From Pseudomonadota bacterium (GTDB lineage Bacteria; Pseudomonadota; Gammaproteobacteria; Xanthomonadales; SZUA-38): 64,000 nucleotides of DNA. Made by a program: the position numbers and the translations under genes. The stretch's first letter is position 1. Each line of letters begins with the position of its first letter. The DNA lies in contig JBCCCR010000030.1 in assembly GCA_039033415.1 (NCBI GenBank), forward strand, positions 1 to 64,000, read 5' to 3'. Below, piece after piece: positions 1 through 64,000 of the stretch. The notes under the pieces are model-generated. The model was given only the letters and a program-made list of their open reading frames with translations. It ran no database searches and was not told where the DNA came from.

Positions 1-55
1 AACAAGTCCGTCAAACTTCCATCAAGCAATATGGCGCCTCCGGACACATGCTCTT

Positions 56-78
56 CCCTGTATCAGCCGCTTACAGGG
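56..78 (+). promoter_or_regulatory. Hairpin covering the ribosome binding site of the first gene
   Basis: A perfect 7-base inverted repeat (CCCTGTA at 56-62 and TACAGGG at 72-78) encloses a 9-base loop. Its 3' arm contains most of the purine-rich AGGGAG element (75-80) that lies 8 bases before the ATG at 89. If it folds in the mRNA it would hide the Shine-Dalgarno sequence and damp translation. The repeat is seen directly; the regulatory role is inference. The 55 bases before it show no recognisable feature. Confidence 0.4.
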
Positions 79-88
79 AGACGACGCG

Positions 89-2290
89 ATGATCATCCGA
101 GCTACTTTCACCACCTTGCTTCTGCTGCTGCCGGCGCTGGCCTTCGGAGGCTCGGTCGAGGTTAACTTATCGGCCACGGACCCGACTGCCAATGAGCTTG
201 GTCAGGAAAGCGGGACCATTCGCGTGACGCGAAATACGACCGCTGGCAGTCTAACGGTGAACGTATCGATCAGCGGCACGGCCTCGGTCAACGATTTCAG
301 CTACAGCGACGGCGGCGAGCTGGCCGTTCTTGAACGGGTCAGTTTCTTCAGCGGTCAGGACACCGTGGACATTGTGTTTACCGCCGCCCTGGACAACCTG
401 GTTGAGGGGCAGGAGCAATTCGACGTTTCTCTGGAAGCCGGCACTGGATACAGCGTCGGCTCGTCGACCAGCGGAAGCATCGTCATCGAAGACGACCCAC
501 CGGTGGTGACGCTTGAAGCAACCGATACCACGGCGGACGAGGCCGGGCAGGACGTCTTGGTGTTCCGCTTCGGCCGTACCGGCGGCAACGTAAACCAGAA
601 TCTTGACGTCAACGTCAACATCGAACCAACCACAACGGTGACCCTTACTGGCGCGGCCTTCGATCTTTCGGGAGACGACGGTGGCACCCTGGCGACCTTT
701 CAGCGGATTACCATCTTCGGTGGCAATCCGAGCCGAGACCTGACGTTTACACCGGTACTGGATAATCGGATTGAACCCGTCGAACAACTGGACCTGTCAC
801 TGGATTCCGGGAGCTACAATATCGGCTCACAGAACAGCGCAAGCGCCACCCTGGCCGACGACCCACCCGTTGTCACCCTGGAAGCGATCGACAACAGCGC
901 GGACGAGGCCGGTCAAGACGTGATGGTGTTCCGCTTCGGCCGTACCGGCGGCAACGTTAATCAAAACCTCGACGTCAGCGTTAACATCGAGTCGACCACA
1001 ACCGTGACCCTCACCGGCGGCGCCTTCGATCTGAGCGGCGACGACGGTGGCACCCTCGCAACTTTTCAGCGGATCACCATCTCAAGCGGCAATGCGAGCC
1101 GTGATCTGACCTATACGCCGGTACTCGACAATCGAATTGAGTCCGTCGAGCAGCTCGATTTGTCCATCGCCCCTGGAAGCTACAACATCGGCGCTCCCAG
1201 CAGCGGTAGCGCCACGCTGGCCGACGATCCGCCGACCGTGACGCTGGAAGCGATCGACGACATTGCAGACGAAGCGGGCCAGGATGTGATCGTCTTCCGC
1301 TTCGCCCGCACCGGAGGCAACATCAATCAGGCCCTCACAGTGAATGTCAACATCGAACCGACGACAACCGTCAGCCTCACCGGCGGTGGTTTTGATCTGA
1401 GCGCTGACGATGGCGGTACGTTGTCGGCGTTTCAGACAGTCTCGATTCCTGGCGCAAGCGCTAGCCGCGACGTCACGCTAACGCCGGTGCTGGACAACCG
1501 CTTGGAGTCCGATGAACAGCTCGATCTGTCGATTAACTCAGGTAGTTACGTTGTCGGTACACCCAGCAGCGGAAGCGCACTCCTGGCAGACGACCCACCG
1601 GTCGTCAGCGTTAGCGTCGTTCAGCAGCAGGCCGCCGAGGGCGGCCCCGCCGGGATAGTCAGCGTGGATCGTACCGGCGGAAACATCGATCTAGCGCTGA
1701 CCATCAACGCAGAGATCAGCGCGAGCTCAACCGTTAGCAACAGCGACTTCGCAGTCGACGACGGCGGCACCCTGCAGGCTTTCGGAACCATTACCTTGCC
1801 AGCAGGGTCGGCCAGTCGTGAGCTAGGCTTTACCGCAGCGCTTGACGATCTGACGGAAGGTGACGAAACCTTGACCCTAGATCTCCTCCTCGGTAGCTAC
1901 GTGCGAGGAAATCCAGCGTCCGCCACGCTGCTGTTTACGGACGACCGGCTGTTTGCGAACGGTTTCGAGCAGGAGATAGTTGGTCTCAAGTCTTGCTCCC
2001 TCAGCGACAGAACCAGGCTGTCCTCAACGGCGTTTGACGTTGTCGGCTCGCAGGCGCTCGAACTTTCTACCAACCTGGTCTGGCTGCGCTGCAGTCCTCT
2101 CCAGCACTATGACTGGCTCGGCGTTCTGTGCGGCGGACAGGGGGGTAGCCTTTCGCCCGACGTTGCAGCGGTGCTGGCGGACTTCAACGCCGGCCTGCTG
2201 GGAGATCATGCCGGCGTCAGCAGCTGGCGTCTCGCGACGCCCCTCGAAAAAGCCGAGGCCGGCTTCACAGGAACCTGCTTCGTGCGCTGA
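89..2290 (+). CDS. Secreted Calx-beta repeat protein with internal FE-tag and C-terminal Lcl/DUF1566-like domain
   Basis: The 733-residue protein begins with a signal peptide (hydrophobic core around residues 7-19, likely cut near FGG-SVEV). Five Calx-beta-like modules of about 122 residues follow (roughly 24-136, 137-258, 259-380, 381-503 and 504-618), each closing on an ADDPP-type linker rich in Asp, as expected for calcium-binding extracellular folds. Residues 621-627 read LFANGFE, the motif that ends seven other proteins here. In this protein it is followed by about 106 residues with paired Cys, a W-x-R-C element and a WRLATPLEKAE segment, resembling the Lcl C-terminal (DUF1566) domain. 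Start: ATG with AGGGAG eight bases upstream. Likely role: cell-surface or matrix protein. The exact function is unknown, and the Lcl assignment is by eye. Confidence 0.85.
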   Translation: MIIRATFTTLLLLLPALAFGGSVEVNLSATDPTANELGQESGTIRVTRNTTAGSLTVNVSISGTASVNDFSYSDGGELAVLERVSFFSGQDTVDIVFTAALDNLVEGQEQFDVSLEAGTGYSVGSSTSGSIVIEDDPPVVTLEATDTTADEAGQDVLVFRFGRTGGNVNQNLDVNVNIEPTTTVTLTGAAFDLSGDDGGTLATFQRITIFGGNPSRDLTFTPVLDNRIEPVEQLDLSLDSGSYNIGSQNSASATLADDPPVVTLEAIDNSADEAGQDVMVFRFGRTGGNVNQNLDVSVNIESTTTVTLTGGAFDLSGDDGGTLATFQRITISSGNASRDLTYTPVLDNRIESVEQLDLSIAPGSYNIGAPSSGSATLADDPPTVTLEAIDDIADEAGQDVIVFRFARTGGNINQALTVNVNIEPTTTVSLTGGGFDLSADDGGTLSAFQTVSIPGASASRDVTLTPVLDNRLESDEQLDLSINSGSYVVGTPSSGSALLADDPPVVSVSVVQQQAAEGGPAGIVSVDRTGGNIDLALTINAEISASSTVSNSDFAVDDGGTLQAFGTITLPAGSASRELGFTAALDDLTEGDETLTLDLLLGSYVRGNPASATLLFTDDRLFANGFEQEIVGLKSCSLSDRTRLSSTAFDVVGSQALELSTNLVWLRCSPLQHYDWLGVLCGGQGGSLSPDVAAVLADFNAGLLGDHAGVSSWRLATPLEKAEAGFTGTCFVR
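499..1600 (+). repeat. Three tandem ~366-bp Calx-beta coding repeats
   Basis: Units begin near 499, 865 and 1231 at the codons for PP-x-VTLEA. They stay in frame at a period of about 122 codons. The first two units are visibly similar at the DNA level, with long identical runs around the FRFGRTGGN and FDLSGDDGG segments, so they look like a relatively recent duplication. The third unit and the outer modules are more diverged. Confidence 0.75.
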
Positions 2291-2297
2291 ATCTCCG

Positions 2298-2324
2298 GGG
2301 TCGGCGTCGCTGCGGCGCCGACCC
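2298..2324 (+). terminator. Candidate terminator hairpin after the Calx-beta gene
   Basis: A 12-bp stem (GGGTCGGCGTCG against CGGCGCCGACCC, one G-U pair) with a 3-base loop starts 8 bases after the TGA stop. No strong T-run follows, so termination is likely but not certain. Confidence 0.5.
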
Positions 2325-2532
2325 TCAAACGAAGGCAAACCGACTACGAAGGACGCTTGTGGCTGGCGGCGTTCTTAAACTCTCCTTACGACAGACCGAT
2401 AACACATGGATCGGACGCACCTGACGCATCACGTCACGGTGAACCTGTATTGACTGGAGTGCCCGACAGAGTTCGCAGTTTTCGCGTAGCTGCGGTGCTA
2501 GTGTCCTGGGTCGTTTTGGGAGAGTGTTGGTG

Positions 2533-4014
2533 ATGAATCCTCGGCTTGTGTGTCGATGCCTTTGTGCGGTCACGCTCTTGTTTTTGAGCGCGTCTGTCCT
2601 CGCGGGCGGGTTACGCTATGTAGCTGCAGACGGCAGCGATCAAACCGGTGACGGCACCATCGGCAACCCCTGGGCTAGCCTGACCCACGCGGTGGACAAC
2701 GCGGTCGGGGGCGACACAATTCTCGTTCGGCCTGGCCTCTACAATGGGCGGCAATCCCTGCGCCGGCAGTTTGACCAGCCCGTCACGGTGCGATCAGAGC
2801 TGCCCTACCAGGCACAGCTTCGGCACAACAGCGGTGCGGCCCTCGTGGTGTTCACTGGCCGCAACCTCGTGATCGAAGGATTCGACATTGCCCATGCGCC
2901 GGGCAATACCGGCGGGCTGGTGGTGCAGGTTCAGGATCTGCTCGGCGCGGTGAACGGCAGCGATGGCGGCAATGATCCGGTTGTGTCAGACATTACGTTT
3001 CGCAACAACATTATCCACGACAGCACCAACAACGACCTGCTTAAAATCAACAACGGCGCCGAGCGGGTGCGGGTGATCGGCAACCTGTTCTACAACCAGT
3101 TTGGTTCCGACGAGCACATGGACGTCAACAGCGTGATCGATGTGGTCATCGAAGACAACGTGTTCTTCAACAGCGTGGATAACGGCACCAGCTCTTACGT
3201 GGTCGTCAAAGACTCCAACGGCAGCAGCGATACGGTGGTGGGCACCCAAGACGTCACGGTCCGCCGCAACGTGTTTGCGAATTGGCTAGGCAACGCAGGA
3301 CAAAGTTTTCTGCGCTTCGGTGAAGACGGGACGTCCAATTTTGAGGCTCGCGACCTGCTGGTGGAAAACAACCTGATGATCGGCAACAGCACCGATCTAA
3401 TGCGCTCCCCGCTAACCGTCCAGGGCTCTCGCGACCTGGTTTTCCGCAACAACACGCTGGTGGGCGATATGGCAGCGCGCAGCTTTGCCGGCCGGCTGCT
3501 GGCCTCCGGCGCCAATCCGGCCAACGAGAATCTGACATTTACCAACAACATTTACGCGGACCCCACCGGGACAATGGGCACGGAGGGATTTAGCGGTGTC
3601 GACCTGTTCGACGCGCCTGCCGGTGACACGGCAGCAGCTACGCTGGACAACAACCTATACTTCAACGGCGCGAACCCCATCCCCGAGGATAACGGTCAGG
3701 ACCTGCGCTTCAGCGACGACGCTAACGCCATCGTTGCCGATCCGCAGTTCGCCGATCAGAGTGGTCTCGTGCCGCCCACCTGGAACGGGACGACCTTTAC
3801 CGACGGCTCCAGCACAATCAGAGAAGTGTTCGAGTCGCTTGTCAGTCGCTACGGCACACCCGCACCGGGCACGGCTGGTGTGGATGCGGCCGACCCAGCG
3901 ACCGCACCATTTGACGACATCCTTGGGCGGGAGCGTGGCCCCAGCCCCGACATCGGTGCTTTGGAGCTGGACCCAGTGACCGACACGATATTCCGAAACA
4001 GCTTCGAGTCCTAA
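2533..4014 (+). CDS. Secreted right-handed beta-helix protein with C-terminal FE-tag
   Basis: A 493-residue protein with a signal peptide (hydrophobic core CAVTLLFLSASVLAG). The mature part opens with the pattern typical of pectate-lyase-like beta-helix proteins (YVAADGSD, PWASLTHAVD, GDTILVRPG). About ten short coils with repeated NN-I/L-x segments (for example FRNNII, VENNLM, FRNNTL, FTNNIY) follow to about residue 400. It ends in TDTIFRNSFES, the shared tag. No catalytic site of a lyase or hydrolase is evident, so an adhesin or matrix role is as likely as a carbohydrate-active one. The ATG at 2533 is chosen because the signal peptide starts there; GGGAG at 2518-2522 also suits the in-frame GTG at 2530. 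The 242-base gap upstream holds only the terminator candidate. Confidence 0.82.
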   Translation: MNPRLVCRCLCAVTLLFLSASVLAGGLRYVAADGSDQTGDGTIGNPWASLTHAVDNAVGGDTILVRPGLYNGRQSLRRQFDQPVTVRSELPYQAQLRHNSGAALVVFTGRNLVIEGFDIAHAPGNTGGLVVQVQDLLGAVNGSDGGNDPVVSDITFRNNIIHDSTNNDLLKINNGAERVRVIGNLFYNQFGSDEHMDVNSVIDVVIEDNVFFNSVDNGTSSYVVVKDSNGSSDTVVGTQDVTVRRNVFANWLGNAGQSFLRFGEDGTSNFEARDLLVENNLMIGNSTDLMRSPLTVQGSRDLVFRNNTLVGDMAARSFAGRLLASGANPANENLTFTNNIYADPTGTMGTEGFSGVDLFDAPAGDTAAATLDNNLYFNGANPIPEDNGQDLRFSDDANAIVADPQFADQSGLVPPTWNGTTFTDGSSTIREVFESLVSRYGTPAPGTAGVDAADPATAPFDDILGRERGPSPDIGALELDPVTDTIFRNSFES

Positions 4015-4039
4015 GTCCTCGGCCGACGACCGAGCCGCT

Positions 4040-7000
4040 TTACTGCGACTCAAAACCCGAGGCAAACAGCCCGTCCACTCTGAGCTCCACCGCGCCGATA
4101 TCACACGCGGCACTCCCGTCGCCGTTGCCATCCTCCGGCCGTGTCACGCCTCGGGCATCGCCGGCGGGGCAGCTGGCGGCATCACCACCATCCACCAGCA
4201 GCGAGGTGATCCGCGGATTCAGCGTCGGCACAAGAACGCCGTTGGGCCCAATGGGATTCAGGTCCGCATCTTCGGCGAGAATATCGCTGGGCAGCGGCGA
4301 CAGCTCACAGCCCGCTAGATCGCCAAGCAGGTTATTGCCCAACGACACGATGCTGCCACCGTCGGCCGTAACACAGTTTGGCGGCGAATCGGGCCCAGCA
4401 AAAAAGTCCGCGGAGGGCGAGTTACCTGCCAGCATCGAGTTGACCAGGGTCACCTCCGTGCCGGACCCGAAGGCGTTCAGAGCGGCGGACGTTGTCACCC
4501 AGCAGCATCCGCCGCTGTTGCCGGTGATCGTCAGGTTGACCAGGGTCGCGTCGTTATTGAACACCAGGCCTCCACCGCGGTTGCCTACCACGGTGACGTT
4601 CTCCAGATAGCTGGTGCCCGAGATATTAAAGAGCGCCGCACCGTCGGCGGACGTCTGGTTGCCATCGAAGGTGGTGTCACGAAGATCGACATTCGCGTCC
4701 GCAAAAACGGCGGCGCCAAAAGAGCCGTTAACCCGGTTGGCGGTAAATCGGACCCCCCGCGTAAACAGGTCTCCCCGCGCGCTGAGGCCGCCGCCTTCGC
4801 TGCTGATCGTCAGATCTTCCAGGCGCAGGGTTGCGCCGGCCTCGTTGACCAGCGCCGTGAAGCCGGCGCCACCAAAAATGATCGTACGCTCAGCGCCATT
4901 GCCAAGCAGCGTCAGGCTGTCGGTGACATTCAGTGGTGCGGTCTCCCCGACCTGATAGGTGCCGCTGCCCAGCGCAATCGACTGCTGGCCTGGCAGCGCG
5001 TTGGCCTCTTCGATGGCGGCCCGCAGCGTGCAGACGCCGTCTTCGCTGGCACATAGGCCGTCACCGGCATTAACGTCACCTTTGTCGGTTAGCGCTTCTT
5101 CAGTACTGCCCACCTGAAGATCGGCTGGCCTTAAGACCGGCGTGATCTGGGCGAGCGTGTTGTCTGGCGTCTGATCCGACTGATCCTGGGTCACCCGCAC
5201 GTCGGTCCGAAGGCGCAGGCCAAGATCGACATCGAAGGGCACTCGGGCGCTAACGTTGACCGCGGCCGTTGCCCCGGGCCCCAGGTCAGCCAAGGCGCAG
5301 CGCAGCTGCCGACCGCTGCGCTGACACCCAGCGGCGGCGATGGAGCTGAGCTCAAACTCCGGCGCAACGTCGATGGTCATCTCCACGCCGGTGGCCATCT
5401 GCCCAGCACCGGCGCTCGGCGCCAGGTTCTCAACGGAAAACTCATAGCCGACAATCTGGCCGGGCAGTGCGGCGTCGCTTGAGGGCGAGCTCGAAAGCTG
5501 GAGGTCCAAACCGTCGATCACGGTCACCGTCGCCTCGGCGCATCCGGTGGTGGACTGCGCCGTAGGGACCTTGCTGGAACCCGAGCCCACCATCTGGTCG
5601 GTGACGCAAACCTCCAGCGTATAGCTGCCCGGCGCGGTGTAAACATGCTCAGCGGTGATCCGGCCGGGTCCAACGTCACCCTCGTCCAGGATCGGACCGG
5701 TCAGCTGGCCATTCATGTCGATCTCGCCTTCCGGTGACGCAGTGCCGTCACCCCAGTTGATGGCCAGGCCGTGCAAATCTTTAGCGTCCGGATCATCAAA
5801 ATCATGACGCAGAGTAAAGGTAAAGCCAGTGCTCACCTGCGCGTCATCCAAAGGGCTGACTACCGGCGGATCGTTCACGTTCAGGACGTCAACCTCCACT
5901 CGTTCCGGCGCCGATTCATCCAGGCCGTCGAAAGCAGCGAAGGTGAAACTATCTGGCCCGACATAGTTGGGGTCGGACAGGTAGCGCGCCTCGTCACCGA
6001 CGACAATCACGCTGCCGTTGGACGGCGGGTCGATCAGGTTGAAGGTGAGCACGTCCAGCGGATCCAGCTCCGCGCCGTCCAGCATAATCGGCGTCTCAAC
6101 ATCCTCTAAAGCAACGGCGCTGATGCCGGGCGTTGCGGTCGGCGGCCGGAAGTTTCGGCGCACCGCAATCTCCACCGTGGCGGGCGCGGTGCGGGCCGGC
6201 TGACCGCTGTCGGGGTCGCGTACGCCGTCGCTGACGCTGAAGGTAAACTGATCCACCGATTCGGCCGGGTTCAGTGCGCCAAAGTCGTTGTTCGACTGAT
6301 AGACCAATTCAGCAAAATCCGGACCCTGGTCGGTAAACGGCGTGAGCAGCGATATGTGCAGCAGGTTGGTGCTCGGGTCCAGGATGTAGAAGCGGCCGGA
6401 GTTGACCGAGATATCCTGCGGATTGCCGAAGTCACCCAGGACAAAACAGCTGCCATCACACTCCGACTCCGCTTCGCCAGCGAAAAACCCCTCCGGCGTA
6501 AAGCGCTGGATGCGCTGGTTGGCCGTATCCGCGACGTAGATGTTGCCTCGCGGATCGATGTCCAGCCCCTGGGGGCTGCGAAACTGGCCCGGCCGGCAGC
6601 CGAAGTTGCCCAGGTTGGAGAAGGTCAGGCCGCAGAAGTCCTTTTCTTCCTGGGTGATGGCATCATCGATAATGCAGGTTGCGTCCGTGCAGGAAAAACC
6701 CAGGCTGCGGCGGTTGGTCACGTCGCAGACCGCATCCTGCCCGGGCGCCAGGTCTACGTCGCAACGTCCCAGCCAGCCGATCGGTTCACCAATCTGAACC
6801 AGCCCGTCAGCATCCACCCAGGAGGGTCCGTACTTGTAGATACGGTTGTTGCGGGTTGCGTAGACAAACCCGTCAGCGTCCAGCGCCAGCGCGCGCGACG
6901 AGACGTTTGTATTGCTGTTGTTGGTTACGTCGTCCGACAGGTAGTCAATGAATTGGGTGGCCGAGGTAGTGTCGTCAACCAGTTCCAGGGCGTAGATCCT

Positions 7001-9556
7001 CCCCTTTTCGTCCATCACGTAGAGCACGCCGTTGGCGTCGACCACCGCGCTGCGGGCCTCGCGAATCTCGCAAAAATTATTCGTGCCAAAGTTGGTGCAG
7101 GTCCCGGTGGCGCGATCGTCTACGTCGTCCAGGTCGTAAGCCTGCACCTCGTTGAGCGCAAGGTCGTAGGTCCGAACAAAAGCGTCACCGCCGCTGGAGT
7201 TGGTGGTGACAACAATCAGCTGGGTGAACTCATCAACCACAAGATCCGCGGGCTCCGCCGTCTGGATCGCCAGCGGGGACTCGCTGCCGTCCGGGTCAAA
7301 ACCCGCCGGAAACACCGCGATTCGCGGCCTGCGGCTGGCCGTCCCACCACCGCGGCAGTCGATTCGGCCGCGGTCCATCACGAACGTCCTGCCGTCTTCG
7401 GATACGTCGATAAAGCTCGGCTCCACCGGATACTTGATCTGGAAGTCCTGTTCGGAATTGGCCGGGTCGCAGAATTGGTCGAAAAGGTCTCCGGTCGGCA
7501 CGTTTCGGGCAACGCGAAAGTCTTCGACAAAATAAGGATAAAGCGGGGCCACAAAGAACCCGTTCTCGGGATACTGCTCCACAAAAAAGCGCAGCGGGTC
7601 ACCGTCCGGGTCGCTGCCGGTCAGGCGCAGCGTGGTCGGCTCAAACGAAACGGCCTCCTCCCGATTAGCGCCGGTCTGAGCATCCGCGGTGGGATCAGCG
7701 TTGCTGGCCTTGAGATTCACAAGCTGCACTGCCGTTGTGCTGTTGCCGGAGGCGTCGGTGGCAGTCCAGGTCACTTCGGTCAAACCCTGCTCCAGCGGCA
7801 GGTTGGCGTTGTTGGTGATCAGCGGATCTAAGTCGACAAAGTCGAACACCAGCGGCTGACCCAGCTCGCTCACGGTTTGCTCCGTGATCTCGACAATATC
7901 CGGCGGCGGCAGCAGCGCCGGCGGGCGAATATCCACCACCTCAACCCGCATGGTGGCCGGCGTTTGGTTGGGAATGCCGTTGTTGTTGGGTCCGAGGTCC
8001 TCAGCGGTCCAGGTGATGGTAAAGCTCTGGTCCTGCGCCTGCGTGCTGACCGGCCAGAAGGTGCGCCGCGCATCATTCGGATACGCCGCCGTGAACGTCA
8101 CCGGGCGATCGCAGGGATCGAACACTCGGTAAAGCTGCTTCAGCAGCGGCTCGTAGCGGCGAGTTGAAACGCCACCTGGCTCGTCCGCCTCAATCTGCAC
8201 CCGCAGCTCGTCGTTGATCAGTATGGCGGTGATCCGCCCTTCGAGCATGGCGGCATTTTCCGGTTCCGGAAGGATCTGCGGCGGTCGGTCGTCGATGATC
8301 GTGACCGTTTGAAACGCCACGCTGGTATTGCCCCAGCGCCAGCCGCCGAGGAAGAAGTCGCTGGTGATTAGCAGCGCTTCCTGCGCAACGCGCAGCAGAA
8401 TCGACTTGTAGTACGGCACCTTGGCGCCGGTGGGTACGCCGGGTATCAGCGGGGAGAATAGGTCCAGCAGACCCATCTTGGCGTTGGCACGCCACACCAG
8501 CGTATTCTCGCCGACCGGTACCGCCAGCTCGCGATTGACTACGTACGGGCACTCGTAGCTTGGGCCGACCCCCGACTCCAGCTGACTGAAGCGCTTCGTG
8601 CCGTTCTTGTCGTCACACTCGCGATAGATGGCGTCGGTACCGTCGAGCGACGAATCGGTCAGCAGGGCGCGAAGGCTGAAGTTTTCGACGCTGGGTGCGG
8701 GGGGTGAATCGAACTGGAGGCTCACCTCCACCTCGGTATTGTGATGGTAGACAATCGGCGTACCGAGCTGGCCCCAGTTGTATTCAAATTTCAGAGGCAC
8801 GCCCAGGGCGTTTTCGTACTCCGCCACCATGTGCGGCTGCAGAAAATTCTTCACGCACTGGCCGGGTACGACCGAGCGCACGATATCCGCCGGCGGCTCG
8901 ATCACCGTTTTGCAGAACTTCAGGCCCAGATTCGACGTGTAGGCAGCGGCGTTTGCGGCGGTCACCGTAAGGGGGTCGAACGCGACGAGCGCAACTCCGA
9001 AGGCGACATTGTAGGTGAGTCCCAGCGGGACCTGACAGATCAGCGCATCGGTGTTGCCCCCGCCTTTCTGCGACGGATTCCCAGCATAGAGCGCCTCGAC
9101 GTACTCCGGATCGCTCAAAGCTCGACCGTGGATCTCTCGGATTTCCACCCGGTCAAAAGGTTGCCTAGTGCTCAGGGAGAGCATGCCGTCTGGCGCGGGC
9201 CTGACGCTGGGCAGCTTCTGGTCACCCAAGGCAAAACGCTCAAGCGCGAGCGATTCCGGTCCGCGAAAGGCTTCAATCGCGTAGATCGAGTCGCCAGCCG
9301 GATCGTCCAGCTGCGCAACAAAGCGCGTCTGCGGCGCTAAGAACTGAAGGACCAGGGGTTCGGTAAGGGTAATCCGCCCCTGCCGATAGGGGAGCGTCTG
9401 CAGCGTGTGCCGCGTCAGCTCAGCGTCTCCGCCTGACTTGTCAGATGATTGCAGCGCTGTCAGCCCCGACAGGTCTGGTGGCGTTGCGGCAGTACCCGTT
9501 TCGCAGATGAGCCAAAAACCGCAGATGACCGCAAAAAAGATATTTTTTCCTGACAT
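4040..9556 (-). CDS. Giant secreted multidomain protein (HYR, NHL, cadherin-like, DUF11, CSLREA/beta-helix) with FE-tag
   Basis: An 1838-residue protein with a signal peptide (MSGKNIFFAVICGFWLIC...). Order of modules: a Cys-containing N-terminal region (to ~420); HYR-like segments with TWTATDASGN (~570-620); a beta-propeller/NHL region with IDPRGNIYVAD and RIQRFTPEGFFAG (~760-1080); cadherin/VCBS-like stretches (~1120-1230); a PKD-like segment; a DUF11-like domain (~1360-1460); a CSLREA motif (GDGLCASEDGVCTLRAAIEE, ~1495-1515); then a right-handed beta-helix with NN-L-x-coils; and finally GLFASGFESQ. It is paralogous along most of its length to the 17044-22545 gene. The in-frame GTG at 9565 is rejected because GGGAG lies 8 bases before the ATG at 9556. 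Likely extracellular or surface structural protein; substrate unknown. Confidence 0.82.
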   Translation of the reverse strand: MSGKNIFFAVICGFWLICETGTAATPPDLSGLTALQSSDKSGGDAELTRHTLQTLPYRQGRITLTEPLVLQFLAPQTRFVAQLDDPAGDSIYAIEAFRGPESLALERFALGDQKLPSVRPAPDGMLSLSTRQPFDRVEIREIHGRALSDPEYVEALYAGNPSQKGGGNTDALICQVPLGLTYNVAFGVALVAFDPLTVTAANAAAYTSNLGLKFCKTVIEPPADIVRSVVPGQCVKNFLQPHMVAEYENALGVPLKFEYNWGQLGTPIVYHHNTEVEVSLQFDSPPAPSVENFSLRALLTDSSLDGTDAIYRECDDKNGTKRFSQLESGVGPSYECPYVVNRELAVPVGENTLVWRANAKMGLLDLFSPLIPGVPTGAKVPYYKSILLRVAQEALLITSDFFLGGWRWGNTSVAFQTVTIIDDRPPQILPEPENAAMLEGRITAILINDELRVQIEADEPGGVSTRRYEPLLKQLYRVFDPCDRPVTFTAAYPNDARRTFWPVSTQAQDQSFTITWTAEDLGPNNNGIPNQTPATMRVEVVDIRPPALLPPPDIVEITEQTVSELGQPLVFDFVDLDPLITNNANLPLEQGLTEVTWTATDASGNSTTAVQLVNLKASNADPTADAQTGANREEAVSFEPTTLRLTGSDPDGDPLRFFVEQYPENGFFVAPLYPYFVEDFRVARNVPTGDLFDQFCDPANSEQDFQIKYPVEPSFIDVSEDGRTFVMDRGRIDCRGGGTASRRPRIAVFPAGFDPDGSESPLAIQTAEPADLVVDEFTQLIVVTTNSSGGDAFVRTYDLALNEVQAYDLDDVDDRATGTCTNFGTNNFCEIREARSAVVDANGVLYVMDEKGRIYALELVDDTTSATQFIDYLSDDVTNNSNTNVSSRALALDADGFVYATRNNRIYKYGPSWVDADGLVQIGEPIGWLGRCDVDLAPGQDAVCDVTNRRSLGFSCTDATCIIDDAITQEEKDFCGLTFSNLGNFGCRPGQFRSPQGLDIDPRGNIYVADTANQRIQRFTPEGFFAGEAESECDGSCFVLGDFGNPQDISVNSGRFYILDPSTNLLHISLLTPFTDQGPDFAELVYQSNNDFGALNPAESVDQFTFSVSDGVRDPDSGQPARTAPATVEIAVRRNFRPPTATPGISAVALEDVETPIMLDGAELDPLDVLTFNLIDPPSNGSVIVVGDEARYLSDPNYVGPDSFTFAAFDGLDESAPERVEVDVLNVNDPPVVSPLDDAQVSTGFTFTLRHDFDDPDAKDLHGLAINWGDGTASPEGEIDMNGQLTGPILDEGDVGPGRITAEHVYTAPGSYTLEVCVTDQMVGSGSSKVPTAQSTTGCAEATVTVIDGLDLQLSSSPSSDAALPGQIVGYEFSVENLAPSAGAGQMATGVEMTIDVAPEFELSSIAAAGCQRSGRQLRCALADLGPGATAAVNVSARVPFDVDLGLRLRTDVRVTQDQSDQTPDNTLAQITPVLRPADLQVGSTEEALTDKGDVNAGDGLCASEDGVCTLRAAIEEANALPGQQSIALGSGTYQVGETAPLNVTDSLTLLGNGAERTIIFGGAGFTALVNEAGATLRLEDLTISSEGGGLSARGDLFTRGVRFTANRVNGSFGAAVFADANVDLRDTTFDGNQTSADGAALFNISGTSYLENVTVVGNRGGGLVFNNDATLVNLTITGNSGGCCWVTTSAALNAFGSGTEVTLVNSMLAGNSPSADFFAGPDSPPNCVTADGGSIVSLGNNLLGDLAGCELSPLPSDILAEDADLNPIGPNGVLVPTLNPRITSLLVDGGDAASCPAGDARGVTRPEDGNGDGSAACDIGAVELRVDGLFASGFESQ

Positions 9557-9686
9557 AAGCCGCACTCCCGCTCCGTGGAATGCCGTTTAGCTTGCCAGAG
9601 TTACGCCCCCTGATCTGTCACCCTGGTTGCATAAGCCTGCCTCCAGGTTGCACTAGGATCGGTCGGCCTGCAGGGCTATTGCAGGG

Positions 9687-11114
9687 TCACCGAAACGCCG
9701 GTGGAGGGATGTCGATTTTCGGAGCGCTGATCGTGCCGTCTGCAAAGAAGCGAATCACCGCGTCTTGAACTTCCTGACTGGCCATAAACAGGTCGTGGCC
9801 GGCGTTTTCTACGATGATCTGACGCCCGCTGGAAAGCCCGGCCAGGATCTCGGCGTGCGCCTCCGGGAACGTGCGGCCATCCAGCGTTCCTGTGAGTACC
9901 AGTGTTTCGATCGGGCTCTCGACCTCGGTGCGAAAGTCCTCTCCCAGGTCCGGCAGACCCGGCACCCCCAATACATGGGGCATTGGGAAATTCATCACGT
10001 CACCGAGTACAGCGTTTTCTGCCTGGCTCGCCACCAGCGCCTGCCTTTCCGGGCTGATGCCGGACGCGACGTCCATCGCAAAACTCATCGGTCGCAGCGT
10101 CATCGGTTCGGCGAACATTTGCTGGATGAAAGGCACCAGCATTTGCATCCCCTGTGCTTCGACTCCGTAGACCATTTGCGGAAGGCCAGCCACGTTGCCG
10201 GGGTTTTTTACCATCGCAAACGCGATCAGCATCCGGTAGCTCTGGGCGCCGATCGTCATGGTGACCAGATCAGGGGCGCCCGAAGGTGACAGCGTCAAGG
10301 TCTCGGGTTTGTCGGCAAGCCGCTGCATCTGCCCGCGCAGGACCTTGAGAAAATCCGGGTATTGGTCCTTGGCCAGCTCCGCCACCCTTTCGAAGTAGCG
10401 GTCCGAGTAGCCAGGTAGCTTGACGGTTTGGGTCAATCCCTCCGGGCTCGCCAGTACGGCACGATGGATGCGGTCGGGGCCAAGCACCCGGAAAGCGTCC
10501 AGGGCGAGATGTGTCCCGTAGCTGATTCCCCAAAGATTCAGTTTTTCGGCGCCTAGCGCTCGCCGCAGCAGTTCCAGGTCACGAGCGCTTTCCCGCGTGG
10601 TGAATGCATCAATATCGACCTTCTGTTCTGCCCACCAGTCGAGGCAGTAACGAGCCGTAGACTGCACGTAGGCGACCACGTTTTCGCGAGAATCCGGTTG
10701 GCTCAGGTCGGGCGCTTCCGGGTAGCGGCAGGCCGGCCCGGAGGACGACGCGCCCGTTCCGCGCTGATCCAGGGCAATAACGTCAGCCACTTCGCGAAGC
10801 GCCATGAAGAGCGGAAAACGCCGCCCTTTGGCTGTACCGATACCCGAACCTCCGGGGCCGCCGGCGAGGTAGACAATCGGGTGCCCCGGCTTGGGATTGG
10901 TCGAGGGAAAGCGAACGAACGCCAGGGTCAGCTGCTCGCCGTCAGGCTTGTTGTGCCGCAAAGGCACCTCCAGCTCACCCCACTCGGCTTCGACTACGGC
11001 GCCCGTTTTACCCTTCGATTCAAAGGTGTAGGGCTTGCTCTGGAATTCCAAAGCTGGCGCCTGGAAAGTCAGAAGCAAAAGCATGAGACCAGTCGAGCGA
11101 GCTAAGCGGCGCAT
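9687..11114 (-). CDS. Exported alpha/beta hydrolase, TAP / prolyl aminopeptidase-like
   Basis: A 475-residue protein with a cleavable signal peptide (LMLLLLTFQAPALE). The oxyanion region is GGPGGSG, followed by LDQRGTGASS. The likely catalytic triad is Ser198 in GISYGTHL, Asp412 in TGTLDGRTF and His440 in ENAGHD. This order and the C-terminal TAP-like segment match secreted tripeptidyl/prolyl aminopeptidase-like hydrolases that release short N-terminal peptides or other small substrates. It is divergent from the LytS-type sensor gene, with 156 bases between the starts. It lies 130 bases upstream of the giant-protein gene on the same strand, with no clear terminator, so co-transcription is possible. 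Substrate is not determinable from sequence. Confidence 0.83.
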   Translation of the reverse strand: MRRLARSTGLMLLLLTFQAPALEFQSKPYTFESKGKTGAVVEAEWGELEVPLRHNKPDGEQLTLAFVRFPSTNPKPGHPIVYLAGGPGGSGIGTAKGRRFPLFMALREVADVIALDQRGTGASSSGPACRYPEAPDLSQPDSRENVVAYVQSTARYCLDWWAEQKVDIDAFTTRESARDLELLRRALGAEKLNLWGISYGTHLALDAFRVLGPDRIHRAVLASPEGLTQTVKLPGYSDRYFERVAELAKDQYPDFLKVLRGQMQRLADKPETLTLSPSGAPDLVTMTIGAQSYRMLIAFAMVKNPGNVAGLPQMVYGVEAQGMQMLVPFIQQMFAEPMTLRPMSFAMDVASGISPERQALVASQAENAVLGDVMNFPMPHVLGVPGLPDLGEDFRTEVESPIETLVLTGTLDGRTFPEAHAEILAGLSSGRQIIVENAGHDLFMASQEVQDAVIRFFADGTISAPKIDIPPPAFR

Positions 11115-11270
11115 AGAGAACTCCGTCTTTCGTTGGGTTTGGGCACCCTAACCCGCCCTGCCCGGTGTTTTGAGGGCAAAAAACGGGAACCACGCCGAAG
11201 TGCTCATTCAGCTCGCCCAACGGCTCATTGCACCGCGCGGAGCCGCCTGCGCGGCTGGCATAATCCCACC

Positions 11271-12959
11271 ATGCGGATCGCTGTTCTTCTATGGGCCCTG
11301 GCGTTGGCCGGCTGCGCCCGTGAGCCACTCGCCGGCATCGGTGAGGTCAAGGTTCGCTTCGGCAACGACCCCAGCTGGGCCGCACGGGAGCTGGACGACG
11401 CCGACTGGGAGATGGTTTCTTGGGCACAGGTCGATCGGCGGGAAAGCTGGTGGATGCGGTCCAGCATCGAGATTCCCGAAGCCTTGCGCGCGTCGAACCA
11501 GCCGCTGGGGCTCTATCTGTTTGCCGCAGCGTCGGCGGAGATTCACTGGGACGGACAGCTCCTCGGACACAATGGCCGACCCGCCGATGATCAACAGAGC
11601 GAGGTACCGGGCACGATTGCCTTTGTGCTGCCGCTGCCAGCGCCTGCCGAAGGCCTGCACACCCTGGCTGTACGCTGGTCGTCTCACAACGCCGGGCCGC
11701 GAGTCCGAACGCCGGTGGATGCCGTCTTTATCGGACCTTACGGTGATCCGCTGCGTTTTTCGCGAGCTGGCTATCTGCCGGCTCAGGTCGTTGGGGGCTC
11801 TCTGGCTCTCGCGTTACTCTTGTTAATCGGTCTGGCAGTACGAGGTCGCGATGCCGCAACGGCCTGGCTCGCACTGGCAACGCTCGGTGCGCTATTGCAG
11901 CTAACCGCGGAGACCTCGCGCGCCTTCGTGAATTACCCTTATCCGCTTCACTCCCTTCGGCTCGCTGCGATTGGCGCTGCTGCCGGGCTAGCTGGCCTTG
12001 GCCTGCTGGGCTTCAGCTTCCGACGCTTTGTGCCCGATCGCGCTGCGTGGCCATGGCTTGCCAGTTACATCGCCATAGCCGGGGTGCTGGTGCTGTTTGC
12101 GAATGGCGGAGATGAGATCTCTCTGCTCAACTTCGCGCTGGCGACGCTCGGGGGAGGCATTGCCGCCGCCCATGGGATTCGGCGAAGGCGGCCTTCGGCA
12201 GGGATTGCTCTAGTAGCGTTTCTTGCCTTCGGCCTGCTGCTGGTTTTGAGTCAAACCGTTTTTCTGGACCTCTTCTTTTATCTTGGGCTGGCCGTCATTT
12301 TGCTGCTGTTTTTTGTCGACCATCTGCGCGCCTATTTCCGCGAGCGAGCCCAGCGAGAAGCTGCTGAGCTAAAGGCGACACGTCTGGAGCTGGACTACGC
12401 GAAACGGCATCTCCAGCCCCATTTTCTCCTGAACACCCTGGCAACACTCGAGGAGTTGATCGAAACCGACCCGGAGCGCGCAAGCCGGATGATCGACGCG
12501 CTGGGAGAAGAGTTTCGGATGATGAGTCAGCTCAGTCGGCAGGCAACGGTGTCTCTGGCTGAGGAGATTGCGCTGTGCAGTGCTCACCTTGATGTGATGT
12601 CGCTGCGCTACAACGTGCCGCTGTCGCTGGAGATCGAGGATAGCGGTCTTGACGGTAAGGAGCTTCGCCTCCCGCCTGTCGTGCTTCATACGCTGATCGA
12701 GAATGCGCTGACACACAACCGCTTTATCGCAGGCGTAAATTTCTTGCTCAAAATCGGCACAAGCAAGCAAGGGCACCATCTCGAATTCCACGCGCCGCGC
12801 GGGGACAACCAGGAGCACGTCGGAGGAGGGCTTGGGGAGAGCTACATCACGGCCCGGCTTGAAGAGGTCTTCGGCGGGCGGGCCAATATGGTGGTTGAGA
12901 ACACCATGGATGCGTGGGTAACGCGCCTGGAGCTGCCGCGTGAAAATTGCGATCATTGA
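11271..12959 (+). CDS. LytS/YehU-family sensor histidine kinase with lipobox and 7-helix membrane domain
   Basis: A 562-residue sensor. The N-terminus MRIAVLLWALALAGC carries a lipobox-like ALAGC (Cys15), then a jelly-roll-like sensor domain (~30-155; WMRSSIEIPE, HWDGQLLG) resembling 7TMR-DISM extracellular domains. About seven hydrophobic helices span ~165-350, followed by a short coiled coil. A His_kinase domain has LQPHFLLN (phospho-acceptor His384), an N-box LIENALTHN and a glycine-rich GGGLGESYITARL. Its 3' end overlaps the downstream LytTR regulator by 20 bases, so the two form a two-component operon. The start at 11271 places the signal at the N-terminus; longer in-frame starts from 11133 would bury it. 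The ligand is unknown; the jelly-roll hints at a carbohydrate or similar small ligand. Confidence 0.88.
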   Translation: MRIAVLLWALALAGCAREPLAGIGEVKVRFGNDPSWAARELDDADWEMVSWAQVDRRESWWMRSSIEIPEALRASNQPLGLYLFAAASAEIHWDGQLLGHNGRPADDQQSEVPGTIAFVLPLPAPAEGLHTLAVRWSSHNAGPRVRTPVDAVFIGPYGDPLRFSRAGYLPAQVVGGSLALALLLLIGLAVRGRDAATAWLALATLGALLQLTAETSRAFVNYPYPLHSLRLAAIGAAAGLAGLGLLGFSFRRFVPDRAAWPWLASYIAIAGVLVLFANGGDEISLLNFALATLGGGIAAAHGIRRRRPSAGIALVAFLAFGLLLVLSQTVFLDLFFYLGLAVILLLFFVDHLRAYFRERAQREAAELKATRLELDYAKRHLQPHFLLNTLATLEELIETDPERASRMIDALGEEFRMMSQLSRQATVSLAEEIALCSAHLDVMSLRYNVPLSLEIEDSGLDGKELRLPPVVLHTLIENALTHNRFIAGVNFLLKIGTSKQGHHLEFHAPRGDNQEHVGGGLGESYITARLEEVFGGRANMVVENTMDAWVTRLELPRENCDH

Positions 12960-13629
12960 AGACGAGCCGCTGATCGCGCAGCGGATCGAGCGTCTCACCA
13001 AAGCGGTCAGACCGCAGGCCACAACGCAGCATTTCAGCAGTCTGCCGGAAGCCCTGGCAGGCCTTGCGGAGAATTCAGCTGACGTGGTGCTTCTAGACCT
13101 GAACCTGCAGGGGAACGACGGCTTTCAGCTGCTCGCAGAGGCCGTAGCCAGCGCTGCGGAGACGATCGTGATTTCAGCCAACGTTGACCGTGCCGTGGAA
13201 GCCTTCGAGTGGGGCGTGGTCGATTTTGTTCCCAAGCCGTTTAATCAGGCGCGCCTGGCAACAGCGCTTGATCGGCTCACCGCTGCCGCAAGGTCACCGG
13301 CTGCGAGGCTGACGGTTCGTCATCGCGGTCGGCTGGAGGTGATTGAAGCCGAGCGCATTACGTCGATTCACGGTGCCGGCGACTACGCTGAGATCATGCT
13401 GTCCGACAGCAGCTCAAGGCTTCACGAGAAAGGTCTCGACGCGCTGGAAAAAGTGCTACCCGAGGACTTTGTTCGCGTTCACCGTTCGCATATTCTGAGG
13501 CTCTCGACCATCGAATCCATCCAGTCACTGCCGGGCAGTCAGTACCGAGCCAAGCTTCGTTCGGGCATCGAATATCCGGTCAGTCGCCGCCGGGTGAAAG
13601 ACCTGCGACAGAAAATCTCCAGCGATTAG
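12940..13629 (+). CDS. LytTR-family response regulator
   Basis: A 229-residue protein. It has an N-terminal receiver domain (1-115) with the acidic EDE pocket, phospho-acceptor Asp53 in VVLLDLNLQG and the conserved Lys in PKPFN. The C-terminal LytTR DNA-binding domain (~130-228) has the hallmarks IHGAGDYAEI, FVRVHRSHILR and YPVSRRR. It is the cognate partner of the overlapping LytS-type kinase. The 20-base overlap implies translational coupling. LytTR proteins usually bind paired direct repeats upstream of target promoters; none was identified here. It meets the MarR gene tail to tail, 34 bases apart. Confidence 0.93.
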   Translation: MKIAIIEDEPLIAQRIERLTKAVRPQATTQHFSSLPEALAGLAENSADVVLLDLNLQGNDGFQLLAEAVASAAETIVISANVDRAVEAFEWGVVDFVPKPFNQARLATALDRLTAAARSPAARLTVRHRGRLEVIEAERITSIHGAGDYAEIMLSDSSSRLHEKGLDALEKVLPEDFVRVHRSHILRLSTIESIQSLPGSQYRAKLRSGIEYPVSRRRVKDLRQKISSD

Positions 13630-13663
13630 AAAGTCCTTTCGCTCGCGTGCGCCGAGCGTACGG

Positions 13664-14164
13664 TCAGGCTTGGACCATTTTTCTCAGCAGGTCGACCAAG
13701 ATTCGCTGATCTTTTTTGGTCAGTTCGGTGACCTGTTCCGCGGCGACGTTGAACCTGACACGCGCCGCCTTTGCCGCCAGCGCTGCACCGGATCGAGTCA
13801 GTTTGGCTCGACGCACCCGACCGTCGCTCGGATCGGGCGTTCGACTCAGCAAACCGGCATTTTCCAAGCGGGTAAGGGCCGTGGTCATGGCACCGGAGGT
13901 CAGCACCACCGATTCCAGGAGCTCCGTCGGCGTTAGCTCGTAAGGTGTGCCGCTCCGCCTGAGCGTGGCGATGATGTCGAAGTCGGTGTAGCTCAGCGCA
14001 AAGGGTTTGAGGGCTCGTTGTAGCTCAGCCTCCCAGCGGCTCGCGAGCAGCGTAATACGCCCCACCACCTCCATCGCCTCGGTATTCAGGTGTGGCAACT
14101 GAGATTTCCACTGGCTTCGCAGCAGGTCGATCACATCGGCATCGTTTGGGGCATTTCGCGACAT
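13664..14164 (-). CDS. MarR-family transcriptional regulator
   Basis: A 166-residue winged-helix regulator. The helix-turn-helix is at about 80-110 (LTPTELLESVVLTSGAMTTA), followed by a wing with PDPSDGRVRRAKLT, the classic DxRxxx signature of the family. It lies 26 bases downstream of the hydrolase gene on the same strand, so it is probably the second gene of that operon. Two palindromes of MarR operator type overlap the operon's start (15745-15762 and 15773-15794), so autorepression is likely. Such regulators usually respond to phenolic or other small ligands, which may be substrates of the hydrolase. Ligand unknown. Confidence 0.92.
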   Translation of the reverse strand: MSRNAPNDADVIDLLRSQWKSQLPHLNTEAMEVVGRITLLASRWEAELQRALKPFALSYTDFDIIATLRRSGTPYELTPTELLESVVLTSGAMTTALTRLENAGLLSRTPDPSDGRVRRAKLTRSGAALAAKAARVRFNVAAEQVTELTKKDQRILVDLLRKMVQA

Positions 14165-14190
14165 GGTCAGTCCATTTCCAGCAAGAGAAA

Positions 14191-15753
14191 TCAGTCGAGG
14201 TTCTGCCCCGCTGGCAAAAACGTCAGCGGTGGCAGTGAGAGAGACTTCGGCAATCGCTCGGCACTCCCAGTCGCGATCCAGGCTAGCACCGCCTGCTGGA
14301 ATTCGGGAGCACTCTCCTCAGCCTCTCGCCACGCGCCGTGCGAACCACCGCGAATCACCACAAAGTGATGGTTGCTGAACATGGATCGCACGACCGCCGC
14401 GTTTTCGATGGGGGTTGAGGTATCCCAGTCTCCGTGGATCAGAAGAGCGGGCGTATCGGTTTCAAACGGCTCCCGGAAATCGGGGCCAAGGTCGGACGGC
14501 CACGCGTCACAGTGCCCGTCCGCCAGCAGCTCGTTAACCGACGAAGCGCTGGCTCCGGTGCTGGCAGCAATGTCAGCAGCTCTTTTGGCGCTAATTCCGG
14601 AGCCACACTCCGCGGAAAAGTAGGCCGCGCTATCCATTTCGTTGCTGAGCCACCAGCGAGTGAGCCTTCGGACACCACCGTAAAAGTTGCCCTCAATCAT
14701 CGTTTCGAGATCCTGTGGCCAGGCCGGCAGCAAATGACGCCAGGTTGTTCCGCGGGAGTATCCTCGGCTCAGCAGCCGCAGCGCATCTCCGTCCAAAAGG
14801 ATCTCCTGAGCGGGGCTTTCTTCATCAGGCTGCCATTGGACGGGCATCGGCGACAACTCTGCTGTGCTTACGACGCCACGGAACCGATCGAGGAGGTTTG
14901 GCGTTGCCGGCTGATCGTTTTGCCCCGGGTCCGGCCGTGCCGCGTCAGCGATACGCCTCAGGGCAGCATCCACTTCGAGCGGGTGGTCGAAGGTGTGGTC
15001 GGGGCCCTCCAGCGCGCTAAAGGTCACCCTGCTGACAAGCTGCGGATACTCACGCAGTATGGCCATGCCCCAGTGGGATCCGAAGCTGTTGCCGACAAGC
15101 TGGATATCTTCATAGCCCAAAGCACTGGCCACCGCTGCCACGTCGTGCGCCATCTCCACAACGTTGTAACCGGATAGATCGACGCCCTGGTCTTCGTAGA
15201 GGCGGCGGCACACCTGCATGCCCGTGCGCAGACGCGCTTGACGTTCCCGGGCGCTATCAACCTGATCAATCGAGACCGCAGGCAGATCGGGGCAGGGTAG
15301 CGGCCCGCTATTGCCAAAGCCGCGCTGCCCAACCACGACAACGTCAGCGAGGCGGGTGTATCGCTCAAGGAAGAATTCGTAGTAGCCGACACGGGCCAGA
15401 TCGTCCTCGAGCCCCTCGAAGCCTGGACCACCCTTGAGGACAAAGATCGGCGGCACGTTTCCACTACCTTCTCCAGTCCACGGCAGGCGATGAAACTCCA
15501 GGTCAATGCTACGAGCACTTTGACGACCGCGGTTCTCCGGTACCGAAAGAATTCCGCGGTCGTAGCGGTATGTTCCGCCACTTTCCAGCGATGCGGTGCG
15601 ATCAGAGAGGCGCGTGAGTGGTTTGGAGGCCTCTCCAGGCGACTCGCTGTTAGTTGAGCAGCCGATCATACCCACGCAGAAGACCACCAGAAATCCGAGT
15701 CCTGCTACGAGCGAAGAGAGGGAATGAGAAACCGCCAGCTTTTTTATCTTCAT
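14191..15753 (-). CDS. Lipoprotein alpha/beta hydrolase, TAP-like
   Basis: A 520-residue protein. Its N-terminal hydrophobic segment (LVAGLGFLVVFCVGMIGCS) ends in a lipobox-like MIGC. The fold is alpha/beta hydrolase: KGGPGFEG oxyanion loop, VVVGQRGFGNSG strand, nucleophile Ser223 in LVGNSFGSHWG, Asp in IHGDWDTSTP and His in RGGSHGAW. It resembles the secreted TAP/prolyl-aminopeptidase-like group, as does the 9687-11114 protein, but the two are only distantly similar. The ATG at 15753 lies directly after a -10-like box with no Shine-Dalgarno sequence, so the transcript appears leaderless. Regulation is probably by the co-transcribed MarR protein through two palindromic operators at the start. 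Base composition around the start is unusually AT-rich for this window. Confidence 0.85.
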   Translation of the reverse strand: MKIKKLAVSHSLSSLVAGLGFLVVFCVGMIGCSTNSESPGEASKPLTRLSDRTASLESGGTYRYDRGILSVPENRGRQSARSIDLEFHRLPWTGEGSGNVPPIFVLKGGPGFEGLEDDLARVGYYEFFLERYTRLADVVVVGQRGFGNSGPLPCPDLPAVSIDQVDSARERQARLRTGMQVCRRLYEDQGVDLSGYNVVEMAHDVAAVASALGYEDIQLVGNSFGSHWGMAILREYPQLVSRVTFSALEGPDHTFDHPLEVDAALRRIADAARPDPGQNDQPATPNLLDRFRGVVSTAELSPMPVQWQPDEESPAQEILLDGDALRLLSRGYSRGTTWRHLLPAWPQDLETMIEGNFYGGVRRLTRWWLSNEMDSAAYFSAECGSGISAKRAADIAASTGASASSVNELLADGHCDAWPSDLGPDFREPFETDTPALLIHGDWDTSTPIENAAVVRSMFSNHHFVVIRGGSHGAWREAEESAPEFQQAVLAWIATGSAERLPKSLSLPPLTFLPAGQNLD

Positions 15754-15762
15754 ATAAAGATA
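15745..15762. promoter_or_regulatory. MarR-type operator overlapping the hydrolase start codon
   Basis: An 18-base palindrome with half-sites TATCTT and AAGATA and a single internal mismatch. It covers the ATG (15751-15753) of the hydrolase gene and touches the -10-like box. Half-site sequence and spacing match the copy at 15773-15794. Binding here would block transcription start and, if leaderless, initiation directly. Confidence 0.65.
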
Positions 15763-15788
15763 TTAAGTCAAGTTTATCTTTACGTAAA
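15760..15788 (-). promoter_or_regulatory. Putative leaderless promoter of the hydrolase-marR operon
   Basis: Read on the minus strand, TTTACG (15788-15783) and TAATAT (15765-15760) are separated by exactly 17 bases. The predicted start of transcription falls about 7 bases further, at the A of the ATG (15753). No Shine-Dalgarno sequence exists in the intervening bases. Both promoter boxes lie inside or between the two operators. Seen: boxes and spacing. Inferred: function and leaderless translation. Confidence 0.55.
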
Positions 15789-15794
15789 GATAAA
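15773..15794. promoter_or_regulatory. Perfect 22-bp palindromic operator, MarR type
   Basis: A perfect palindrome with no mismatch over 22 bases. Each half reads TTTATCTTTAC, centred between 15783 and 15784. It contains the same TATCTT/AAGATA half-sites as the element at 15745-15762. The two centres are 30 bases apart, close to three helical turns, which would put two dimers on the same DNA face. It covers the -35-like box. Confidence 0.75.
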
Positions 15795-15852
15795 TTCGCC
15801 TACACATATTTCCACAACGTGTCTGGGAATGCAGCACAGTAACGGTTGGGGT

Positions 15853-15880
15853 GGCCGTCGGCACCGATGGCCGACAGGCC
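15853..15880. terminator. Hairpin in the DUF1838-hydrolase gap
   Basis: GGCC plus GTCGGC (15853-15862) pairs with GCCGAC plus GGCC (15870-15880) with one bulged A and a 7-base loop. It lies downstream of the stronger hairpin at 15896-15917 and may act as a second terminator insulating the MarR-controlled promoter. No T-run follows. Confidence 0.35.
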
Positions 15881-15895
15881 TGTAGTCGCAGCTAA

Positions 15896-15917
15896 GGGCA
15901 GCGAAAAGCCGCTGCCC
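15896..15917 (-). terminator. Candidate terminator of the DUF1838 gene
   Basis: A perfect 8-bp stem (GGGCAGCG / CGCTGCCC) with a 6-base loop begins 3 bases after the TGA stop at 15921-15923 on the minus strand. The following bases are not a T-run. Confidence 0.55.
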
Positions 15918-15920
15918 GCC

Positions 15921-16886
15921 TCAGGTTTTCGGCGGCTTCGGCTTCTGCGTTTTAGCGTAGACCTCAAGGCTCGAGAGGTTGGGCTTGTCCCACTCGTCTC
16001 TCGGCGGCGCCTCCAGCATTTTCGGATGGTGTTTCTCCGCATGCGCCAGGACCTTGGGCTTAAAACCGTCCAGCGAATCAAATGAATGAAACGTCGAGTG
16101 GTAAACAATGTGCCCGGGCGCCTGCCCCATCAGCATCCAGGGGAGCCAAGGGGTCACGCGCGACCATGATCCGGTGATGTGCACCGAGGTCATCTCCGGA
16201 TTCTGCAGATCCGCAAGCTTTGCGGAGGTGGTAAAAAATTCGCTGACCCGGTTCATCTTTCCCGCGCTTTCACGCGGCCACTTGTCCGGCTGCAGGGCCG
16301 CCGGGTAATAGAGATTGATGTGCCGGCGCTTCTGCACCATGCCGTTACCCGCATCAAAAAAGCCGTTGCTGAACGGAATCGGCGGCTTGGGCTTGGGTTT
16401 GTTGAGTCCGCCGTAATTGGGCTCGAAACGTTTTACCTCTTCCGCGAATGAGTGATTCCACGGATCGTTGATCACGTCGACCACCTCAACCTCTTCGTCG
16501 ATGTAGTGGTTTTTCCAGGTGCGAAGGACGTCTCCAGTTCTTAGGTCCGTATAGAAAATGGCTTCCCGATGCGGAACGCGGTAGCTGCCGTCAGGCTGCG
16601 CCCAGGCGCGGGCCACCGAGACCACCTCGAAACCAAACAGGTCCTGCAGCGCTCCACCGTCGCGTACGCCGCATACCACGCCGCTGACGCTGGCCCATTT
16701 CTGCTTGCTTTCGTCGAGATTGGCGTCAATCCGTACCGCTGCGTTAACGTTTCCTTTGGGTGTGGTGAGATCGATGTAAGGACCCTTGAACCCCGCAGGC
16801 ACCTCGGACTCCGCCAGGATCTCGGTCGAAGCGCCCAGGCCCACAGCCATGGAACCTGTCAAAATCATCATGTCGCGCCTGTTCAT
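15921..16886 (-). CDS. DUF1838 family exported protein, Tat-like leader
   Basis: A 321-residue protein. The leader MNRRDMMILTGSMAVGLGAS has a twin arginine followed by a hydrophobic stretch and AES-like cleavage region, so Tat export is likely. The mature part matches DUF1838 by its pattern: DLTTPKGNVNA, KQKWASVSGVVCGV, HREAIFYTDLRTGDVL and a Trp-rich centre including GSWSRVTPWLPWMLMG. Family members are uncharacterised; many occur beside hydrolases or SDRs. Start at 16886 (ATG with GAGGG about 7 bases upstream) rather than six codons earlier, because it puts the RR motif at the N-terminus. Stand-alone gene with its own terminator. No FE-tag. Confidence 0.85.
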   Translation of the reverse strand: MNRRDMMILTGSMAVGLGASTEILAESEVPAGFKGPYIDLTTPKGNVNAAVRIDANLDESKQKWASVSGVVCGVRDGGALQDLFGFEVVSVARAWAQPDGSYRVPHREAIFYTDLRTGDVLRTWKNHYIDEEVEVVDVINDPWNHSFAEEVKRFEPNYGGLNKPKPKPPIPFSNGFFDAGNGMVQKRRHINLYYPAALQPDKWPRESAGKMNRVSEFFTTSAKLADLQNPEMTSVHITGSWSRVTPWLPWMLMGQAPGHIVYHSTFHSFDSLDGFKPKVLAHAEKHHPKMLEAPPRDEWDKPNLSSLEVYAKTQKPKPPKT

Positions 16887-17043
16887 AATCACACCCTCAA
16901 TCAAAAAAGAACGTCGTCAGCCGACCGCGCACTGGCAAGCGTCGAACTGCCGCCCACCTCAACCATAATCGGATTAAGCGCGTGCCGCCAGACCTAGGCG
17001 AGCCGGGTAAGCCAGTTGTAACTCGGGGCGTTCAACACGGCAA

Positions 17044-20000
17044 TTACTCAAACGAATCAGCAAAGATGGTCTCCTGCAGCGGAACCGCGGCCGCTTCAAA
17101 CGCACCGATATCGCAGCCGGGCTGGCCGTTACCGACACCGTCTGTCGCTCGCGGCTGGCCACGCTGATCGGTCCCTGGACAGGATGCTAGCAACCCGCCA
17201 TCCCTTGCCGGGCTGCCCGGCAGCAGCGCGTAGGTTCGGGTCGGGCCGCCGTTGTCCAGCAGTTCGGTGATGCCGGGTGGTGCATCCAGCTTGTCCAGGC
17301 TGGCATTCCAGCCGCTGCAGCCGTCGGGCCGTTCCACCAGGTTACCGCCGCCGGAGATCAGGCTGCCGCCGAGCGACTGGCAGTCCGCGCCCGTGCTCGC
17401 TGCGTTGTCCGCCAACAGTGAATTGGTTGTGTCCAGCGTGCCGCCGTCCAGCAGCACACCACCGCCACGAACGGCGGAGTTACCCGCTACCGTTACGTTC
17501 AGCAAGGTCATCGTACCGCCCTGAAGCAGGATAGCTCCGCCATCACCGCTGGCGCGGTTCGCTGAGAGGGTCACGTTCGTGAGCTGAGCACCGCCGTTCA
17601 CCATGACAATCCCGGCGCCGTCTGCAGCGGTGTTGGCGCTGATCACGCTGTTTTCGATCAGCAGCGCGTCCGGCTGGGTGCTGTCGACCCAGATCGCGCC
17701 GCCCGCGCCCGCCGCGTCGTTGCCGGTGATGCGCACGTTGCGCAGGACCACCCGGCCGTCGCCGGTTACGCGAATTGCGGCGCCGTTGTCACCCTCAGCG
17801 GAGAGCCCGCCCGAAAGCGTCACGCCTTCCAGCACGAGGGTTGCGGTTACGTCCAGCACCCGGTCGACGCCGCCCGCGTTGATGAAAGAGAAATGCGGGC
17901 CATTACCGGTAATTGTGAGATCTTCAGTCACATCCAGATCACCCAGTGCCGACGACTTGGTCAGGCCCGGGGGCATTTGCGTCAACGCAAACACGCCGTT
18001 GCCCAGCGCAATCGAGTTGATCGACGCAGACGCGTTGGCTTCCATCACGGCTGCCCGAAGATTGCAGGTCCTGGTGTTGTTGCCCTCACAGAGACCGTCG
18101 CCCGGAACCGCATCCTCATCATCCGCCAGTTCCTGATCGCCCGCTCCGCCGATGATGATGTCCGCATCCGTCGCCAGCGGCGTCGTGACAACCAGTTTGT
18201 TGGCTCCTTTTCTGTCAGTTTGATCCACCAGTACGTCAACCTCGCTCGTCACGCTGTTGGCGCCGCCGGGGTCCGCCGGCACGATGATCGGAATGGTGAT
18301 GGTGTCGCTTTCGCCCGTTGCAAGATCGCCGAAGCTGCACGACGCTCGGCTGCCCGTCAGCGTGCAGCCCGCCGGCGCTGAGGTGATCAGCACCGGATCG
18401 ATGTCGACAGTGGCGGTCAGGCCAGTGGCGGTGAGACCCGAGCCGCTCGACGGCTGTTCATTGGTCAGCGTGATTTCGTAGTTGCTCGACTGGCCTTGCA
18501 CAAGCACGTCGGGTCCATTCACGGTCAGCGTCAGATCCAGCAGGTCCTCGACCTGCACGTCGACCGGCGAACACAGCGTGAGCGAGTCCGCCGTCGGAAC
18601 CTTGTTCCCGCTGGAGTCGTCGATCTGGTCGGTGACGCAGAACTGGACGCTGAACAAACCGGCGTTTTCGAACACGTGACTGGCCCGGATTGAGCCGTCA
18701 CCCGTGGCGCGCTCCATCAGCATGGGGCCGGTAATCATGCCCATCATGGTGATCTCCCCCTCGGGCTCGTCTGGGCTGCCGTCGTTCCATCGCACCAGCA
18801 GGGAATGTTTGTCCGCGGCGTCCGGATCGGTCAGCGTGCCTTCCAGTAGGGTGTCAAAACCCCGCGCTGCCGTAATCGGTTCGTCATCGAAGGTTACGAC
18901 GGCCGGGTCGTTGACGTTTTCCACCAGGTTGGTGACCGCCTCGCTGGCCGAGGTATCCAGACCGTCGCTCGTGTTGAAGCTGAAGTGGTCTTCGCCAACA
19001 AAATTGAGATCCGGTGTATAGGTCGCCTGGTTGCCGCTTAGGGTCAGCGTTCCGTGCTGCGGCATCTCAGTGATAGTGAAGGTCAGCATGTCCAGCGGAT
19101 CGGGATCTGACCCGTCCAGCGTAATCAGCGTCGGCGTGTCTTCCCGTACCTCTACCGTGATGCCCGGCGTGGCAAAGGGTGGTCGGAAGTTTCGGGCCAC
19201 CTCGATTTCCACCAGCGCCGGCGCGCTGCGCTGCATCTGGCCCGAATCCGGATCTCTCACGCCGTCCGAAACGCTGAAGGTAAAGGTATCGACGCAGTCA
19301 GCGCTTAGCACGCAGGCAAAGTTGTTGTTGGACGAGTAGTCAAGGATCGCGAAGTCATCGCCAATTTCCTTGAAGGGGGTGGTCTGGGATACGTGAAGGA
19401 GTTCGGTGAACGTATCTAAGATAAAAAAGTGGTTAGAGTTCACGGCGATGTCGCTGGGGCGGCCGAAGTCGCCGATCACAAAACAGTTGCCGTCACACTC
19501 CGACTCCGCCTGCCCGGCAAAAAACCCGTCCGGCGTAAAGCGCTGCACACGGAAGTTTTGAAAATCCGTCACGTAAAGGTTGTCGTTGGGATCGATGGCA
19601 ATGCCGCGAGGGTCGTCGAACTGGCCGGGCTGGCCCCCTCTCGCGACACCGAACCCGTCTTCACACCACTCGTCGGTACAGCTATAGCCAAGCGTGCGTT
19701 CGTTGGCGACATCACACACGGCCTGATCACCGGGTGCCCGGTCGACGGTGCAGCGACCCATCCACCGGATTTCGGTGCTGAAATCGAAGTAGCCGTCGTC
19801 CGTTGGAGCCGCGCGCGGAATTTTGTAAATGCGCTCGTTTACGGACGCGTAGACGTTGTCGTCCGTGTCGATTGCCAGGTCAGCGTTATTGTTGCCGCTG
19901 CCGTCGATACTCAGCACCAGCCCCAGGTACTCGGGTCGGATGCTGTTGCCGTTGGGATCAATCTCGGCTCGAACGGCGTGGACGTTTCCCTGATTATCAA

Positions 20001-22545
20001 CAACGTAAATCACACCCTGCGTATCCGCGACCGCGCCGCGGGCAAAAGGAATATTGCGAGAGCCTCCATCCCTGGTCGGCATGCTGAACAGGTTGTAAAA
20101 CTGAATCGGATTGAGGTCGGCATCCAGTGTCTCTATCGAGCTTCGGCTGATTTCACCGAAGGTGCTGTAGACCCGGTCAGTTCGAATATCGATATACAGA
20201 TCGTCGGGCTCGTCATTCTGCACTTCTGCGGCGATAAAAGTGCCTGCGGAATCAAAAACTGCCAGCCGAAAGTCAAAGCTCGGGGGCAGGCCGCGGTCCT
20301 CGCGACACTCAACCAGCCCGCGATCGATCACATAGGTAGTGCCATCATCGAGCACGGAGAAATAGCTGGGGTCGCGAATCACCTCCAGGTCGAGAAAGCT
20401 GCCCATACCGGGCGTCCGGTTTTCGCAGATCTCCTCGACGTCCTCGTCGGTCAAATTCGCCTCCAGCCGATAATCCTCGATGAAAAACGGATAGAGCGGC
20501 GCCACAAAAAAGCCGTTCTCAGGATAGTCTTCGATAAAGAAGTTGAGCGGGTCGCCGTCGGGGTCACTCCCCTCAACCCGCAGCTCCATCGGCTCAAACG
20601 AAACAGCGTTGGCGCGCTCGCCGCCGGTCTGGGACAGCGCCTCAGGTGTGATGTTGCTGTTCTTGATGTTGACCCGCTGAACCGCTGATGCGGCGTTGCC
20701 CGAGGCGTCGGTGGCTGTCCAGGTAATGTCGTGGATGCCGGGCGATAGCGGAAACTGGGCGTCATTGATAATGACGGGATTCAGATCCACGAGGTCAAAC
20801 ACCAGCGGTTGCCCAAGATCCAGCGTCACCTGCGTTTCGCTGGTCAGCTCAACGATATCCATCGGCGGCTGGATGACCGGCGGGCGGGTGTCCACGACGC
20901 GGACGCGCTGAGTTGTGGAGGCTTCGTTGCGCAACCCCTGCTCGTTGGGCCCCGCGTCTCGGGCAAGCCAGGTGATTTCAAAGGAGTTGTCCTGGACAGC
21001 GGTGTCGACCGGCCAGAACACCCGCAGTTCGTCGCTGGGAAAGGTCGGGCCGAAGCTGGTGGCCCGGTCGCAGGCGTCGGACACGTTGTACATGCCCCGC
21101 AGGAAGCTGCGGAACCGACTGGCAGAAACGCCGCCGATCTCGTCAGCTTCGATAACAACATTGTCGATAAACGCCAGGTCTGCGCCGTTGACCTGCCCGT
21201 CGCCGTTGAAGTCACCGCTGGCTTTGTCGATCTCTGGCGGGTGTACATCGTAGATCGCCACAATCTGATTACGGTCGACGAAGTTGCCGAAGCGCCAGCC
21301 GCCCAGCGCGATGTCCCAGACGATCTGGGTCACCTCTACCAGCACCTGCAGCGCAAACTGCTTGACCGCCGGGTTCTTGGTGCCCTGCGGGAACTTGGGC
21401 ACCGGTACAAACACAAAGTCCAGCAGCCCCATGTTGACGTCGAAGCGGTAGGTGTTGCCGCCCCGCCCCACCTTGTGCGTCAGCTGCCGCTGACTGGAAT
21501 ACGGGCATAGATGGCCCGAGTTGCTGATCTCCTTGACGCCATCACAGTCTGAGTAGATGCCGTCGGTGGCAAACTCATCGCCCAGAAAGGCCGCCAGGCT
21601 TGCGTCGTCCACAAACGGCGGTAGCAATCCACGCAACATGTAGACCTCAACGTCGGAGTTCTGGTGCACCACCTGCGGCGTGCCCAGCTCACCCCAGTCA
21701 TAGTCGTACTGCACCGGGATGCCCAGCACGTTGGTGAACTGCGAATGCACCCGCTTGTGGTCGAAGGTCTTGAAGCAGGCGCTTGGGCTATTGGGGTCCG
21801 CGTTAAACGGATCGTCGGCGTAGGCAATGATGTCGGCAGGCGCCACCGCAAACGGCAGGCAAAACTTCAGCGCCAGATTGGCGCTGTGGGCCGCCAGGCC
21901 AAAACCCAAGCCAAGCGGCTCCGGGGCCACGAGCGAGGCCCCGAGGGAAAAATTGTGCGCCGCGAGCAGCGGAAACTGGCAAATCAGCGCCGGGGTATTT
22001 GAGCTCAGATCACGGTTTCTCAGGCTGCCGACGTAGACTCGGCCAATAAACTCGTTCTCCGCCCCGCCGACGGTCTCGCGGATCTCGATCTGGTCAAACG
22101 TCCGATCGCTCCAGAGCCCAACAAAACGCGTTGCCGAGTCGGTAGAAACGGACGCGGATGCCACCGTTTGACCATCGCGCCGCAGGAGAATCGCAAAAGT
22201 TGAGTTGCTGCCCGAATCGGCGAAATCGAAGCCGATCGCTGATGCAGAAAAGCTGAGATCGAGGTTTAGATTAGTCGAGCCGTTCAGTGCCAGGTCATTG
22301 CCAGGAAACAGCGACGTCCACTCGGAGAAATTCAGCCCCGACCCCTGCACGGGCGTGAAGGTCACGCTGCCGGATTCGAAGGACGTGGCGCCCAGGTTAC
22401 CGCTTGGATACGGCTCCGTGACCTGACTTGCTCCCGTCAGCGTCAGAAATCGAGACTTGCTGGTAATGACATCGGTAATCGCGAGCGCTGCCGAGCACCA
22501 GCACATGCTCAGCACAATTAGAAAAATATTCCGTAAGCCACTCAT
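17044..22545 (-). CDS. Second giant secreted multidomain protein (paralogue) with dockerin-like loop and FE-tag
   Basis: An 1833-residue protein with a signal peptide (MSGLRNIFLIVLSMCWCSAALA). It follows the module order of the 4040-9556 protein: Cys-containing N-terminal region (shared ALICQ, NLALKFC, LGxPxxYxYxWGxLGTP); HYR-like (TWTATDASGN); NHL/propeller (IDPNDNLYVTD, RVQRFTPDGFFAG, ~980-1005); cadherin-like; DUF11-like; CSLREA (GDGLCEGN...CNLRAAV, ~1478); beta-helix (~1520-1770); and the tail QETIFADSFE. Unlike its paralogue it carries an EF-hand/dockerin-like loop DFNGDGQVNGADL near residues 444-456. Function unknown; an extracellular adhesin or matrix protein is likely. The ATG at 22545 has GAGAG upstream. 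The 138-base gap to the DUF1838 gene shows no clear terminator. Confidence 0.83.
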   Translation of the reverse strand: MSGLRNIFLIVLSMCWCSAALAITDVITSKSRFLTLTGASQVTEPYPSGNLGATSFESGSVTFTPVQGSGLNFSEWTSLFPGNDLALNGSTNLNLDLSFSASAIGFDFADSGSNSTFAILLRRDGQTVASASVSTDSATRFVGLWSDRTFDQIEIRETVGGAENEFIGRVYVGSLRNRDLSSNTPALICQFPLLAAHNFSLGASLVAPEPLGLGFGLAAHSANLALKFCLPFAVAPADIIAYADDPFNADPNSPSACFKTFDHKRVHSQFTNVLGIPVQYDYDWGELGTPQVVHQNSDVEVYMLRGLLPPFVDDASLAAFLGDEFATDGIYSDCDGVKEISNSGHLCPYSSQRQLTHKVGRGGNTYRFDVNMGLLDFVFVPVPKFPQGTKNPAVKQFALQVLVEVTQIVWDIALGGWRFGNFVDRNQIVAIYDVHPPEIDKASGDFNGDGQVNGADLAFIDNVVIEADEIGGVSASRFRSFLRGMYNVSDACDRATSFGPTFPSDELRVFWPVDTAVQDNSFEITWLARDAGPNEQGLRNEASTTQRVRVVDTRPPVIQPPMDIVELTSETQVTLDLGQPLVFDLVDLNPVIINDAQFPLSPGIHDITWTATDASGNAASAVQRVNIKNSNITPEALSQTGGERANAVSFEPMELRVEGSDPDGDPLNFFIEDYPENGFFVAPLYPFFIEDYRLEANLTDEDVEEICENRTPGMGSFLDLEVIRDPSYFSVLDDGTTYVIDRGLVECREDRGLPPSFDFRLAVFDSAGTFIAAEVQNDEPDDLYIDIRTDRVYSTFGEISRSSIETLDADLNPIQFYNLFSMPTRDGGSRNIPFARGAVADTQGVIYVVDNQGNVHAVRAEIDPNGNSIRPEYLGLVLSIDGSGNNNADLAIDTDDNVYASVNERIYKIPRAAPTDDGYFDFSTEIRWMGRCTVDRAPGDQAVCDVANERTLGYSCTDEWCEDGFGVARGGQPGQFDDPRGIAIDPNDNLYVTDFQNFRVQRFTPDGFFAGQAESECDGNCFVIGDFGRPSDIAVNSNHFFILDTFTELLHVSQTTPFKEIGDDFAILDYSSNNNFACVLSADCVDTFTFSVSDGVRDPDSGQMQRSAPALVEIEVARNFRPPFATPGITVEVREDTPTLITLDGSDPDPLDMLTFTITEMPQHGTLTLSGNQATYTPDLNFVGEDHFSFNTSDGLDTSASEAVTNLVENVNDPAVVTFDDEPITAARGFDTLLEGTLTDPDAADKHSLLVRWNDGSPDEPEGEITMMGMITGPMLMERATGDGSIRASHVFENAGLFSVQFCVTDQIDDSSGNKVPTADSLTLCSPVDVQVEDLLDLTLTVNGPDVLVQGQSSNYEITLTNEQPSSGSGLTATGLTATVDIDPVLITSAPAGCTLTGSRASCSFGDLATGESDTITIPIIVPADPGGANSVTSEVDVLVDQTDRKGANKLVVTTPLATDADIIIGGAGDQELADDEDAVPGDGLCEGNNTRTCNLRAAVMEANASASINSIALGNGVFALTQMPPGLTKSSALGDLDVTEDLTITGNGPHFSFINAGGVDRVLDVTATLVLEGVTLSGGLSAEGDNGAAIRVTGDGRVVLRNVRITGNDAAGAGGAIWVDSTQPDALLIENSVISANTAADGAGIVMVNGGAQLTNVTLSANRASGDGGAILLQGGTMTLLNVTVAGNSAVRGGGVLLDGGTLDTTNSLLADNAASTGADCQSLGGSLISGGGNLVERPDGCSGWNASLDKLDAPPGITELLDNGGPTRTYALLPGSPARDGGLLASCPGTDQRGQPRATDGVGNGQPGCDIGAFEAAAVPLQETIFADSFE

Positions 22546-22705
22546 GACGTTCTCTCATCGTGTCCTTCGGTGAGTATGCTGGCGGCAGGTTTGTGGCGGA
22601 ATATCGGCTGGTTGCCAAAGATTGTACGGTGGTTGCGGGCCTGGCCTAAGTCGTTGAATTTAAAGAAGTCGCTGGGCGGACGGTTCGGTTAGCAACCTTG
22701 GTTGG

Positions 22706-24589
22706 TCATTCCTCGAAGCCGTCGGAGAAAACTGCACTTAGGTCGGGAAACTCAAACGCACCATCCTCAAACAGATACAGCCCCAGCGGACTGCCTGGAC
22801 TGACGACCGTACCGTCGCCTGCGGCTACCGAGCGAGCGAACCCAAGACCCGGCGGCCCAACGCCGCGATCCCTTGGCGCTATCTTCGCAACCTGCCGCCA
22901 AATGCCGCCTGCATCCCGCTCAAAGACGTAGATGGCTGACATCACCCGGCCAAGGTCTGCCGCAGAACCGATCAGCAGGCGCTGCTCATCCAGCGCCAGG
23001 CTCAGGCCAAAAACATCGACCCGGCCCTCGTCCGCAGGCATGAGCGTCTGCTGGGGCTGCCAGTCGCCTGACGCGTCTCGTTCAAACAGGTAAACGCGCT
23101 TACCCAGCGGGTCCGCGATGGCCACGCGCCCATCCTCGGCCGCCAGCCGCCCGCCAAACACCTGGCTATTTGGCTCGGTCGCCCGCAGCGTCTGCTCCCT
23201 TCGCCAGGCCACGCCGTTGTTGCGAATGACTTGAACGGTGCCAAGACCACCGCCGAAGCCTCTGTCGAACGCGCTGACCAGCAGCTCATCGTCCGCCGTG
23301 AACGCGAGCTGACCGGCGAAGGGTTGGCCGGAGTCAAAGCTGTTGCCAGGCACGGGCAGCTCCTCCAGACGGATACTAATGCGGCTGACCAAGTCCCACT
23401 CACCCGTCGCCAGGCGTTCAAAGATATAGACCAGGCTCGATGGCATGCCTTTGCCGGGAGGCGGAGTAAATAGCGGCGCACTGACGGCGGCGAGGTCCCC
23501 CCGCAGGGCAACGCCAGTACCATATTCATTGTTTTGCGGCAGCGCGGCGGGCGTCTGGAAATTCTCGTCGCGAAGGAATTCGCCGCTTGGCTGGCGATCA
23601 AAAATCTCGGCGGTCAGGCTGAGGTTAGACCCGATCAGCGCCCGGTTTCCGTCAAGCGCCAGCGCCCGACCGAATTGATTCGCAATCAACAAGCCGCCCG
23701 TGGCGGGCATCACGATCGGTGACGGCGAGACAACCCAGCGTTCCCCCTGCCGATCGAAGACGTCCACCTGATTGCTCTGCTCAGTGGCCAGCAGCGTGTC
23801 GGAGTCCAGGGCAACAGCGCTGCGGTAGCTCGACCTGGCCGTGCCTGAGGACAGCTCTTCAATCGGCGAAAGCCCATAGCTAAAGGCAAAGTCGCACCGC
23901 GCACCGCCATATTCGGGCCGAGCGGCACAGCGCAGACCCAGGTCTTCGAAGGTTGGCTGCTGGTCGGTATTCAAATCATAAAACGCCCCCAGCAACGTTG
24001 ATCCAACCTCGGTGCTGTCAAAGATCAGCTCCGCTATGGGAACTTCAGACACAAACCCATGACCGATACGCGACGCTGACGAAGGGTCCTCAGGACCCTC
24101 GAGCGCATCGATCATGCCGCCCTGCGAATCGACGAGCGTCACGGTCACAAGGGCACCGGCGGCCACAGAGCCGTAGTAGCTGTAGAACGCATGAATCGGC
24201 GGATCAAACCGCAGGCTCAGCGTATCCCCATCGGTGATGTAGGCGTCAGCTACGTCCTCCAGCGCGACCCCGTCGCGGATCGGACAGCTACCGTCGGACA
24301 AACTAACCTGAATTGTTCCGCCACCCGCCAGCAGGATGACCTGAGTGCCGACACCGGACAGGCAGCCGTTGCCGGGCTGAAGCGCAAAGTCCTGTTCGAA
24401 AGCCCGCGCCTGCCAGTCGCCCGCCTGCGCCGCCCACGCGTAGATATCGACGCCGTAGTCGGTGACAGACGCCCGCGAAGCGCCGGTGAAGTGACCGGCG
24501 GCGAGCAACACAATCACCTGCAGGCACCAAAGCCTGAACCGACGGATTGGTATCGCTTTCCCGCCGATAGGTATCGGGCCGATTACCAT
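22706..24589 (-). CDS. Secreted FG-GAP-like beta-propeller protein with FE-tag
   Basis: A 627-residue protein. A long n-region (IPIRRFRLWC) and hydrophobic core (LQVIVLLAAGHFTG) form a signal peptide. Residues ~45-210 are a Cys-containing domain with no recognised match. Residues ~225-610 hold about seven repeats of the type VALDGNRALIGS, VALRGDLAAVSAP, LAAEDGRVAIADPLGKRVYLFER, characteristic of FG-GAP/integrin-alpha-like propellers. The tail is LSAVFSDGFEE, the shared tag. The start is fixed by AAGGAGGG at 24595-24602, five bases before the ATG at 24589, in preference to two upstream in-frame Met codons. It is divergent from the hybrid sensor gene at 24758, which may control it. Confidence 0.83.
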   Translation of the reverse strand: MVIGPIPIGGKAIPIRRFRLWCLQVIVLLAAGHFTGASRASVTDYGVDIYAWAAQAGDWQARAFEQDFALQPGNGCLSGVGTQVILLAGGGTIQVSLSDGSCPIRDGVALEDVADAYITDGDTLSLRFDPPIHAFYSYYGSVAAGALVTVTLVDSQGGMIDALEGPEDPSSASRIGHGFVSEVPIAELIFDSTEVGSTLLGAFYDLNTDQQPTFEDLGLRCAARPEYGGARCDFAFSYGLSPIEELSSGTARSSYRSAVALDSDTLLATEQSNQVDVFDRQGERWVVSPSPIVMPATGGLLIANQFGRALALDGNRALIGSNLSLTAEIFDRQPSGEFLRDENFQTPAALPQNNEYGTGVALRGDLAAVSAPLFTPPPGKGMPSSLVYIFERLATGEWDLVSRISIRLEELPVPGNSFDSGQPFAGQLAFTADDELLVSAFDRGFGGGLGTVQVIRNNGVAWRREQTLRATEPNSQVFGGRLAAEDGRVAIADPLGKRVYLFERDASGDWQPQQTLMPADEGRVDVFGLSLALDEQRLLIGSAADLGRVMSAIYVFERDAGGIWRQVAKIAPRDRGVGPPGLGFARSVAAGDGTVVSPGSPLGLYLFEDGAFEFPDLSAVFSDGFEE

Positions 24590-24594
24590 TGAAT

Positions 24595-24602
24595 CCCTCC
24601 TT
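24595..24602 (-). promoter_or_regulatory. Ribosome binding site deciding the propeller-protein start
   Basis: AAGGAGGG on the minus strand, ideally spaced from the ATG at 24589. In-frame Met codons at 24643 and 24607 have no such element. Confidence 0.75.
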
Positions 24603-24739
24603 GTCATGCTCTTCAGTCTGCACGCCGAGACATCTCGTAGCATGCTCCGCCGTTGCAGATCTTTGCTTTGTGGCGCATTGGCACCCGCAATTGGCTATGG
24701 CGTGATCCGTGGCCTTTCAGGGTCAAAAACCGTCGAAAA

Positions 24740-24753
24740 CCCGGCACGCCGGG
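24740..24753 (+). promoter_or_regulatory. Small hairpin just upstream of the hybrid sensor start
   Basis: CCCGGC and GCCGGG separated by AC, ending 4 bases before the ATG at 24758. It may lower translation of the sensor. No clear Shine-Dalgarno sequence is visible beside it. Confidence 0.3.
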
Positions 24754-24757
24754 TATC

Positions 24758-27700
24758 ATGACCACCGTGAGGACCAAAGAATCAGCCGCGCAGTCCGGCG
24801 CCCCGGCACCGGCAAAAGCAGGGAGATCCTCGAGGCAACGATTTCCCACCACCAGAGCGGGGGCCATCGGCTTGCGTCGCTTAGCCTTATGCTTTCTGCT
24901 GCTTGGCCTAATCGTTACGGTCAGCGCCGTAGCGCAAACGCCCGCCGGCAAGCCGCTGATCGAGTCCTGGACCATGGCCGAGTACGGCGGCAACGCGCAG
25001 AACTGGGTGATTCGTCAGGGGCCGGATGGCCTGATCTACGCCGGCAACAGCTCCAGCCTGCTGGTTTATGACGGAGCGAGCTGGCGCAACGTCCAGACGC
25101 AGAACGATGGCCGGGTACGCGACCTGAAGATCGACGAACAGGGTGGCGTCTGGGTCGCCTCGCCGAGCAACTTTGGGGTTTTTCGACGCGACAGCCGGGG
25201 CGAGCTGGCTTATCGGTCAATCAGCGATGAGCTGCCCGAGGATGAACGAAACTTCGGCGAGACCCGCCACGTGCATTTTCTCGGTGATGCGGTCTACTTC
25301 AACACGATCGACCGGATCTATCGCTGGGACGGCGACGGGTTCAGAACGATGGACCGTTGGGACGGTCCGTTCAGCATCACTTTCGTGCTGGGTGATCGCT
25401 ACTACGTGTTTTCCAAAGACCGACTTTACGACCTGACCGACCTTCCCGCCGAACCGCCCGAGCCACTGGATCGCTGGCGCTGGCCCGAAAGCAGCAAGAT
25501 CACGTTTTTTGTGCCGCTCGACCCGGAGCGCATCGTGATCGGCACCTACGACGATGGCATGTATCTGTTGAGCGATGGGCCGCCTGAGCGGTTCAACAAC
25601 GATGAGTCGCTGCGGACTGCCTGGCCCTACCAGGGGCTGCTCTTGAGTGACGGCACCGTTGCGGTGAGCACCATCAACAGCGGCGTGTTCCGGCTGGGGG
25701 TAGACGGTCAGCTCCTCGAGCAGGTCGACCGGGACGCCGGGCTCACCCAGAACACGACGACCGGTATCACCGTCGACCATCAGGGCGGCTTGTGGCTGGC
25801 CCAGGATGCCGCCATCGCTCGTGTAGAGCTGCAGCGATCGCTGCGCGTCTATGACGCTGACCTGAACATGAACTCACCGCGGGCGATTGTTGAGCAGGAT
25901 AGTGAGCTGCTGGTTGGCGGGCTGATCGGTGTGGGGCTGCTAACCGAAGGTGAGGGTTCGGTCGGTGAGCTGGTTTCGCTGGAAGCACCCATCCAGGAGT
26001 CGTTCGACATGCAGCTGACGCCAGAAGGCCTGCTGGTGGCGGGCCACAATGGCGTCCAGCTCATGCAGATCGACATCAAGGCACGAACCGCTGTCAGCGA
26101 CGGCGTCCTGCTGAGCCACAGCTACGCCTACTCACTTTTTCCGTCGCGCTTTCGCAACGCTTTTTATGTCGAACTCGATGCCGGCATGGGCTTGTTGACC
26201 AATGATGGAAGTGGGTGGGTCGCCCAGGATCAGATCGCCGGTATCGATGAACGCATTGGGCCCTTGGCGGAAGCTGATGACGGCACCGTTTGGGCCGGGT
26301 CCGGTACGGGTCAGTTTCACCAGCTTCGATGGGAGGGCAATTCGCTGAACTTGATCCGGACGCTTGACGCTGACGACGGTGTCCCGGAAGGCAACGCCCA
26401 CGTGTTTCGTGCTGGGGGTCGGCTGGTTTTCGGTACGACCCAAGGTGGCTATCAGCTCACCGCAGACGGCAACGCGCTGGAGCTGGACCCGCTGTTTGGT
26501 AATGAACAGCTTGGCGAGACCAAAGACGTATTCAGGCTCGACGAGTATCGGCCCGGTAAGCTGCTGGCGGTGCTTGGCGGGGTGTCAGACATCTGGCACG
26601 GCAGCATCGAGCCCTCTGGACAGTTCGTCTGGGAGGGGCGCGTTCTTCGTGACATCAATGAGGGGGCTACAGCGTTTTTCCGACTGCTGCGTGGCAAGGT
26701 GTGGCTGCCACGCTTGCCGGACCTGCTGGCCGTGAACCCGGATGAATTTGCCTCAAAGGCTGACGCTGAAAGTCAGGTGCACGTTCGTCGGATGGGGTAC
26801 ACCGACACCGGGGACCTATTGCTGGCTGGGAATGGCGGCGAGCTGTCGGCGGTGCTTCCCAACCGGCGTGACGCGCTCCGCTTCGAATATGCGCTCGCCA
26901 GTTTTCAGCAGCCCAGGCGCAACGAGTACCGGGTCCGCCTCAATGGACTGGAAGAGGGGTTCAGTCCCTGGAGTGAGGAAACGCGCCGCGATTACACCAA
27001 TCTTCCTGGCGGCGACTATCAATTCGAGGTGGAAGCCCGAAACGTTTTAGGTGAGGTATCGCGTTCGGCGCCCCTCGCGTTTTCGGTACGGCCCCCTGCC
27101 TATCTCTCAGGCCCAGCGCTCGCGGCCTACGGCGCAGCGGGCATCCTCCTGCTCTGGCTGGCCGGCTGGCTGGGCCAGCGACGAAGACAGGCCACGCTGC
27201 TGGCGCGCCAGCAGGAGCTGGAAACGGAAGTTGCGGAGCGGACCGGTGAAGTTCGCCGCCAGGCCCGGGAGCTCAAGGCGCTGAACGAGGCGCAGTCGCA
27301 ATTTTTTGCCAACGTATCCCATGAATTCCGCACGCCTCTGACACTGGCCCGGGGCCCGCTGGAGGAGCTGGCGAGCGGGCGGGCAGGCGAGCTGAGCGAG
27401 GAGGCTCAGCAGCATGTGGCCATGGCCTTGCGCAACACCCACACGCTGCAGGGTTTGATCGGACAGATCCTGGACCTGAAACGCCTGGAAGCCGGCGAGA
27501 TGCCGGTATCGATCGCACGGGACAACCTGGCAAAGCTGATCAAAGAAGGTGTGTTGAGCTTTGTGAATGAGGCGGAAAAACAGGCAGTGGTGCTCGACGC
27601 AGCCGGCATCAGCGAGACGGTGATCGCCGATTACGATCCCGGTCATATGCAGCAGGTGATTCGGAACCTCATGTCAAACGCCATGAAATTCAGCCCCGCA

Positions 27701-28771
27701 GGGGGCGCCATCAGCGTCACGCTCACCGTCGAGCCTGGCCCCGACCACCAGGAGGTGGTGCTGGTGGTCGCCGACCAGGGTCCCGGAATAACGGAAAAAG
27801 ATCTGCCCCGAATTTTTGAGCGCTACTATCAGGGCGACCAAACTCACGCCAGCGCGCCGGGAACCGGCATCGGCCTGGCGCTGGTCAGAGACCTCGTGTG
27901 CCTTCACCGCGGCGACATTTCGGCGACCAGCAAGCCCGGCAGCGGCGCTCGTTTTGAGGTCCGATTCCCCGACGAGCTGCCGGACCTTCGCCAGGAGGCT
28001 CGCCCCGTGGTGGATCCGGAAGTCGAGCTCGCCTCGCTCGACAGCGACGACATTCCCACCGTGTTGCTGGTCGACGACAATGAGGAGCTGCGCGGTTTTC
28101 TCAGCATGCGCCTCGGAGCCAACTACCGAATCCTGCAGGCCGCAGATGGTCAGGCCGGGCTCGACACCGCGCGAGCGGAAGTGCCCGATGTGATCATCAG
28201 CGATGTCATGATGCCGGTGAAGGACGGCCTCCAGATGACAGCCGAGCTGAAACAGGATCCGGAAACCGACTTCATTCCGATCATCTTGCTGAGCGCCAAA
28301 ACCACTAAACGCGATACCGTGACCGGACTGGAGCTCGGCGCCGACGACTACCTCGCCAAGCCTTTCGATACCGCTGAACTCGCCGCCCGCGTGGCGGGAC
28401 TGATCAGCTCGAGGCGCCGCTTACGGGAGCTCGCGGCAGCGGAGCCACAAGAAACGCGGTCCGCGTTTATGACCAGAGCACACGAGGTGCTCGATGAACG
28501 CCTCGGCGATGGCGACTTTGGCCCACGGGACTGGGCCGAGGCGCTGCATATGGATCGAACCACGCTTTACCGGCAGCTCAAAAAGGAAACCGACCTGGCG
28601 CCTGAGGAGTACCTTCGCGAACAACGGCTGCTCCAGGCGGCAACATTGCTGAAAAACAAGGCCGGTAACGTGAGCCAGGTTGCGATGACGGTGGGCTTCA
28701 ACAGCGTGTCGTATTTTTCCCGGCGCTTCAAAGAGCGCTTCGGCGTTTCGCCGGCGGGTTATGCGCGTTAG
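24758..28771 (+). CDS. One-piece hybrid two-component regulator (propeller sensor, kinase, receiver, AraC HTH)
   Basis: A 1337-residue protein. Order: N-terminal signal/anchor (LALCFLLLGLIVTVSAVA); two-component-regulator propeller repeats (~60-690; QGGLWLAQDAA, DGTVWAGSGTG); Y_Y_Y domain (EYRVRLNGLEEGFSPWS, ~720-775); a membrane helix (~784-805); HisKA with His855 in NVSHEFRTP; HATPase (NLMSNAMKFSP, DQGPGITEKD, GTGIGLALV); receiver with Asp1149 in IISDVMMPVKDG and Lys in AKPFD; C-terminal AraC-type HTH (~1248-1337). This is the HTCS architecture best known for polysaccharide sensing in Bacteroidota, where periplasmic ligand binding directly controls nearby genes. It is divergent from the FG-GAP-like protein gene, a plausible target. 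ATG at 24758 chosen over the longer 24653 start, which would add 35 non-signal residues. Its stop overlaps the convergent kinase stop. Confidence 0.9.
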   Translation: MTTVRTKESAAQSGAPAPAKAGRSSRQRFPTTRAGAIGLRRLALCFLLLGLIVTVSAVAQTPAGKPLIESWTMAEYGGNAQNWVIRQGPDGLIYAGNSSSLLVYDGASWRNVQTQNDGRVRDLKIDEQGGVWVASPSNFGVFRRDSRGELAYRSISDELPEDERNFGETRHVHFLGDAVYFNTIDRIYRWDGDGFRTMDRWDGPFSITFVLGDRYYVFSKDRLYDLTDLPAEPPEPLDRWRWPESSKITFFVPLDPERIVIGTYDDGMYLLSDGPPERFNNDESLRTAWPYQGLLLSDGTVAVSTINSGVFRLGVDGQLLEQVDRDAGLTQNTTTGITVDHQGGLWLAQDAAIARVELQRSLRVYDADLNMNSPRAIVEQDSELLVGGLIGVGLLTEGEGSVGELVSLEAPIQESFDMQLTPEGLLVAGHNGVQLMQIDIKARTAVSDGVLLSHSYAYSLFPSRFRNAFYVELDAGMGLLTNDGSGWVAQDQIAGIDERIGPLAEADDGTVWAGSGTGQFHQLRWEGNSLNLIRTLDADDGVPEGNAHVFRAGGRLVFGTTQGGYQLTADGNALELDPLFGNEQLGETKDVFRLDEYRPGKLLAVLGGVSDIWHGSIEPSGQFVWEGRVLRDINEGATAFFRLLRGKVWLPRLPDLLAVNPDEFASKADAESQVHVRRMGYTDTGDLLLAGNGGELSAVLPNRRDALRFEYALASFQQPRRNEYRVRLNGLEEGFSPWSEETRRDYTNLPGGDYQFEVEARNVLGEVSRSAPLAFSVRPPAYLSGPALAAYGAAGILLLWLAGWLGQRRRQATLLARQQELETEVAERTGEVRRQARELKALNEAQSQFFANVSHEFRTPLTLARGPLEELASGRAGELSEEAQQHVAMALRNTHTLQGLIGQILDLKRLEAGEMPVSIARDNLAKLIKEGVLSFVNEAEKQAVVLDAAGISETVIADYDPGHMQQVIRNLMSNAMKFSPAGGAISVTLTVEPGPDHQEVVLVVADQGPGITEKDLPRIFERYYQGDQTHASAPGTGIGLALVRDLVCLHRGDISATSKPGSGARFEVRFPDELPDLRQEARPVVDPEVELASLDSDDIPTVLLVDDNEELRGFLSMRLGANYRILQAADGQAGLDTARAEVPDVIISDVMMPVKDGLQMTAELKQDPETDFIPIILLSAKTTKRDTVTGLELGADDYLAKPFDTAELAARVAGLISSRRRLRELAAAEPQETRSAFMTRAHEVLDERLGDGDFGPRDWAEALHMDRTTLYRQLKKETDLAPEEYLREQRLLQAATLLKNKAGNVSQVAMTVGFNSVSYFSRRFKERFGVSPAGYAR

Positions 28772-30099
28772 AGCGGCAGCGTAACCACCAGCCGGGCCCC
28801 GGATTTCCAGGTCCGGTCCAGAGCTAGGCTGCCACCGTGAGCTTCGGCAACCAGCCGCGCGAGATAAAGCCCGAGACCGGTGCCGCCCGTTTGGCGAGCC
28901 CGGGAGGCGTCACTCCGGAAGAAGGGTTCGCCGAGTGCCTCAGCCTGCTGTTCGTCCAGGCCCGGACCGTGGTCGGCGACGGCGATCTGCAGGTGATCGA
29001 CGTCGCGTCTCGCCTGGATTGCCACCGGTCCTTCTTCTCGATTCCCGTAGCGCAGCGCGTTGGCAATCAAGTTCTTCAGCATCAGCGTCAGCCTGACCCG
29101 ATCGGCAAGAAGCGTGACGTCGGTTTCCATCTCCACCTGAATGTACTCACCGTCGCGGGCAAAGTAATCACGCAGCATGGTCTCGATCAGATCGCTGATG
29201 ACAACCTCTGAGCGGGCCAGCGCGCGGTGCCGATCGTTGAGCCGTTCGGCCTCCAGCAGCGCGTCGATGATGGTCTCCATCTCGAGCGCATCTTCCTTCA
29301 TTCCCTCAGACTGAGCGGTTGGTTCGGACAGCTCCAGCGCCAGCTTCATGCGCGACAGGGGTGTGCGCAGCTCGTGGCTGATGCCGAGCAGCAGCTGACG
29401 CTTGGCGTCCAGCATGCGTTGAACCTGATCAGCCATCGCGTTGATTTCACTCGCCAGGTCACCCAGCTGATCCTGTCGGACCCGGGTTATCCGGTGCTGC
29501 AGCTCCCCTCCACCCATCTTTGCCGCACCCTCTCGTATCGCATCCAGCGGTTTGAACAACCACCGCACGGCAAGGTAGGCCAGGAGCACCAGCGCGAGTC
29601 CAATAACCATAATCAACGGCGTTAGCTGGCGGTCATCGATCGGCTGACGCAATGTCGGCGTTGCCACCACGATGACGTAGGGGCCGTTGACCATGCGAAG
29701 GTAGCCGCGGCCACCCCAAACGGCGAACGTCACATCTTCCAGGTCGCGGAGCCAGGTCTGTACGTCGGCGCCAAACGTTTCGCTCGACCCAAATTCCAGT
29801 TCAGTAAGCGGGGGGAAATCAGGATGGGAGGCCCAATCCAGATCGGGGCCGGCAAGCCGTATGTCCACCGGTACCTTTTGGGTGATCGCCTCAGCCCTTG
29901 CTATCTCCGGCGGGAAACCGACATCCTGCCGCACGTAGTTCACGTGCAGCGACAGGTGGCCGCTGACCAGCTCGCGCAGCTGATCGGTGGCGTATACCCA
30001 GCGCACCGCCAGACTTGCGCCGTACGCGAACAGGGCTCCTAACAGCAGGAAAATGATCAGCAGCCGCAGCGACAGCGATCGAGTCAGGCGGTTGCTCAT
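28768..30099 (-). CDS. EnvZ/CpxA-like membrane sensor histidine kinase
   Basis: A 443-residue kinase. TM1 is at about 10-32, a periplasmic sensor at ~33-160 and TM2 (LIMVIGLALVLLAYLAV) at ~163-183, then a HAMP domain with coiled coil. HisKA has His242 in LLGISHELRTPLSRMKLAL. HATPase has an N-box NLIANALRYGN, DHGPGLDEQQ and GGTGLGLYLARL. Its ATG overlaps the stop of the upstream response regulator (ATGA), so the two are translationally coupled. The 3' end overlaps the stop of the convergent hybrid sensor by four bases. The signal sensed is unknown. The pair sits head-to-head with the DUF2878-lipocalin operon, suggesting envelope or lipid stress as its theme. Confidence 0.92.
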   Translation of the reverse strand: MSNRLTRSLSLRLLIIFLLLGALFAYGASLAVRWVYATDQLRELVSGHLSLHVNYVRQDVGFPPEIARAEAITQKVPVDIRLAGPDLDWASHPDFPPLTELEFGSSETFGADVQTWLRDLEDVTFAVWGGRGYLRMVNGPYVIVVATPTLRQPIDDRQLTPLIMVIGLALVLLAYLAVRWLFKPLDAIREGAAKMGGGELQHRITRVRQDQLGDLASEINAMADQVQRMLDAKRQLLLGISHELRTPLSRMKLALELSEPTAQSEGMKEDALEMETIIDALLEAERLNDRHRALARSEVVISDLIETMLRDYFARDGEYIQVEMETDVTLLADRVRLTLMLKNLIANALRYGNREEGPVAIQARRDVDHLQIAVADHGPGLDEQQAEALGEPFFRSDASRARQTGGTGLGLYLARLVAEAHGGSLALDRTWKSGARLVVTLPL

Positions 30100-30794
30100 T
30101 CGCTGACTGACTGGCCGGTAAACAGATACCCATAACCCCAGGCGGTCTGAATCAGTCGACCCGGTTTTTCCGTGTCGTTGAGCTTCTGGCGCAGTCGGCT
30201 GATCATGATGTCCACCGAGCGGGTGAGAATTGTCGAGTCGATCCCTTTGAGCTGATTAAGGATCTCATCCCGCGACATTTTCTGTCCCGGGTTGCTGGCG
30301 AGCAGGAACAGCAGCTCGTATTCCATGGACGTGAGATTGACCTCAGCACCATCAGCGTGCACCGAGCGCTTGGACGGATCGATTTCCAGCCCCTCAAAGC
30401 GCAGCACACCATTTTGTGGTGCTTCAGATTGCCCGCCGGATCGGCGCAGAATCGTGTTGATGCGGGCAACCAGTTCGCGGGGCTCAAACGGTTTGGTGAT
30501 GTAGTCGTCAGCGCCGAGCTCAAGGCCGGATACGCGATCGATCACGTCGTCACGGGCGGTAAGCATGATCACCGGAAGCTGGCCCTGGCGCCGGACCTCC
30601 CGACAAATCTCAAAACCATCTTTGCCAGGCAGCATCACGTCGAGCAGCAGCAGGTCAGGCTTTTCGGTGTCGATCATCGGCAGCCCGGTCTCCGCGTCCC
30701 CGGCACAGATCAACTCGATGCCAAAGCGCTCAAAGTAGCTTTTGAGCAGCGCCGAGTGGCGCTCGTCGTCGTCAATGATCAGGACCCTGTTCAT
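30096..30794 (-). CDS. OmpR-family response regulator
   Basis: A 232-residue protein. Receiver domain: IDDDE acidic pocket, phospho-acceptor Asp in DLLLLDVMLPGKDGFE, Thr in VIMLTARDD and Lys in TKPFEPRE. C-terminal winged-helix domain (~135-230): LTSMEYELLFLLASNPG, SRDEILNQ and RSVDIMISRLRQKL, ending with the wing TAWGYGYLF. Start set at 30794 (MNRVLIIDDDE); the longer in-frame start at 30839 adds 15 residues with no domain role. It is the first gene of the two-gene operon with the EnvZ-like kinase and diverges from the DUF2878 operon, with 152 bases between start codons where its binding sites would be expected. Confidence 0.93.
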   Translation of the reverse strand: MNRVLIIDDDERHSALLKSYFERFGIELICAGDAETGLPMIDTEKPDLLLLDVMLPGKDGFEICREVRRQGQLPVIMLTARDDVIDRVSGLELGADDYITKPFEPRELVARINTILRRSGGQSEAPQNGVLRFEGLEIDPSKRSVHADGAEVNLTSMEYELLFLLASNPGQKMSRDEILNQLKGIDSTILTRSVDIMISRLRQKLNDTEKPGRLIQTAWGYGYLFTGQSVSE

Positions 30795-30946
30795 GGCCAC
30801 AGCATAGCGGCATTGGGCATCAAAAAATCGTTCAAACACCGAGTTTCGGGGCTACAGATACATTTAGAAACAACTGGAAAAGGAACAGAGACCTCTGAAA
30901 GGCGCCGGAGCCGCAGGATGTGTCCATCACAACAGGAGACACCATC

Positions 30947-31552
30947 ATGCAGTTCCAAACCGAAACCGGCGCAACCGCCATGGCAAGCCTGCCAGCCGCG
31001 AAGACGCCATCCACCGTCCACGTGCTGGCCAACGCTGTAGCCTTCAAGCTGGTGTGGGCCGCCGCCATCCTCGGGGCAGCCAACCTTAGCCCCTGGCTCG
31101 GCGTCTGGGCCGCAGCAGCCGTCCTGACGGGCCATCTGTTTGCCGTACCCAACAAACACCAGGAACTTCGGCTGGTGCTGTTGACAGCCCTGATTGGCTT
31201 CAGCACCGACAGCCTGTTTGCTGCCACCGGCATGCTGCAGTACACGTCGGGGCAGCTCGCATCATGGCTCGCGCCGGTGTGGATCTTCGGCCTGTGGATC
31301 GGTTTTGGCACCACGCTGAACGTCGCCTTCCGCTGGCTGCAGCACCGCTGGACGGTGGCAACGATTCTCGGCGCCGTCTCCGGACCGCTGTCGTATCTCG
31401 CCGGCGCAAAGATGGGAGCCGTGACCTTTCCCGACACCGCGCTGGCGCTGGTCAGCCTGTCGGCAACCTGGTCGGTGCTGCTCCCCAGCCTGCTGGCGCT
31501 CGCTTCCAATTTCGGCTCAACGGCTGAGTCGCGGGAGGTGGCCCATGTTTGA
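30947..31552 (+). CDS. DUF2878 family inner-membrane protein
   Basis: A 201-residue protein. After a short hydrophilic N-terminus it has about six membrane helices. DUF2878 is recognised from NAVAFKLVWAAAILGAA, TGHLFAVPNKHQE and GAVSGPLSYLAGAKMGAV. Start at 30947 because AGGAG lies 8 bases upstream; nine earlier in-frame codons lack support. It overlaps the next gene by 8 bases. In many proteobacteria this family occurs with DUF1295, DUF3833, DUF1365, cyclopropane-fatty-acid-synthase-like and lipocalin genes, a set linked to membrane lipid modification and oxidative stress. The biochemical role is unknown. Confidence 0.87.
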   Translation: MQFQTETGATAMASLPAAKTPSTVHVLANAVAFKLVWAAAILGAANLSPWLGVWAAAAVLTGHLFAVPNKHQELRLVLLTALIGFSTDSLFAATGMLQYTSGQLASWLAPVWIFGLWIGFGTTLNVAFRWLQHRWTVATILGAVSGPLSYLAGAKMGAVTFPDTALALVSLSATWSVLLPSLLALASNFGSTAESREVAHV

Positions 31553-32357
31553 GCTGAGCGCATTTTTGACGGCCCTCGCGGCGGTTGTCGCGTTCGCCGG
31601 CCTGGGTTGGGTGCTGAGCCTGCGGCTGAAGGATGTGAGCATCGTCGATTCAATGTGGTCGCTCATGTTTTTGCTGACCGTCTCGACGTATGCCTTCACC
31701 CTGAGCTCAACCGGCCCCCGCGTTGCGCTGGTGCTGGCCCTGCTGGCGATCTGGGCGATTCGGCTGTCGGCCTACATCACCTGGAGAAACTGGGGTGAGG
31801 GTGAAGACTTTCGCTACCAGGAGATCCGCGCGAACAACCAGCCGGGCTTCGAGTTTAAGAGTCTGTACATCGTGTTTGGACTGCAGGCGCTGCTGGCGTT
31901 TGTCATCGCTCTGCCGCTGCTGGTGGCGGTCCAGAGCGACGCGCCGCTCGGGCCGCTGGACGCGGCTGGTGCGTTGCTTTGGCTGATCGGCCTGATCTTT
32001 GAGGCCGGCGGCGACTGGCAGCTGACTCGCTTCCGGGCCAGCCCCGACAACCGCGGCAAGGTGCTGGACAGCGGTCTCTGGGGCCTTACCCGGCATCCGA
32101 ACTACTTCGGCGATTTCTGCATTTGGTGGGGTTTCTTCCTGCTGAGCCTCGGCGCCGGAGGCTGGTGGACCTTTATTTCACCGCTGTTGATGTCCGGCCT
32201 GCTGCTGCTGAAGGTGTCCGGCGTCGCGCTGCTCGAGAAAGGCATCGGCCAACGCCGGCCGGCTTACGCCCGCTACGTGCGGGAAACCAACGCGTTTTTT
32301 CCCGGACCCCGTCGTCGCTCGACCGGTTCGGATCTGGAACAAGGAGATCTGGCATGA
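31545..32357 (+). CDS. DUF1295 membrane protein, steroid 5-alpha-reductase-like
   Basis: A 270-residue protein with about seven membrane helices. The C-terminal hallmark of DUF1295 / ICMT-like / steroid-reductase-like proteins is clear: SPDNRGKVLDSGLWGLTRHP, NYFGDFCIWWGFFL and a late RRPAYARYVRETNAFFPG. The N-terminal Asp pair (VSIVDSMWSL) and the RNWGEGEDFRYQEIR loop also match. Members are predicted to reduce or modify a lipid acyl or polyprenoid double bond in the membrane using NADPH; this is family inference. It overlaps the DUF2878 gene by 8 bases and the next gene by 4 (ATGA), so it is tightly coupled within the operon. Confidence 0.9.
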   Translation: MFELSAFLTALAAVVAFAGLGWVLSLRLKDVSIVDSMWSLMFLLTVSTYAFTLSSTGPRVALVLALLAIWAIRLSAYITWRNWGEGEDFRYQEIRANNQPGFEFKSLYIVFGLQALLAFVIALPLLVAVQSDAPLGPLDAAGALLWLIGLIFEAGGDWQLTRFRASPDNRGKVLDSGLWGLTRHPNYFGDFCIWWGFFLLSLGAGGWWTFISPLLMSGLLLLKVSGVALLEKGIGQRRPAYARYVRETNAFFPGPRRRSTGSDLEQGDLA

Positions 32358-33040
32358 AGCTTTTAAATCAACTCTCAACGGCCGCTGCTGGGGCGACCCT
32401 GCTGCTGGCAGGCGGTGCCGCCGTCGCCAACGGCAACCTGTCCGCGCTGGACGTAGATACAGAACCGCGCGAATGGAACTTTCAGGTATATCTGAACGAC
32501 GATCCGATCGGTTATCACAACTTTCGGCTGGACCCACAGGACGGTGGATACCAGCTCCTGACGGAAGCCGAGTTTAAGGTGAAAGTGCTCTTTGTGACCG
32601 CCTACCGCTACGAGCACGAAAACATCGAAACATGGCGTGATGGATGCCTGGAGCGGATCGAGGCGCGCACCAACGACAACGGCGATCGTCTGGAGGTTAC
32701 CGGTCAGCGCGATACCGCTGGCTTCGAGCTGGCGGCGACGGGCGGTAGCGACTCACTGGATTCCGGATGTGTGCATACCTTTGCCTACTGGGACCTGGCG
32801 GCGCTCCAAGATGCCCGGCTGCTGAACTCTCAAACCGGTGCCTATCAGTCCGTGGATGTCGACCTCGTCGGTCGTGAGTCGATTGATGTGGACGGTGAGC
32901 AGGTTGCCGCAGACCGCTATAGCCTTGAGTCGGAGGGACTCGATCTCGATCTGTGGTACTCACCCGAAGGTGAATGGCTGGGCCTGACTTCTTACGTCAA
33001 AAAGGGGCGTCAGCTCCGTTACCGGCTGGTGCGATCATGA
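32354..33040 (+). CDS. DUF6134-type exported protein
   Basis: A 228-residue protein with a signal peptide (hydrophobic AAAGATLLLAGGAAVANG). The body has the pattern EWNFQVYLNDDPIGYHNFRL, YRYEHENIETWRDGCLERIE and LWYSPEGEWLGLTSYVKKGR, as in the DUF6134 family (predicted periplasmic beta-barrel-like lipid or protein interactors). Two Cys (CLERIE and SGCVHTF) could form a disulphide. The ATG is set by AAGGAG 7 bases upstream and overlaps the DUF1295 stop; its own stop overlaps the lipocalin start. Constant company with DUF1295 and lipocalin in an operon suggests a joint role in handling a modified lipid. Function unknown. Confidence 0.8.
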   Translation: MKLLNQLSTAAAGATLLLAGGAAVANGNLSALDVDTEPREWNFQVYLNDDPIGYHNFRLDPQDGGYQLLTEAEFKVKVLFVTAYRYEHENIETWRDGCLERIEARTNDNGDRLEVTGQRDTAGFELAATGGSDSLDSGCVHTFAYWDLAALQDARLLNSQTGAYQSVDVDLVGRESIDVDGEQVAADRYSLESEGLDLDLWYSPEGEWLGLTSYVKKGRQLRYRLVRS

Positions 33041-33576
33041 GCCGCCTTCGAGCGATTGCGCCGCTGATGCTGCTGGCCACCCTGATTGGATGCGCGGGCC
33101 GCAGCCCGGAGCTTGCCACCGTCCCGGAGGTCGACCTGGATCGTTTTATGGGCGACTGGTATGTAATTGCCCACATCCCGGCGTTTGTGGAGCGCAATGC
33201 GTATAACGCGATTGAGAGCTACGAGCGCAACGGCGATCGGATCAACACCACGTTTACGTTCCGGAATAAGGGTTTTGACGGACCCGAGAAGCAATATGAA
33301 CCCAACGCGATTGTGACGGATACAGACTCAAACGCGGTGTGGGGGATGCAGTTCTTGTGGCCGTTTCGTTCCGACTTCCGCATTGTCCACCTGGACGAGG
33401 AATACGGCACCACCATCATCGGTCGAAACAAGCGCGACTATGTCTGGATCATGGCTCGCGAGCCGGAGCTGTCCGATGCGGCTTATGAGGCGCTGACCAA
33501 GCAGGTAGCAGCCATGGGTTACGACCTCACCGAGCTGCGCCGGGTGCCTCAGCGTTGGCAGAACTCAGCACCCTGA
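33037..33576 (+). CDS. Outer-membrane lipocalin (Blc-like lipoprotein)
   Basis: A 179-residue protein with lipoprotein signal MSRLRAIAPLMLLATLIGC, then PEVDLDRFMGDWYVIAHIP, the GxW lipocalin signature. The calyx strands and the NKRDYVWIMAREPELSD segment follow, typical of bacterial lipocalins of the Blc group, which bind fatty acids or lysophospholipids at the outer membrane. ATGA overlap with the upstream gene makes it the last member of the four-gene operon; a strong terminator follows. Within the operon it probably binds or shuttles the lipid handled by the DUF1295 enzyme (inference). Confidence 0.92.
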   Translation: MSRLRAIAPLMLLATLIGCAGRSPELATVPEVDLDRFMGDWYVIAHIPAFVERNAYNAIESYERNGDRINTTFTFRNKGFDGPEKQYEPNAIVTDTDSNAVWGMQFLWPFRSDFRIVHLDEEYGTTIIGRNKRDYVWIMAREPELSDAAYEALTKQVAAMGYDLTELRRVPQRWQNSAP

Positions 33577-33598
33577 TTGAGTGGGAGGTAGGAGAATT

Positions 33599-33632
33599 GC
33601 GCCCCGTCAGCCCGTTCCGGCTGGCGGGGCGC
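33599..33632 (+). terminator. Strong hairpin terminator after the lipocalin operon
   Basis: A 14-bp stem (33599-33612 with 33619-33632, one G-U pair) and a 6-base loop, followed by AACTTTCT. It lies 23 bases after the lipocalin stop and 84 bases before the convergent prolyl oligopeptidase stop, so it may serve both directions. Confidence 0.75.
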
Positions 33633-33715
33633 AACTTTCTGCAGATAGTGAGTCGTTCGAGCCCGGTAACTAGCAGCGTTTTGATATAGCCATGGATGGC
33701 TTTTTCAACAGTCTA

Positions 33716-35938
33716 CTAAGGCCCAGACGCGGTGGCCTGCTGGCCGTAACCTTCCGGCAGCGTCATGTTGAGATGTTCCGCCAGAAAACCCCAACGGTCC
33801 GCATATTCTGCGATCGTCTTGTCGGTAGGCTTGCCGGCACCGTGGCCCGCCCGGGACTCGATACGAATCAGTGCCGGCTTGCCGTCAGGATTGGCCGCCT
33901 GCAGCCGGGCGGCATATTTGAAGCTATGGCCTGGCACCACGCGATCGTCGGTATCAGCGGTGGTCACCATGATTGCCGGGTAGTCCACGCCTTCTTTGAT
34001 GTTGTGATACGGCGAGTATTTCAGCAGCGCAGCAAACTCTTCGGGGTTGTCCGAGGAGCCATAGTCGTCGACCCAGAATCGCCCGGCCGTGAACTTATGA
34101 AACCGCAGCATGTCCATCACGCCCACCGCGGGTATGGCGGCGGCAAACAGCTCAGGTCGTTGGTTGACCACAGCACCCACGAGCAGGCCGCCGTTGCTGC
34201 CGCCGAAGACCGCCAGCTGGGAGGGGGTTGTCCACTGCTCGGCAATCAGATACTCGGCCGCCGCAATGAAGTCATCGAATACGTTCTGCTTCTTCAGCTT
34301 AGTGCCCGCCTTGTGCCAGCCCTGACCGTATTCACCGCCGCCGCGAATGTTGGCGACCGCGTAGATGCCGCCCATCTCCATCCAGGCCAGGCGGGTGACG
34401 GAGAACGCGGGCCGCTGCGATGAGTTGAAGCCGCCGTAACCGTAAAGCATCGTCGGGTGCTGTCCGCCCGGCACCAAGTCTTTGCGGTGGCTGATAAACA
34501 TCGGAACCCGGGTCCCATCTTTGGACTGAAAGAACACCTGGCGCACGATGTAGTCTTCCGGCGCAAAGTCCACGCTTGCCTGGCGAAACGTCTCCTGCTC
34601 TCCGCTGCGAACATCGTAGCGATACGTCGTCGGCGGGATGTTGAAGCTGGAGTACGTGTAAAAGGTCTCCGGGTTGTCGGGCGTGCCGGAAAATCCGCTC
34701 ACTGTTCCGATACCCGGGAGGTTGAGCTCGCGATCGAAAGTGCCGTCTTCCTGGTGGATGCGAATCTGCGACCGAGCATCCTTCAGATAGCTGGTAATGA
34801 GCCGGCCGCCGATCATCACGGCCCCCTGCAGCACGTCTTCCCGTTCCGCCACCAGCGGCAGCTCAGCACCCGGCTTGTTCACGTCGATAGCGATCAGACG
34901 GCCATTCGGGGCATCCCGATCGGTGCGAAAAACCAGCTGGCTGCCGACGTTGCCGACGAGGGAATAGTCGTGGTTGAAACCTTCGATCAGCATCGCAGGC
35001 GAGGAGTCAGCGACCGTCAGGTCCTGCCACGCAATTTGGTAGCGCGAGTCGGTGCCTTGCCAGATGGTGATGACCAGATACCGACCGTCGTCGGTCACGG
35101 AAGCAAAGTAGCCCCACTCCGGATTATCAGAGTTGCCGTAAATGAGCTCGTCTTCCGCCTGCGGCGTGCCAACTCGGTGGAAGTACACCTGTTGATTGAG
35201 ATTCAGGTCCTGAAAGGCACCATCTTCGTCAGGCTCGGGGTACCGCGAGTAGTAAAACCCCGAGTCGTCCGAGGCCCACGCCATCGGGGTGAATTTCGCC
35301 CAGCTGACCTCGTCCTCCAGCGTTTTCCCGGTGGCAACGTCCAGCACCTTGAGCGTTCGCCAATCCGAGCCGCCGTCCTGGATCGCCAGCGCCAGGTAGC
35401 GAGCGCTTGGGCTGATCTCATAGGAAGCTAACGCCACGGTGCCGTCCTCTGACCATTCATTCGGATCGATCAGGACACGGGGCTCACCGGTGAGGCCTTC
35501 CTGCATCATGACCTGCCGTTGGTTGCTGAGCCCGTCGTTGTAGCTGAAAAAATACTTCCCCGCTTTACGTATTGGCGTTGAAAAGCGCTCGTAGTCCCAG
35601 AGCTGAGTGAGGCGCTCAGCAATCGGCCCACGCTCCTCGATGCCGTCCAGGTACGAAAAGGTAACGGCATTTTGCTCATCCACCCACTGCGCCACCTGCT
35701 CGGACTCACGCACGTCGTCCTCAAGCCAGCGATATGCGTCGGCCACTTGCTGACCGTGATAAGCGTCAACGTGATCGACCGTAGCGGTCGACGGATAGCT
35801 GAGCGTTGGATTCACTTCGTTCATCGTTGCGGCGTTTTTATCAGCCGCAGAGCTTGCGGATTGGTTTGGGGAGGAGTCCGGCGCATCACCGCAGCCGACC
35901 AAAGCTGCACTGAGCAGCACCAGGGAAAGTCGTTTCAT
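33716..35938 (-). CDS. Prolyl oligopeptidase (S9A), lipoprotein
   Basis: A 740-residue enzyme. The lipoprotein signal MKRLSLVLLSAALVGCGD is followed by a low-complexity Ser/Ala linker, the PREP N-terminal seven-bladed propeller (~60-475) and the C-terminal alpha/beta hydrolase domain. The nucleophile is Ser581 in FGGSNGGLLVGA; Asp lies in TADTDDRVVPGHS and His in RAGHGAGKPTDK. It cleaves short peptides after proline, here in the periplasm or at the outer membrane. Start at 35938 to keep the lipobox at residue 16; the longer in-frame start at 36031 would hide it. Length is normal for the family. No FE-tag. Confidence 0.93.
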   Translation of the reverse strand: MKRLSLVLLSAALVGCGDAPDSSPNQSASSAADKNAATMNEVNPTLSYPSTATVDHVDAYHGQQVADAYRWLEDDVRESEQVAQWVDEQNAVTFSYLDGIEERGPIAERLTQLWDYERFSTPIRKAGKYFFSYNDGLSNQRQVMMQEGLTGEPRVLIDPNEWSEDGTVALASYEISPSARYLALAIQDGGSDWRTLKVLDVATGKTLEDEVSWAKFTPMAWASDDSGFYYSRYPEPDEDGAFQDLNLNQQVYFHRVGTPQAEDELIYGNSDNPEWGYFASVTDDGRYLVITIWQGTDSRYQIAWQDLTVADSSPAMLIEGFNHDYSLVGNVGSQLVFRTDRDAPNGRLIAIDVNKPGAELPLVAEREDVLQGAVMIGGRLITSYLKDARSQIRIHQEDGTFDRELNLPGIGTVSGFSGTPDNPETFYTYSSFNIPPTTYRYDVRSGEQETFRQASVDFAPEDYIVRQVFFQSKDGTRVPMFISHRKDLVPGGQHPTMLYGYGGFNSSQRPAFSVTRLAWMEMGGIYAVANIRGGGEYGQGWHKAGTKLKKQNVFDDFIAAAEYLIAEQWTTPSQLAVFGGSNGGLLVGAVVNQRPELFAAAIPAVGVMDMLRFHKFTAGRFWVDDYGSSDNPEEFAALLKYSPYHNIKEGVDYPAIMVTTADTDDRVVPGHSFKYAARLQAANPDGKPALIRIESRAGHGAGKPTDKTIAEYADRWGFLAEHLNMTLPEGYGQQATASGP

Positions 35939-36217
35939 GGAACTAGGGTCCTCGAGAACTGGAAGTTGCCGGCGGGAGAGCCGGCACGGCCTGTGGCGGG
36001 CGAGCCTAGTCGCTTCCAAAGCCGTCGCCATGTGCCAATAGTCAGGACCGCCGGGCGCTCAAGTTTATTTCGCCCTAGCCGATAATTTTCGCTTAGGAGC
36101 GCTTTGCTCGAACAACCGATTCTGTTGGCCTTGGGCGTTGAGTCCGCGGTCCGGCAGAACCGCTGAACGTACAGGCGCTACGGACGCTATGCCTCTGCTG
36201 GTTGGCTACGAGTCTCT
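35939..36217. other. Intergenic region between divergent prolyl oligopeptidase and GGDEF genes
   Basis: About 279 bases separate two divergent starts and should hold both promoters. A GATAAT box occurs at 36081-36086 in an AT-richer patch, but no -35 box at proper spacing was found. No RNA gene or repeat is evident. Confidence 0.4.
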
Positions 36218-37624
36218 ATGGAAACGACGTCGGCAAAAAAAGTGAGAAATCGACCCGAAGCGCTCAACGAAAACGAGCGGCTTCAGTGGCGCCTGCTGGA
36301 CACCGTTTTTGCCCAGAACAATAACGCCACCAGCGGCGGGCTTTTCGCGTTTTCCATCGCGGCGCTTACCTTTTGGCGGCAGGTACCGTCATGGGCATGG
36401 CTAGTCTGGATCACGAGCTACGGCCTGCTGGTCTTTTACCGAGCCCGAAAAATTGCTGAATGTGCTGCGGACTCCGACCGCTCTGCCACCAATCTGAAGG
36501 CCTGGCGCCGCCGAGTCGACCTAATTCAGTTTTGCACCGGCACCCTATGGGGCACTTTGTTGACTTACCTTGTGTTGATCGGCACGCCCGAACAGATTGT
36601 GGTGGCGGTACTGCTGATGACGGGCCTGGTGACCGGCGGTCTGCTGGCATACAGCTACCGTCAGCCTACCTACGTGCTTTTTTCATCGGGGATGTGTTTG
36701 CCTCCAACCATCGGACTCCTGCTGCGCCCGGAGCCGCTGGTTTTAGGCGCCGCGCTCGCTGCCGCCTGGTTCCTTTTCCTTTGGTCCTGCTCAAACAAGT
36801 TTGCCGACTTCTACCGCCGAGCCCTGCGCCTGTCGCTCACCAATAAGGAGCTCGTGCACGATCTCGAACAGCGCAATCAGGAAGTGAGCGACCTCAACCG
36901 ATCGCTTCACGAAAAGATCGCCGAGCTGGGCGAATCCAACAGCAACTTGAAGTCGGAACAGGAGCGTATCGCGGCGTTTGCCCGGGAGCTGGAAAAGCTC
37001 AGCACCACCGATCCGTTGACCCATATCGCAAACCGGCGACACCTCGAGCTGTCGCTGGAGAAGGCCTGGCGGCGAGCCATGCGGCGGGGTCACGAGCTTG
37101 GGCTGATCCTGATGGATGTCGACCACTTCAAAGCGTACAACGATAACTACGGCCATCAGCAGGGTGACCAGTGCCTGATCGACGTTGCCCGGATCCTTAC
37201 CGCCTACGCACCGCCGGAGTCCTGCGTGGCGCGCTACGGTGGGGAGGAGTTTGTCGTGCTACTGCCCTACACCACACACTTTGAGGCGCTTGAGATCACC
37301 CGCAACTTTGTTACCCGAGTCGCGGTGACCGGCATCCGTCACGAGTTTTCCCCAGTTGCGCCGCACCTCACAATCAGTGCTGGCCTGTCGGTGGTGCGGC
37401 CTTCCCCGCAGTTCAGCTCGTCAAAGCTCCTGCAAAATGCTGACAAAGCCCTGTATCAAGCTAAGCACAATGGTCGCAACCAGGTGGTAAGCGACCGCAC
37501 CGCGGGCGTGCTGGACAGCGACGACAAGCCCGTGATCGAACTCGACGACGTCTGGCAAACGGACGTCACGCCGCCAGAGTCCAGCGTGGTGGCAAGCACG
37601 CCGAGAGAGTCCGCCGGCAGCTAA
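36218..37624 (+). CDS. Membrane diguanylate cyclase (GGDEF)
   Basis: A 468-residue protein. About six membrane helices span residues ~45-205, a coiled coil (~215-260; VHDLEQRNQEVSDLNRSLHE) follows, then a GGDEF domain (~265-430) with the active-site loop RYGGEEF (GGEEF form) and the GTP-binding DVDHFKAYNDNYGHQQGD. It makes cyclic-di-GMP from two GTP. The residues five before GGEEF read PPES, not RxxD, so the inhibitory I-site is missing and product feedback is probably absent. A ~45-residue acidic tail follows the domain. Monocistronic; a 7-bp inverted repeat lies just after the stop. Weak ribosome binding site. Confidence 0.93.
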   Translation: METTSAKKVRNRPEALNENERLQWRLLDTVFAQNNNATSGGLFAFSIAALTFWRQVPSWAWLVWITSYGLLVFYRARKIAECAADSDRSATNLKAWRRRVDLIQFCTGTLWGTLLTYLVLIGTPEQIVVAVLLMTGLVTGGLLAYSYRQPTYVLFSSGMCLPPTIGLLLRPEPLVLGAALAAAWFLFLWSCSNKFADFYRRALRLSLTNKELVHDLEQRNQEVSDLNRSLHEKIAELGESNSNLKSEQERIAAFARELEKLSTTDPLTHIANRRHLELSLEKAWRRAMRRGHELGLILMDVDHFKAYNDNYGHQQGDQCLIDVARILTAYAPPESCVARYGGEEFVVLLPYTTHFEALEITRNFVTRVAVTGIRHEFSPVAPHLTISAGLSVVRPSPQFSSSKLLQNADKALYQAKHNGRNQVVSDRTAGVLDSDDKPVIELDDVWQTDVTPPESSVVASTPRESAGS

Positions 37625-37638
37625 CCACCACCGGAGAT

Positions 37639-37657
37639 TTCACCAACATGTGGTGAA
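37639..37657. terminator. Inverted repeat after the GGDEF gene
   Basis: TTCACCA and TGGTGAA, perfectly complementary over 7 bases with a 5-base loop, 15 bases after the GGDEF stop. No T-run. It could instead be an operator for the 2TM gene 112 bases downstream. Confidence 0.4.
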
Positions 37658-37769
37658 TCATCGCCTTTTCTCGCGATCAACCCACGTAAGTGTCTGATTG
37701 CTATAGCGCCAAAACCTGGAACGCTTCTTGCTGTTAACGTTGGACTGGCCAAGGTTGGGAAACAGAACG

Positions 37770-38285
37770 ATGAACGAAGAACAGGCGCGGGAACGCATCA
37801 AAGAACTCAAGGACTTCTACACCCACATGACGGTATATGTCGCGGTCAACGCGTTCCTGCTGGGGGTCAACGTCATCACCGGTACGGACACCTGGTGGTT
37901 CCTGTTTCCGCTGATGGGTTGGGGCATCGCGATTGTGATCCACGCGTTTAGCGTGATGGGAACGGGCCACAAGTGGGAGCAGCGCAAGATGGAAGAGCTC
38001 ACCGGTCTGAAAAATACGCGTGATGAGATTCAGCAGCTCGCCGAGCGCACCGACAGCCTGGTCACCATCATGTCCAGCGTCAACTGGGAAAGAATTGATC
38101 CCGAGCTGATGGACACCCGCAAAAACCTCGACAGCGCCCGGGCAAGAATTGCCGAGCTCAAACAAGACTCTGACCCGGCCAGCCAGGCCGAGCTCACTCG
38201 AGAAATCGAGAAGCTGGAGGCTTTTGTCACCAGCCCAAAGTTTGAGTACTACGACATGGCAGCGGACGGTAAACCACCGAACTGA
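37770..38285 (+). CDS. 2TM domain protein
   Basis: A 171-residue protein. The N-terminal 2TM domain (~1-75) is recognised by ERIKELKDFYTHMTVYVAVN, a first helix (AVNAFLLGVNVIT), WWFLFPLMGWGIAIVIHAFSV and the closing GHKWEQRKMEEL. The C-terminal half is a charged coiled coil (RTDSLVTIMSS; LDSARARIAEL). In Bacteroidota and some proteobacteria such domains flank LytTR regulators or histidine kinases; here the gene stands alone between a diguanylate cyclase and a secreted protein gene. Start at 37770 (ATG), as 14 upstream residues fit no domain. Function unknown. Confidence 0.82.
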   Translation: MNEEQARERIKELKDFYTHMTVYVAVNAFLLGVNVITGTDTWWFLFPLMGWGIAIVIHAFSVMGTGHKWEQRKMEELTGLKNTRDEIQQLAERTDSLVTIMSSVNWERIDPELMDTRKNLDSARARIAELKQDSDPASQAELTREIEKLEAFVTSPKFEYYDMAADGKPPN

Positions 38286-38296
38286 GGCGGTTTCCG

Positions 38297-40249
38297 CTAC
38301 TCCTCGAAGCTGTCCATGAACACGTTGTTGTCGGAGGTCACGCGCTCGATGGCGCCGGCATCGCAGGGCTCATCGCGAAGTTCGCCGCGCTGATCCTCGT
38401 CCGGACAGTTCATGGCGAAATCCCGCAGCGGGCTGCTGAGTCGAGGCAGATGACTCAGCGAACCGCCGCCGTTGTCCGCCAGCGGGTGGATCAGCAGATC
38501 GTTTACCACCAGATCACCGGCGTTTTGAACCTGGCAGCTTGAGTCGGTGACCACGTTGCCCAGGGAATCGGTGTCGCCACCTGATGAAAACAGGGAGCAC
38601 GTCCCCTCGATCGCGCTGTTGCCGATAGTGGCAGAAGCCCCAAACACCTCGAGCTGATTGGCGCCGTTAGGATCCGCAATCGTCACGTTTTGCAGGGTTG
38701 CCTGGCTGTTGCCGATCACGCTGAGCGCCTCGCCACCGTTGGCCCCGTTGTTGCTGAGCGTGCTGTTCGTAAGGGTGAGAACCGATTCGTCGCGAAGAGC
38801 GATAGCCCCGCCGCTCACCTCGGCGAAGTTGCGGTGAAGGCTACATTCGGACAGGTTCAAGGTGCTATCCGTGGCGTAAACCGCTCCACCGACGCCAGAT
38901 GCCGGATCACCCATCCCGTCTTCGGCTCGCAGAAAGCTGAAGTCACAGTCTCTAACGGTCGCGACACTTCCGTCCAACCGAAGCGCGCCGCCAAGGCGCA
39001 CGCTTGCAGGCCGGAGTCCATTAACAACCAGCCCGTTTGCCAGGAACACCGAATCTGCCATCCAGACCGCTGGAACGCGACCCGAGAATGGGAACATCTC
39101 TATTCGTGTCATCACGACGGTTGAATTGCGAGCAAAAATGGTTGCACCTGGTCCGCTGAATGTCGTCGCGGTGATTTCGACAAGATCAGCGGGTCGAAAT
39201 TCGAGCGCGAGTCCCGAGCTCACCGTATCCCGAATAATCGAGCCTATGAGATGTAGCCTGACCGAACCGTCACCGTAGATCGCCGTGCCCGAGTTAGAAA
39301 GGTTGACGTTGTTGCGGAACTCACAATTGGAAATTATGACCTCACCGCCCCGGACGTAGAGACCACCTCCCTGGCCAAATTGGGTACTCGGCACATCGTT
39401 ACCCTCAATAATGCTTCCACTGATCTCCAGATTGGTCTCTTCACTGTAAATGCCTGCGCCCGTTCGATTGGCGGTGTTTTCTGAAATGGTGCTGTCGCGA
39501 ATGACAACTTCCTGGGCATCGACGATGCACATACCACCCCCCGCGAGCGTGGAGTTTTCCGTAACGTTCTCAGAGATCGTGGCGTTCTCGATGGACGTTC
39601 GACCGTTGAACAGCGCCATGCCGCCACCAACGCACTGCTGGCCGGGCAGGATTCCGTTCGCACCATTGCCAGAAATGATCGAGTCGAAGATCTGAAGCCG
39701 AAACTCCGGCTCAAGGCCTCCGTCCGTGGGACTGACCAGAATGCCGCCACCCGACTGTCCGCGGGAGTTTTCGATCCGGACTCGTCGCAGCAGCGCGCTG
39801 GCACCGATCGCGCCGGTGACGTGCAGCGCGCCCGCCGGACTTTGCGCCGGATTCGGGTCGAACCCGGACAGCGTGAGATCTTCCAGCGTCAGGGCACCAC
39901 CAGCATTCACCACCAAAGCTGACCCGGGAAACCCGGCGCCCGCGACGACAAAAGTCTGATCGATATCGCTGCCGCGGATCGTCACCTCGCTGCTGACGGG
40001 CAGCGCGTCGGCGCTGCCGGTGTTCTGGGTCAGCGAGAAAGTGCCTGCTGCCAGCACAATTTCGTCTGGACCCAGCGCAACGTTGGCGGTCTGGAGAGCC
40101 CCGCGCAGCGAACAGTCAAGGGGCGCCTCGGTACAGCCTGAAGCGGAACTGTCGTCGTCTGCTCGGTCGACCGTGAAAACTGCGGCCGGAACGGACGCTG
40201 ACAACGCCAGCATGGCCATACATGTTGCGCTAAGCGCCCGTTTGAGCAT
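38297..40249 (-). CDS. Secreted CSLREA / right-handed beta-helix protein with FE-tag
   Basis: A 650-residue protein with a signal peptide (LSATCMAMLALSASVPAAVF). The mature part starts with a CSLREA-type motif (FTVDRADDDS, DCSLRGALQTAN) like the C-terminal halves of the two giant proteins. About twenty beta-helix coils (~90-590) with repeated STISENxxN, NxTxxNNGA segments follow, then a choice-of-anchor-Q-like end (PLADNGGGSLSHLPRLSSPLRD, CPDEDQRGELR) and the tag NNVFMDSFEE. Start at 40249: the in-frame extension to 40366 would put 39 non-hydrophobic residues before the signal. It meets the 2TM gene tail to tail, 11 bases apart, and diverges from the CadC-like regulator (193 bases), which may control it. 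Likely extracellular. Confidence 0.84.
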   Translation of the reverse strand: MLKRALSATCMAMLALSASVPAAVFTVDRADDDSSASGCTEAPLDCSLRGALQTANVALGPDEIVLAAGTFSLTQNTGSADALPVSSEVTIRGSDIDQTFVVAGAGFPGSALVVNAGGALTLEDLTLSGFDPNPAQSPAGALHVTGAIGASALLRRVRIENSRGQSGGGILVSPTDGGLEPEFRLQIFDSIISGNGANGILPGQQCVGGGMALFNGRTSIENATISENVTENSTLAGGGMCIVDAQEVVIRDSTISENTANRTGAGIYSEETNLEISGSIIEGNDVPSTQFGQGGGLYVRGGEVIISNCEFRNNVNLSNSGTAIYGDGSVRLHLIGSIIRDTVSSGLALEFRPADLVEITATTFSGPGATIFARNSTVVMTRIEMFPFSGRVPAVWMADSVFLANGLVVNGLRPASVRLGGALRLDGSVATVRDCDFSFLRAEDGMGDPASGVGGAVYATDSTLNLSECSLHRNFAEVSGGAIALRDESVLTLTNSTLSNNGANGGEALSVIGNSQATLQNVTIADPNGANQLEVFGASATIGNSAIEGTCSLFSSGGDTDSLGNVVTDSSCQVQNAGDLVVNDLLIHPLADNGGGSLSHLPRLSSPLRDFAMNCPDEDQRGELRDEPCDAGAIERVTSDNNVFMDSFEE

Positions 40250-40442
40250 CAGATTTCGCTCCCAGTCCGTTAGACCTCGATTCCTTACACTCAGGCTGCT
40301 GTACGAACAGGGTGAGTTCCTGACCAAAGCCTGAAATTTCCTGAAACGGGCAGAAAAAACGGTCACGAGAGAATCACGCGCGGCTGCGCTATTCTTGAGT
40401 GGTTAGGGAACGCGCCAGGTCCAGCAAAACGCCATCGTCACC

Positions 40443-42353
40443 TTGGAAGACTCCGATCAACCAGCAGCACCGAGCACTTCGTCGGGCGCAAAAGATGCCG
40501 GCAAATTGCTCAAGTTTGCCGACTTCACGCTGGATCAGACGACACGCCGTTTGTTTCGCCACGGCGAGGCGCAGAAGATTCAAAACAAGCCGCTGCGGCT
40601 GCTGATCTACCTGCTCGACCACCGGTCACGCCTCGTACGCCGTGACGAGCTGCTACAAAAGTTCTGGCCTCGCTCCTCCAACGATGAATCCTTAACCCGC
40701 TGTGTCAGCACGTTGCGGAAAGTGCTGGGAGACCTGGATGAGCCCTACCGGTTTATCGAGACGCGGTGGGGTGAGGGTTACCGCTTTATCGCCCCGGTCA
40801 GCGAAACGGACGAACCTGAGCCAATACCACCACCGATTGCTATCCCGCTGGAGCCAAAGGCTTCCGACCACGGCCGCGGCAATCGCGTCAGCAGCCTGCT
40901 GCTGGTGTCAATCGCGGCCCTGGTACTCGCCACGGCGGGCCTGGGCTGGCTGATGTTTCGCCCGATCCAGTCGACGCCGCTCGCTAGCGTCAGCCGACTG
41001 GCCGTGCTGCCAATAGCCGCTGCCGAAAGTGACCGCGTCGCCGCGGCGGAGCTGACCCAGGAGCTGACCCGTACGCTGGCGCGGATAGAGGGTGTGACGG
41101 TGGTGGCCTACGGCTCGGCGTCCCAGTTCGAGGCCGGGTCAGACCCGTTGGAGGCAGGCGAACAGCTCGGCGTCGATGCCCTGCTGGTTAGCGAGCTAAG
41201 CCGCTCGAACAGCTCGGCCCTGCTGAGATCGGAACTGGTATCGGCCCGCGACGCCAGCCTGCTGTGGTCGTTTGCCGGTGAACCCGGTGATGCCGGCGAC
41301 GGCGGTGACGCCCAGATGCGCCAGCTTGCGCGCGCCGTCAGCGGCCGGCTCTGGGCCAGCCTGCAGCTTCGCGATCGGGAAGAGCCGGTCAATCCGGAGG
41401 CTCGCCGGCTTTACCTTCGTGGTCGTTACTATTGGAATCAGCGTTCTAACGTGGCGATTCGGGCCGCCATCGAAGCGTTCGATCAGGCGCTCGAATTAGA
41501 GCCGGACTACGTCGATGCCTTGGTTGGCCTTGCCGACTCCTGGCTGCTGCTGCCCCTTTACGCCGCCATGCCGCCAGGTGAGGCGATCCCGACCGCCCGA
41601 GCGGCGGCGGAGCGAGCGCTGGCGATCGATCCTTCGGAGGCTCGCGCTCACGCCGTGCTCGGTGTGGTCAGCATGCAGTACGACTGGGACTGGGGGAAAG
41701 CGGAAGCCTACCTGCGTCGTGCGTTGACGCTCAATCTCAATGACGCCACGTCCGAGCAATGGCTGGGAGAGATGCACTGCTATCGAGGTCAATTCGACCT
41801 ATGCCGCAAACGGCTGGCGGCCGCCGCAAGCCTCGACCCGCTATCACCGGTGCTGCGGATGTTGCAGGGCTCACCCGATCTGTATGCGGGCAATTTTGAG
41901 AGCGCGGTTGTGCGTTATGAGTCGGCGCGAGCGGAGCTCCCGGATCTTTCGTTCCTCCAGCTTTCGCTCGGCCATGCGTACGTCGGGCTACAGGATTTCG
42001 ACAGCGCGGTAGCCAGCTATCGCGCCGTACTCCCGGACCTGGGTCTGGCGATCGCGGGCGGGCCGCTGATCCACGCACTGGCGCGACGCGGTGACACCGA
42101 GGAGGCCAGCGAACTCCTGACGGCGCTCGAGACCCTTACCGGGCAGCGCTACGTACCGCCATTCAAGCTTGCCGTTGCCTACCTCGGGCTAGGCGACAAG
42201 GAGCGAGCCATCGCATCGCTCGAGCAGGCGGTGGCGGCCAGGGACGATCGGTTGCTCTATCTTGCGGTGGACTCGGTGTTCTTTGAGCTCCACGATGACC
42301 CGGCGTTTCGCGCGATTGCAAGACGCCTCAACCTGGAGCCTGTGCTCCGATAG
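40443..42353 (+). CDS. CadC-like membrane transcription regulator with FlgO/TolB-like and TPR domains
   Basis: A 636-residue protein. N-terminal OmpR/CadC-type winged helix (~25-120; NKPLRLLIYLLDHRSRLVRR, DESLTRCVSTLRKVLGD and the wing TRWGEGYRF); one membrane helix (LLLVSIAALVLATAGLGWLM, ~155-175); a periplasmic FlgO/TolB-like domain (~185-300; RLAVLPIAAAESD, VTVVAYGSASQF); and a TPR array to the end. Such proteins activate promoters from the membrane in response to periplasmic cues. The start must be TTG at 40443: a stop lies 12 codons upstream and there is no ATG or GTG between. A later TTG near 40507 is possible. It may control the divergent beta-helix gene or the DsrE gene 35 bases downstream. 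Confidence 0.87.
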   Translation: MEDSDQPAAPSTSSGAKDAGKLLKFADFTLDQTTRRLFRHGEAQKIQNKPLRLLIYLLDHRSRLVRRDELLQKFWPRSSNDESLTRCVSTLRKVLGDLDEPYRFIETRWGEGYRFIAPVSETDEPEPIPPPIAIPLEPKASDHGRGNRVSSLLLVSIAALVLATAGLGWLMFRPIQSTPLASVSRLAVLPIAAAESDRVAAAELTQELTRTLARIEGVTVVAYGSASQFEAGSDPLEAGEQLGVDALLVSELSRSNSSALLRSELVSARDASLLWSFAGEPGDAGDGGDAQMRQLARAVSGRLWASLQLRDREEPVNPEARRLYLRGRYYWNQRSNVAIRAAIEAFDQALELEPDYVDALVGLADSWLLLPLYAAMPPGEAIPTARAAAERALAIDPSEARAHAVLGVVSMQYDWDWGKAEAYLRRALTLNLNDATSEQWLGEMHCYRGQFDLCRKRLAAAASLDPLSPVLRMLQGSPDLYAGNFESAVVRYESARAELPDLSFLQLSLGHAYVGLQDFDSAVASYRAVLPDLGLAIAGGPLIHALARRGDTEEASELLTALETLTGQRYVPPFKLAVAYLGLGDKERAIASLEQAVAARDDRLLYLAVDSVFFELHDDPAFRAIARRLNLEPVLR

Positions 42354-42388
42354 GCCTCAATCAGCCTAAACCTTTGGCGAGCAATCGT

Positions 42389-42913
42389 ATGACAAATCTT
42401 CGTGTCTGTTGGGTCGGCGCCATGCTGATGTTTACTTCCTTAGTGAGCCAAGCTGCCGAATTTGCGAAGGGCCCGCTGATCAAAGACTACGGCCCGGTAG
42501 CCTCGGTTCCCGATAACCGGATCGGCTCGCAGTCGGTTTTCCGGGTGGCGTTCGACATCGCTGAGGCCGCCAGGCGGGGCAAGGTCAATCGCTCCATGGA
42601 GTCAGCGGCACGGTTCCTGAATATGCATGCTGCCGCCGGCGTCCCCGCCGAAAACCTGTCGGTTGCCCTGGTGATCCACGGCCCGGCCGCGCTGGACGTG
42701 GTTAACAGCTCCCGCTTCGGCGGCGAAAACCCCAACGCCGGTCTTGTCTCGGCACTGATCGAGGCGGGTGTCACGATTGAGCTTTGTGGGCAGACAGCCG
42801 CCGCGCGAGGGATCAGTTCGTCTGACCTGCTGCCCGGCGTTGAGATGTCGCTTTCTGCCATGACCGCTCATGCGCTGCTGCAGCAGCGCGGGTACACGCT
42901 GAATCCCTTCTAG
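42389..42913 (+). CDS. Exported DsrE-family protein
   Basis: A 174-residue protein. Signal peptide with core VGAMLMFTSLVSQAAE. The DsrE/DsrF-like fold is recognised from VALVIHGPAALDVVNSS and the C-terminal LCGQTAAARGISSSDLLPG, with Cys as the likely active residue, and LSAMTAHALLQQRGY. Periplasmic members are common in gammaproteobacteria, and their relation to sulphur transfer is unproven. Start at ATG 42389, so the signal peptide is intact. It follows the CadC-like regulator by 35 bases on the same strand, so it is probably co-transcribed or its target. Confidence 0.85.
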   Translation: MTNLRVCWVGAMLMFTSLVSQAAEFAKGPLIKDYGPVASVPDNRIGSQSVFRVAFDIAEAARRGKVNRSMESAARFLNMHAAAGVPAENLSVALVIHGPAALDVVNSSRFGGENPNAGLVSALIEAGVTIELCGQTAAARGISSSDLLPGVEMSLSAMTAHALLQQRGYTLNPF

Positions 42914-43001
42914 GGTCCTGGGCCTGTTGGGCCATACGCCAGCGGGGCATGCAAGGTACCGTACGACAACTAATGGCTCATCCACTTCCATTGAAGAATC
43001 C

Positions 43002-44051
43002 ATGAACGCTCCCCGCAAACGACCGACCGTCATGACTCGGATGGTGCTGCTAGTGCTTTTCACGCTGACCGCTTGTGCGGTTTGCGCCGCAGACCAGAAA
43101 ACGATCGAGAGCTTGGGCGATGAAATTGAGGCCGGAGATCACCCGGGAATTGTTGGCATGGTCATGCTGCGCGACGGCCGCGTTGTGATCGACGCAGCCA
43201 GCCGAAAACTCAAAGCCAAAGGCCTCGATATCCGTTCCGCTACGAAGTCAATCACTTCTCTGCTGGTGGGCATCGCGATTGATGAGGGCCACCTGGAGGG
43301 TGTAAGCGTGCCCATCGAACGGTGGCTGCCGGCTTACGGTGACGCCTTTGAAGCAGCGTCCGGCAAACGTGCGATCACCATTGAGGATCTGCTGACCATG
43401 CGGTCTGGGCTCGATTGCAACGACTGGGATCGTTTATCGCCGGGTCACGAAGACACGATGTATCGCCAGCGCGACTGGGTCGGATTCTGGGTGGGTCAGA
43501 AGCAGGTCGAGCCGCCGGGACAGATCTTCCGCTACTGCACCGGCAACGTGATTGCGCTGGGCCGAATCCTCGCCAACGCCACCGGAGAATCGGTCGACGA
43601 GTTTGCCAAGCGTAAGCTCTTCTCGCCGCTCGGGATTGAGCAGGTCCGCTGGGAACGCTGGAATCGTAGCCGCGATGTCGATACGGGTGGGCATCTACGG
43701 CTTCATCCCAGGGACCTGGCTCGCATCGGTCAGCTGGTGATAGATCGAGGGCTGAGCGGCGGCAATCGGATCGCGAGTTCAGCCTGGCTGGACGCGATGA
43801 CCCAAGAGCACACGGCCATCCCCGGCCAGTCACAAAGATACGGTTACCTGTGGTGGCTGGACGCCACAACACGCGCTGAGCTACCGGAGACTCGGCTACA
43901 GATGGCCTGGGGCAATGGCGGCAACTACCTGATCGTGCTCCCCGAGATTGCCACGGTTATCACCTTTGCCGGCACACGCTACGAAAAGCCCAACCAGCTT
44001 GAACCATTGCTTTGGCTGGGACAGCGGATCCTTCCGGCCCTGGCGCCCTAA
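43002..44051 (+). CDS. Exported serine hydrolase, class C beta-lactamase-like
   Basis: A 349-residue protein with a hydrophobic N-terminal segment (MVLLVLFTLTACAVCAA), either a signal peptide or, through LTAC, a lipobox. The SxxK motif is Ser79-A-T-Lys82 in IRSATKSITSLLVG, followed by LLTMRSGLDC, the Tyr in FRYCTGNV and a late region GYLWWLD with WGNGGNYLIVLPE. These mark the penicillin-binding-protein-like / class C beta-lactamase-related hydrolases, most of which are esterases or peptidases rather than resistance enzymes. Start at 43002; 25 upstream in-frame codons do not encode a signal. The gene is 88 bases after the DsrE gene. No FE-tag. Confidence 0.87.
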   Translation: MNAPRKRPTVMTRMVLLVLFTLTACAVCAADQKTIESLGDEIEAGDHPGIVGMVMLRDGRVVIDAASRKLKAKGLDIRSATKSITSLLVGIAIDEGHLEGVSVPIERWLPAYGDAFEAASGKRAITIEDLLTMRSGLDCNDWDRLSPGHEDTMYRQRDWVGFWVGQKQVEPPGQIFRYCTGNVIALGRILANATGESVDEFAKRKLFSPLGIEQVRWERWNRSRDVDTGGHLRLHPRDLARIGQLVIDRGLSGGNRIASSAWLDAMTQEHTAIPGQSQRYGYLWWLDATTRAELPETRLQMAWGNGGNYLIVLPEIATVITFAGTRYEKPNQLEPLLWLGQRILPALAP

Positions 44052-44333
44052 GTGCTTCGCGACCATGCGGCGTGCCGTGCTCTCCTGGGCCTGGAACAAC
44101 GAGCGATTCATCTTCAACGACAATTTTCGGGGTTTTGTCGACGAATTCCCGGGCCCACGACGATCGTGCAACCGGTGCTGCCGCAGCGGCGCTAGCATGG
44201 TTTCGTAAAACCGAATGCTGTTGCAGCCGCTTCGCCGCGAGCTGTTTGCTTCGAAAGCGGTCGGCTGCGGGCTAAATTACGTGTAGGCTCTAGCTGAACC
44301 AGCCCTCACCAAACACCAGGCGAAAGGCAAATC
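44052..44333. other. 282-base intergenic region
   Basis: No gene is recognised. GCAGCCG (44223-44229) pairs with CGGCTGC (44262-44268), with additional inner pairing of CTT and AAG, so a bulged hairpin could form about 65 bases before the transporter start. A -10-like TAAATT occurs at 44273-44278, but no -35 box at suitable spacing was found. In-frame reading from the hydrolase side gives short open frames without recognisable protein character. Confidence 0.35.
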
Positions 44334-45659
44334 ATGGCTCAAAGCAACACCGCGCTTGCAAAGCTGCTGCGAAAAATCACGACCATCAACGACAACGAGG
44401 TCAAGGCGGCCGCACTGTCCTTTTCTTTTGTCTTCATTCTCATGGCCGCCTACTACATTCTGCGTCCGGTCCGGGATGCGCTCGCCAGCGACTGGACGGA
44501 TGCTGAGGTCAGCTTTCTGTGGACGCTGAACTTCTTTATCAGTACCGGCATCGTCGCGGCCTACGGTCTGGCGGTGGCCAAAATGCCGTTTCGCAGGCTC
44601 GTTCCTGCCATCTACACCTTCTTTGCCGCGTCGTTTGTAGTGTTTTATCTCGCAGTTCAGGGGGTGTCGGACGGGGTACTGATCGACAAAGCGTTTTATC
44701 TCTGGGTCAGCGTTTTTGCGCTGTTTCACGTGTCGGTTTTCTGGAGCTTCATGGCCGACACCTTCAACAAGGATCAGGCCGGACGCCTGTTTGCCGTCAT
44801 TGCGGCGGGCGCCAGTCTCGGCGCGATCGTGGGCCCGCTGATCTCCGGCCTGTTCGCCAGCCGCATTGGCGTCGAAAACCTGATGCTCATCTCCGCGGTG
44901 ATGCTCATGCTGCCGATTCCGATCATTCTTTATCTTGGGAAGCTGAAGGTTACGGAGCTTAAGAATCCCGATCTGCAGTTCGAAGCGGCCAAAAATGCGA
45001 TCGGCGGAAACCCTTTTGGTGGATTCAAGGCCTTTTTCAGCAACCCCTACCTGCTGGGAATTGGCATCTTCATCATTCTTTACACCGGGATCGGATCCTT
45101 TGTTTACCTCGAGCAGAAAAACCTGCTCGCTCCCTATGACGTGGAGACCCGAACAGCGATCTACGGCTACCGGGACGCCGTGCTCAATACGCTGACCTAC
45201 GTGCTGGCCTTTTTTGTCACAGGCCGAATTGTGTCGAAGCTGGGGATGCCGGTGGCGCTGCCGCTGATGCCCGTGCTCGTTATCGCGGGCATGTTGATCC
45301 TGGCCTTTTCACCACTGCTGATCGTCGCCGTTGGCCTGCACGTGGTGTCCAAGGCCGGTAACTACGGGCTGACTCGACCCGCGAGGGAGATGCTCTTCAC
45401 TCAGGTCAGCCGGGAGGACCGCTTTAAGGCTAAACCGGTCATCGACATCGTGGCCTATCGGGGCGGTGACGTGATTATGGGCTGGTTTTTCACCGGCCTG
45501 ACGCAGGGACTGGGGCTAGGTCTGGCGGCCGTCGCCGGGGTGGGCGCAGGCATTGCCGCTCTGTGGGCCTTTACCGGATTCCTGCTCGGTCGTCGCTATG
45601 AAGCGTCAGCCACCAGCGAGGCACCGGCGGAAGCGGCGGTGGCGGAGCAGGGAACTTAG
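44334..45659 (+). CDS. NTP/NDP-exchange-type (ATP/ADP translocase-like) MFS carrier
   Basis: A 441-residue membrane protein with about eleven to twelve helices. The first helix region AYYILRPVRDAL followed by WTADxEVSFLWT-like sequence is typical of the bacterial relatives of the ATP:ADP antiporter (Npt/TLC) family. Other conserved segments are FWSFMADTFNKDQAGRLF and AGASLGAIVGPLISG, the latter shared with MFS proteins. Substrate cannot be assigned: free-living members are not proven nucleotide exchangers. AAGGCA lies upstream of the ATG. It is monocistronic and faces the SDR gene with only 16 bases between stops, filled by a hairpin. Confidence 0.78.
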   Translation: MAQSNTALAKLLRKITTINDNEVKAAALSFSFVFILMAAYYILRPVRDALASDWTDAEVSFLWTLNFFISTGIVAAYGLAVAKMPFRRLVPAIYTFFAASFVVFYLAVQGVSDGVLIDKAFYLWVSVFALFHVSVFWSFMADTFNKDQAGRLFAVIAAGASLGAIVGPLISGLFASRIGVENLMLISAVMLMLPIPIILYLGKLKVTELKNPDLQFEAAKNAIGGNPFGGFKAFFSNPYLLGIGIFIILYTGIGSFVYLEQKNLLAPYDVETRTAIYGYRDAVLNTLTYVLAFFVTGRIVSKLGMPVALPLMPVLVIAGMLILAFSPLLIVAVGLHVVSKAGNYGLTRPAREMLFTQVSREDRFKAKPVIDIVAYRGGDVIMGWFFTGLTQGLGLGLAAVAGVGAGIAALWAFTGFLLGRRYEASATSEAPAEAAVAEQGT

Positions 45660-45675
45660 CGGGTCACACGACCCG
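45660..45675. terminator. Hairpin filling the convergent transporter-SDR gap
   Basis: CGGGTC and GACCCG around an ACAC loop occupy exactly the 16 bases between two convergent stop codons. A bidirectional terminator is plausible, though no T-run is present. Confidence 0.45.
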
Positions 45676-46497
45676 TCAGCCGCGCTCGCGTTTGAGCCTG
45701 GCCTTCGTTCGCCGGCCTTTTCGTTCGAGCAGCGGCCGCATCAGTCGGCCCAGGCCCGGCATAAGATAGGTGAGCGTTGTGAGCACGCCGCTGATCGGCG
45801 GCATAGCCTGCTCAGCTTTGTCGCTGGTAACCAGCTTCACCACCATGTCAGCAACCTCTTCGGCGGTGCTGATCGGCTGAGAGAACGTGAGATTGGTCAC
45901 CTGGTCGATCTGATCCATGATGAAACCCGTGTCGATCGGACCCGGCGACACCGCAGCGATCTTGATGCCCGAGCCGCGAAGCTCCTCGGCCAGGGCCAGG
46001 CCAAAGACCCGGATCCCAAACTTGCTGGCCGAGTAGGCAGCGGCGCCGGGAATCGGCGTTCGCCCCGCCAGCGAGGCCACGTTGATCACGGCCGGTGTTG
46101 TTGCTTTTCGCAGGTACGGCAAGGCGAGCCGGGTCGCCATGATCGGCGCCTTGAGATTAACGTCGATCATCCGGCCCAGATCGTCCGCTTCAATCGTTTC
46201 TACCGGGCCACGCTGATGAAATCCGGCATTGTTGACCAATACGTCCACGCCGCCAAAACGGGATTTGGTGTCGGCCAGCAAATCTTTGAAGGCCTGAATA
46301 TCGGTCACGTCCATCGACATCCCATGGACCCGGTCGCCCGCGTCCAGCTCTGAGACAAGTTCCTGCAGCTTCTTCTCACCTCGTGCCAGAAGCACAAGAT
46401 TGGCTTCCAGTCGCGCGAAGGCTCGGGCAACCGCAGCGCCTACGCCCATGGATGCCCCCGTGACGATAACGGTCCGGCCCTTAAATGATGACTGCAC
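45676..46497 (-). CDS. Short-chain dehydrogenase/reductase (SDR)
   Basis: A 273-residue classical SDR. The Rossmann glycine motif is VTGASMGVG (residues 12-20), followed by DVTD, NNAG and the catalytic Ser in NVASLAGR with Tyr-x-x-x-Lys in YSASKFG. A C-terminal basic extension (KGRRTKARLKRERG) follows SVLTTLTYLMPGLGRLMRP, as in several lipid- or ketone-reducing SDRs with membrane contact. The reaction is NAD(P)H-dependent reduction or oxidation of an unknown substrate. It lies 46 bases downstream of the giant repeat gene on the same strand, but a functional link is unlikely. Confidence 0.92.
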   Translation of the reverse strand: MQSSFKGRTVIVTGASMGVGAAVARAFARLEANLVLLARGEKKLQELVSELDAGDRVHGMSMDVTDIQAFKDLLADTKSRFGGVDVLVNNAGFHQRGPVETIEADDLGRMIDVNLKAPIMATRLALPYLRKATTPAVINVASLAGRTPIPGAAAYSASKFGIRVFGLALAEELRGSGIKIAAVSPGPIDTGFIMDQIDQVTNLTFSQPISTAEEVADMVVKLVTSDKAEQAMPPISGVLTTLTYLMPGLGRLMRPLLERKGRRTKARLKRERG

Positions 46498-46543
46498 TCA
46501 ATTCTCTCTCAGGTATCGCCGGAATTTGGCTACTGGGACTGGC

Positions 46544-49500
46544 TCAGTTTTCAAACCCGTCAGCAAACAGCACGTCGCTGAGTTCCGTCACGCTCGTACC
46601 CTGGATGCCAAAGGTAAATGGGCTCTCGTCCTGGTCGTTGTTGCCGAAGATCACGTTGGCGGTCTGAATGCCGAGCACATCCGGATCGAAGCGGATGGTA
46701 AAACTGGAGCTGCCGCCGGCCGGGATTGGCGTGGTTGGCTGGTTCACCACGAGAAAAGCCGCGGTGCTGCCACCACCGATGGTCACCGCTGGCATGTCGG
46801 TCAGATCGAGATCGACAAGACCCAGGTTTTCGATCACAAAAACCTGGTCCACCGGGGCGCCGTCCACGGCGGCCTCACCAAAGTCGGTGCCGTCTGCCGC
46901 TCGAGGTGAAATATCTCCAAACGGAATCTCCAGGCCTCTCCCGGAAACCGCAATTTCCGGAAACAGCAGGCCCTCGGCGAGACCCTCGATGGCAAAGGTG
47001 TAGGGGTTTTCGTCAAAGTCGCTGTTGTCGATCGAGACGGTGGCCGTCTTGATCCCGATGGTCGAAGGATCGAAACGCACCACAAAACTCACCGTCTCTG
47101 CCGGGGCCACCGCGCTCACCGGCTGCTGAAAGATAGAGAAGCTGCCGTCCGAATTGAGCAGCTCGACCCGCGGATCGCCAATCAGCTGAAGCTCCGCGTT
47201 GCCGATGTTTTCGATCTCAAAAGTCTGATCACGAGGCGAAGCGTTGATCGCCAGCCCGCCAATGTCGGTCCCGTTGGTGGTGCTGGTCACGACGTCATCG
47301 TCTGCGATGGTCTGACCGTTCCCGAGAACCTCCATCTCCGGCTCACCGATCACTTCAGCGTTTCCTACTCGAGCGGTTCGGGTCACAAAACCACCGTCCA
47401 GTGAGGAACTTCTCACCCTCGAGAAAAAGTTGATCAGGGTGCCGTCCGGCGGCTCATTGGCACCCAGCCGGATCGTGGGCGCGATGCTCTCCACTCGCGA
47501 GAAGCCGGAGTCCAGCAGGCTGCTGGGCCAGAACACCGTCTCGCCGCTGTCGCAGACGGTGCTGCCGGACAGAGTCGTACAGTCGCCGCCACCGGAGATC
47601 TGGCCATCGGGGAGGTCGCTGAGAAACGGCGCAAAAAAGAGCTGCAGCGCCACGTCGGTGGCCTGGATGCCGGCGCTGTTGCTGACCGTCGGGTCGACCT
47701 GCAGCATATCTCCCTGAGTCGCAAGCACCGGGTTGATGGGTAGGTTGAGATCGAGTGCGTTGGTGGTCTTGGCCCGAGTCACCCGGTTGGTCCGCGTCGG
47801 AGGCACGCCGTCCGCACTGATCTCCACGGCGCTGGACTCGACAAGCTCTCCGCCGGTCAGCGGAGCGTCGAATTGCAGCACCGCACTGCGCACGCCCACT
47901 TCGCCGGGGGTCAGGAGGCCTAGATCCCAGGTCAGGATGCCATCGGTGACCGTGCCGCCTTCCGTGGCCGTCACCAGACTGGTGCCAGCCGGCAGCGGGA
48001 AGCGGATCTGTCCGTTCTGCAGGGACGTGTCTCCAGCGTTGCCAAAGCTGACGTCAAAATCGATTGTGCCGCCCGGCGCGATGGGCTCCAGCTCGGCATC
48101 GACCGACAGCGTCAGCGCCCGCTCATCGTTGTTGCGAAGGGTGAGCTGCTCCCAGCGATCGGTGGTGGTGTTGGAGAACGTCCGCGCCAGCAGCGTGATG
48201 AGATCACCGTCCAGCAGCGCGGCTGCTGTTTCGGGAGCGATCGTCACGGTGCGGCCGCTGCCAGGCGCCAGGTTGCCAATCGGCCACTGCGCCCGCTCGC
48301 CGCTACGGCAGTCGGTGCTGACGCTGAGGTTGGTGCAATCCCCGTTGTCGCTGAGCACAACGTCGTTAGCGCTGGCCAGACCCTCCGGGTAGAACAGCTC
48401 GATCGCCACGCCGGTAAGGACCGTTGAGCCGGTGTTGGAGACCACCAGATGCAGCGGGGTGATGGTGTCGGCCAGGAGCGGGGACATATCGCCGTCGAGC
48501 GCAAAGCTGAGTTCCGGCAGGCTTTCGACCCGCGTGCTGGCGCCCTGGCGACTGAGCTGGCTGATGAAGTTGGCGTCCGCGCTGATCGTCGCCGCGTCCA
48601 GTTCCAGAATGTCACCGGCGAGCACCCCGGCGCCGAGCTGTACGGTCACCTCACGGCTGCCGCCCTGTCCCGGCGTAAGCTCCGCCAGGTCCCAGACCAC
48701 GTCGCTGCCGGATAGCGTCCCACCACCGGTAGCGGATACGAAGGTGGTGCCTGCGGGCAGCGGAAAGCGAAGCTCGCTGCTCGTGGCGGTGAAGCTGCTG
48801 CTGTTTCCGAAAGTCAGCGAATACGTCAGTGTGTCACCCGGCGCCACGGGTTCCTGAGCGGGATCCACCGCCAGGTTTAGCAAACGGGAAGCGTTGTTGA
48901 GCAGCGATCGAGCCTGCCAGCGCTCGGTGGTTGTATCGGCTGACGCCCTGGCGACGACCGGCACGAGGCCTCCGTCGGTGATCGTGCCGGCGGTGGAGGG
49001 CACAATCACCACCGTTTTACCGGTGCTCGGGCCGAGGTCGCCGATTGGCCAGATGGCCCGTTCCCCGTCGCGGCAGCTGGTGGTCGCAGAAAAATCGGTG
49101 CAGTCGCCACTGTCGGTCAGCAGCACGTCGTTGGCGCTTGCAAGACCAAAGGGGTAGAACAGCTCGATTTCGACACCCGTTAAGAGCGTTCCGCCCCGGT
49201 TGCTCACGGTCAAACGGATGGGCGTCTGGCTGTCCACGGTCAGGGGGCTGACGTCCGTATCCAGCGCCAAGGCGAGATCGGGCAGGTCTTCGACCCGAGT
49301 ACTGGCAAACTGGCGGCTAATCTCGGTGACAAAGTTTGCGTCGGCCGAGATCTGCGCCGCGTCCACCTCGAGCACATCGCCGGCCTGGATGGTGCCGCCC
49401 AGCTGCACAGTGACCCGGCGAGAGCCGCCTTCGCCGGCGCCGAGCAGCCCAAGATCCCAGACGACCTCGCCTCCGACCTCGGCGCCACCGCCGTCTGCCG

Positions 49501-51700
49501 CCACCAGCGTGGTGCCGGCCGGCAGCGGAAACCGGAGTTCGGTACCGGTGGTCGATGAGCCGCTCTGATTGCCGAAAGTCAGTTCATAGGTCAGCGTGTC
49601 GCCGGGCGCCACGGGTTCGCTCCTCGCGTCCACGTTCAGGTTCAGCACCCGACCGCTGTCATTGCGCAGGGAACGGCGCTCCCAGCGCTCCGTCGTGCTG
49701 TCGGCTGACGCTCGGGCAACCAGCGACAGCAGCTCTCCGTCGGGGATGCTGGCTGAGGAACGCGGGCTAATGACCACCGTCTTGCCGCTGCCCGGCGCCA
49801 GCGTGCCGATCGCCCAGCCGGCCCTTTCGCCGCTGTTGCAGCTCGTGGTGGTACCAAAGTTTGTACAGTCGCCGCCATCGGTCAGCAGGACGTCACCCGC
49901 CGAGGGCAGTCCGTCGGGATAAAAGAGCTCTACCGCCACATTGGTCAGGGGCGAACCACTCCGATTGGTAACCGTGAGCCTTACTGGGGTAAACGTGTCG
50001 GCGGACAGCAGCGAAATGTCGCTGTCGACGGACAGTGCGAGGTCAGCAAGGCCCTCGACCCGCGTGCTCGCGTACTGCCGGGTGACCTGGGTGACGAAGT
50101 TGGCGTCACCCGTGATTTCCGCCGCATTTACCTCAAGAATGTCGCCGGCGGCGAGGCCGCCACCGAGCAGCACGGTGACCCGGCGGGTGCCGCCCTCGCC
50201 TGCGCCGACAATGTCGAGGTCCCAGACCACATCGCTACCGGAAAGGGTGCCTCCGCCGTCGGCCGATACAAAGGTGGTGCCGGCCGGCAGCGGAAAGGTC
50301 AGCTCCGTGTTGCTGCTGGCGCTACCGCCACGGTTACCGAAGTTCAGCTCGTAGGTCAGGTTTTCGCCAGGTGCCACGGGCTCCTGGCTGGCGTCCACCC
50401 TGAGGTCCAGAGCCCGCCCGTTGTCATTGCGCAGCGCGCGGCGCACCCATCGCTCGGTGGTTCCCGAGGCTGAACCTCGCGCCACCAGGGACACCAGGTC
50501 TCCGTTGGTGATGGCGGGAGGCGCAAAAGGCGTTAGCGCGACGGTTTTTCCTTCCCCGACGCCGAGGTCACCAATGGTCCAGCCCGCGCGCTCGCCGCTG
50601 TTGCAGATGGTTGCTGTGCCAAAGTCCGTGCAGTCGCCTCCATCGGTTAGCAGCACCTCGCTGCCGCTGGCGAGACCAACTGGATAAAACAGCTCGACCT
50701 CAACGTCCGACAGGGCTGATCCCGAGCGATTGGTCACGGTCAGGCGCAGTGGCGTCTGGTCCCCGCCCCCAACGGTGGAGTAATCCGTGTCGAGCGCCAG
50801 GGCAAAGTCGGTCAGGCTCTCAACCCGGGTTGTCGCCGTCTGAAGCCTCGTGCGCGTGGCCAGCGCGACGGAGCCGGACAACTCTGCTGCATCGACCCGC
50901 AGGATGTCCCCGGCCTGCACGCTGCCCGCAAGCTGTACCGTGACCCGCCGGCTGCCGCCCGCGCCGTCGCCAATGATTCCCAGGTTCCAGACCACGTCGG
51001 TGGTCTGCAGCGTGCCGCCGCCGTCGGCAGAGACAAAGGTGGTCCCGGCAGGCAGCGGGAACCGCAGCGCGGCGCTGCTGGCACTGCTGGCGCTGCGGTT
51101 GCCGAAGGTCAGTTCGTAGGTCAGCGTCGATCCCGGCGCCACGGGCTCAGCGCTAGCGTCCACCGACAGCGTCAGGAACTCCTCGGCCAGCACGTCGATG
51201 ACATTGCTGCTGGTGGCCTCCACCATCCCGCCGGCGAGCAGGTCCACATCCATGTTGATCATCTCACCGCCGCTCAGACCACTGTCGATGGTGGTGTACA
51301 TGTTCACCGTGCGGCCGGTGCCCGCAGCCAGCGTTCCCAGGTCCCAGAAGGCGGTCTCACCCGCATCACAGGTCGAGGCGCCACTGATGAGCGTGCAGTC
51401 GCCGCCGTCCGACAGAAGGATGTCTGAGGTGTTTTCGAGCGCCGTGGGGATGACAAACTCGATGCGCAGGTCGTTCGCCGTCGTCGCCGTATCATTGGTG
51501 GCCGTAAATCTCAGGTTGACGACCTGGCCGGGCACCGGGTTGTTCGGGTAAACCTCCAGCGCGACCTGAAGTGCAGCCGCAGGAAACGCCGCTAGAGCCA
51601 GGCCCAGCGTCGCGAGCGTCCGAACCAGACCGAACCGAGAGGTCAGCTTTCTGCAAGCTGAACCTAGAAACAAGTGCTGCTGTTTTTTTGATCCCCTCAC
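46544..51700 (-). CDS. Giant secreted DUF11-like repeat protein with choice-of-anchor D domains and FE-tag
   Basis: A 1718-residue protein. A long n-region and the core [21 protein letters not shown] form the signal peptide. Two alternating Ig-like modules of about 125 residues follow. Type B carries a Cys pair (DGGDCT...C-x-x-GE) and occurs six times. Type A carries EPVAPG-x-TLTYEL-x-FGN and FPLPAGT-x-V and occurs five times. Then come two choice-of-anchor D (ASPM/HYDIN-like) domains ([26 protein letters not shown]) and the tail [11 protein letters not shown]. The start is GTG at 51700, with AAAAGGAG seven bases upstream; TTG at 51706 is too close to it. Likely a fibrous surface or extracellular protein stiffened by disulphides. 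No enzyme domain seen. Confidence 0.82.
47900..51200 (-). repeat. Tandem ~765-bp repeats inside the giant DUF11-like gene
   Basis: The EPVAPG codons recur near 51140, 50380, 49610, 48845 and 48080, a period of about 765 bases (255 codons), each unit being one A plus one B module. Long stretches of DNA are alike between units, especially at the [12 protein letters not shown] and GDCT segments, indicating amplification by unequal crossover. Such an array is prone to expansion, contraction and assembly collapse. Confidence 0.75.
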
Positions 51701-51707
51701 CGACAAG

Positions 51708-51715
51708 CTCCTTTT
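51708..51715 (-). promoter_or_regulatory. Ribosome binding site deciding the GTG start at 51700
   Basis: AAAAGGAG on the minus strand ends 7 bases before GTG (51698-51700) but only 1 base before the alternative TTG (51704-51706). Confidence 0.7.
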
Positions 51716-51873
51716 CGTGATCCGACCACCTGCGGCAGCGCAGGCTATCTATTGTATTCGGAACTTCCCGGCAAGATGCCTCATTTTTCGCACGCCGCTT
51801 CCACAGGGCCGGACATCGGCGACAAACGGTTGCCCTTGTCCCGCCGGCACGGTCGATCTACGCTGGTCTTACG

Positions 51874-51891
51874 GCAGGACAGGCGTCCTGC
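51874..51891. promoter_or_regulatory. Inverted repeat upstream of the iorA-type gene
   Basis: GCAGGAC and GTCCTGC flank AGGC, ending 23 bases before the ATG at 51915. It may be an operator or an mRNA hairpin. It sits in the divergent region (51701-51914) between the giant repeat gene and the hydroxylase operon. Confidence 0.35.
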
Positions 51892-51914
51892 GCAGCCAAA
51901 GCAGGGTCGATTCC

Positions 51915-52415
51915 ATGAGCAATATTTCCCTTTCGGTCAACGGCAAAACCGTCAGCTCAGGCGACGCTGATCCGGAGATGCCGCTGTTGTGGTATCTCCG
52001 CGACGTGCTGGGGCTGCCCGGCACCAAATTCGGCTGCGGGATCGGTCAGTGCGGCGCCTGTACGGTGCATTTGAACGGCAGCCCGATCAGGTCCTGCAGT
52101 CTGCCCCTGGCGGCGGCGGCTGACGCTGAAATCACGACCATCGAGGGACTCGCCGACGGCAGCCAGCTCACGGCTCTCCAAGAGGCCTGGATCGAGCTGG
52201 ATGTGCCTCAATGCGGCTACTGCCAGGCTGGTCAAATTATGAGCGCCAGCGCGCTTCTGGCCAGCAACCCCAAGCCCACCGATGCCGATATCGATAGCGC
52301 CATGGCCGGCAATCTTTGCCGCTGTCACACCTATCAACGCATCCGGGCCGCGATCCATCGGGCCGCCGAGATCGGACCGAACACGGCGGATGAAACCAGC
52401 GGGAGCTCACTGTGA
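51915..52415 (+). CDS. iorA: [2Fe-2S] subunit of a molybdenum hydroxylase (IorA type)
   Basis: A 166-residue protein. The plant-type [2Fe-2S] domain has [17 protein letters not shown] with a downstream Cys in RSCSLP. The second helical cluster domain has [14 protein letters not shown] and [11 protein letters not shown]. It hands electrons from the molybdenum cofactor subunit to an acceptor. It has no leader of its own and is probably co-exported with the Tat-dependent large subunit. Start at ATG 51915 begins directly with the ferredoxin fold; the in-frame extension upstream has no domain. The stop overlaps the GTG of the large subunit. Gene name by similarity to isoquinoline 1-oxidoreductase; the real substrate is unknown. 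Confidence 0.9.
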
Positions 52416-54580
52416 GCGTGCGCTTAACCCGTCGCCAGCTGCTGGGCGCCGGTGGCGGTCTGGTTGTTGCGTTTACGATTCCCGCCTGCGGCAGCGACGC
52501 CAAAGCCCCGGCCGCGGACCTCGCCAATAACGCATGGCTGACCCTGAAACCCGACGGCTCGGCAACCATCGTTGCCACGCATCCCGAAATCGGCCAAGGG
52601 GTAAAGACCGCGCTCCCCATGATTGTGGCCGAGGAGCTCGACATGCCGTGGGAGCGCGTGACCGTGACCCAAGCACCGGTTGATGAAGCCACCTTCGGCC
52701 GGCAGGTGGCGGGCGGCTCCACGTCGATTCGCAATAGCTGGGAGCCGCTGCGGCGAGCCGGCGCTACCGCGAGAGCGCTGCTGCGCCAGGCCGCGGCAGA
52801 GACCTGGGACGTTCCGGTCAAAGATTGTGAGACCGGCAACGCCCAGGTCACCCACCAGGCCTCCGGGCGGTCGCTGGATTATGGTGAGCTGGCCGAGCGT
52901 GCATCAGCCCTAACGGCCCCAGCCGAGAGTCAGATCGAGCTCAAGTCCCCCGATCAATACCAGCTGGTGGGCACCCGGATCGGCGGCGTCGACAACCGGT
53001 CAATCGTCACCGGTCAGCCGCTGTTTGGCATCGACCAGGATCTGCCGGACCTGCGTTTTGCCACCTACGTCCGCGCCCCCGCTACCGGCGGGACCGTCGC
53101 CGAGGCCAACCTCGCTGACATCCAGGCGCTCCCAGGGGTTGTCGATGTTTTTGTGCTGGAGCCCGCCCAACAGCCCCGAGGTCTGCGCGGCGGGGTCGCT
53201 ATCGTTGCGGAAACCACCTGGCAAGCGCTGAAGGCCCGCCGCCAGCTCCAGGTGGAGTGGAACCTCGATGATGCATCCAAAGACAGTTGGGATGCGCTGC
53301 GCAGCGACGGGATGCGGCGGGCTGCGCAGAGCGGGGACACCCTGTTCGACGACGGCAACGCCGAGCGGGCGCTGGCGTCGGCGCAGCAGCAGATCAGCGC
53401 AAGCTACGTCTATCCATTCCTGCCTCATGCGCCGCTGGAGCCGCAGAACTGCACCGCCAGCGTGACGGGTCGCAGCGCGGAGATTTGGGCCCCGAGCCAG
53501 ACGCCAGCCCGGGGCGCGAGCCTGGCGGCCGAAATCTGCGGACTTGACCCGGCTCAGGTGGTCATGCACCAGACCCGCATCGGCGGCGGCTTTGGGCGCC
53601 GGCTCTACAACGACTACGTAGTCGAGGCCGTAGCGATTTCGCAGCGAGCAGGCGTGCCGGTCAAACTCACCTGGACGCGGGAAGACGACATGGCGAACGA
53701 CCTGTATCGCCCTGGCGGACTCCACCACCTGAAGGGCGGTTTGGACAAGAAGGGTCGCCTGAGCGCCTGGCACAACCACTTTGTGACGGTGACCAGCGAC
53801 GGCGAGAAGCCGTCTTCCTCGGCGGGCATGCGTCAGGGCAGCTTTCCTCAGCACCTGGTGAAAAACTATCGGGTTGAGCAAACGCTCCTGCCCAGCGCCA
53901 TTCCGACCGGCGCCTGGCGTGCGCCGGGATCGAACGCGCTGGCCTTTGTCAGCAACGGCTTTCTGCACGAGCTGTCCAGTTCAGCGGATCGTGATCACCT
54001 CGAATTTCTTGTGGAGCTGATGGGACGCGACCGGCAGCTGTCGTGGCGCCGAGGCTCAGGCATGGATACCGGAAGAGCCAAAGCGGTGCTCGAAGCGGTT
54101 GGGCGGCAGTCAAACTGGGGCCGCCCGATGCCGGACGGCCAGGGTCAGGGGCTCGCGTTTTACTACAGCCACCGGGGCTACTTCGCCGAGGTTGCCGAGG
54201 TGACTGTCGAAGAAAAGCGGCTCAGAGTCGATCGGGTGTTTGCCTGCGGCGACGTCGGGCCCATCATCAATCGCAGCATGGCGGAGCACCAGGTTGTGGG
54301 TTCGGTCTGTGACGGTCTTTCCACCATGATGGGGCTGGAAATCACGTTCACCGACGGCCGGGTCAACGAAACCAACTTTGATCGCTATCCCATGATGCGT
54401 ATGCCGAGCGCACCGCCGGTTGAGGTTAAATTCCTCGAGGACAATCCTTCGCCGACAGGGCTTGGCGAACCCGCGCTGCCCCCGGCTGCGCCCGCGGTTG
54501 TGAACGCCATCTTCGCGGCAACCGGCGAACGCCTCCGAGAGCTGCCGCTCACCAGGGCGGGCTGGAGCTGGATGGCGTAA
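52412..54580 (+). CDS. iorB: Molybdopterin-binding large subunit of a molybdenum hydroxylase (IorB type)
   Basis: A 722-residue protein. The leader [24 protein letters not shown] has a twin-arginine motif, so the folded complex is likely exported by Tat. The body matches the IorB / aldehyde-dehydrogenase-like branch of the xanthine oxidase family: [31 protein letters not shown] (cofactor-contact loop), [10 protein letters not shown] and [19 protein letters not shown], the last holding the conserved catalytic Glu. It hydroxylates an aromatic N-heterocycle or aldehyde with water as oxygen donor. GTG start overlaps the iorA stop (GTGA). Convergent with the permease gene, 24 bases apart. Context suggests a role in the neighbouring N-heterocycle pathway. 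Confidence 0.9.
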
Positions 54581-54604
54581 TCACCGGCTGCCAGTCGCCG
54601 AGAT

Positions 54605-55879
54605 TCAGAGGTGGCCCCGAGGGTGCTGCCCCGGCCAGATCCGGCGCAGCAGTGCATAGCTGGCCCCGGCGACCAGGAAAGAGTCCAGCGAGCCAACGCC
54701 GGTCAGCGTCAGGTATCCGGTGCTCGCCAGCCAGGCGACCCCGGTGGCTACACCCCAGGCCAGGAGCGCCGGAATCTCCGCGGCTAACCCTACTTTCTCG
54801 TCGCCTTCGGTCAGCTGCAGCAGCAGATAGTGCGACAGATAAATGCCGCTGATCGGGGGAACGGCGATTGAAAGTAAAACCAGATAGGGCACCAGGTTAT
54901 CAGCCAGGCCAGCAAGGCCCGCCAGCGTGCCGGCAGCCCCGGCAAGCACGGTGACCAGACGGTAACGTTTGCCCGGAATCAGCGTGTCGAAGGCCAAGGA
55001 CGCGGAATACAGGTTGCTGCAGTTGGTGGTCCAGGTAGCAAACACCACCAGGGCCAATGCCGGTATTCCAAGCCCCAGGAAGACGAGCCGCTCCACGTAG
55101 CCGCCTTCGATCGGCAGCAGCCCGGGGATCCCCGCAAGCATTAGCACACCGCCATAGCCCAGACCATAGCCAGCGAAAGCTGCGGCTGTGGCCTGGCCAC
55201 GGGTCTTCACAAAGCGCGCAAGATCCGGCGCGATCGTCACGGCCACCATGTAGGCGCCGATCACCACCGATACGCCGGTGCCGAGGGAAGTGATGTTCCC
55301 GGTGCCGTTTGCCGTCAGCGCTTCCGGTGAGAGTTGGCCCACACTCAACCAGACGGCCACCACCAGCAGGACCAGCAGCAGCGGCACGACAAAGCGGCTC
55401 AGCCGCTCGATGGCGCGAAAGCCAAAGAGGGTGGTGGCAACCATCAATCCGCTGCCGAGGAGCGTCATCGCCCATTGCGGTGCGCTGAGGCCTGCAACCT
55501 GCTGGATTGCTCCGGCGAGCGCCTGCCCAAACAGCTGCGCCGTGACGCCAAACCAACCCAGCAGACTCGTTGCCATGACCAGGGTAACCAGCCGACAGCC
55601 CTGCGCGCCAAAAGGTCCGCGGATGATTTCATAGGTGGAGCGCCGCAGCTTGGCGGCCAGCGACATGGTGAGCGCCGCAATGACGGCAACCGCCGCGCTG
55701 CCGAGGGTGACGGCAATCGCGGCCCGCTTCAGCCCGAGTCCGGCGACCACCTCACCACCCACCAAAAAGGCTGGGATCGTGATTGCCACCCCGACGATGA
55801 CCAGCGACAGCTGCAGGCCGTTGACCAACTGATCCGACGCGATACCCGTTGGTTCCACGGGTTTGGCGGCACCACCCAT
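54605..55879 (-). CDS. NCS1/CodB-type cytosine-purine permease
   Basis: A 424-residue inner-membrane protein with about twelve helices. NCS1-family features are NGLQLSLVIVGVAITIPAFLVGGEV in the first helix, GPFGAQGCRLVTLVMATSLLGWFG, and the late TTNCSNLYSASLAFD motif seen in CodB-like cytosine permeases. It is predicted to import a nucleobase, hydantoin or related heterocycle with H+ or Na+. It is the last gene of the minus-strand cluster, 55 bases after the TonB receptor with a hairpin in between. ATG 55879 is used; the longer in-frame start at 55963 overlaps the receptor gene. Confidence 0.9.
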   Translation of the reverse strand: MGGAAKPVEPTGIASDQLVNGLQLSLVIVGVAITIPAFLVGGEVVAGLGLKRAAIAVTLGSAAVAVIAALTMSLAAKLRRSTYEIIRGPFGAQGCRLVTLVMATSLLGWFGVTAQLFGQALAGAIQQVAGLSAPQWAMTLLGSGLMVATTLFGFRAIERLSRFVVPLLLVLLVVAVWLSVGQLSPEALTANGTGNITSLGTGVSVVIGAYMVAVTIAPDLARFVKTRGQATAAAFAGYGLGYGGVLMLAGIPGLLPIEGGYVERLVFLGLGIPALALVVFATWTTNCSNLYSASLAFDTLIPGKRYRLVTVLAGAAGTLAGLAGLADNLVPYLVLLSIAVPPISGIYLSHYLLLQLTEGDEKVGLAAEIPALLAWGVATGVAWLASTGYLTLTGVGSLDSFLVAGASYALLRRIWPGQHPRGHL

Positions 55880-55898
55880 ATTCGCTACCCGCCGCCGA

Positions 55899-55918
55899 CC
55901 GAGGGGCCGAGCCCTCGG
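55899..55918 (-). promoter_or_regulatory. Intercistronic hairpin between receptor and permease
   Basis: CCGAGGG and CCCTCGG (7 bp) with a 6-base loop, enlarged by an outer ACCCG/CGGGT pairing with a bulge, lie between the receptor stop (55935) and permease start (55879). They could attenuate transcription or protect the upstream mRNA so that receptor and permease are made in different amounts. Confidence 0.4.
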
Positions 55919-55934
55919 CGGGTCAAGGAGGGAC

Positions 55935-58256
55935 CTAGAAGTTCCAGGTGGCCTCCAGGCCAAACTGTCGACCGCCGGACCAGGACCTCACGAAACCGAC
56001 AACGCCGTCGATCAGTCCAAACTCGTTGGCCTGAAACTCCTCCAGCACGTTGGTGCCAAAGGCGGTCACCATCCAGTTCTCTCCCGCGACCGAAACACGA
56101 ACGTTAAGGTAGTCACGGTCGGTGACCTCGTAAAGCTCCTGCCGTGCCAGATACCAAGATCCCTGGCGCCGGTAATCAATCCGGAAACTGCCGTCTAGTG
56201 ACTCGCCCACCGGGAACCGATAGTCGCTGGATAGATTGAAGGTGTAGTCCGGGACATTCGGCACAGCCAGCCCGCTACCGCTTTCCTCAGCGTCCACGTA
56301 GCCGTAGCCGGCGGACAGCGTCCAATCGTCCGTGGCTCTGAGGGCCGCTTCGAGCTCCAGCCCGTCGATATCCACCGACGGAATGTTGGTGGTCAGGCGG
56401 AAGGGCGGACCGCCGATAATGGTGCTGAACTGCTGCTCGGAGTAATCGATACGGAAGATTGCGCCGTAGAGCGACCAGCGGTTGCTCGCGTCAGCATACT
56501 TGAACCCCAGCTCGATGTTCTCGGTGCTTTCGGCCGCCGTCGGGTTGCCGGTGTTGAAGAAACCCGGTCGATAGCCTTCCGCATATGTTGCGTAGGTCAT
56601 CAGCTGATCGCTCCAGTCGTAGGACAGCGAGACCTTGGGCTGGAGGTCGTCGTCGCTTTCTTCCGGCGTATTGACCACGTTCCCAAACTCGTCGTTGCTG
56701 GGCAGCAGAAATGCGGCATCCTCACAGCCGAAACACTGGTAGCCCGTGTTGTCGTAGGTGGCGTCGTCGTAACGTAAGCCCACCGTCAGCTCGAGCCGGT
56801 CGCTGATGTCGTAGTTGACCTGACCGAACAGCGCCCAGAGTTCGTCGTTCTTGAAGTCCGTCCGCGGAAACGGTGCGCCGACGGCTTGAAAGAAGTCGGG
56901 CCCAAGCTGGTTGGTGTTTTGCGCCACGGGGAGGGACAAGACGGTCCGGGCCTCACGGTCCTGGTACCACGCGCCGGCCAGCCAGCGAAAGCGACCGTTG
57001 TTGTTGGAGGTCAGGCGAAATTCCTGCGTGAAGGCTTCGAAATCATCATCCAGACTTTGGGCGCGACCGGTGACGTTGGTCAAGCCGGTCAGCGACGGGA
57101 AAAAGCCAGAGGCCGCGGCGCCGGCGATTCCCAGAATATCCGTAGCAGCCCAATCAGAGTCGCCGGCGAGCTCCTGGTCAGCGTCGTCATACGAGGTAAT
57201 CGACGTCAACGTGAACTGGTCAAATTCATAGTCCAGCTTCATGGAGAGGTTGACGAAATCTCGTTCCTCAGCACCGAGAAAGTCACTCTGGATATCGAAG
57301 GCCGTACCGTCGAAATCATTGACCGTCTGATCGATGCTCAATACCGGCACAAACAGCGCCCCGGTGAAATCTGGGATCGCATGGCGAGCGGTAAACGGCG
57401 AGTCGTTGGGGCTCAGCGGTCGAGCCGGGATTCGGGACTGCTCGATCGCGCCGGCCTCGTAAGCGCCGAAGCTCGCTCGAAAATCGGCGGTGAGACGATC
57501 GCCCTCGTACAGTAGCCGTCCTCCCAGCTGCAGCGCTTCGTCAAAGTCCACCTCATTGCCGCGCACGTTGTCGACGACGCCGTCGAAGTCGCGGTAGCTG
57601 GCACGGGCCCGGTACGACCAGTTCTCGCTGTCACCCAGCGGGCCGGAGATCACGCCCTGGAGCCGCAGGTCGTTACCGCTTGCGCCCGTCACGCGCAGGC
57701 GTCCTTCCATCTCGTCTGACGGCATCGCCGTGGTGATGTTGATCGCGCCCGCCATGGCGCCGGCGCCGTAAAGTGCACCCTGCGGACCGCGCAGCACCTC
57801 GATACTTTCAATATCCACCAGTCCCTGGTTGATAAAATCGAGAGCTGCCACCTGCACGCCGTCCACGACCACGGTGACCGGCGGCAGACCCTGCTGGGCC
57901 GTGCTGATGCCGCGCATGGTAATGAAGCTCACGCCGTCGCGAAATCCCTCCCGAATCATCAGATTAGGTGTGAGGTTGGCAAAATCGTTGACGTTGTTGA
58001 TGCCGGCCCGCTCGATTGTGTCAGCGGTGAACACCGTCACCGCGTCCGGAATATCGGTGATGCTCTCATCCCGCTTCCGCGCTTTGACGATCACCTCCTC
58101 GATGGCCTCAGACCCTGGCTGAGCCAGCGCCGGCTGGGTGCCGATAAGCCCGCCCAGTATGCCGGCTAGCGCCGCGCTGACCGCTAGCGAGAGCCGGCGC
58201 TTGCGCCGCAGTTTGAACGGGTTATTGCTCCGGGCCCTTGGATTGGAATGGGTCAT
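55935..58256 (-). CDS. TonB-dependent outer-membrane receptor
   Basis: A 773-residue protein. Signal peptide with a long basic n-region (KLRRKRRLSLAVSAALAGILGG). The plug begins EEVIVKARKRDESITDIPDAVTV, with ITMRGISTAQ and VLRGPQGALYGAGAMAG. The beta-barrel runs to a C-terminal aromatic residue (FGLEATWNF). The pattern matches the large FecA/BtuB-like group often used for organic nutrients rather than only siderophores. The position between the DUF917 gene (10 bases upstream) and a permease gene implies uptake of the pathway substrate across the outer membrane. AAGGAG lies 7 bases before the ATG. Confidence 0.94.
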   Translation of the reverse strand: MTHSNPRARSNNPFKLRRKRRLSLAVSAALAGILGGLIGTQPALAQPGSEAIEEVIVKARKRDESITDIPDAVTVFTADTIERAGINNVNDFANLTPNLMIREGFRDGVSFITMRGISTAQQGLPPVTVVVDGVQVAALDFINQGLVDIESIEVLRGPQGALYGAGAMAGAINITTAMPSDEMEGRLRVTGASGNDLRLQGVISGPLGDSENWSYRARASYRDFDGVVDNVRGNEVDFDEALQLGGRLLYEGDRLTADFRASFGAYEAGAIEQSRIPARPLSPNDSPFTARHAIPDFTGALFVPVLSIDQTVNDFDGTAFDIQSDFLGAEERDFVNLSMKLDYEFDQFTLTSITSYDDADQELAGDSDWAATDILGIAGAAASGFFPSLTGLTNVTGRAQSLDDDFEAFTQEFRLTSNNNGRFRWLAGAWYQDREARTVLSLPVAQNTNQLGPDFFQAVGAPFPRTDFKNDELWALFGQVNYDISDRLELTVGLRYDDATYDNTGYQCFGCEDAAFLLPSNDEFGNVVNTPEESDDDLQPKVSLSYDWSDQLMTYATYAEGYRPGFFNTGNPTAAESTENIELGFKYADASNRWSLYGAIFRIDYSEQQFSTIIGGPPFRLTTNIPSVDIDGLELEAALRATDDWTLSAGYGYVDAEESGSGLAVPNVPDYTFNLSSDYRFPVGESLDGSFRIDYRRQGSWYLARQELYEVTDRDYLNVRVSVAGENWMVTAFGTNVLEEFQANEFGLIDGVVGFVRSWSGGRQFGLEATWNF

Positions 58257-58266
58257 GAGATTCTCC

Positions 58267-59361
58267 TTACAGATGAGCGGATTCGAGCGGAACAAACGGT
58301 TGCTCCAGACCAAAGCAGGCTGGACCGACAACCTTTAACGCTTTTTCGGTGCGCAGCTCGGCCGGGGCGGCAATCCCCAGCACCGATACGCGCTGACCGT
58401 AGCGCAGCCCTTCGGTGGTAATCGGTGCCGCCGTTTCCTGGTCAACAATACAAATGAGATCCGGCACGATGGCGCAGACTTCGCCGTTACGTACCGCAAT
58501 GAGGTTTTCGTTCTGAAACTTGATTTCCATCCGGTCCGGACCGCCGTCCAGCGCGTCGAGCTTGATGGTACCCACCGCAAAGCCTGCGGTGGTCTCCCGG
58601 AACAAGTCGACAATCTTGCCTTCGAAGAGCAGGCGGGCACTGGTGGAAAAATCCAGCTCCGCCAGGTGTTCGAGAAGCGCGTGTACGGGCGGTTCATCCG
58701 CCTGTCTGGCCTGCCGAATGGCGCGGCCGATGCCTAGCGCCACCGTCAGCGTGCCGCGCAGAATGCTCGCCTTAACCTGTGCGCCGGTCATCGGATAGCA
58801 CGCCATCAGGGCGCTTGCGCCCATCGCCACGACGGTACTGCGGGCAAACTTCTCAGCGGTTTCGTCATCGCCGGTGTTGATCAGCACCGTATTGCCGAAT
58901 TCGTCGGTGAGCGTCAGGGGCGTCGAGGGATTGCCTTCGATGCTGTAGGTCACCATTTGGAGCTGCGGGAAAGCCCGACCCATCCCGTCGCCGTCGATCA
59001 CAGGCAGGTTCAAGGTCGAACCCACCACCAGCGGCAGCAGCGCGTTCAGGCCGCCGATTTCCGCCGCCAAAATGCCGTAAGCCTTTTGCCCGAGATAGGA
59101 CTCAAGCGCGCGAACCGAAGCGATCGCCTCGTCGCCGCTCGGCAGCTTTTCCATCATGACGGTTGGTGCGCCGATCATGGCCGAAACCAGCAGGAGCGCA
59201 TCGTCGGGAAGATCGTCAGCCTGCTGCAGGGTCAGCGGTCCGCCTTTCGACAAGGACTCGCTCAGCAGCAGGCTGCCGATGTACGGATCGCCGCCGCCGC
59301 CCGTGCCCAGGAGCGCCGCGCCGATGGAATAGTCTTCAACGTCGTCGATGGTAATCTTCAT
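58267..59361 (-). CDS. DUF917 (S-methyl-thiohydantoin desulfurase family) protein
   Basis: A 364-residue cytoplasmic protein. DUF917 is recognised from the N-terminus DVEDYSIGAALLGTGGGGDPY, PTVMMEKLPSG, LAAEIGGLNALLPL and the C-terminal PDLICIVDQETAAPITTEGL segment. Pfam names this family after S-methyl-thiohydantoin desulfurase; most members are untested and usually adjoin hydantoinase/oxoprolinase genes, as here. A role in processing a (thio)hydantoin or related ring is an inference. The ATG overlaps the stop of the upstream hydantoinase (ATGA); the receptor gene follows 10 bases later. Length is normal for the family. Confidence 0.88.
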   Translation of the reverse strand: MKITIDDVEDYSIGAALLGTGGGGDPYIGSLLLSESLSKGGPLTLQQADDLPDDALLLVSAMIGAPTVMMEKLPSGDEAIASVRALESYLGQKAYGILAAEIGGLNALLPLVVGSTLNLPVIDGDGMGRAFPQLQMVTYSIEGNPSTPLTLTDEFGNTVLINTGDDETAEKFARSTVVAMGASALMACYPMTGAQVKASILRGTLTVALGIGRAIRQARQADEPPVHALLEHLAELDFSTSARLLFEGKIVDLFRETTAGFAVGTIKLDALDGGPDRMEIKFQNENLIAVRNGEVCAIVPDLICIVDQETAAPITTEGLRYGQRVSVLGIAAPAELRTEKALKVVGPACFGLEQPFVPLESAHL

Positions 59362-60932
59362 ACCGCTGCTCCGACCGCCTGAGAAACCTGCGCCAGGTCT
59401 CCCACCGCTTTCACCCGAACTCGGACCGAGTGTCCAGGCACGTAAGCCAGCGGAATCTCCTCCACGTCGACCACGCGCGTGCTGTCCGCACTGGCCCCAG
59501 CGGCGACCGCCTGTTCGATCGCCTGCGACTTAACGCGCTCCAACGCCTGTTCCCGGCCTTCGTCGTCAAAGGAGACGACGCGGTCGACTTCACCCCCGAC
59601 CTGAGCAATGGCGGCGCCGACGGCGTTGGCCACGCCCGACTGCTCCGGAACGAGCAACCTTCCCGCGCCTTGGAGTTCATCTCGCGCCAGGATTGCACCG
59701 CCGCCCACCATGATCACCACCACGTCGCCGCTGCCGGTTTTCATGCGATCCACAGCCTCTTCCAGCATCTGCTGCATCCGCTCGTCAGCCGTCCGAACAA
59801 AATCTGCCGACAGGTCGGCGACCGACCACTGAGAGCCGATACTGGCGCGGCCGGCGGCTACCACGATGTCGGTGGCGGTCAGGGTTTGGCCACCAAATAC
59901 TTTGGATTCAGTCAGGATGTCATGGCCCACCGACTGGGGGCCGATGGACAGCTCGCCGTCGCTTTCGACAACCCGGCTACCGCCGCCCAGACCAATCGAG
60001 AGTATGTCGGGCATTCGAAAATTGGTGCGCACGCCGCCGATGTCGACGTTGATCGACGATTCTCGGGGAAAGCCGTCGACCAACACGCCGACGTCGGTGG
60101 TCGTGCCGCCGATGTCGACGACGATGGCGTTGCTTTCGCCGGTCAGGAACGCGGCACCCCTCATGCTGTTGGTGGGGCCCGAAGCAAAGGTGAGTACAGG
60201 GAATTGCTTTACGGCGCTCGCCTGCATCAGCGTGCCGTCGTTTTGCGTGATGTACAGCGGCGCCGCTATCCCGAGTTCTTTGAGGGCGGTTTCAAAGGCG
60301 TCTACGACGAGCACCGAAAGCTCGCGTAGCGAGGCGTTCATCACCGCAGCGCTCTCTCGCTCCAGCAAACCCAGGCGACCGATGTCGGTCGCCTGCGTGA
60401 CGGAAACGCCAGGGATTTCTTCGGCGATGATGGCGGCGGCCTGCGCTTCGCCTTCTCGGTTTAGCGGCCCAAACACGCTGGACACCGCGACCGCGCTTAA
60501 CCCCCGGTCAGCGAAGCGCCGCGCGGTCCGCCGCACGGCCTCTTCGTCGAGTCCGGTAATCGCGCTGCCGTCCACCTGATAGCCACCCGGCAGAATTTCT
60601 GAATCGCCAAAAACCGCGGCGCGCATGGCCTCAGGCCAGGCCACCAGCGGTGGCAGGGAACGGGTCGCCGGCGCGCCGAGTCGCATGACGCCAACCCGGG
60701 TTAGACCCCGGGCCTGAACAAAAGCGTTGGTGAACTGCGTGGTACCGATCATCACGCTGCTGATGGCCGCCATGTCGAGGCCGGCCTGCCCGACAACCTG
60801 CCCGACGGCGTTGATCACGCCCGCGCTGATGTCCTCAGTGGTGGGTGATTTGACCGAAGCGAGAATACTGCTCCCGTCCAGCACCACCGCATCGGTATTG
60901 GTGCCCCCGACGTCGACGCCGATTCTCAGCAA
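59358..60932 (-). CDS. Hydantoinase/oxoprolinase (HyuA-like), short form
   Basis: A 524-residue protein. The N-terminal HyuA domain begins MLRIGVDVGGTNTDAVVLDG (ATPase-like phosphate loop). A central domain has VVDIGGTTTDVGVLVDGFP and a C-terminal part has VGGGAILARDEL. It is shorter than the ~690-residue HyuA of hydantoin racemase/hydrolase systems but typical for members beside DUF917. Predicted to open a five-membered cyclic amide with ATP. Start is TTG at 60932: an in-frame stop lies two codons upstream, and AGGGGG is 8 bases before it. First gene of the four-gene minus-strand operon; 122 bases separate it from the MalT-type regulator gene. Confidence 0.88.
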   Translation of the reverse strand: MLRIGVDVGGTNTDAVVLDGSSILASVKSPTTEDISAGVINAVGQVVGQAGLDMAAISSVMIGTTQFTNAFVQARGLTRVGVMRLGAPATRSLPPLVAWPEAMRAAVFGDSEILPGGYQVDGSAITGLDEEAVRRTARRFADRGLSAVAVSSVFGPLNREGEAQAAAIIAEEIPGVSVTQATDIGRLGLLERESAAVMNASLRELSVLVVDAFETALKELGIAAPLYITQNDGTLMQASAVKQFPVLTFASGPTNSMRGAAFLTGESNAIVVDIGGTTTDVGVLVDGFPRESSINVDIGGVRTNFRMPDILSIGLGGGSRVVESDGELSIGPQSVGHDILTESKVFGGQTLTATDIVVAAGRASIGSQWSVADLSADFVRTADERMQQMLEEAVDRMKTGSGDVVVIMVGGGAILARDELQGAGRLLVPEQSGVANAVGAAIAQVGGEVDRVVSFDDEGREQALERVKSQAIEQAVAAGASADSTRVVDVEEIPLAYVPGHSVRVRVKAVGDLAQVSQAVGAAV

Positions 60933-61054
60933 ACTCGTCTACCCCCTCAGATCACGAGGAGTTCATCTTGGCGCGAGGCTTCTGCCAGCTTCAACGACTT
61001 TGTGGAGTAGTCGGATTTTCGGGGGTGGGTAGGGGGAGACCTAAAACCGGGTAG

Positions 61055-63766
61055 TCACAGGAGATTCCTGCGGGTCGCCTCAGCGATGGCTCCCTGCCGT
61101 GTCGTCGTATCGAGCGTCCGATAGATATTCTTCAGGTGGAACTTGATCGTATTTTCGCCGACATCGATCCGCCGGGCGATCTCCTTGTTAGAGAACCCTC
61201 GCTGGACGTGCTGTAAGACTTCGACCTGGCGACTGGTGAGCACCGAGCGAGCGCGGTCACGAACACGCACCTCGCCCTGCAGCGCCTGAAGGATGTCGCG
61301 CAGAAAGCGATCTCGTAGTCGATTGGAGCCGGCGCTCTGGCTTTGTGCCGAAAACTGCTCCAGTAGCGGGAGGATCAGCTCACCGTCCTCGATGAAAGGT
61401 CGCTGATGATCGTCGAACAGAGCAAGGGAAACGGCTCGATCGACAAAAGCGAACGCTTCGTCGGTCCGATCGCTCTGAAACAGACACATGGCGCGCAGGA
61501 GCATCGGCTCCAGTTCGCCATAGTCGGCCCCAAGCGACTCGAGCTCCGCTGCTAGCCCATCGAGTTCATCTAAGGCGTCGACCGACAGCTCGGCGAACAG
61601 CGCCAGGCGCGCAAGCAGCAGTCGATGGGCCACGTAGATCCGGCGCGTGGAAAGGTTTTCCGGATCAAACTGTTCACACGATCGCGCGATGCCGAAGCGA
61701 TCAGCGGCAGCCAAAGCCGCGTCGCCGTCACCCGTCCACAGCAGGTTCTGGATCTGCTGCACCTCGATCATGGCGGTCAGTCGCGGCACGTCGGCCGACG
61801 CCGCAAAGCGGCGGCCTCGCTGCAGAACTTCCTCAGCGGCCTCGAAGCCCTCGGTCGCACGGCTGATGCCTGCGGCAACCCCGAAGGTGGTGTGATGAAT
61901 ATCGAACCAGGCATCAAAATTGCCCATGCGGGCCAGCGGTTCGCTGATGCACTCGCGTGCCTGATCGAGCTTGTTCTGCAGATACAGAAGCTCGGCGCGA
62001 TAGACCGACTCGATCAGCGCAAAATCGCTGTCGGGGCTGAAGTACTGCTTTACCAGGTGGTCGTTCTCCGCGTAAACCATCTCCGTATCGCGGAGCTTGC
62101 CCTGCATCAGCAGCGACTTACCCTGGTGAAAATAGATAAAGCTTTCCATGTAGACCGCGTTCACCCGCCGGAAGTAGGCGATCGCGCGGTTGCCGGCGCT
62201 CTGGCAGCGATCCAGCTGGCCCGCCTGCAGATAAATCAGACAGGCCACATTAAAGGCGGTGGCCCGAAGGAGCGACTCGTCGAGCGGTAACGACTCGCAG
62301 AGCTGTTCGATGCGCGCGAGATCCGATGCCGTGAAGGGGCGATCTTCATAGCCGGAGATCAGGCAGTCCATCAAGGCGATTTCCGCTTGCTGCAGCGGCA
62401 CGATCGGCTGGCCGTTCCACACCGTGAAGTCCTCGGTCTGAGCGCGCAGCCTCTCAAAAACCTCTCGCGCCGCCGCCATCTCCTGCTGTTTGAGCAGCGC
62501 GTGGGCGCGAAACAGCGACAGCCGAAGATGGGCGTCGATATCCGCCGGCGCAACCAGGTCCGCGGCCAGCTCCATGAGGTCCAGATGCCCTTTGAGATAC
62601 AGCAGCCAGCCGCCGCGCGCCTCGAGCTCAGCGGCCACGGCACTTGTATCTCCGGCGGCATGGGCGTGACGCACCGCCTCGGTGAGATCGCCATGGGTCA
62701 GGTGCCAGTCGGCCGCCTTTCCGTGCAGCGCCTCGACCTCATTGGGGCAAGTCCGCTTGAGGTTTCCGACTAAAAATTCCCGGAACAGGTTGTGGTACCG
62801 ATACCAGCGCCGCTCCCGATCCACCGCCTCGATCAGCAGATCCTGCTTCTGCAGCCGCTCAAGGACAGACCAACCATCGGTGCGATCACAAAGCGCGTTG
62901 GCAAGGTCGCCGTTGATTCGTCTGGGCAGTGCGGTCACCAGCAAGAAACGCTGATCCTGCTCAGGGCGGCTGGCGAAGATCTGCTCCGTCATATAGTCGG
63001 CGAGCTCTGCCACCCGGCCCGAGAACGAGGCGATCTGGGCGGTTGAATCCTGCTGGCTGGAGATCCACAGATTGGCCAGCCGCAGCGCAATTACCCAACC
63101 CTCAGTTCGCTCCACCAGCATGGTGATATCGTCGATGGAAAGGTGCGCTGCGTCGCTGGAGAACAGCTCGACCGTCTCCTTAAAATCCATCTTGAGGTCC
63201 GCGGCGGTGAGGGTGGTTACTTCGTTGCGAACCACCAGATCTGCCAGCGCCAGCGGCGGCGCCGTGCGGCCCGCGATCGTGAACTGGAGCTCGTCGCAGG
63301 CTCGAGTCAGCAGGAAATCCATCATCTCGTGGATGTCCGGATTGCTGATATTTTCATAGTCGTCCAGCAACAGATGCACCGGACGTTCGCCGCGAGCGAC
63401 TTCGTTGATCAGGACAATGGCCAGCGACTTGAGCGCCGTATTGCGCAGGCTGTTGCCGACGAGCGCCTGGCTGGAAGGCAGCTCCACGCCCGCCTGCTCA
63501 AAAGCTTTCAGCAGGTACGACACGAAGGTCGACGGCCGGTTGTCATCCTGGTCGACGCTGAGCCATGCGGTAGCAACCCCGTCCTCGGTCAGCATGTTGT
63601 GCCATTGGCTCAGGAGGCTCGTTTTGCCGTAGCCCGCTGATGCGTGGATCACCCGCAGCCGCTGCCCGGCGCTGCTCGCCAACGACTGAGTCAGCCGCGG
63701 TCTGGCGACAAAGTCCTGACTGGTTGCCGATGGCGACAATTTGGTCGTCAGCAGATACTGATCCAT
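61055..63766 (-). CDS. MalT-type LuxR-family transcription activator
   Basis: A 903-residue signal-transduction ATPase with numerous domains (STAND). N-terminal NTPase with Walker A in ASAGYGKTS (Lys48) and LLLDDYENI as Walker B; a winged-helix region; a long helical TPR-like sensor (~400-820); and a C-terminal LuxR HTH (~835-895; LTSRQVEVLQHVQRGFSNKE, VGENTIKFHLKNIYRTL). Family members turn on catabolic operons when an inducer and ATP are bound. It is transcribed just upstream of, and in the same direction as, the hydantoinase-DUF917-receptor-permease operon, so it is the likely activator. Start ATG 63766; an extension to 63808 is unsupported. Confidence 0.92.
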   Translation of the reverse strand: MDQYLLTTKLSPSATSQDFVARPRLTQSLASSAGQRLRVIHASAGYGKTSLLSQWHNMLTEDGVATAWLSVDQDDNRPSTFVSYLLKAFEQAGVELPSSQALVGNSLRNTALKSLAIVLINEVARGERPVHLLLDDYENISNPDIHEMMDFLLTRACDELQFTIAGRTAPPLALADLVVRNEVTTLTAADLKMDFKETVELFSSDAAHLSIDDITMLVERTEGWVIALRLANLWISSQQDSTAQIASFSGRVAELADYMTEQIFASRPEQDQRFLLVTALPRRINGDLANALCDRTDGWSVLERLQKQDLLIEAVDRERRWYRYHNLFREFLVGNLKRTCPNEVEALHGKAADWHLTHGDLTEAVRHAHAAGDTSAVAAELEARGGWLLYLKGHLDLMELAADLVAPADIDAHLRLSLFRAHALLKQQEMAAAREVFERLRAQTEDFTVWNGQPIVPLQQAEIALMDCLISGYEDRPFTASDLARIEQLCESLPLDESLLRATAFNVACLIYLQAGQLDRCQSAGNRAIAYFRRVNAVYMESFIYFHQGKSLLMQGKLRDTEMVYAENDHLVKQYFSPDSDFALIESVYRAELLYLQNKLDQARECISEPLARMGNFDAWFDIHHTTFGVAAGISRATEGFEAAEEVLQRGRRFAASADVPRLTAMIEVQQIQNLLWTGDGDAALAAADRFGIARSCEQFDPENLSTRRIYVAHRLLLARLALFAELSVDALDELDGLAAELESLGADYGELEPMLLRAMCLFQSDRTDEAFAFVDRAVSLALFDDHQRPFIEDGELILPLLEQFSAQSQSAGSNRLRDRFLRDILQALQGEVRVRDRARSVLTSRQVEVLQHVQRGFSNKEIARRIDVGENTIKFHLKNIYRTLDTTTRQGAIAEATRRNLL

Positions 63767-63892
63767 AGCCGCAGTTTGACGAAATCTGCCGGGGAGGCAA
63801 AGCACCACCGTAAACCTTCGGCCCCAGCAGGCAGCATCGTGGCCTAACCCGCAGGGTGTAGCAGCAAAGAATGGTTGCAGAACGGACAGCAG

Positions 63893-64000
63893 CTAGGGGT
63901 CTTCGAAACCGTCCCTGAGTAAAACCTGGTCGTAGCGAATGATGAGTCTGGGCTGAAGTGAGGGGTCAGAAGCCTCGCGAGCATGAAACCGTCGGGCGTG
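63893..64000 (-). CDS. 3' end of a secreted-protein gene, DNRLRE-like end plus FE-tag (partial)
   Basis: The frame is open from the window edge to a TAG at 63893-63895. The visible 35 residues include FHAREASDPSLQPRLIIRY, which resembles the end of DNRLRE domains (SREA...P-x-L-x-x-x-Y), and then QVLLRDGFEDP. The tail is the eighth copy of the shared FE motif, here with Leu instead of the first Phe and a DP extension. The gene continues beyond the window, so its length and N-terminus are unknown. It lies 126 bases upstream of the MalT-type regulator on the same strand. Confidence 0.6.
   Translation of the reverse strand, partial: HARRFHAREASDPSLQPRLIIRYDQVLLRDGFEDP

Follow-up and report, generated by a model that had tools for sequence, protein, structure and literature searches.

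A two-component pair with a predicted tandem operator beside an envelope-lipid operon of a gammaproteobacterium

The locus described here is probably one half of an envelope-lipid protection module, of the kind represented by the RpoE/ChrR singlet-oxygen lipid genes, placed under a dedicated two-component system. It was found in a stretch of 64,000 nucleotides of gammaproteobacterial DNA, all of which is called the window. Sequence comparison suggests that a lipid pathway for membrane protection, run by a different regulator in other bacteria, is here under the control of the pair. Lipid gene control of the RpoE/ChrR type is known; the variant proposed here would be a two-component pair located at the operon and acting through a tandem site.

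The original prediction of a four-gene operon with overlaps of 4-8 bases, divergent from a regulatory pair, agrees with the ORF coordinates and with Pfam. The ORFs for DUF2878, DUF1295, DUF6134 and a lipocalin lipoprotein, all on the plus strand, overlap successively by 8, 4 and 4 bases, and the genes of the OmpR-type response regulator and the kinase, both on the minus strand, overlap by 4. The gene names could also be kept, since the Pfam matches of the operon, regulator and kinase proteins are all above the family cut-offs. The kinase gene falls outside the interval 30096-33632, to which the prediction referred. The features are as follows:

28768-30099, minus strand: sensor histidine kinase, type A (Pfam HAMP, HisKA and HATPase_c)
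30096-30794, minus strand: OmpR-family response regulator, type A (Pfam Response_reg and Trans_reg_C)
30795-30946, no strand: divergent intergenic control region, the gap between the regulator and DUF2878 ORFs
30801-30806, minus strand: -10 element TATGCT of the regulator gene, 6 bases before the regulator ATG
30857-30872, minus strand: predicted regulator-binding site TGTTTC-N4-TGTATC in the regulator-facing form (pattern match and relatives)
30947-31552, plus strand: DUF2878, predicted six-helix membrane protein (Pfam, 137 bits)
31545-32357, plus strand: DUF1295, steroid-5-alpha-reductase-like membrane protein with RHPNYFGD motif (Pfam DUF1295, 231 bits, and Steroid_dh); its start lies inside the end of DUF2878
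32354-33040, plus strand: DUF6134, predicted secreted beta-spiral protein (Pfam, 170 bits), ATGA overlap with DUF1295
33037-33576, plus strand: lipocalin lipoprotein, Blc-like, with lipobox LIGC (Pfam Lipocalin_2, 127 bits), ATGA overlap with DUF6134
33597-33634, plus strand: strong hairpin at the operon end, a possible terminator without a long T run (RNA fold)

DUF2878 is likely to start with ATG, and GGAG is present at 30935-30938. The hairpin has 16 pairs and -39.6 kcal/mol (71 bases folded), and was not called as a terminator by the terminator scan.

The description of the pair as EnvZ/OmpR-type is correct for the domain architecture (receiver and winged helix in the regulator; HAMP, HisKA and HATPase in the kinase), which is the same as in OmpR/EnvZ and RstAB, but a literal EnvZ/OmpR identity had to be rejected, as the NCBIfam equivalog scores (208.1 bits against a cut-off of 331 for OmpR, 150.1 against 415 for EnvZ) are too low. 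The two proteins are in fact below the NCBIfam cut-off of every family among the best 25 for each. OmpR/EnvZ and RstAB use tandem-site operators, a style that the predicted site of the window pair shares. The window regulator is 61-66% identical to the type-A regulators beside ten loci (one of them, L032, a fragment) and 93% identical to that of L003. Type-A regulators have in common the stretch R[SA]VDIM[IV]SR[LI]R[QN]KL, which we take to be the recognition helix. In the kinase, residues ~32-155 constitute the presumed periplasmic domain (membrane helices were read by eye), followed by HAMP, HisKA and HATPase_c. This domain is 50-58% identical to that of ten orthologues of other species and 89% to that of L003, and is about as conserved as the kinase part.

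At 30 of 80 loci fetched with DUF1295, this gene was accompanied by DUF6134 and/or the lipocalin, a recurrence which shows that the gene order is not due to chance. The survey of adjacent regulators, proposed earlier as a check, revealed orthologous (type A) pairs beside the operon at 12 of the 30 other loci, and an unrelated pair (type B) adjoining it in other lineages. Of 31 module loci, 18 had a two-component pair next to the operon (type A at 12, type B at 6), versus none of 49 loci lacking the module (Fisher p 5.8e-10, calculated from rows that are not independent); the 31 include L063, which has only a distant lipocalin. With L011 later reassigned to type B on the basis of its kinase, the pair is present at 19 of 30 module loci, and neither pair was visible at 11 of the 30, five of these being cut by contig ends. 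Type A occurs in three places of the DUF1295 tree. That two unrelated systems adjoin the same operon suggests that there was pressure more than once to place it under control from the envelope. In 11 of the 12 type-A operons, i.e. in all except L003, CFA2, AMOX, DUF1365 and CFA1 are also present, which adds two CFA-type methylases, a UfaD-like oxidase and DUF1365 to the lipid genes. A photolyase-like gene is located between kinase and operon at 7 of 12 type-A loci; photolyase-like ORFs were seen at 9 of 33 loci (Pfam check on L018 only).

The operon proteins were compared with known families and structures. DUF1295 resembles SRD5A-like reductases in its Steroid_dh/DUF1295 domain and N-Y-x-G-[DE] motif, and its residues 137-206 match 7c83 weakly (E 0.0021). 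The AlphaFold2 model of DUF2878 has six helices (pLDDT 89.8); its similarity to the Insig-like MvINS (Z 6.7, rmsd 2.8, 113 aligned) is in the range of common helical arrangements and too weak to identify DUF2878 as Insig. DUF6134, whose signal peptide was read by eye and whose cysteines C98 and C139 are kept in all 27 sequences aligned, has a predicted fold of the EipB/LolA kind. The nearest fold is EipB (DUF1849) of Brucella (Z 14.9, rmsd 3.7, 191 residues aligned), but the two belong to separate Pfam families with 12% identity (Pfam gives DUF6134 alone at E up to 0.001), and the gene neighbourhood of EipB, as far as given in the accessible text of PMC10787603, differs from the DUF6134 operon. 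No solved structure was related to DUF6134 by sequence up to E 1, and no mention of DUF6134 was found in the literature searched. The lipocalin shares with the outer-membrane lipocalin Blc the Lipocalin_2 domain, the lipobox and structure matches, which extend to plant temperature-induced lipocalin; it differs in being an operon member and in scoring 73.2 bits with the NCBIfam subfamily PRK10477, whose cut-off is 267. The LIGC lipobox is also present in L003, and 19 of 26 lipocalin orthologues conform to a narrow lipobox pattern, some of the other seven keeping C at that place.

Going by folds and localisation signals only, these proteins could form a lipid route from the inner to the outer membrane. 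The reductase-like DUF1295 and its six-helix partner DUF2878 would modify or handle an acyl lipid, and the periplasmic DUF6134 and the lipocalin would bind or move this lipid, or scavenge damaged lipid. It is possible, if somewhat unlikely, that the operon serves damage scavenging and repair, with the lipocalin and DUF6134 taking oxidised or lyso-lipids from the outer membrane inwards for reduction by DUF1295/DUF2878. The lipocalin matches, the reductase-like character of DUF1295 and the photolyase-like neighbours, which point to light damage, are consistent with this; against it, substrate and direction depend on fold similarity, which shows no function. The direction is opposite to that originally predicted, and is compatible with the regulatory part of the explanation that we prefer.

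The sequence TA[TG]NNT followed by 6 bases and ATG was found in all 12 type-A regulator genes checked, including those of the window and L154, and was absent in L155. As the -10 element lies 6 bases before the ATG, the regulator mRNA is likely to be leaderless. A tandem site, TGTWWS-N4-TGTWWC, lies 38-40 bases ahead of the -10 element, at 6 loci for the regulator gene and at 10 for the operon; in the window the distance to the regulator -10 is 50 bases. A search of 1.01 Mb for the site with this spacing gave 16 matches, namely these 6 regulator-upstream and 10 operon-upstream sites and none elsewhere, with none in 10 resampled controls, the pattern having been derived from the same loci. In L018 the orthologous regulator gene is preceded by the same half-sites as in the window. 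Three type-A loci (L038, L039 and L048) lack the site on the regulator side. All four newly found type-A-like regulators are preceded by the tandem site, which occurs once in each stretch of 14.7-19.9 kb; at one of them the spacing is exact. The strict operon pattern had 6 matches in 6 of 12 genomes and none for the reversed control. Five were the operons already known; the sixth, in G396, a genome not used in the derivation, starts 63 bases before the first start codon of CFA2 and is the single match in that genome. The G396 operon (CFA2-DUF2878-DUF1295-DUF6134-lipocalin-AMOX-DUF1365-CFA1) is on contig C32 and the pair on contig C1. The strict pattern was missing from the other 6 genomes, including those of L003, L007 and L023.

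In the window's genome, the site at 30857-30872 is the sole match in the 134.8 kb read. In the whole genome (6.42 Mb) 8 loose matches were counted versus 9 for the reversed pattern, which is the chance level, and a regulon could not be defined in this way. Three of the seven other matches precede receiver-like ORFs (L143, L145 and L146; by eye).

The window site, which lies in the divergent promoter, may serve autoregulation only. If so, the pair would have other targets and the operon would merely adjoin it under its own control. We consider this unlikely. The window site does face the regulator gene; no sigma-70 consensus for DUF2878 was found in the divergent gap; the operon-type pattern, with one mismatch allowed, gave 8 matches in the window's genome against 12 for the reversed pattern and none at the window locus; and the operon is not adjacent at the four type-A-like pairs having the site, among them L155-L157. 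Against these observations, the operons of ten relatives have their own copy of the site at fixed spacing, the G396 operon has it in trans to the pair, and in L007 and L023, as in the window, a single regulator-facing site lies in the divergent region across which the operon is found. Together with the adjacency of orthologous pairs, the shared operator and the G396 site support the predicted tie between pair and operon.

The claim that a two-component pair stands in place of ChrR held in part. The pair is tied to the operon, and canonical ChrR (TIGR02451) was not detected in the window's genome (98.67% complete; five partial matches, best 34.3 bits against a cut-off of 124.5), but ChrR over the cut-off was also missing from all 8 genomes of the window's order used for comparison, so its absence is not special to type-A genomes. 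ECF11-type promoters have the motif TGATC[CA]-N16-20-TA, and none was found in 30701-30960. That the operon is still controlled by a light regulator of the ECF/ChrR or MerR type from another locus is very improbable: core genes are regulated so in other bacteria, according to the available text of PMC5507510 and PMC12971978, and a MerR gene adjoins the photolyase genes of the window's genome, but neither ChrR above the cut-off nor the ECF11-type motif was present.

In the accessible descriptions, the RpoE (ECF11)/ChrR core regulon of Rhodobacter and Pseudomonas comprises phrB, amine oxidase/UfaD, DUF1365/UfaO, a CFA-type methylase, an SDR and a lipoprotein; the DUF2878-DUF1295-DUF6134-lipocalin set is not named in them. 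In relatives of the window operon, CFA-type methylases likewise occur together with UfaD-like and UfaO-like genes in one operon with the lipid genes, often beside a photolyase-like gene. The window's genome has Pfam-level relatives of this enzyme set at a second locus on a separate contig, C27 (two CMAS methylases, DUF1365, amine oxidase and desaturase). Control of this locus by the same site was rejected, as no tandem site matched in the 39.8 kb of C27 read. What sets the window apart from RpoE/ChrR is the neighbouring regulator, a two-component system with a TGTWWC tandem site. Among the papers listed for two-component systems in connection with furan fatty acids, or with lipocalin, photolyase and CFA synthase, no title names such a system.

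In the preferred explanation, the conserved periplasmic domain would let the kinase sense a condition of the envelope and phosphorylate the regulator. The regulator would bind tandem TGTWWC half-sites set 10 bases apart (30857-30872 in the window) and control, with either sign, its own gene and the divergent operon. The photolyase-like gene between kinase and operon at 7 of 12 type-A loci makes photo-oxidation or lipid peroxidation the most likely stress. Tentatively, the pair may have a very small regulon (itself and one lipid operon), read membrane photo-oxidation periplasmically, drive a pathway of furan-type or otherwise modified fatty acids with its carriers, and have replaced the cytoplasmic ChrR sensor, an unrelated pair having been recruited in other lineages. 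The conserved kinase and defined predicted operator offer a handle on genes accompanying furan-fatty-acid synthesis and on how bacteria without ChrR sense membrane photo-damage: a single sensor domain offers a way to look for the signal, and the operator can be used to predict the lipid genes that form a set.

Deletion of RSP1087, RSP1088 or RSP1089 in R. sphaeroides left the fatty-acid profile unchanged in the available text of PMC7380195, so the fatty acid may not be made by the accessory genes in operons of this sort. RSP1088 was dismissed as a DUF2878 protein, its P. syringae relative being called a lipoprotein in the part of PMC5507510 available. V. cholerae VC1123, as presented in the accessible part of PMC12971978, a study of a colonisation phenotype, is of the same Pfam family as the window DUF2878 and is assigned to the regulon of PhrR, a MerR regulator, a class different from the window's two-component pair.

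The four operon genes and the divergent regulator/kinase pair were found where the original prediction had placed them, with operon overlaps of 8, 4 and 4 bases:

30947-31552, + strand, DUF2878 gene, overlaps the DUF1295 gene by 8 bases
31545-32357, + strand, DUF1295 gene, overlaps the DUF6134 gene by 4 bases
32354-33040, + strand, DUF6134 gene, overlaps the lipocalin gene by 4 bases
33037-33576, + strand, lipocalin gene, last of the operon
30096-30794, - strand, regulator gene, overlaps the kinase gene by 4 bases
28768-30099, - strand, kinase gene, just beyond the originally predicted interval

The operon terminus carries a 16-pair hairpin. A prolyl oligopeptidase gene with a lipoprotein-like start (33716-36031, - strand) is convergent with the operon, and a gene for a hybrid sensor of 1,323 residues (24800-28768, + strand; propeller repeat, Y_Y_Y, kinase, receiver and AraC HTH) lies tail to tail with the kinase gene, overlapping it by 4 bases. 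Both neighbours recur at the related locus L003.

Scanning genome contigs with the DUF1295 protein yielded 181 relatives, and the loci (L numbers) of the best 80 were surveyed. At 30 of these, DUF1295 was accompanied by DUF6134 and/or lipocalin (module loci); an automated count gave 31 by adding L063, where the lipocalin is distant. A pair orthologous to that of the window (type A) adjoins the operon at 12 of the 30. The L003 regulator and kinase are 93% and 85% identical to those of the window, and at ten other type-A loci the values are 61-66% (the L032 regulator being a fragment) and 53-55%; the assignment of L019, at a contig end, rests on a kinase fragment (59%). At all 11 type-A loci other than L003 the operon also includes genes for two CFA-type methylases (CFA1, CFA2), an amine oxidase (AMOX) and DUF1365. 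Six module loci are instead adjoined by an OmpR-type pair unrelated to it (type B), whose regulators are 32-33% identical to the window's and 69-82% to that of L004. The type-B kinase also adjoins L011 (56%) and was present at 8 of the 30 loci taken from relatives of the window's genome. The type-B pair (L004, L005, L008, L012 and others) lies after or before the operon on the same strand, and in L004 a second DUF6134 gene follows it.

Neither pair was seen at any of the 49 surveyed loci without the module; the Fisher p value of the association, 5.8e-10, is descriptive because the locus rows are related. Neither was seen at 11 of the 30 module loci: at L014, L015, L020, L043 and L070 contig ends cut near the operon, and at L013, L029, L045, L053, L064 and L082 the operon is not cut; L013 has a different regulator (39%) 3.3 kb off. 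In the DUF1295 tree type A occupies three places (window and L003; L007 and L023; nine Woeseiaceae-type rows), requiring six label changes. A DUF4397 gene (Pfam-checked for L007 only) lies between the type-A regulator and the operon in L007 (4944-6371) and L023 (3420-4874), and similar ORFs occur at six loci in total.

In Woeseiaceae-type loci TGTAAG-N4-TGTAAC is common to the regions upstream of the operon, and TGTWWC-N4-TGTWWC precedes the regulator gene in several of the same pairs. When the tandem site was searched for 38-40 bases before TA[TG]NNT in the 80 loci (1.01 Mb), 16 matches were obtained, six before the regulator (L007, L017, L018, L021, L023, L052) and ten before the operon (L017, L018, L019, L021, L032, L038, L039, L048, L052, L070), against none in ten order-1 resampled controls. 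Since the pattern was derived from the same loci, this count is a description. The regulator-side site is absent from type-A loci L038, L039 and L048. Without the spacing demand the sites numbered 23, the seven extra ones being weaker neighbours of the same places (L003, L064), overlapping registers (L021, L048), two sites about 250 bases before the regulator in L052 and an unexplained one in L082.

In the window the divergent gap (30795-30946) holds one such site and a regulator -10 element:

30857-30872, predicted operator TGTTTC-N4-TGTATC, regulator-facing form, single site in the gap
30801-30806, - strand, regulator -10 TATGCT, followed by exactly 6 bases and ATG

The operator half-sites also occur in L018, and L007 and L023 share the layout with one regulator-facing site. 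The predicted -10 is well supported: TA[TG]NNT followed by exactly 6 bases and ATG was present in all 12 type-A regulator genes checked (window span 30792-30806, - strand; the check has no row for L032, L156 and L157), and L155 does not show this arrangement. Because the -10 stands only 6 bases before ATG in all 12, the arrangement suggests that type-A regulator mRNAs are leaderless. The operator lies 50 bases from the -10, about one helical turn more than the 38-40 found elsewhere. The gap showed no match to a sigma-70 consensus. The operator is the sole loose-pattern match in the 134.8 kb of its genome read; genome-wide (6.42 Mb) the loose pattern matched 8 times and its reverse 9 times. At that density, a match by chance within the 152-base gap would be expected about twice in 10,000. 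Three of the seven other loose matches precede ORFs that look receiver-like by eye (L143, L145 and L146 on contigs C12, C17 and C26); the genome-wide total is at chance level.

With the window regulator as query (E <= 1e-72), 369 genomes of the class provided four new regulators, in genomes G396 (65% identity), G595 (57%), G323 (53%) and G443 (53%). In each of the four the regulator gene has the tandem site at its start, as the one match per 14.7-19.9 kb stretch; exact operator spacing is kept in G396 only. The lipid operon adjoins none of the four, and DUF6134 occurs elsewhere in three of the genomes. The strict operon pattern TGTAAS-N4-TGTAAC-N38-40-TATANT, searched in 12 genomes, gave six matches in six genomes and none when reversed. 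Five fell at the previously known operons of L017, L018, L021, L038 and L052. The sixth, on G396 contig C32, starts 63 bases ahead of the earliest possible start codon of CFA2, which opens an operon CFA2-DUF2878-DUF1295-DUF6134-lipocalin-AMOX-DUF1365-CFA1. Because the type-A pair of G396 is on another contig (C1), the type-A regulator and its predicted site are associated with the operon beyond adjacency in this one independent genome. The strict pattern had no match in G595, G323, G443 or the genomes of L003, L007 and L023. The G323 operon is adjoined by a type-B pair (regulator 71%, kinase 51%) and has no loose site within the 12.4 kb read, and the G443 contig starts at CFA2.

Canonical ChrR was not found in the window's genome (98.67% complete). 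Among 40 genomes reached via 41 loci, ChrR scored above the cut-off in three: the type-B genomes of L005 and L006, and the genome of L045, where no pair was seen. It did so in none of the 12 type-A genomes and none of eight comparison genomes of the window's order; for genomes reached via contig loci, completeness is not stated. The proposal that a two-component pair has taken the place of ChrR fits these data but is not proved by them. The ChrR core regulon is listed in Table 2 of PMC5507510, and PMC12971978 assigns a DUF2878 protein to the PhrR regulon of V. cholerae. Among the titles that literature searches listed, none named a two-component system at a DUF2878-DUF1295-DUF6134-lipocalin operon.

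DUF6134 was modelled with AlphaFold2 on 27 sequences (pLDDT 89.1). The solved structures nearest to the model were EipB/DUF1849 (Z 14.9, rmsd 3.7, 191 residues aligned; EipB is described in PMC10787603) and, with the same Z, an axonemal protein chain, followed by DUF1089 (10.2), VioE (9.8), LmcA (9.6) and LolA (8.9). Foldseek likewise pointed to DUF1849 and VioE. The DUF2878 model (pLDDT 89.8) matched MvINS best, weakly (Z 6.7). DUF1295 is reductase-like and retains the PNY-G motif, and the lipocalin is a Blc-like lipoprotein. Since the operon unites a reductase and a partner protein of the membrane with a carrier-like protein in the periplasm and a lipid binder at the outer membrane, it is likely to serve lipid handling. 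This combination does not show the direction or the substrate.

DUF6134 is single-copy in the window's genome. A second DUF2878 gene lies on contig C27, in the row desaturase, amine oxidase, DUF1365, CMAS methylase, DUF2878, CMAS methylase. At Pfam level these are related to UfaD, UfaO and the fatty-acyl methylases that act in the synthesis of furan fatty acids (PMC7380195). According to that paper, R. palustris UfaM, UfaD and UfaO homologues suffice for R. sphaeroides to make the furan fatty acid, and single deletions of RSP1087-1089 gave no detectable change.

DUF1295 loci L065, L033 and L034 come from metagenome bins whose titles name Klebsiella, Planktophila and Janthinobacterium, yet they closely resemble loci of gammaproteobacterial bins; these titles may be wrong. 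A divergent photolyase-like ORF (Pfam-checked for L018 only) is upstream of the operon at 9 of 33 loci, seven of them type A. The window's genome has two photolyase-domain matches, on contigs C3 and C6; the latter has a MerR gene and a gene related to photolyases next to it, and there (L109, 2421-6362) the MerR-type regulator gene is convergent with two photolyase-type genes.
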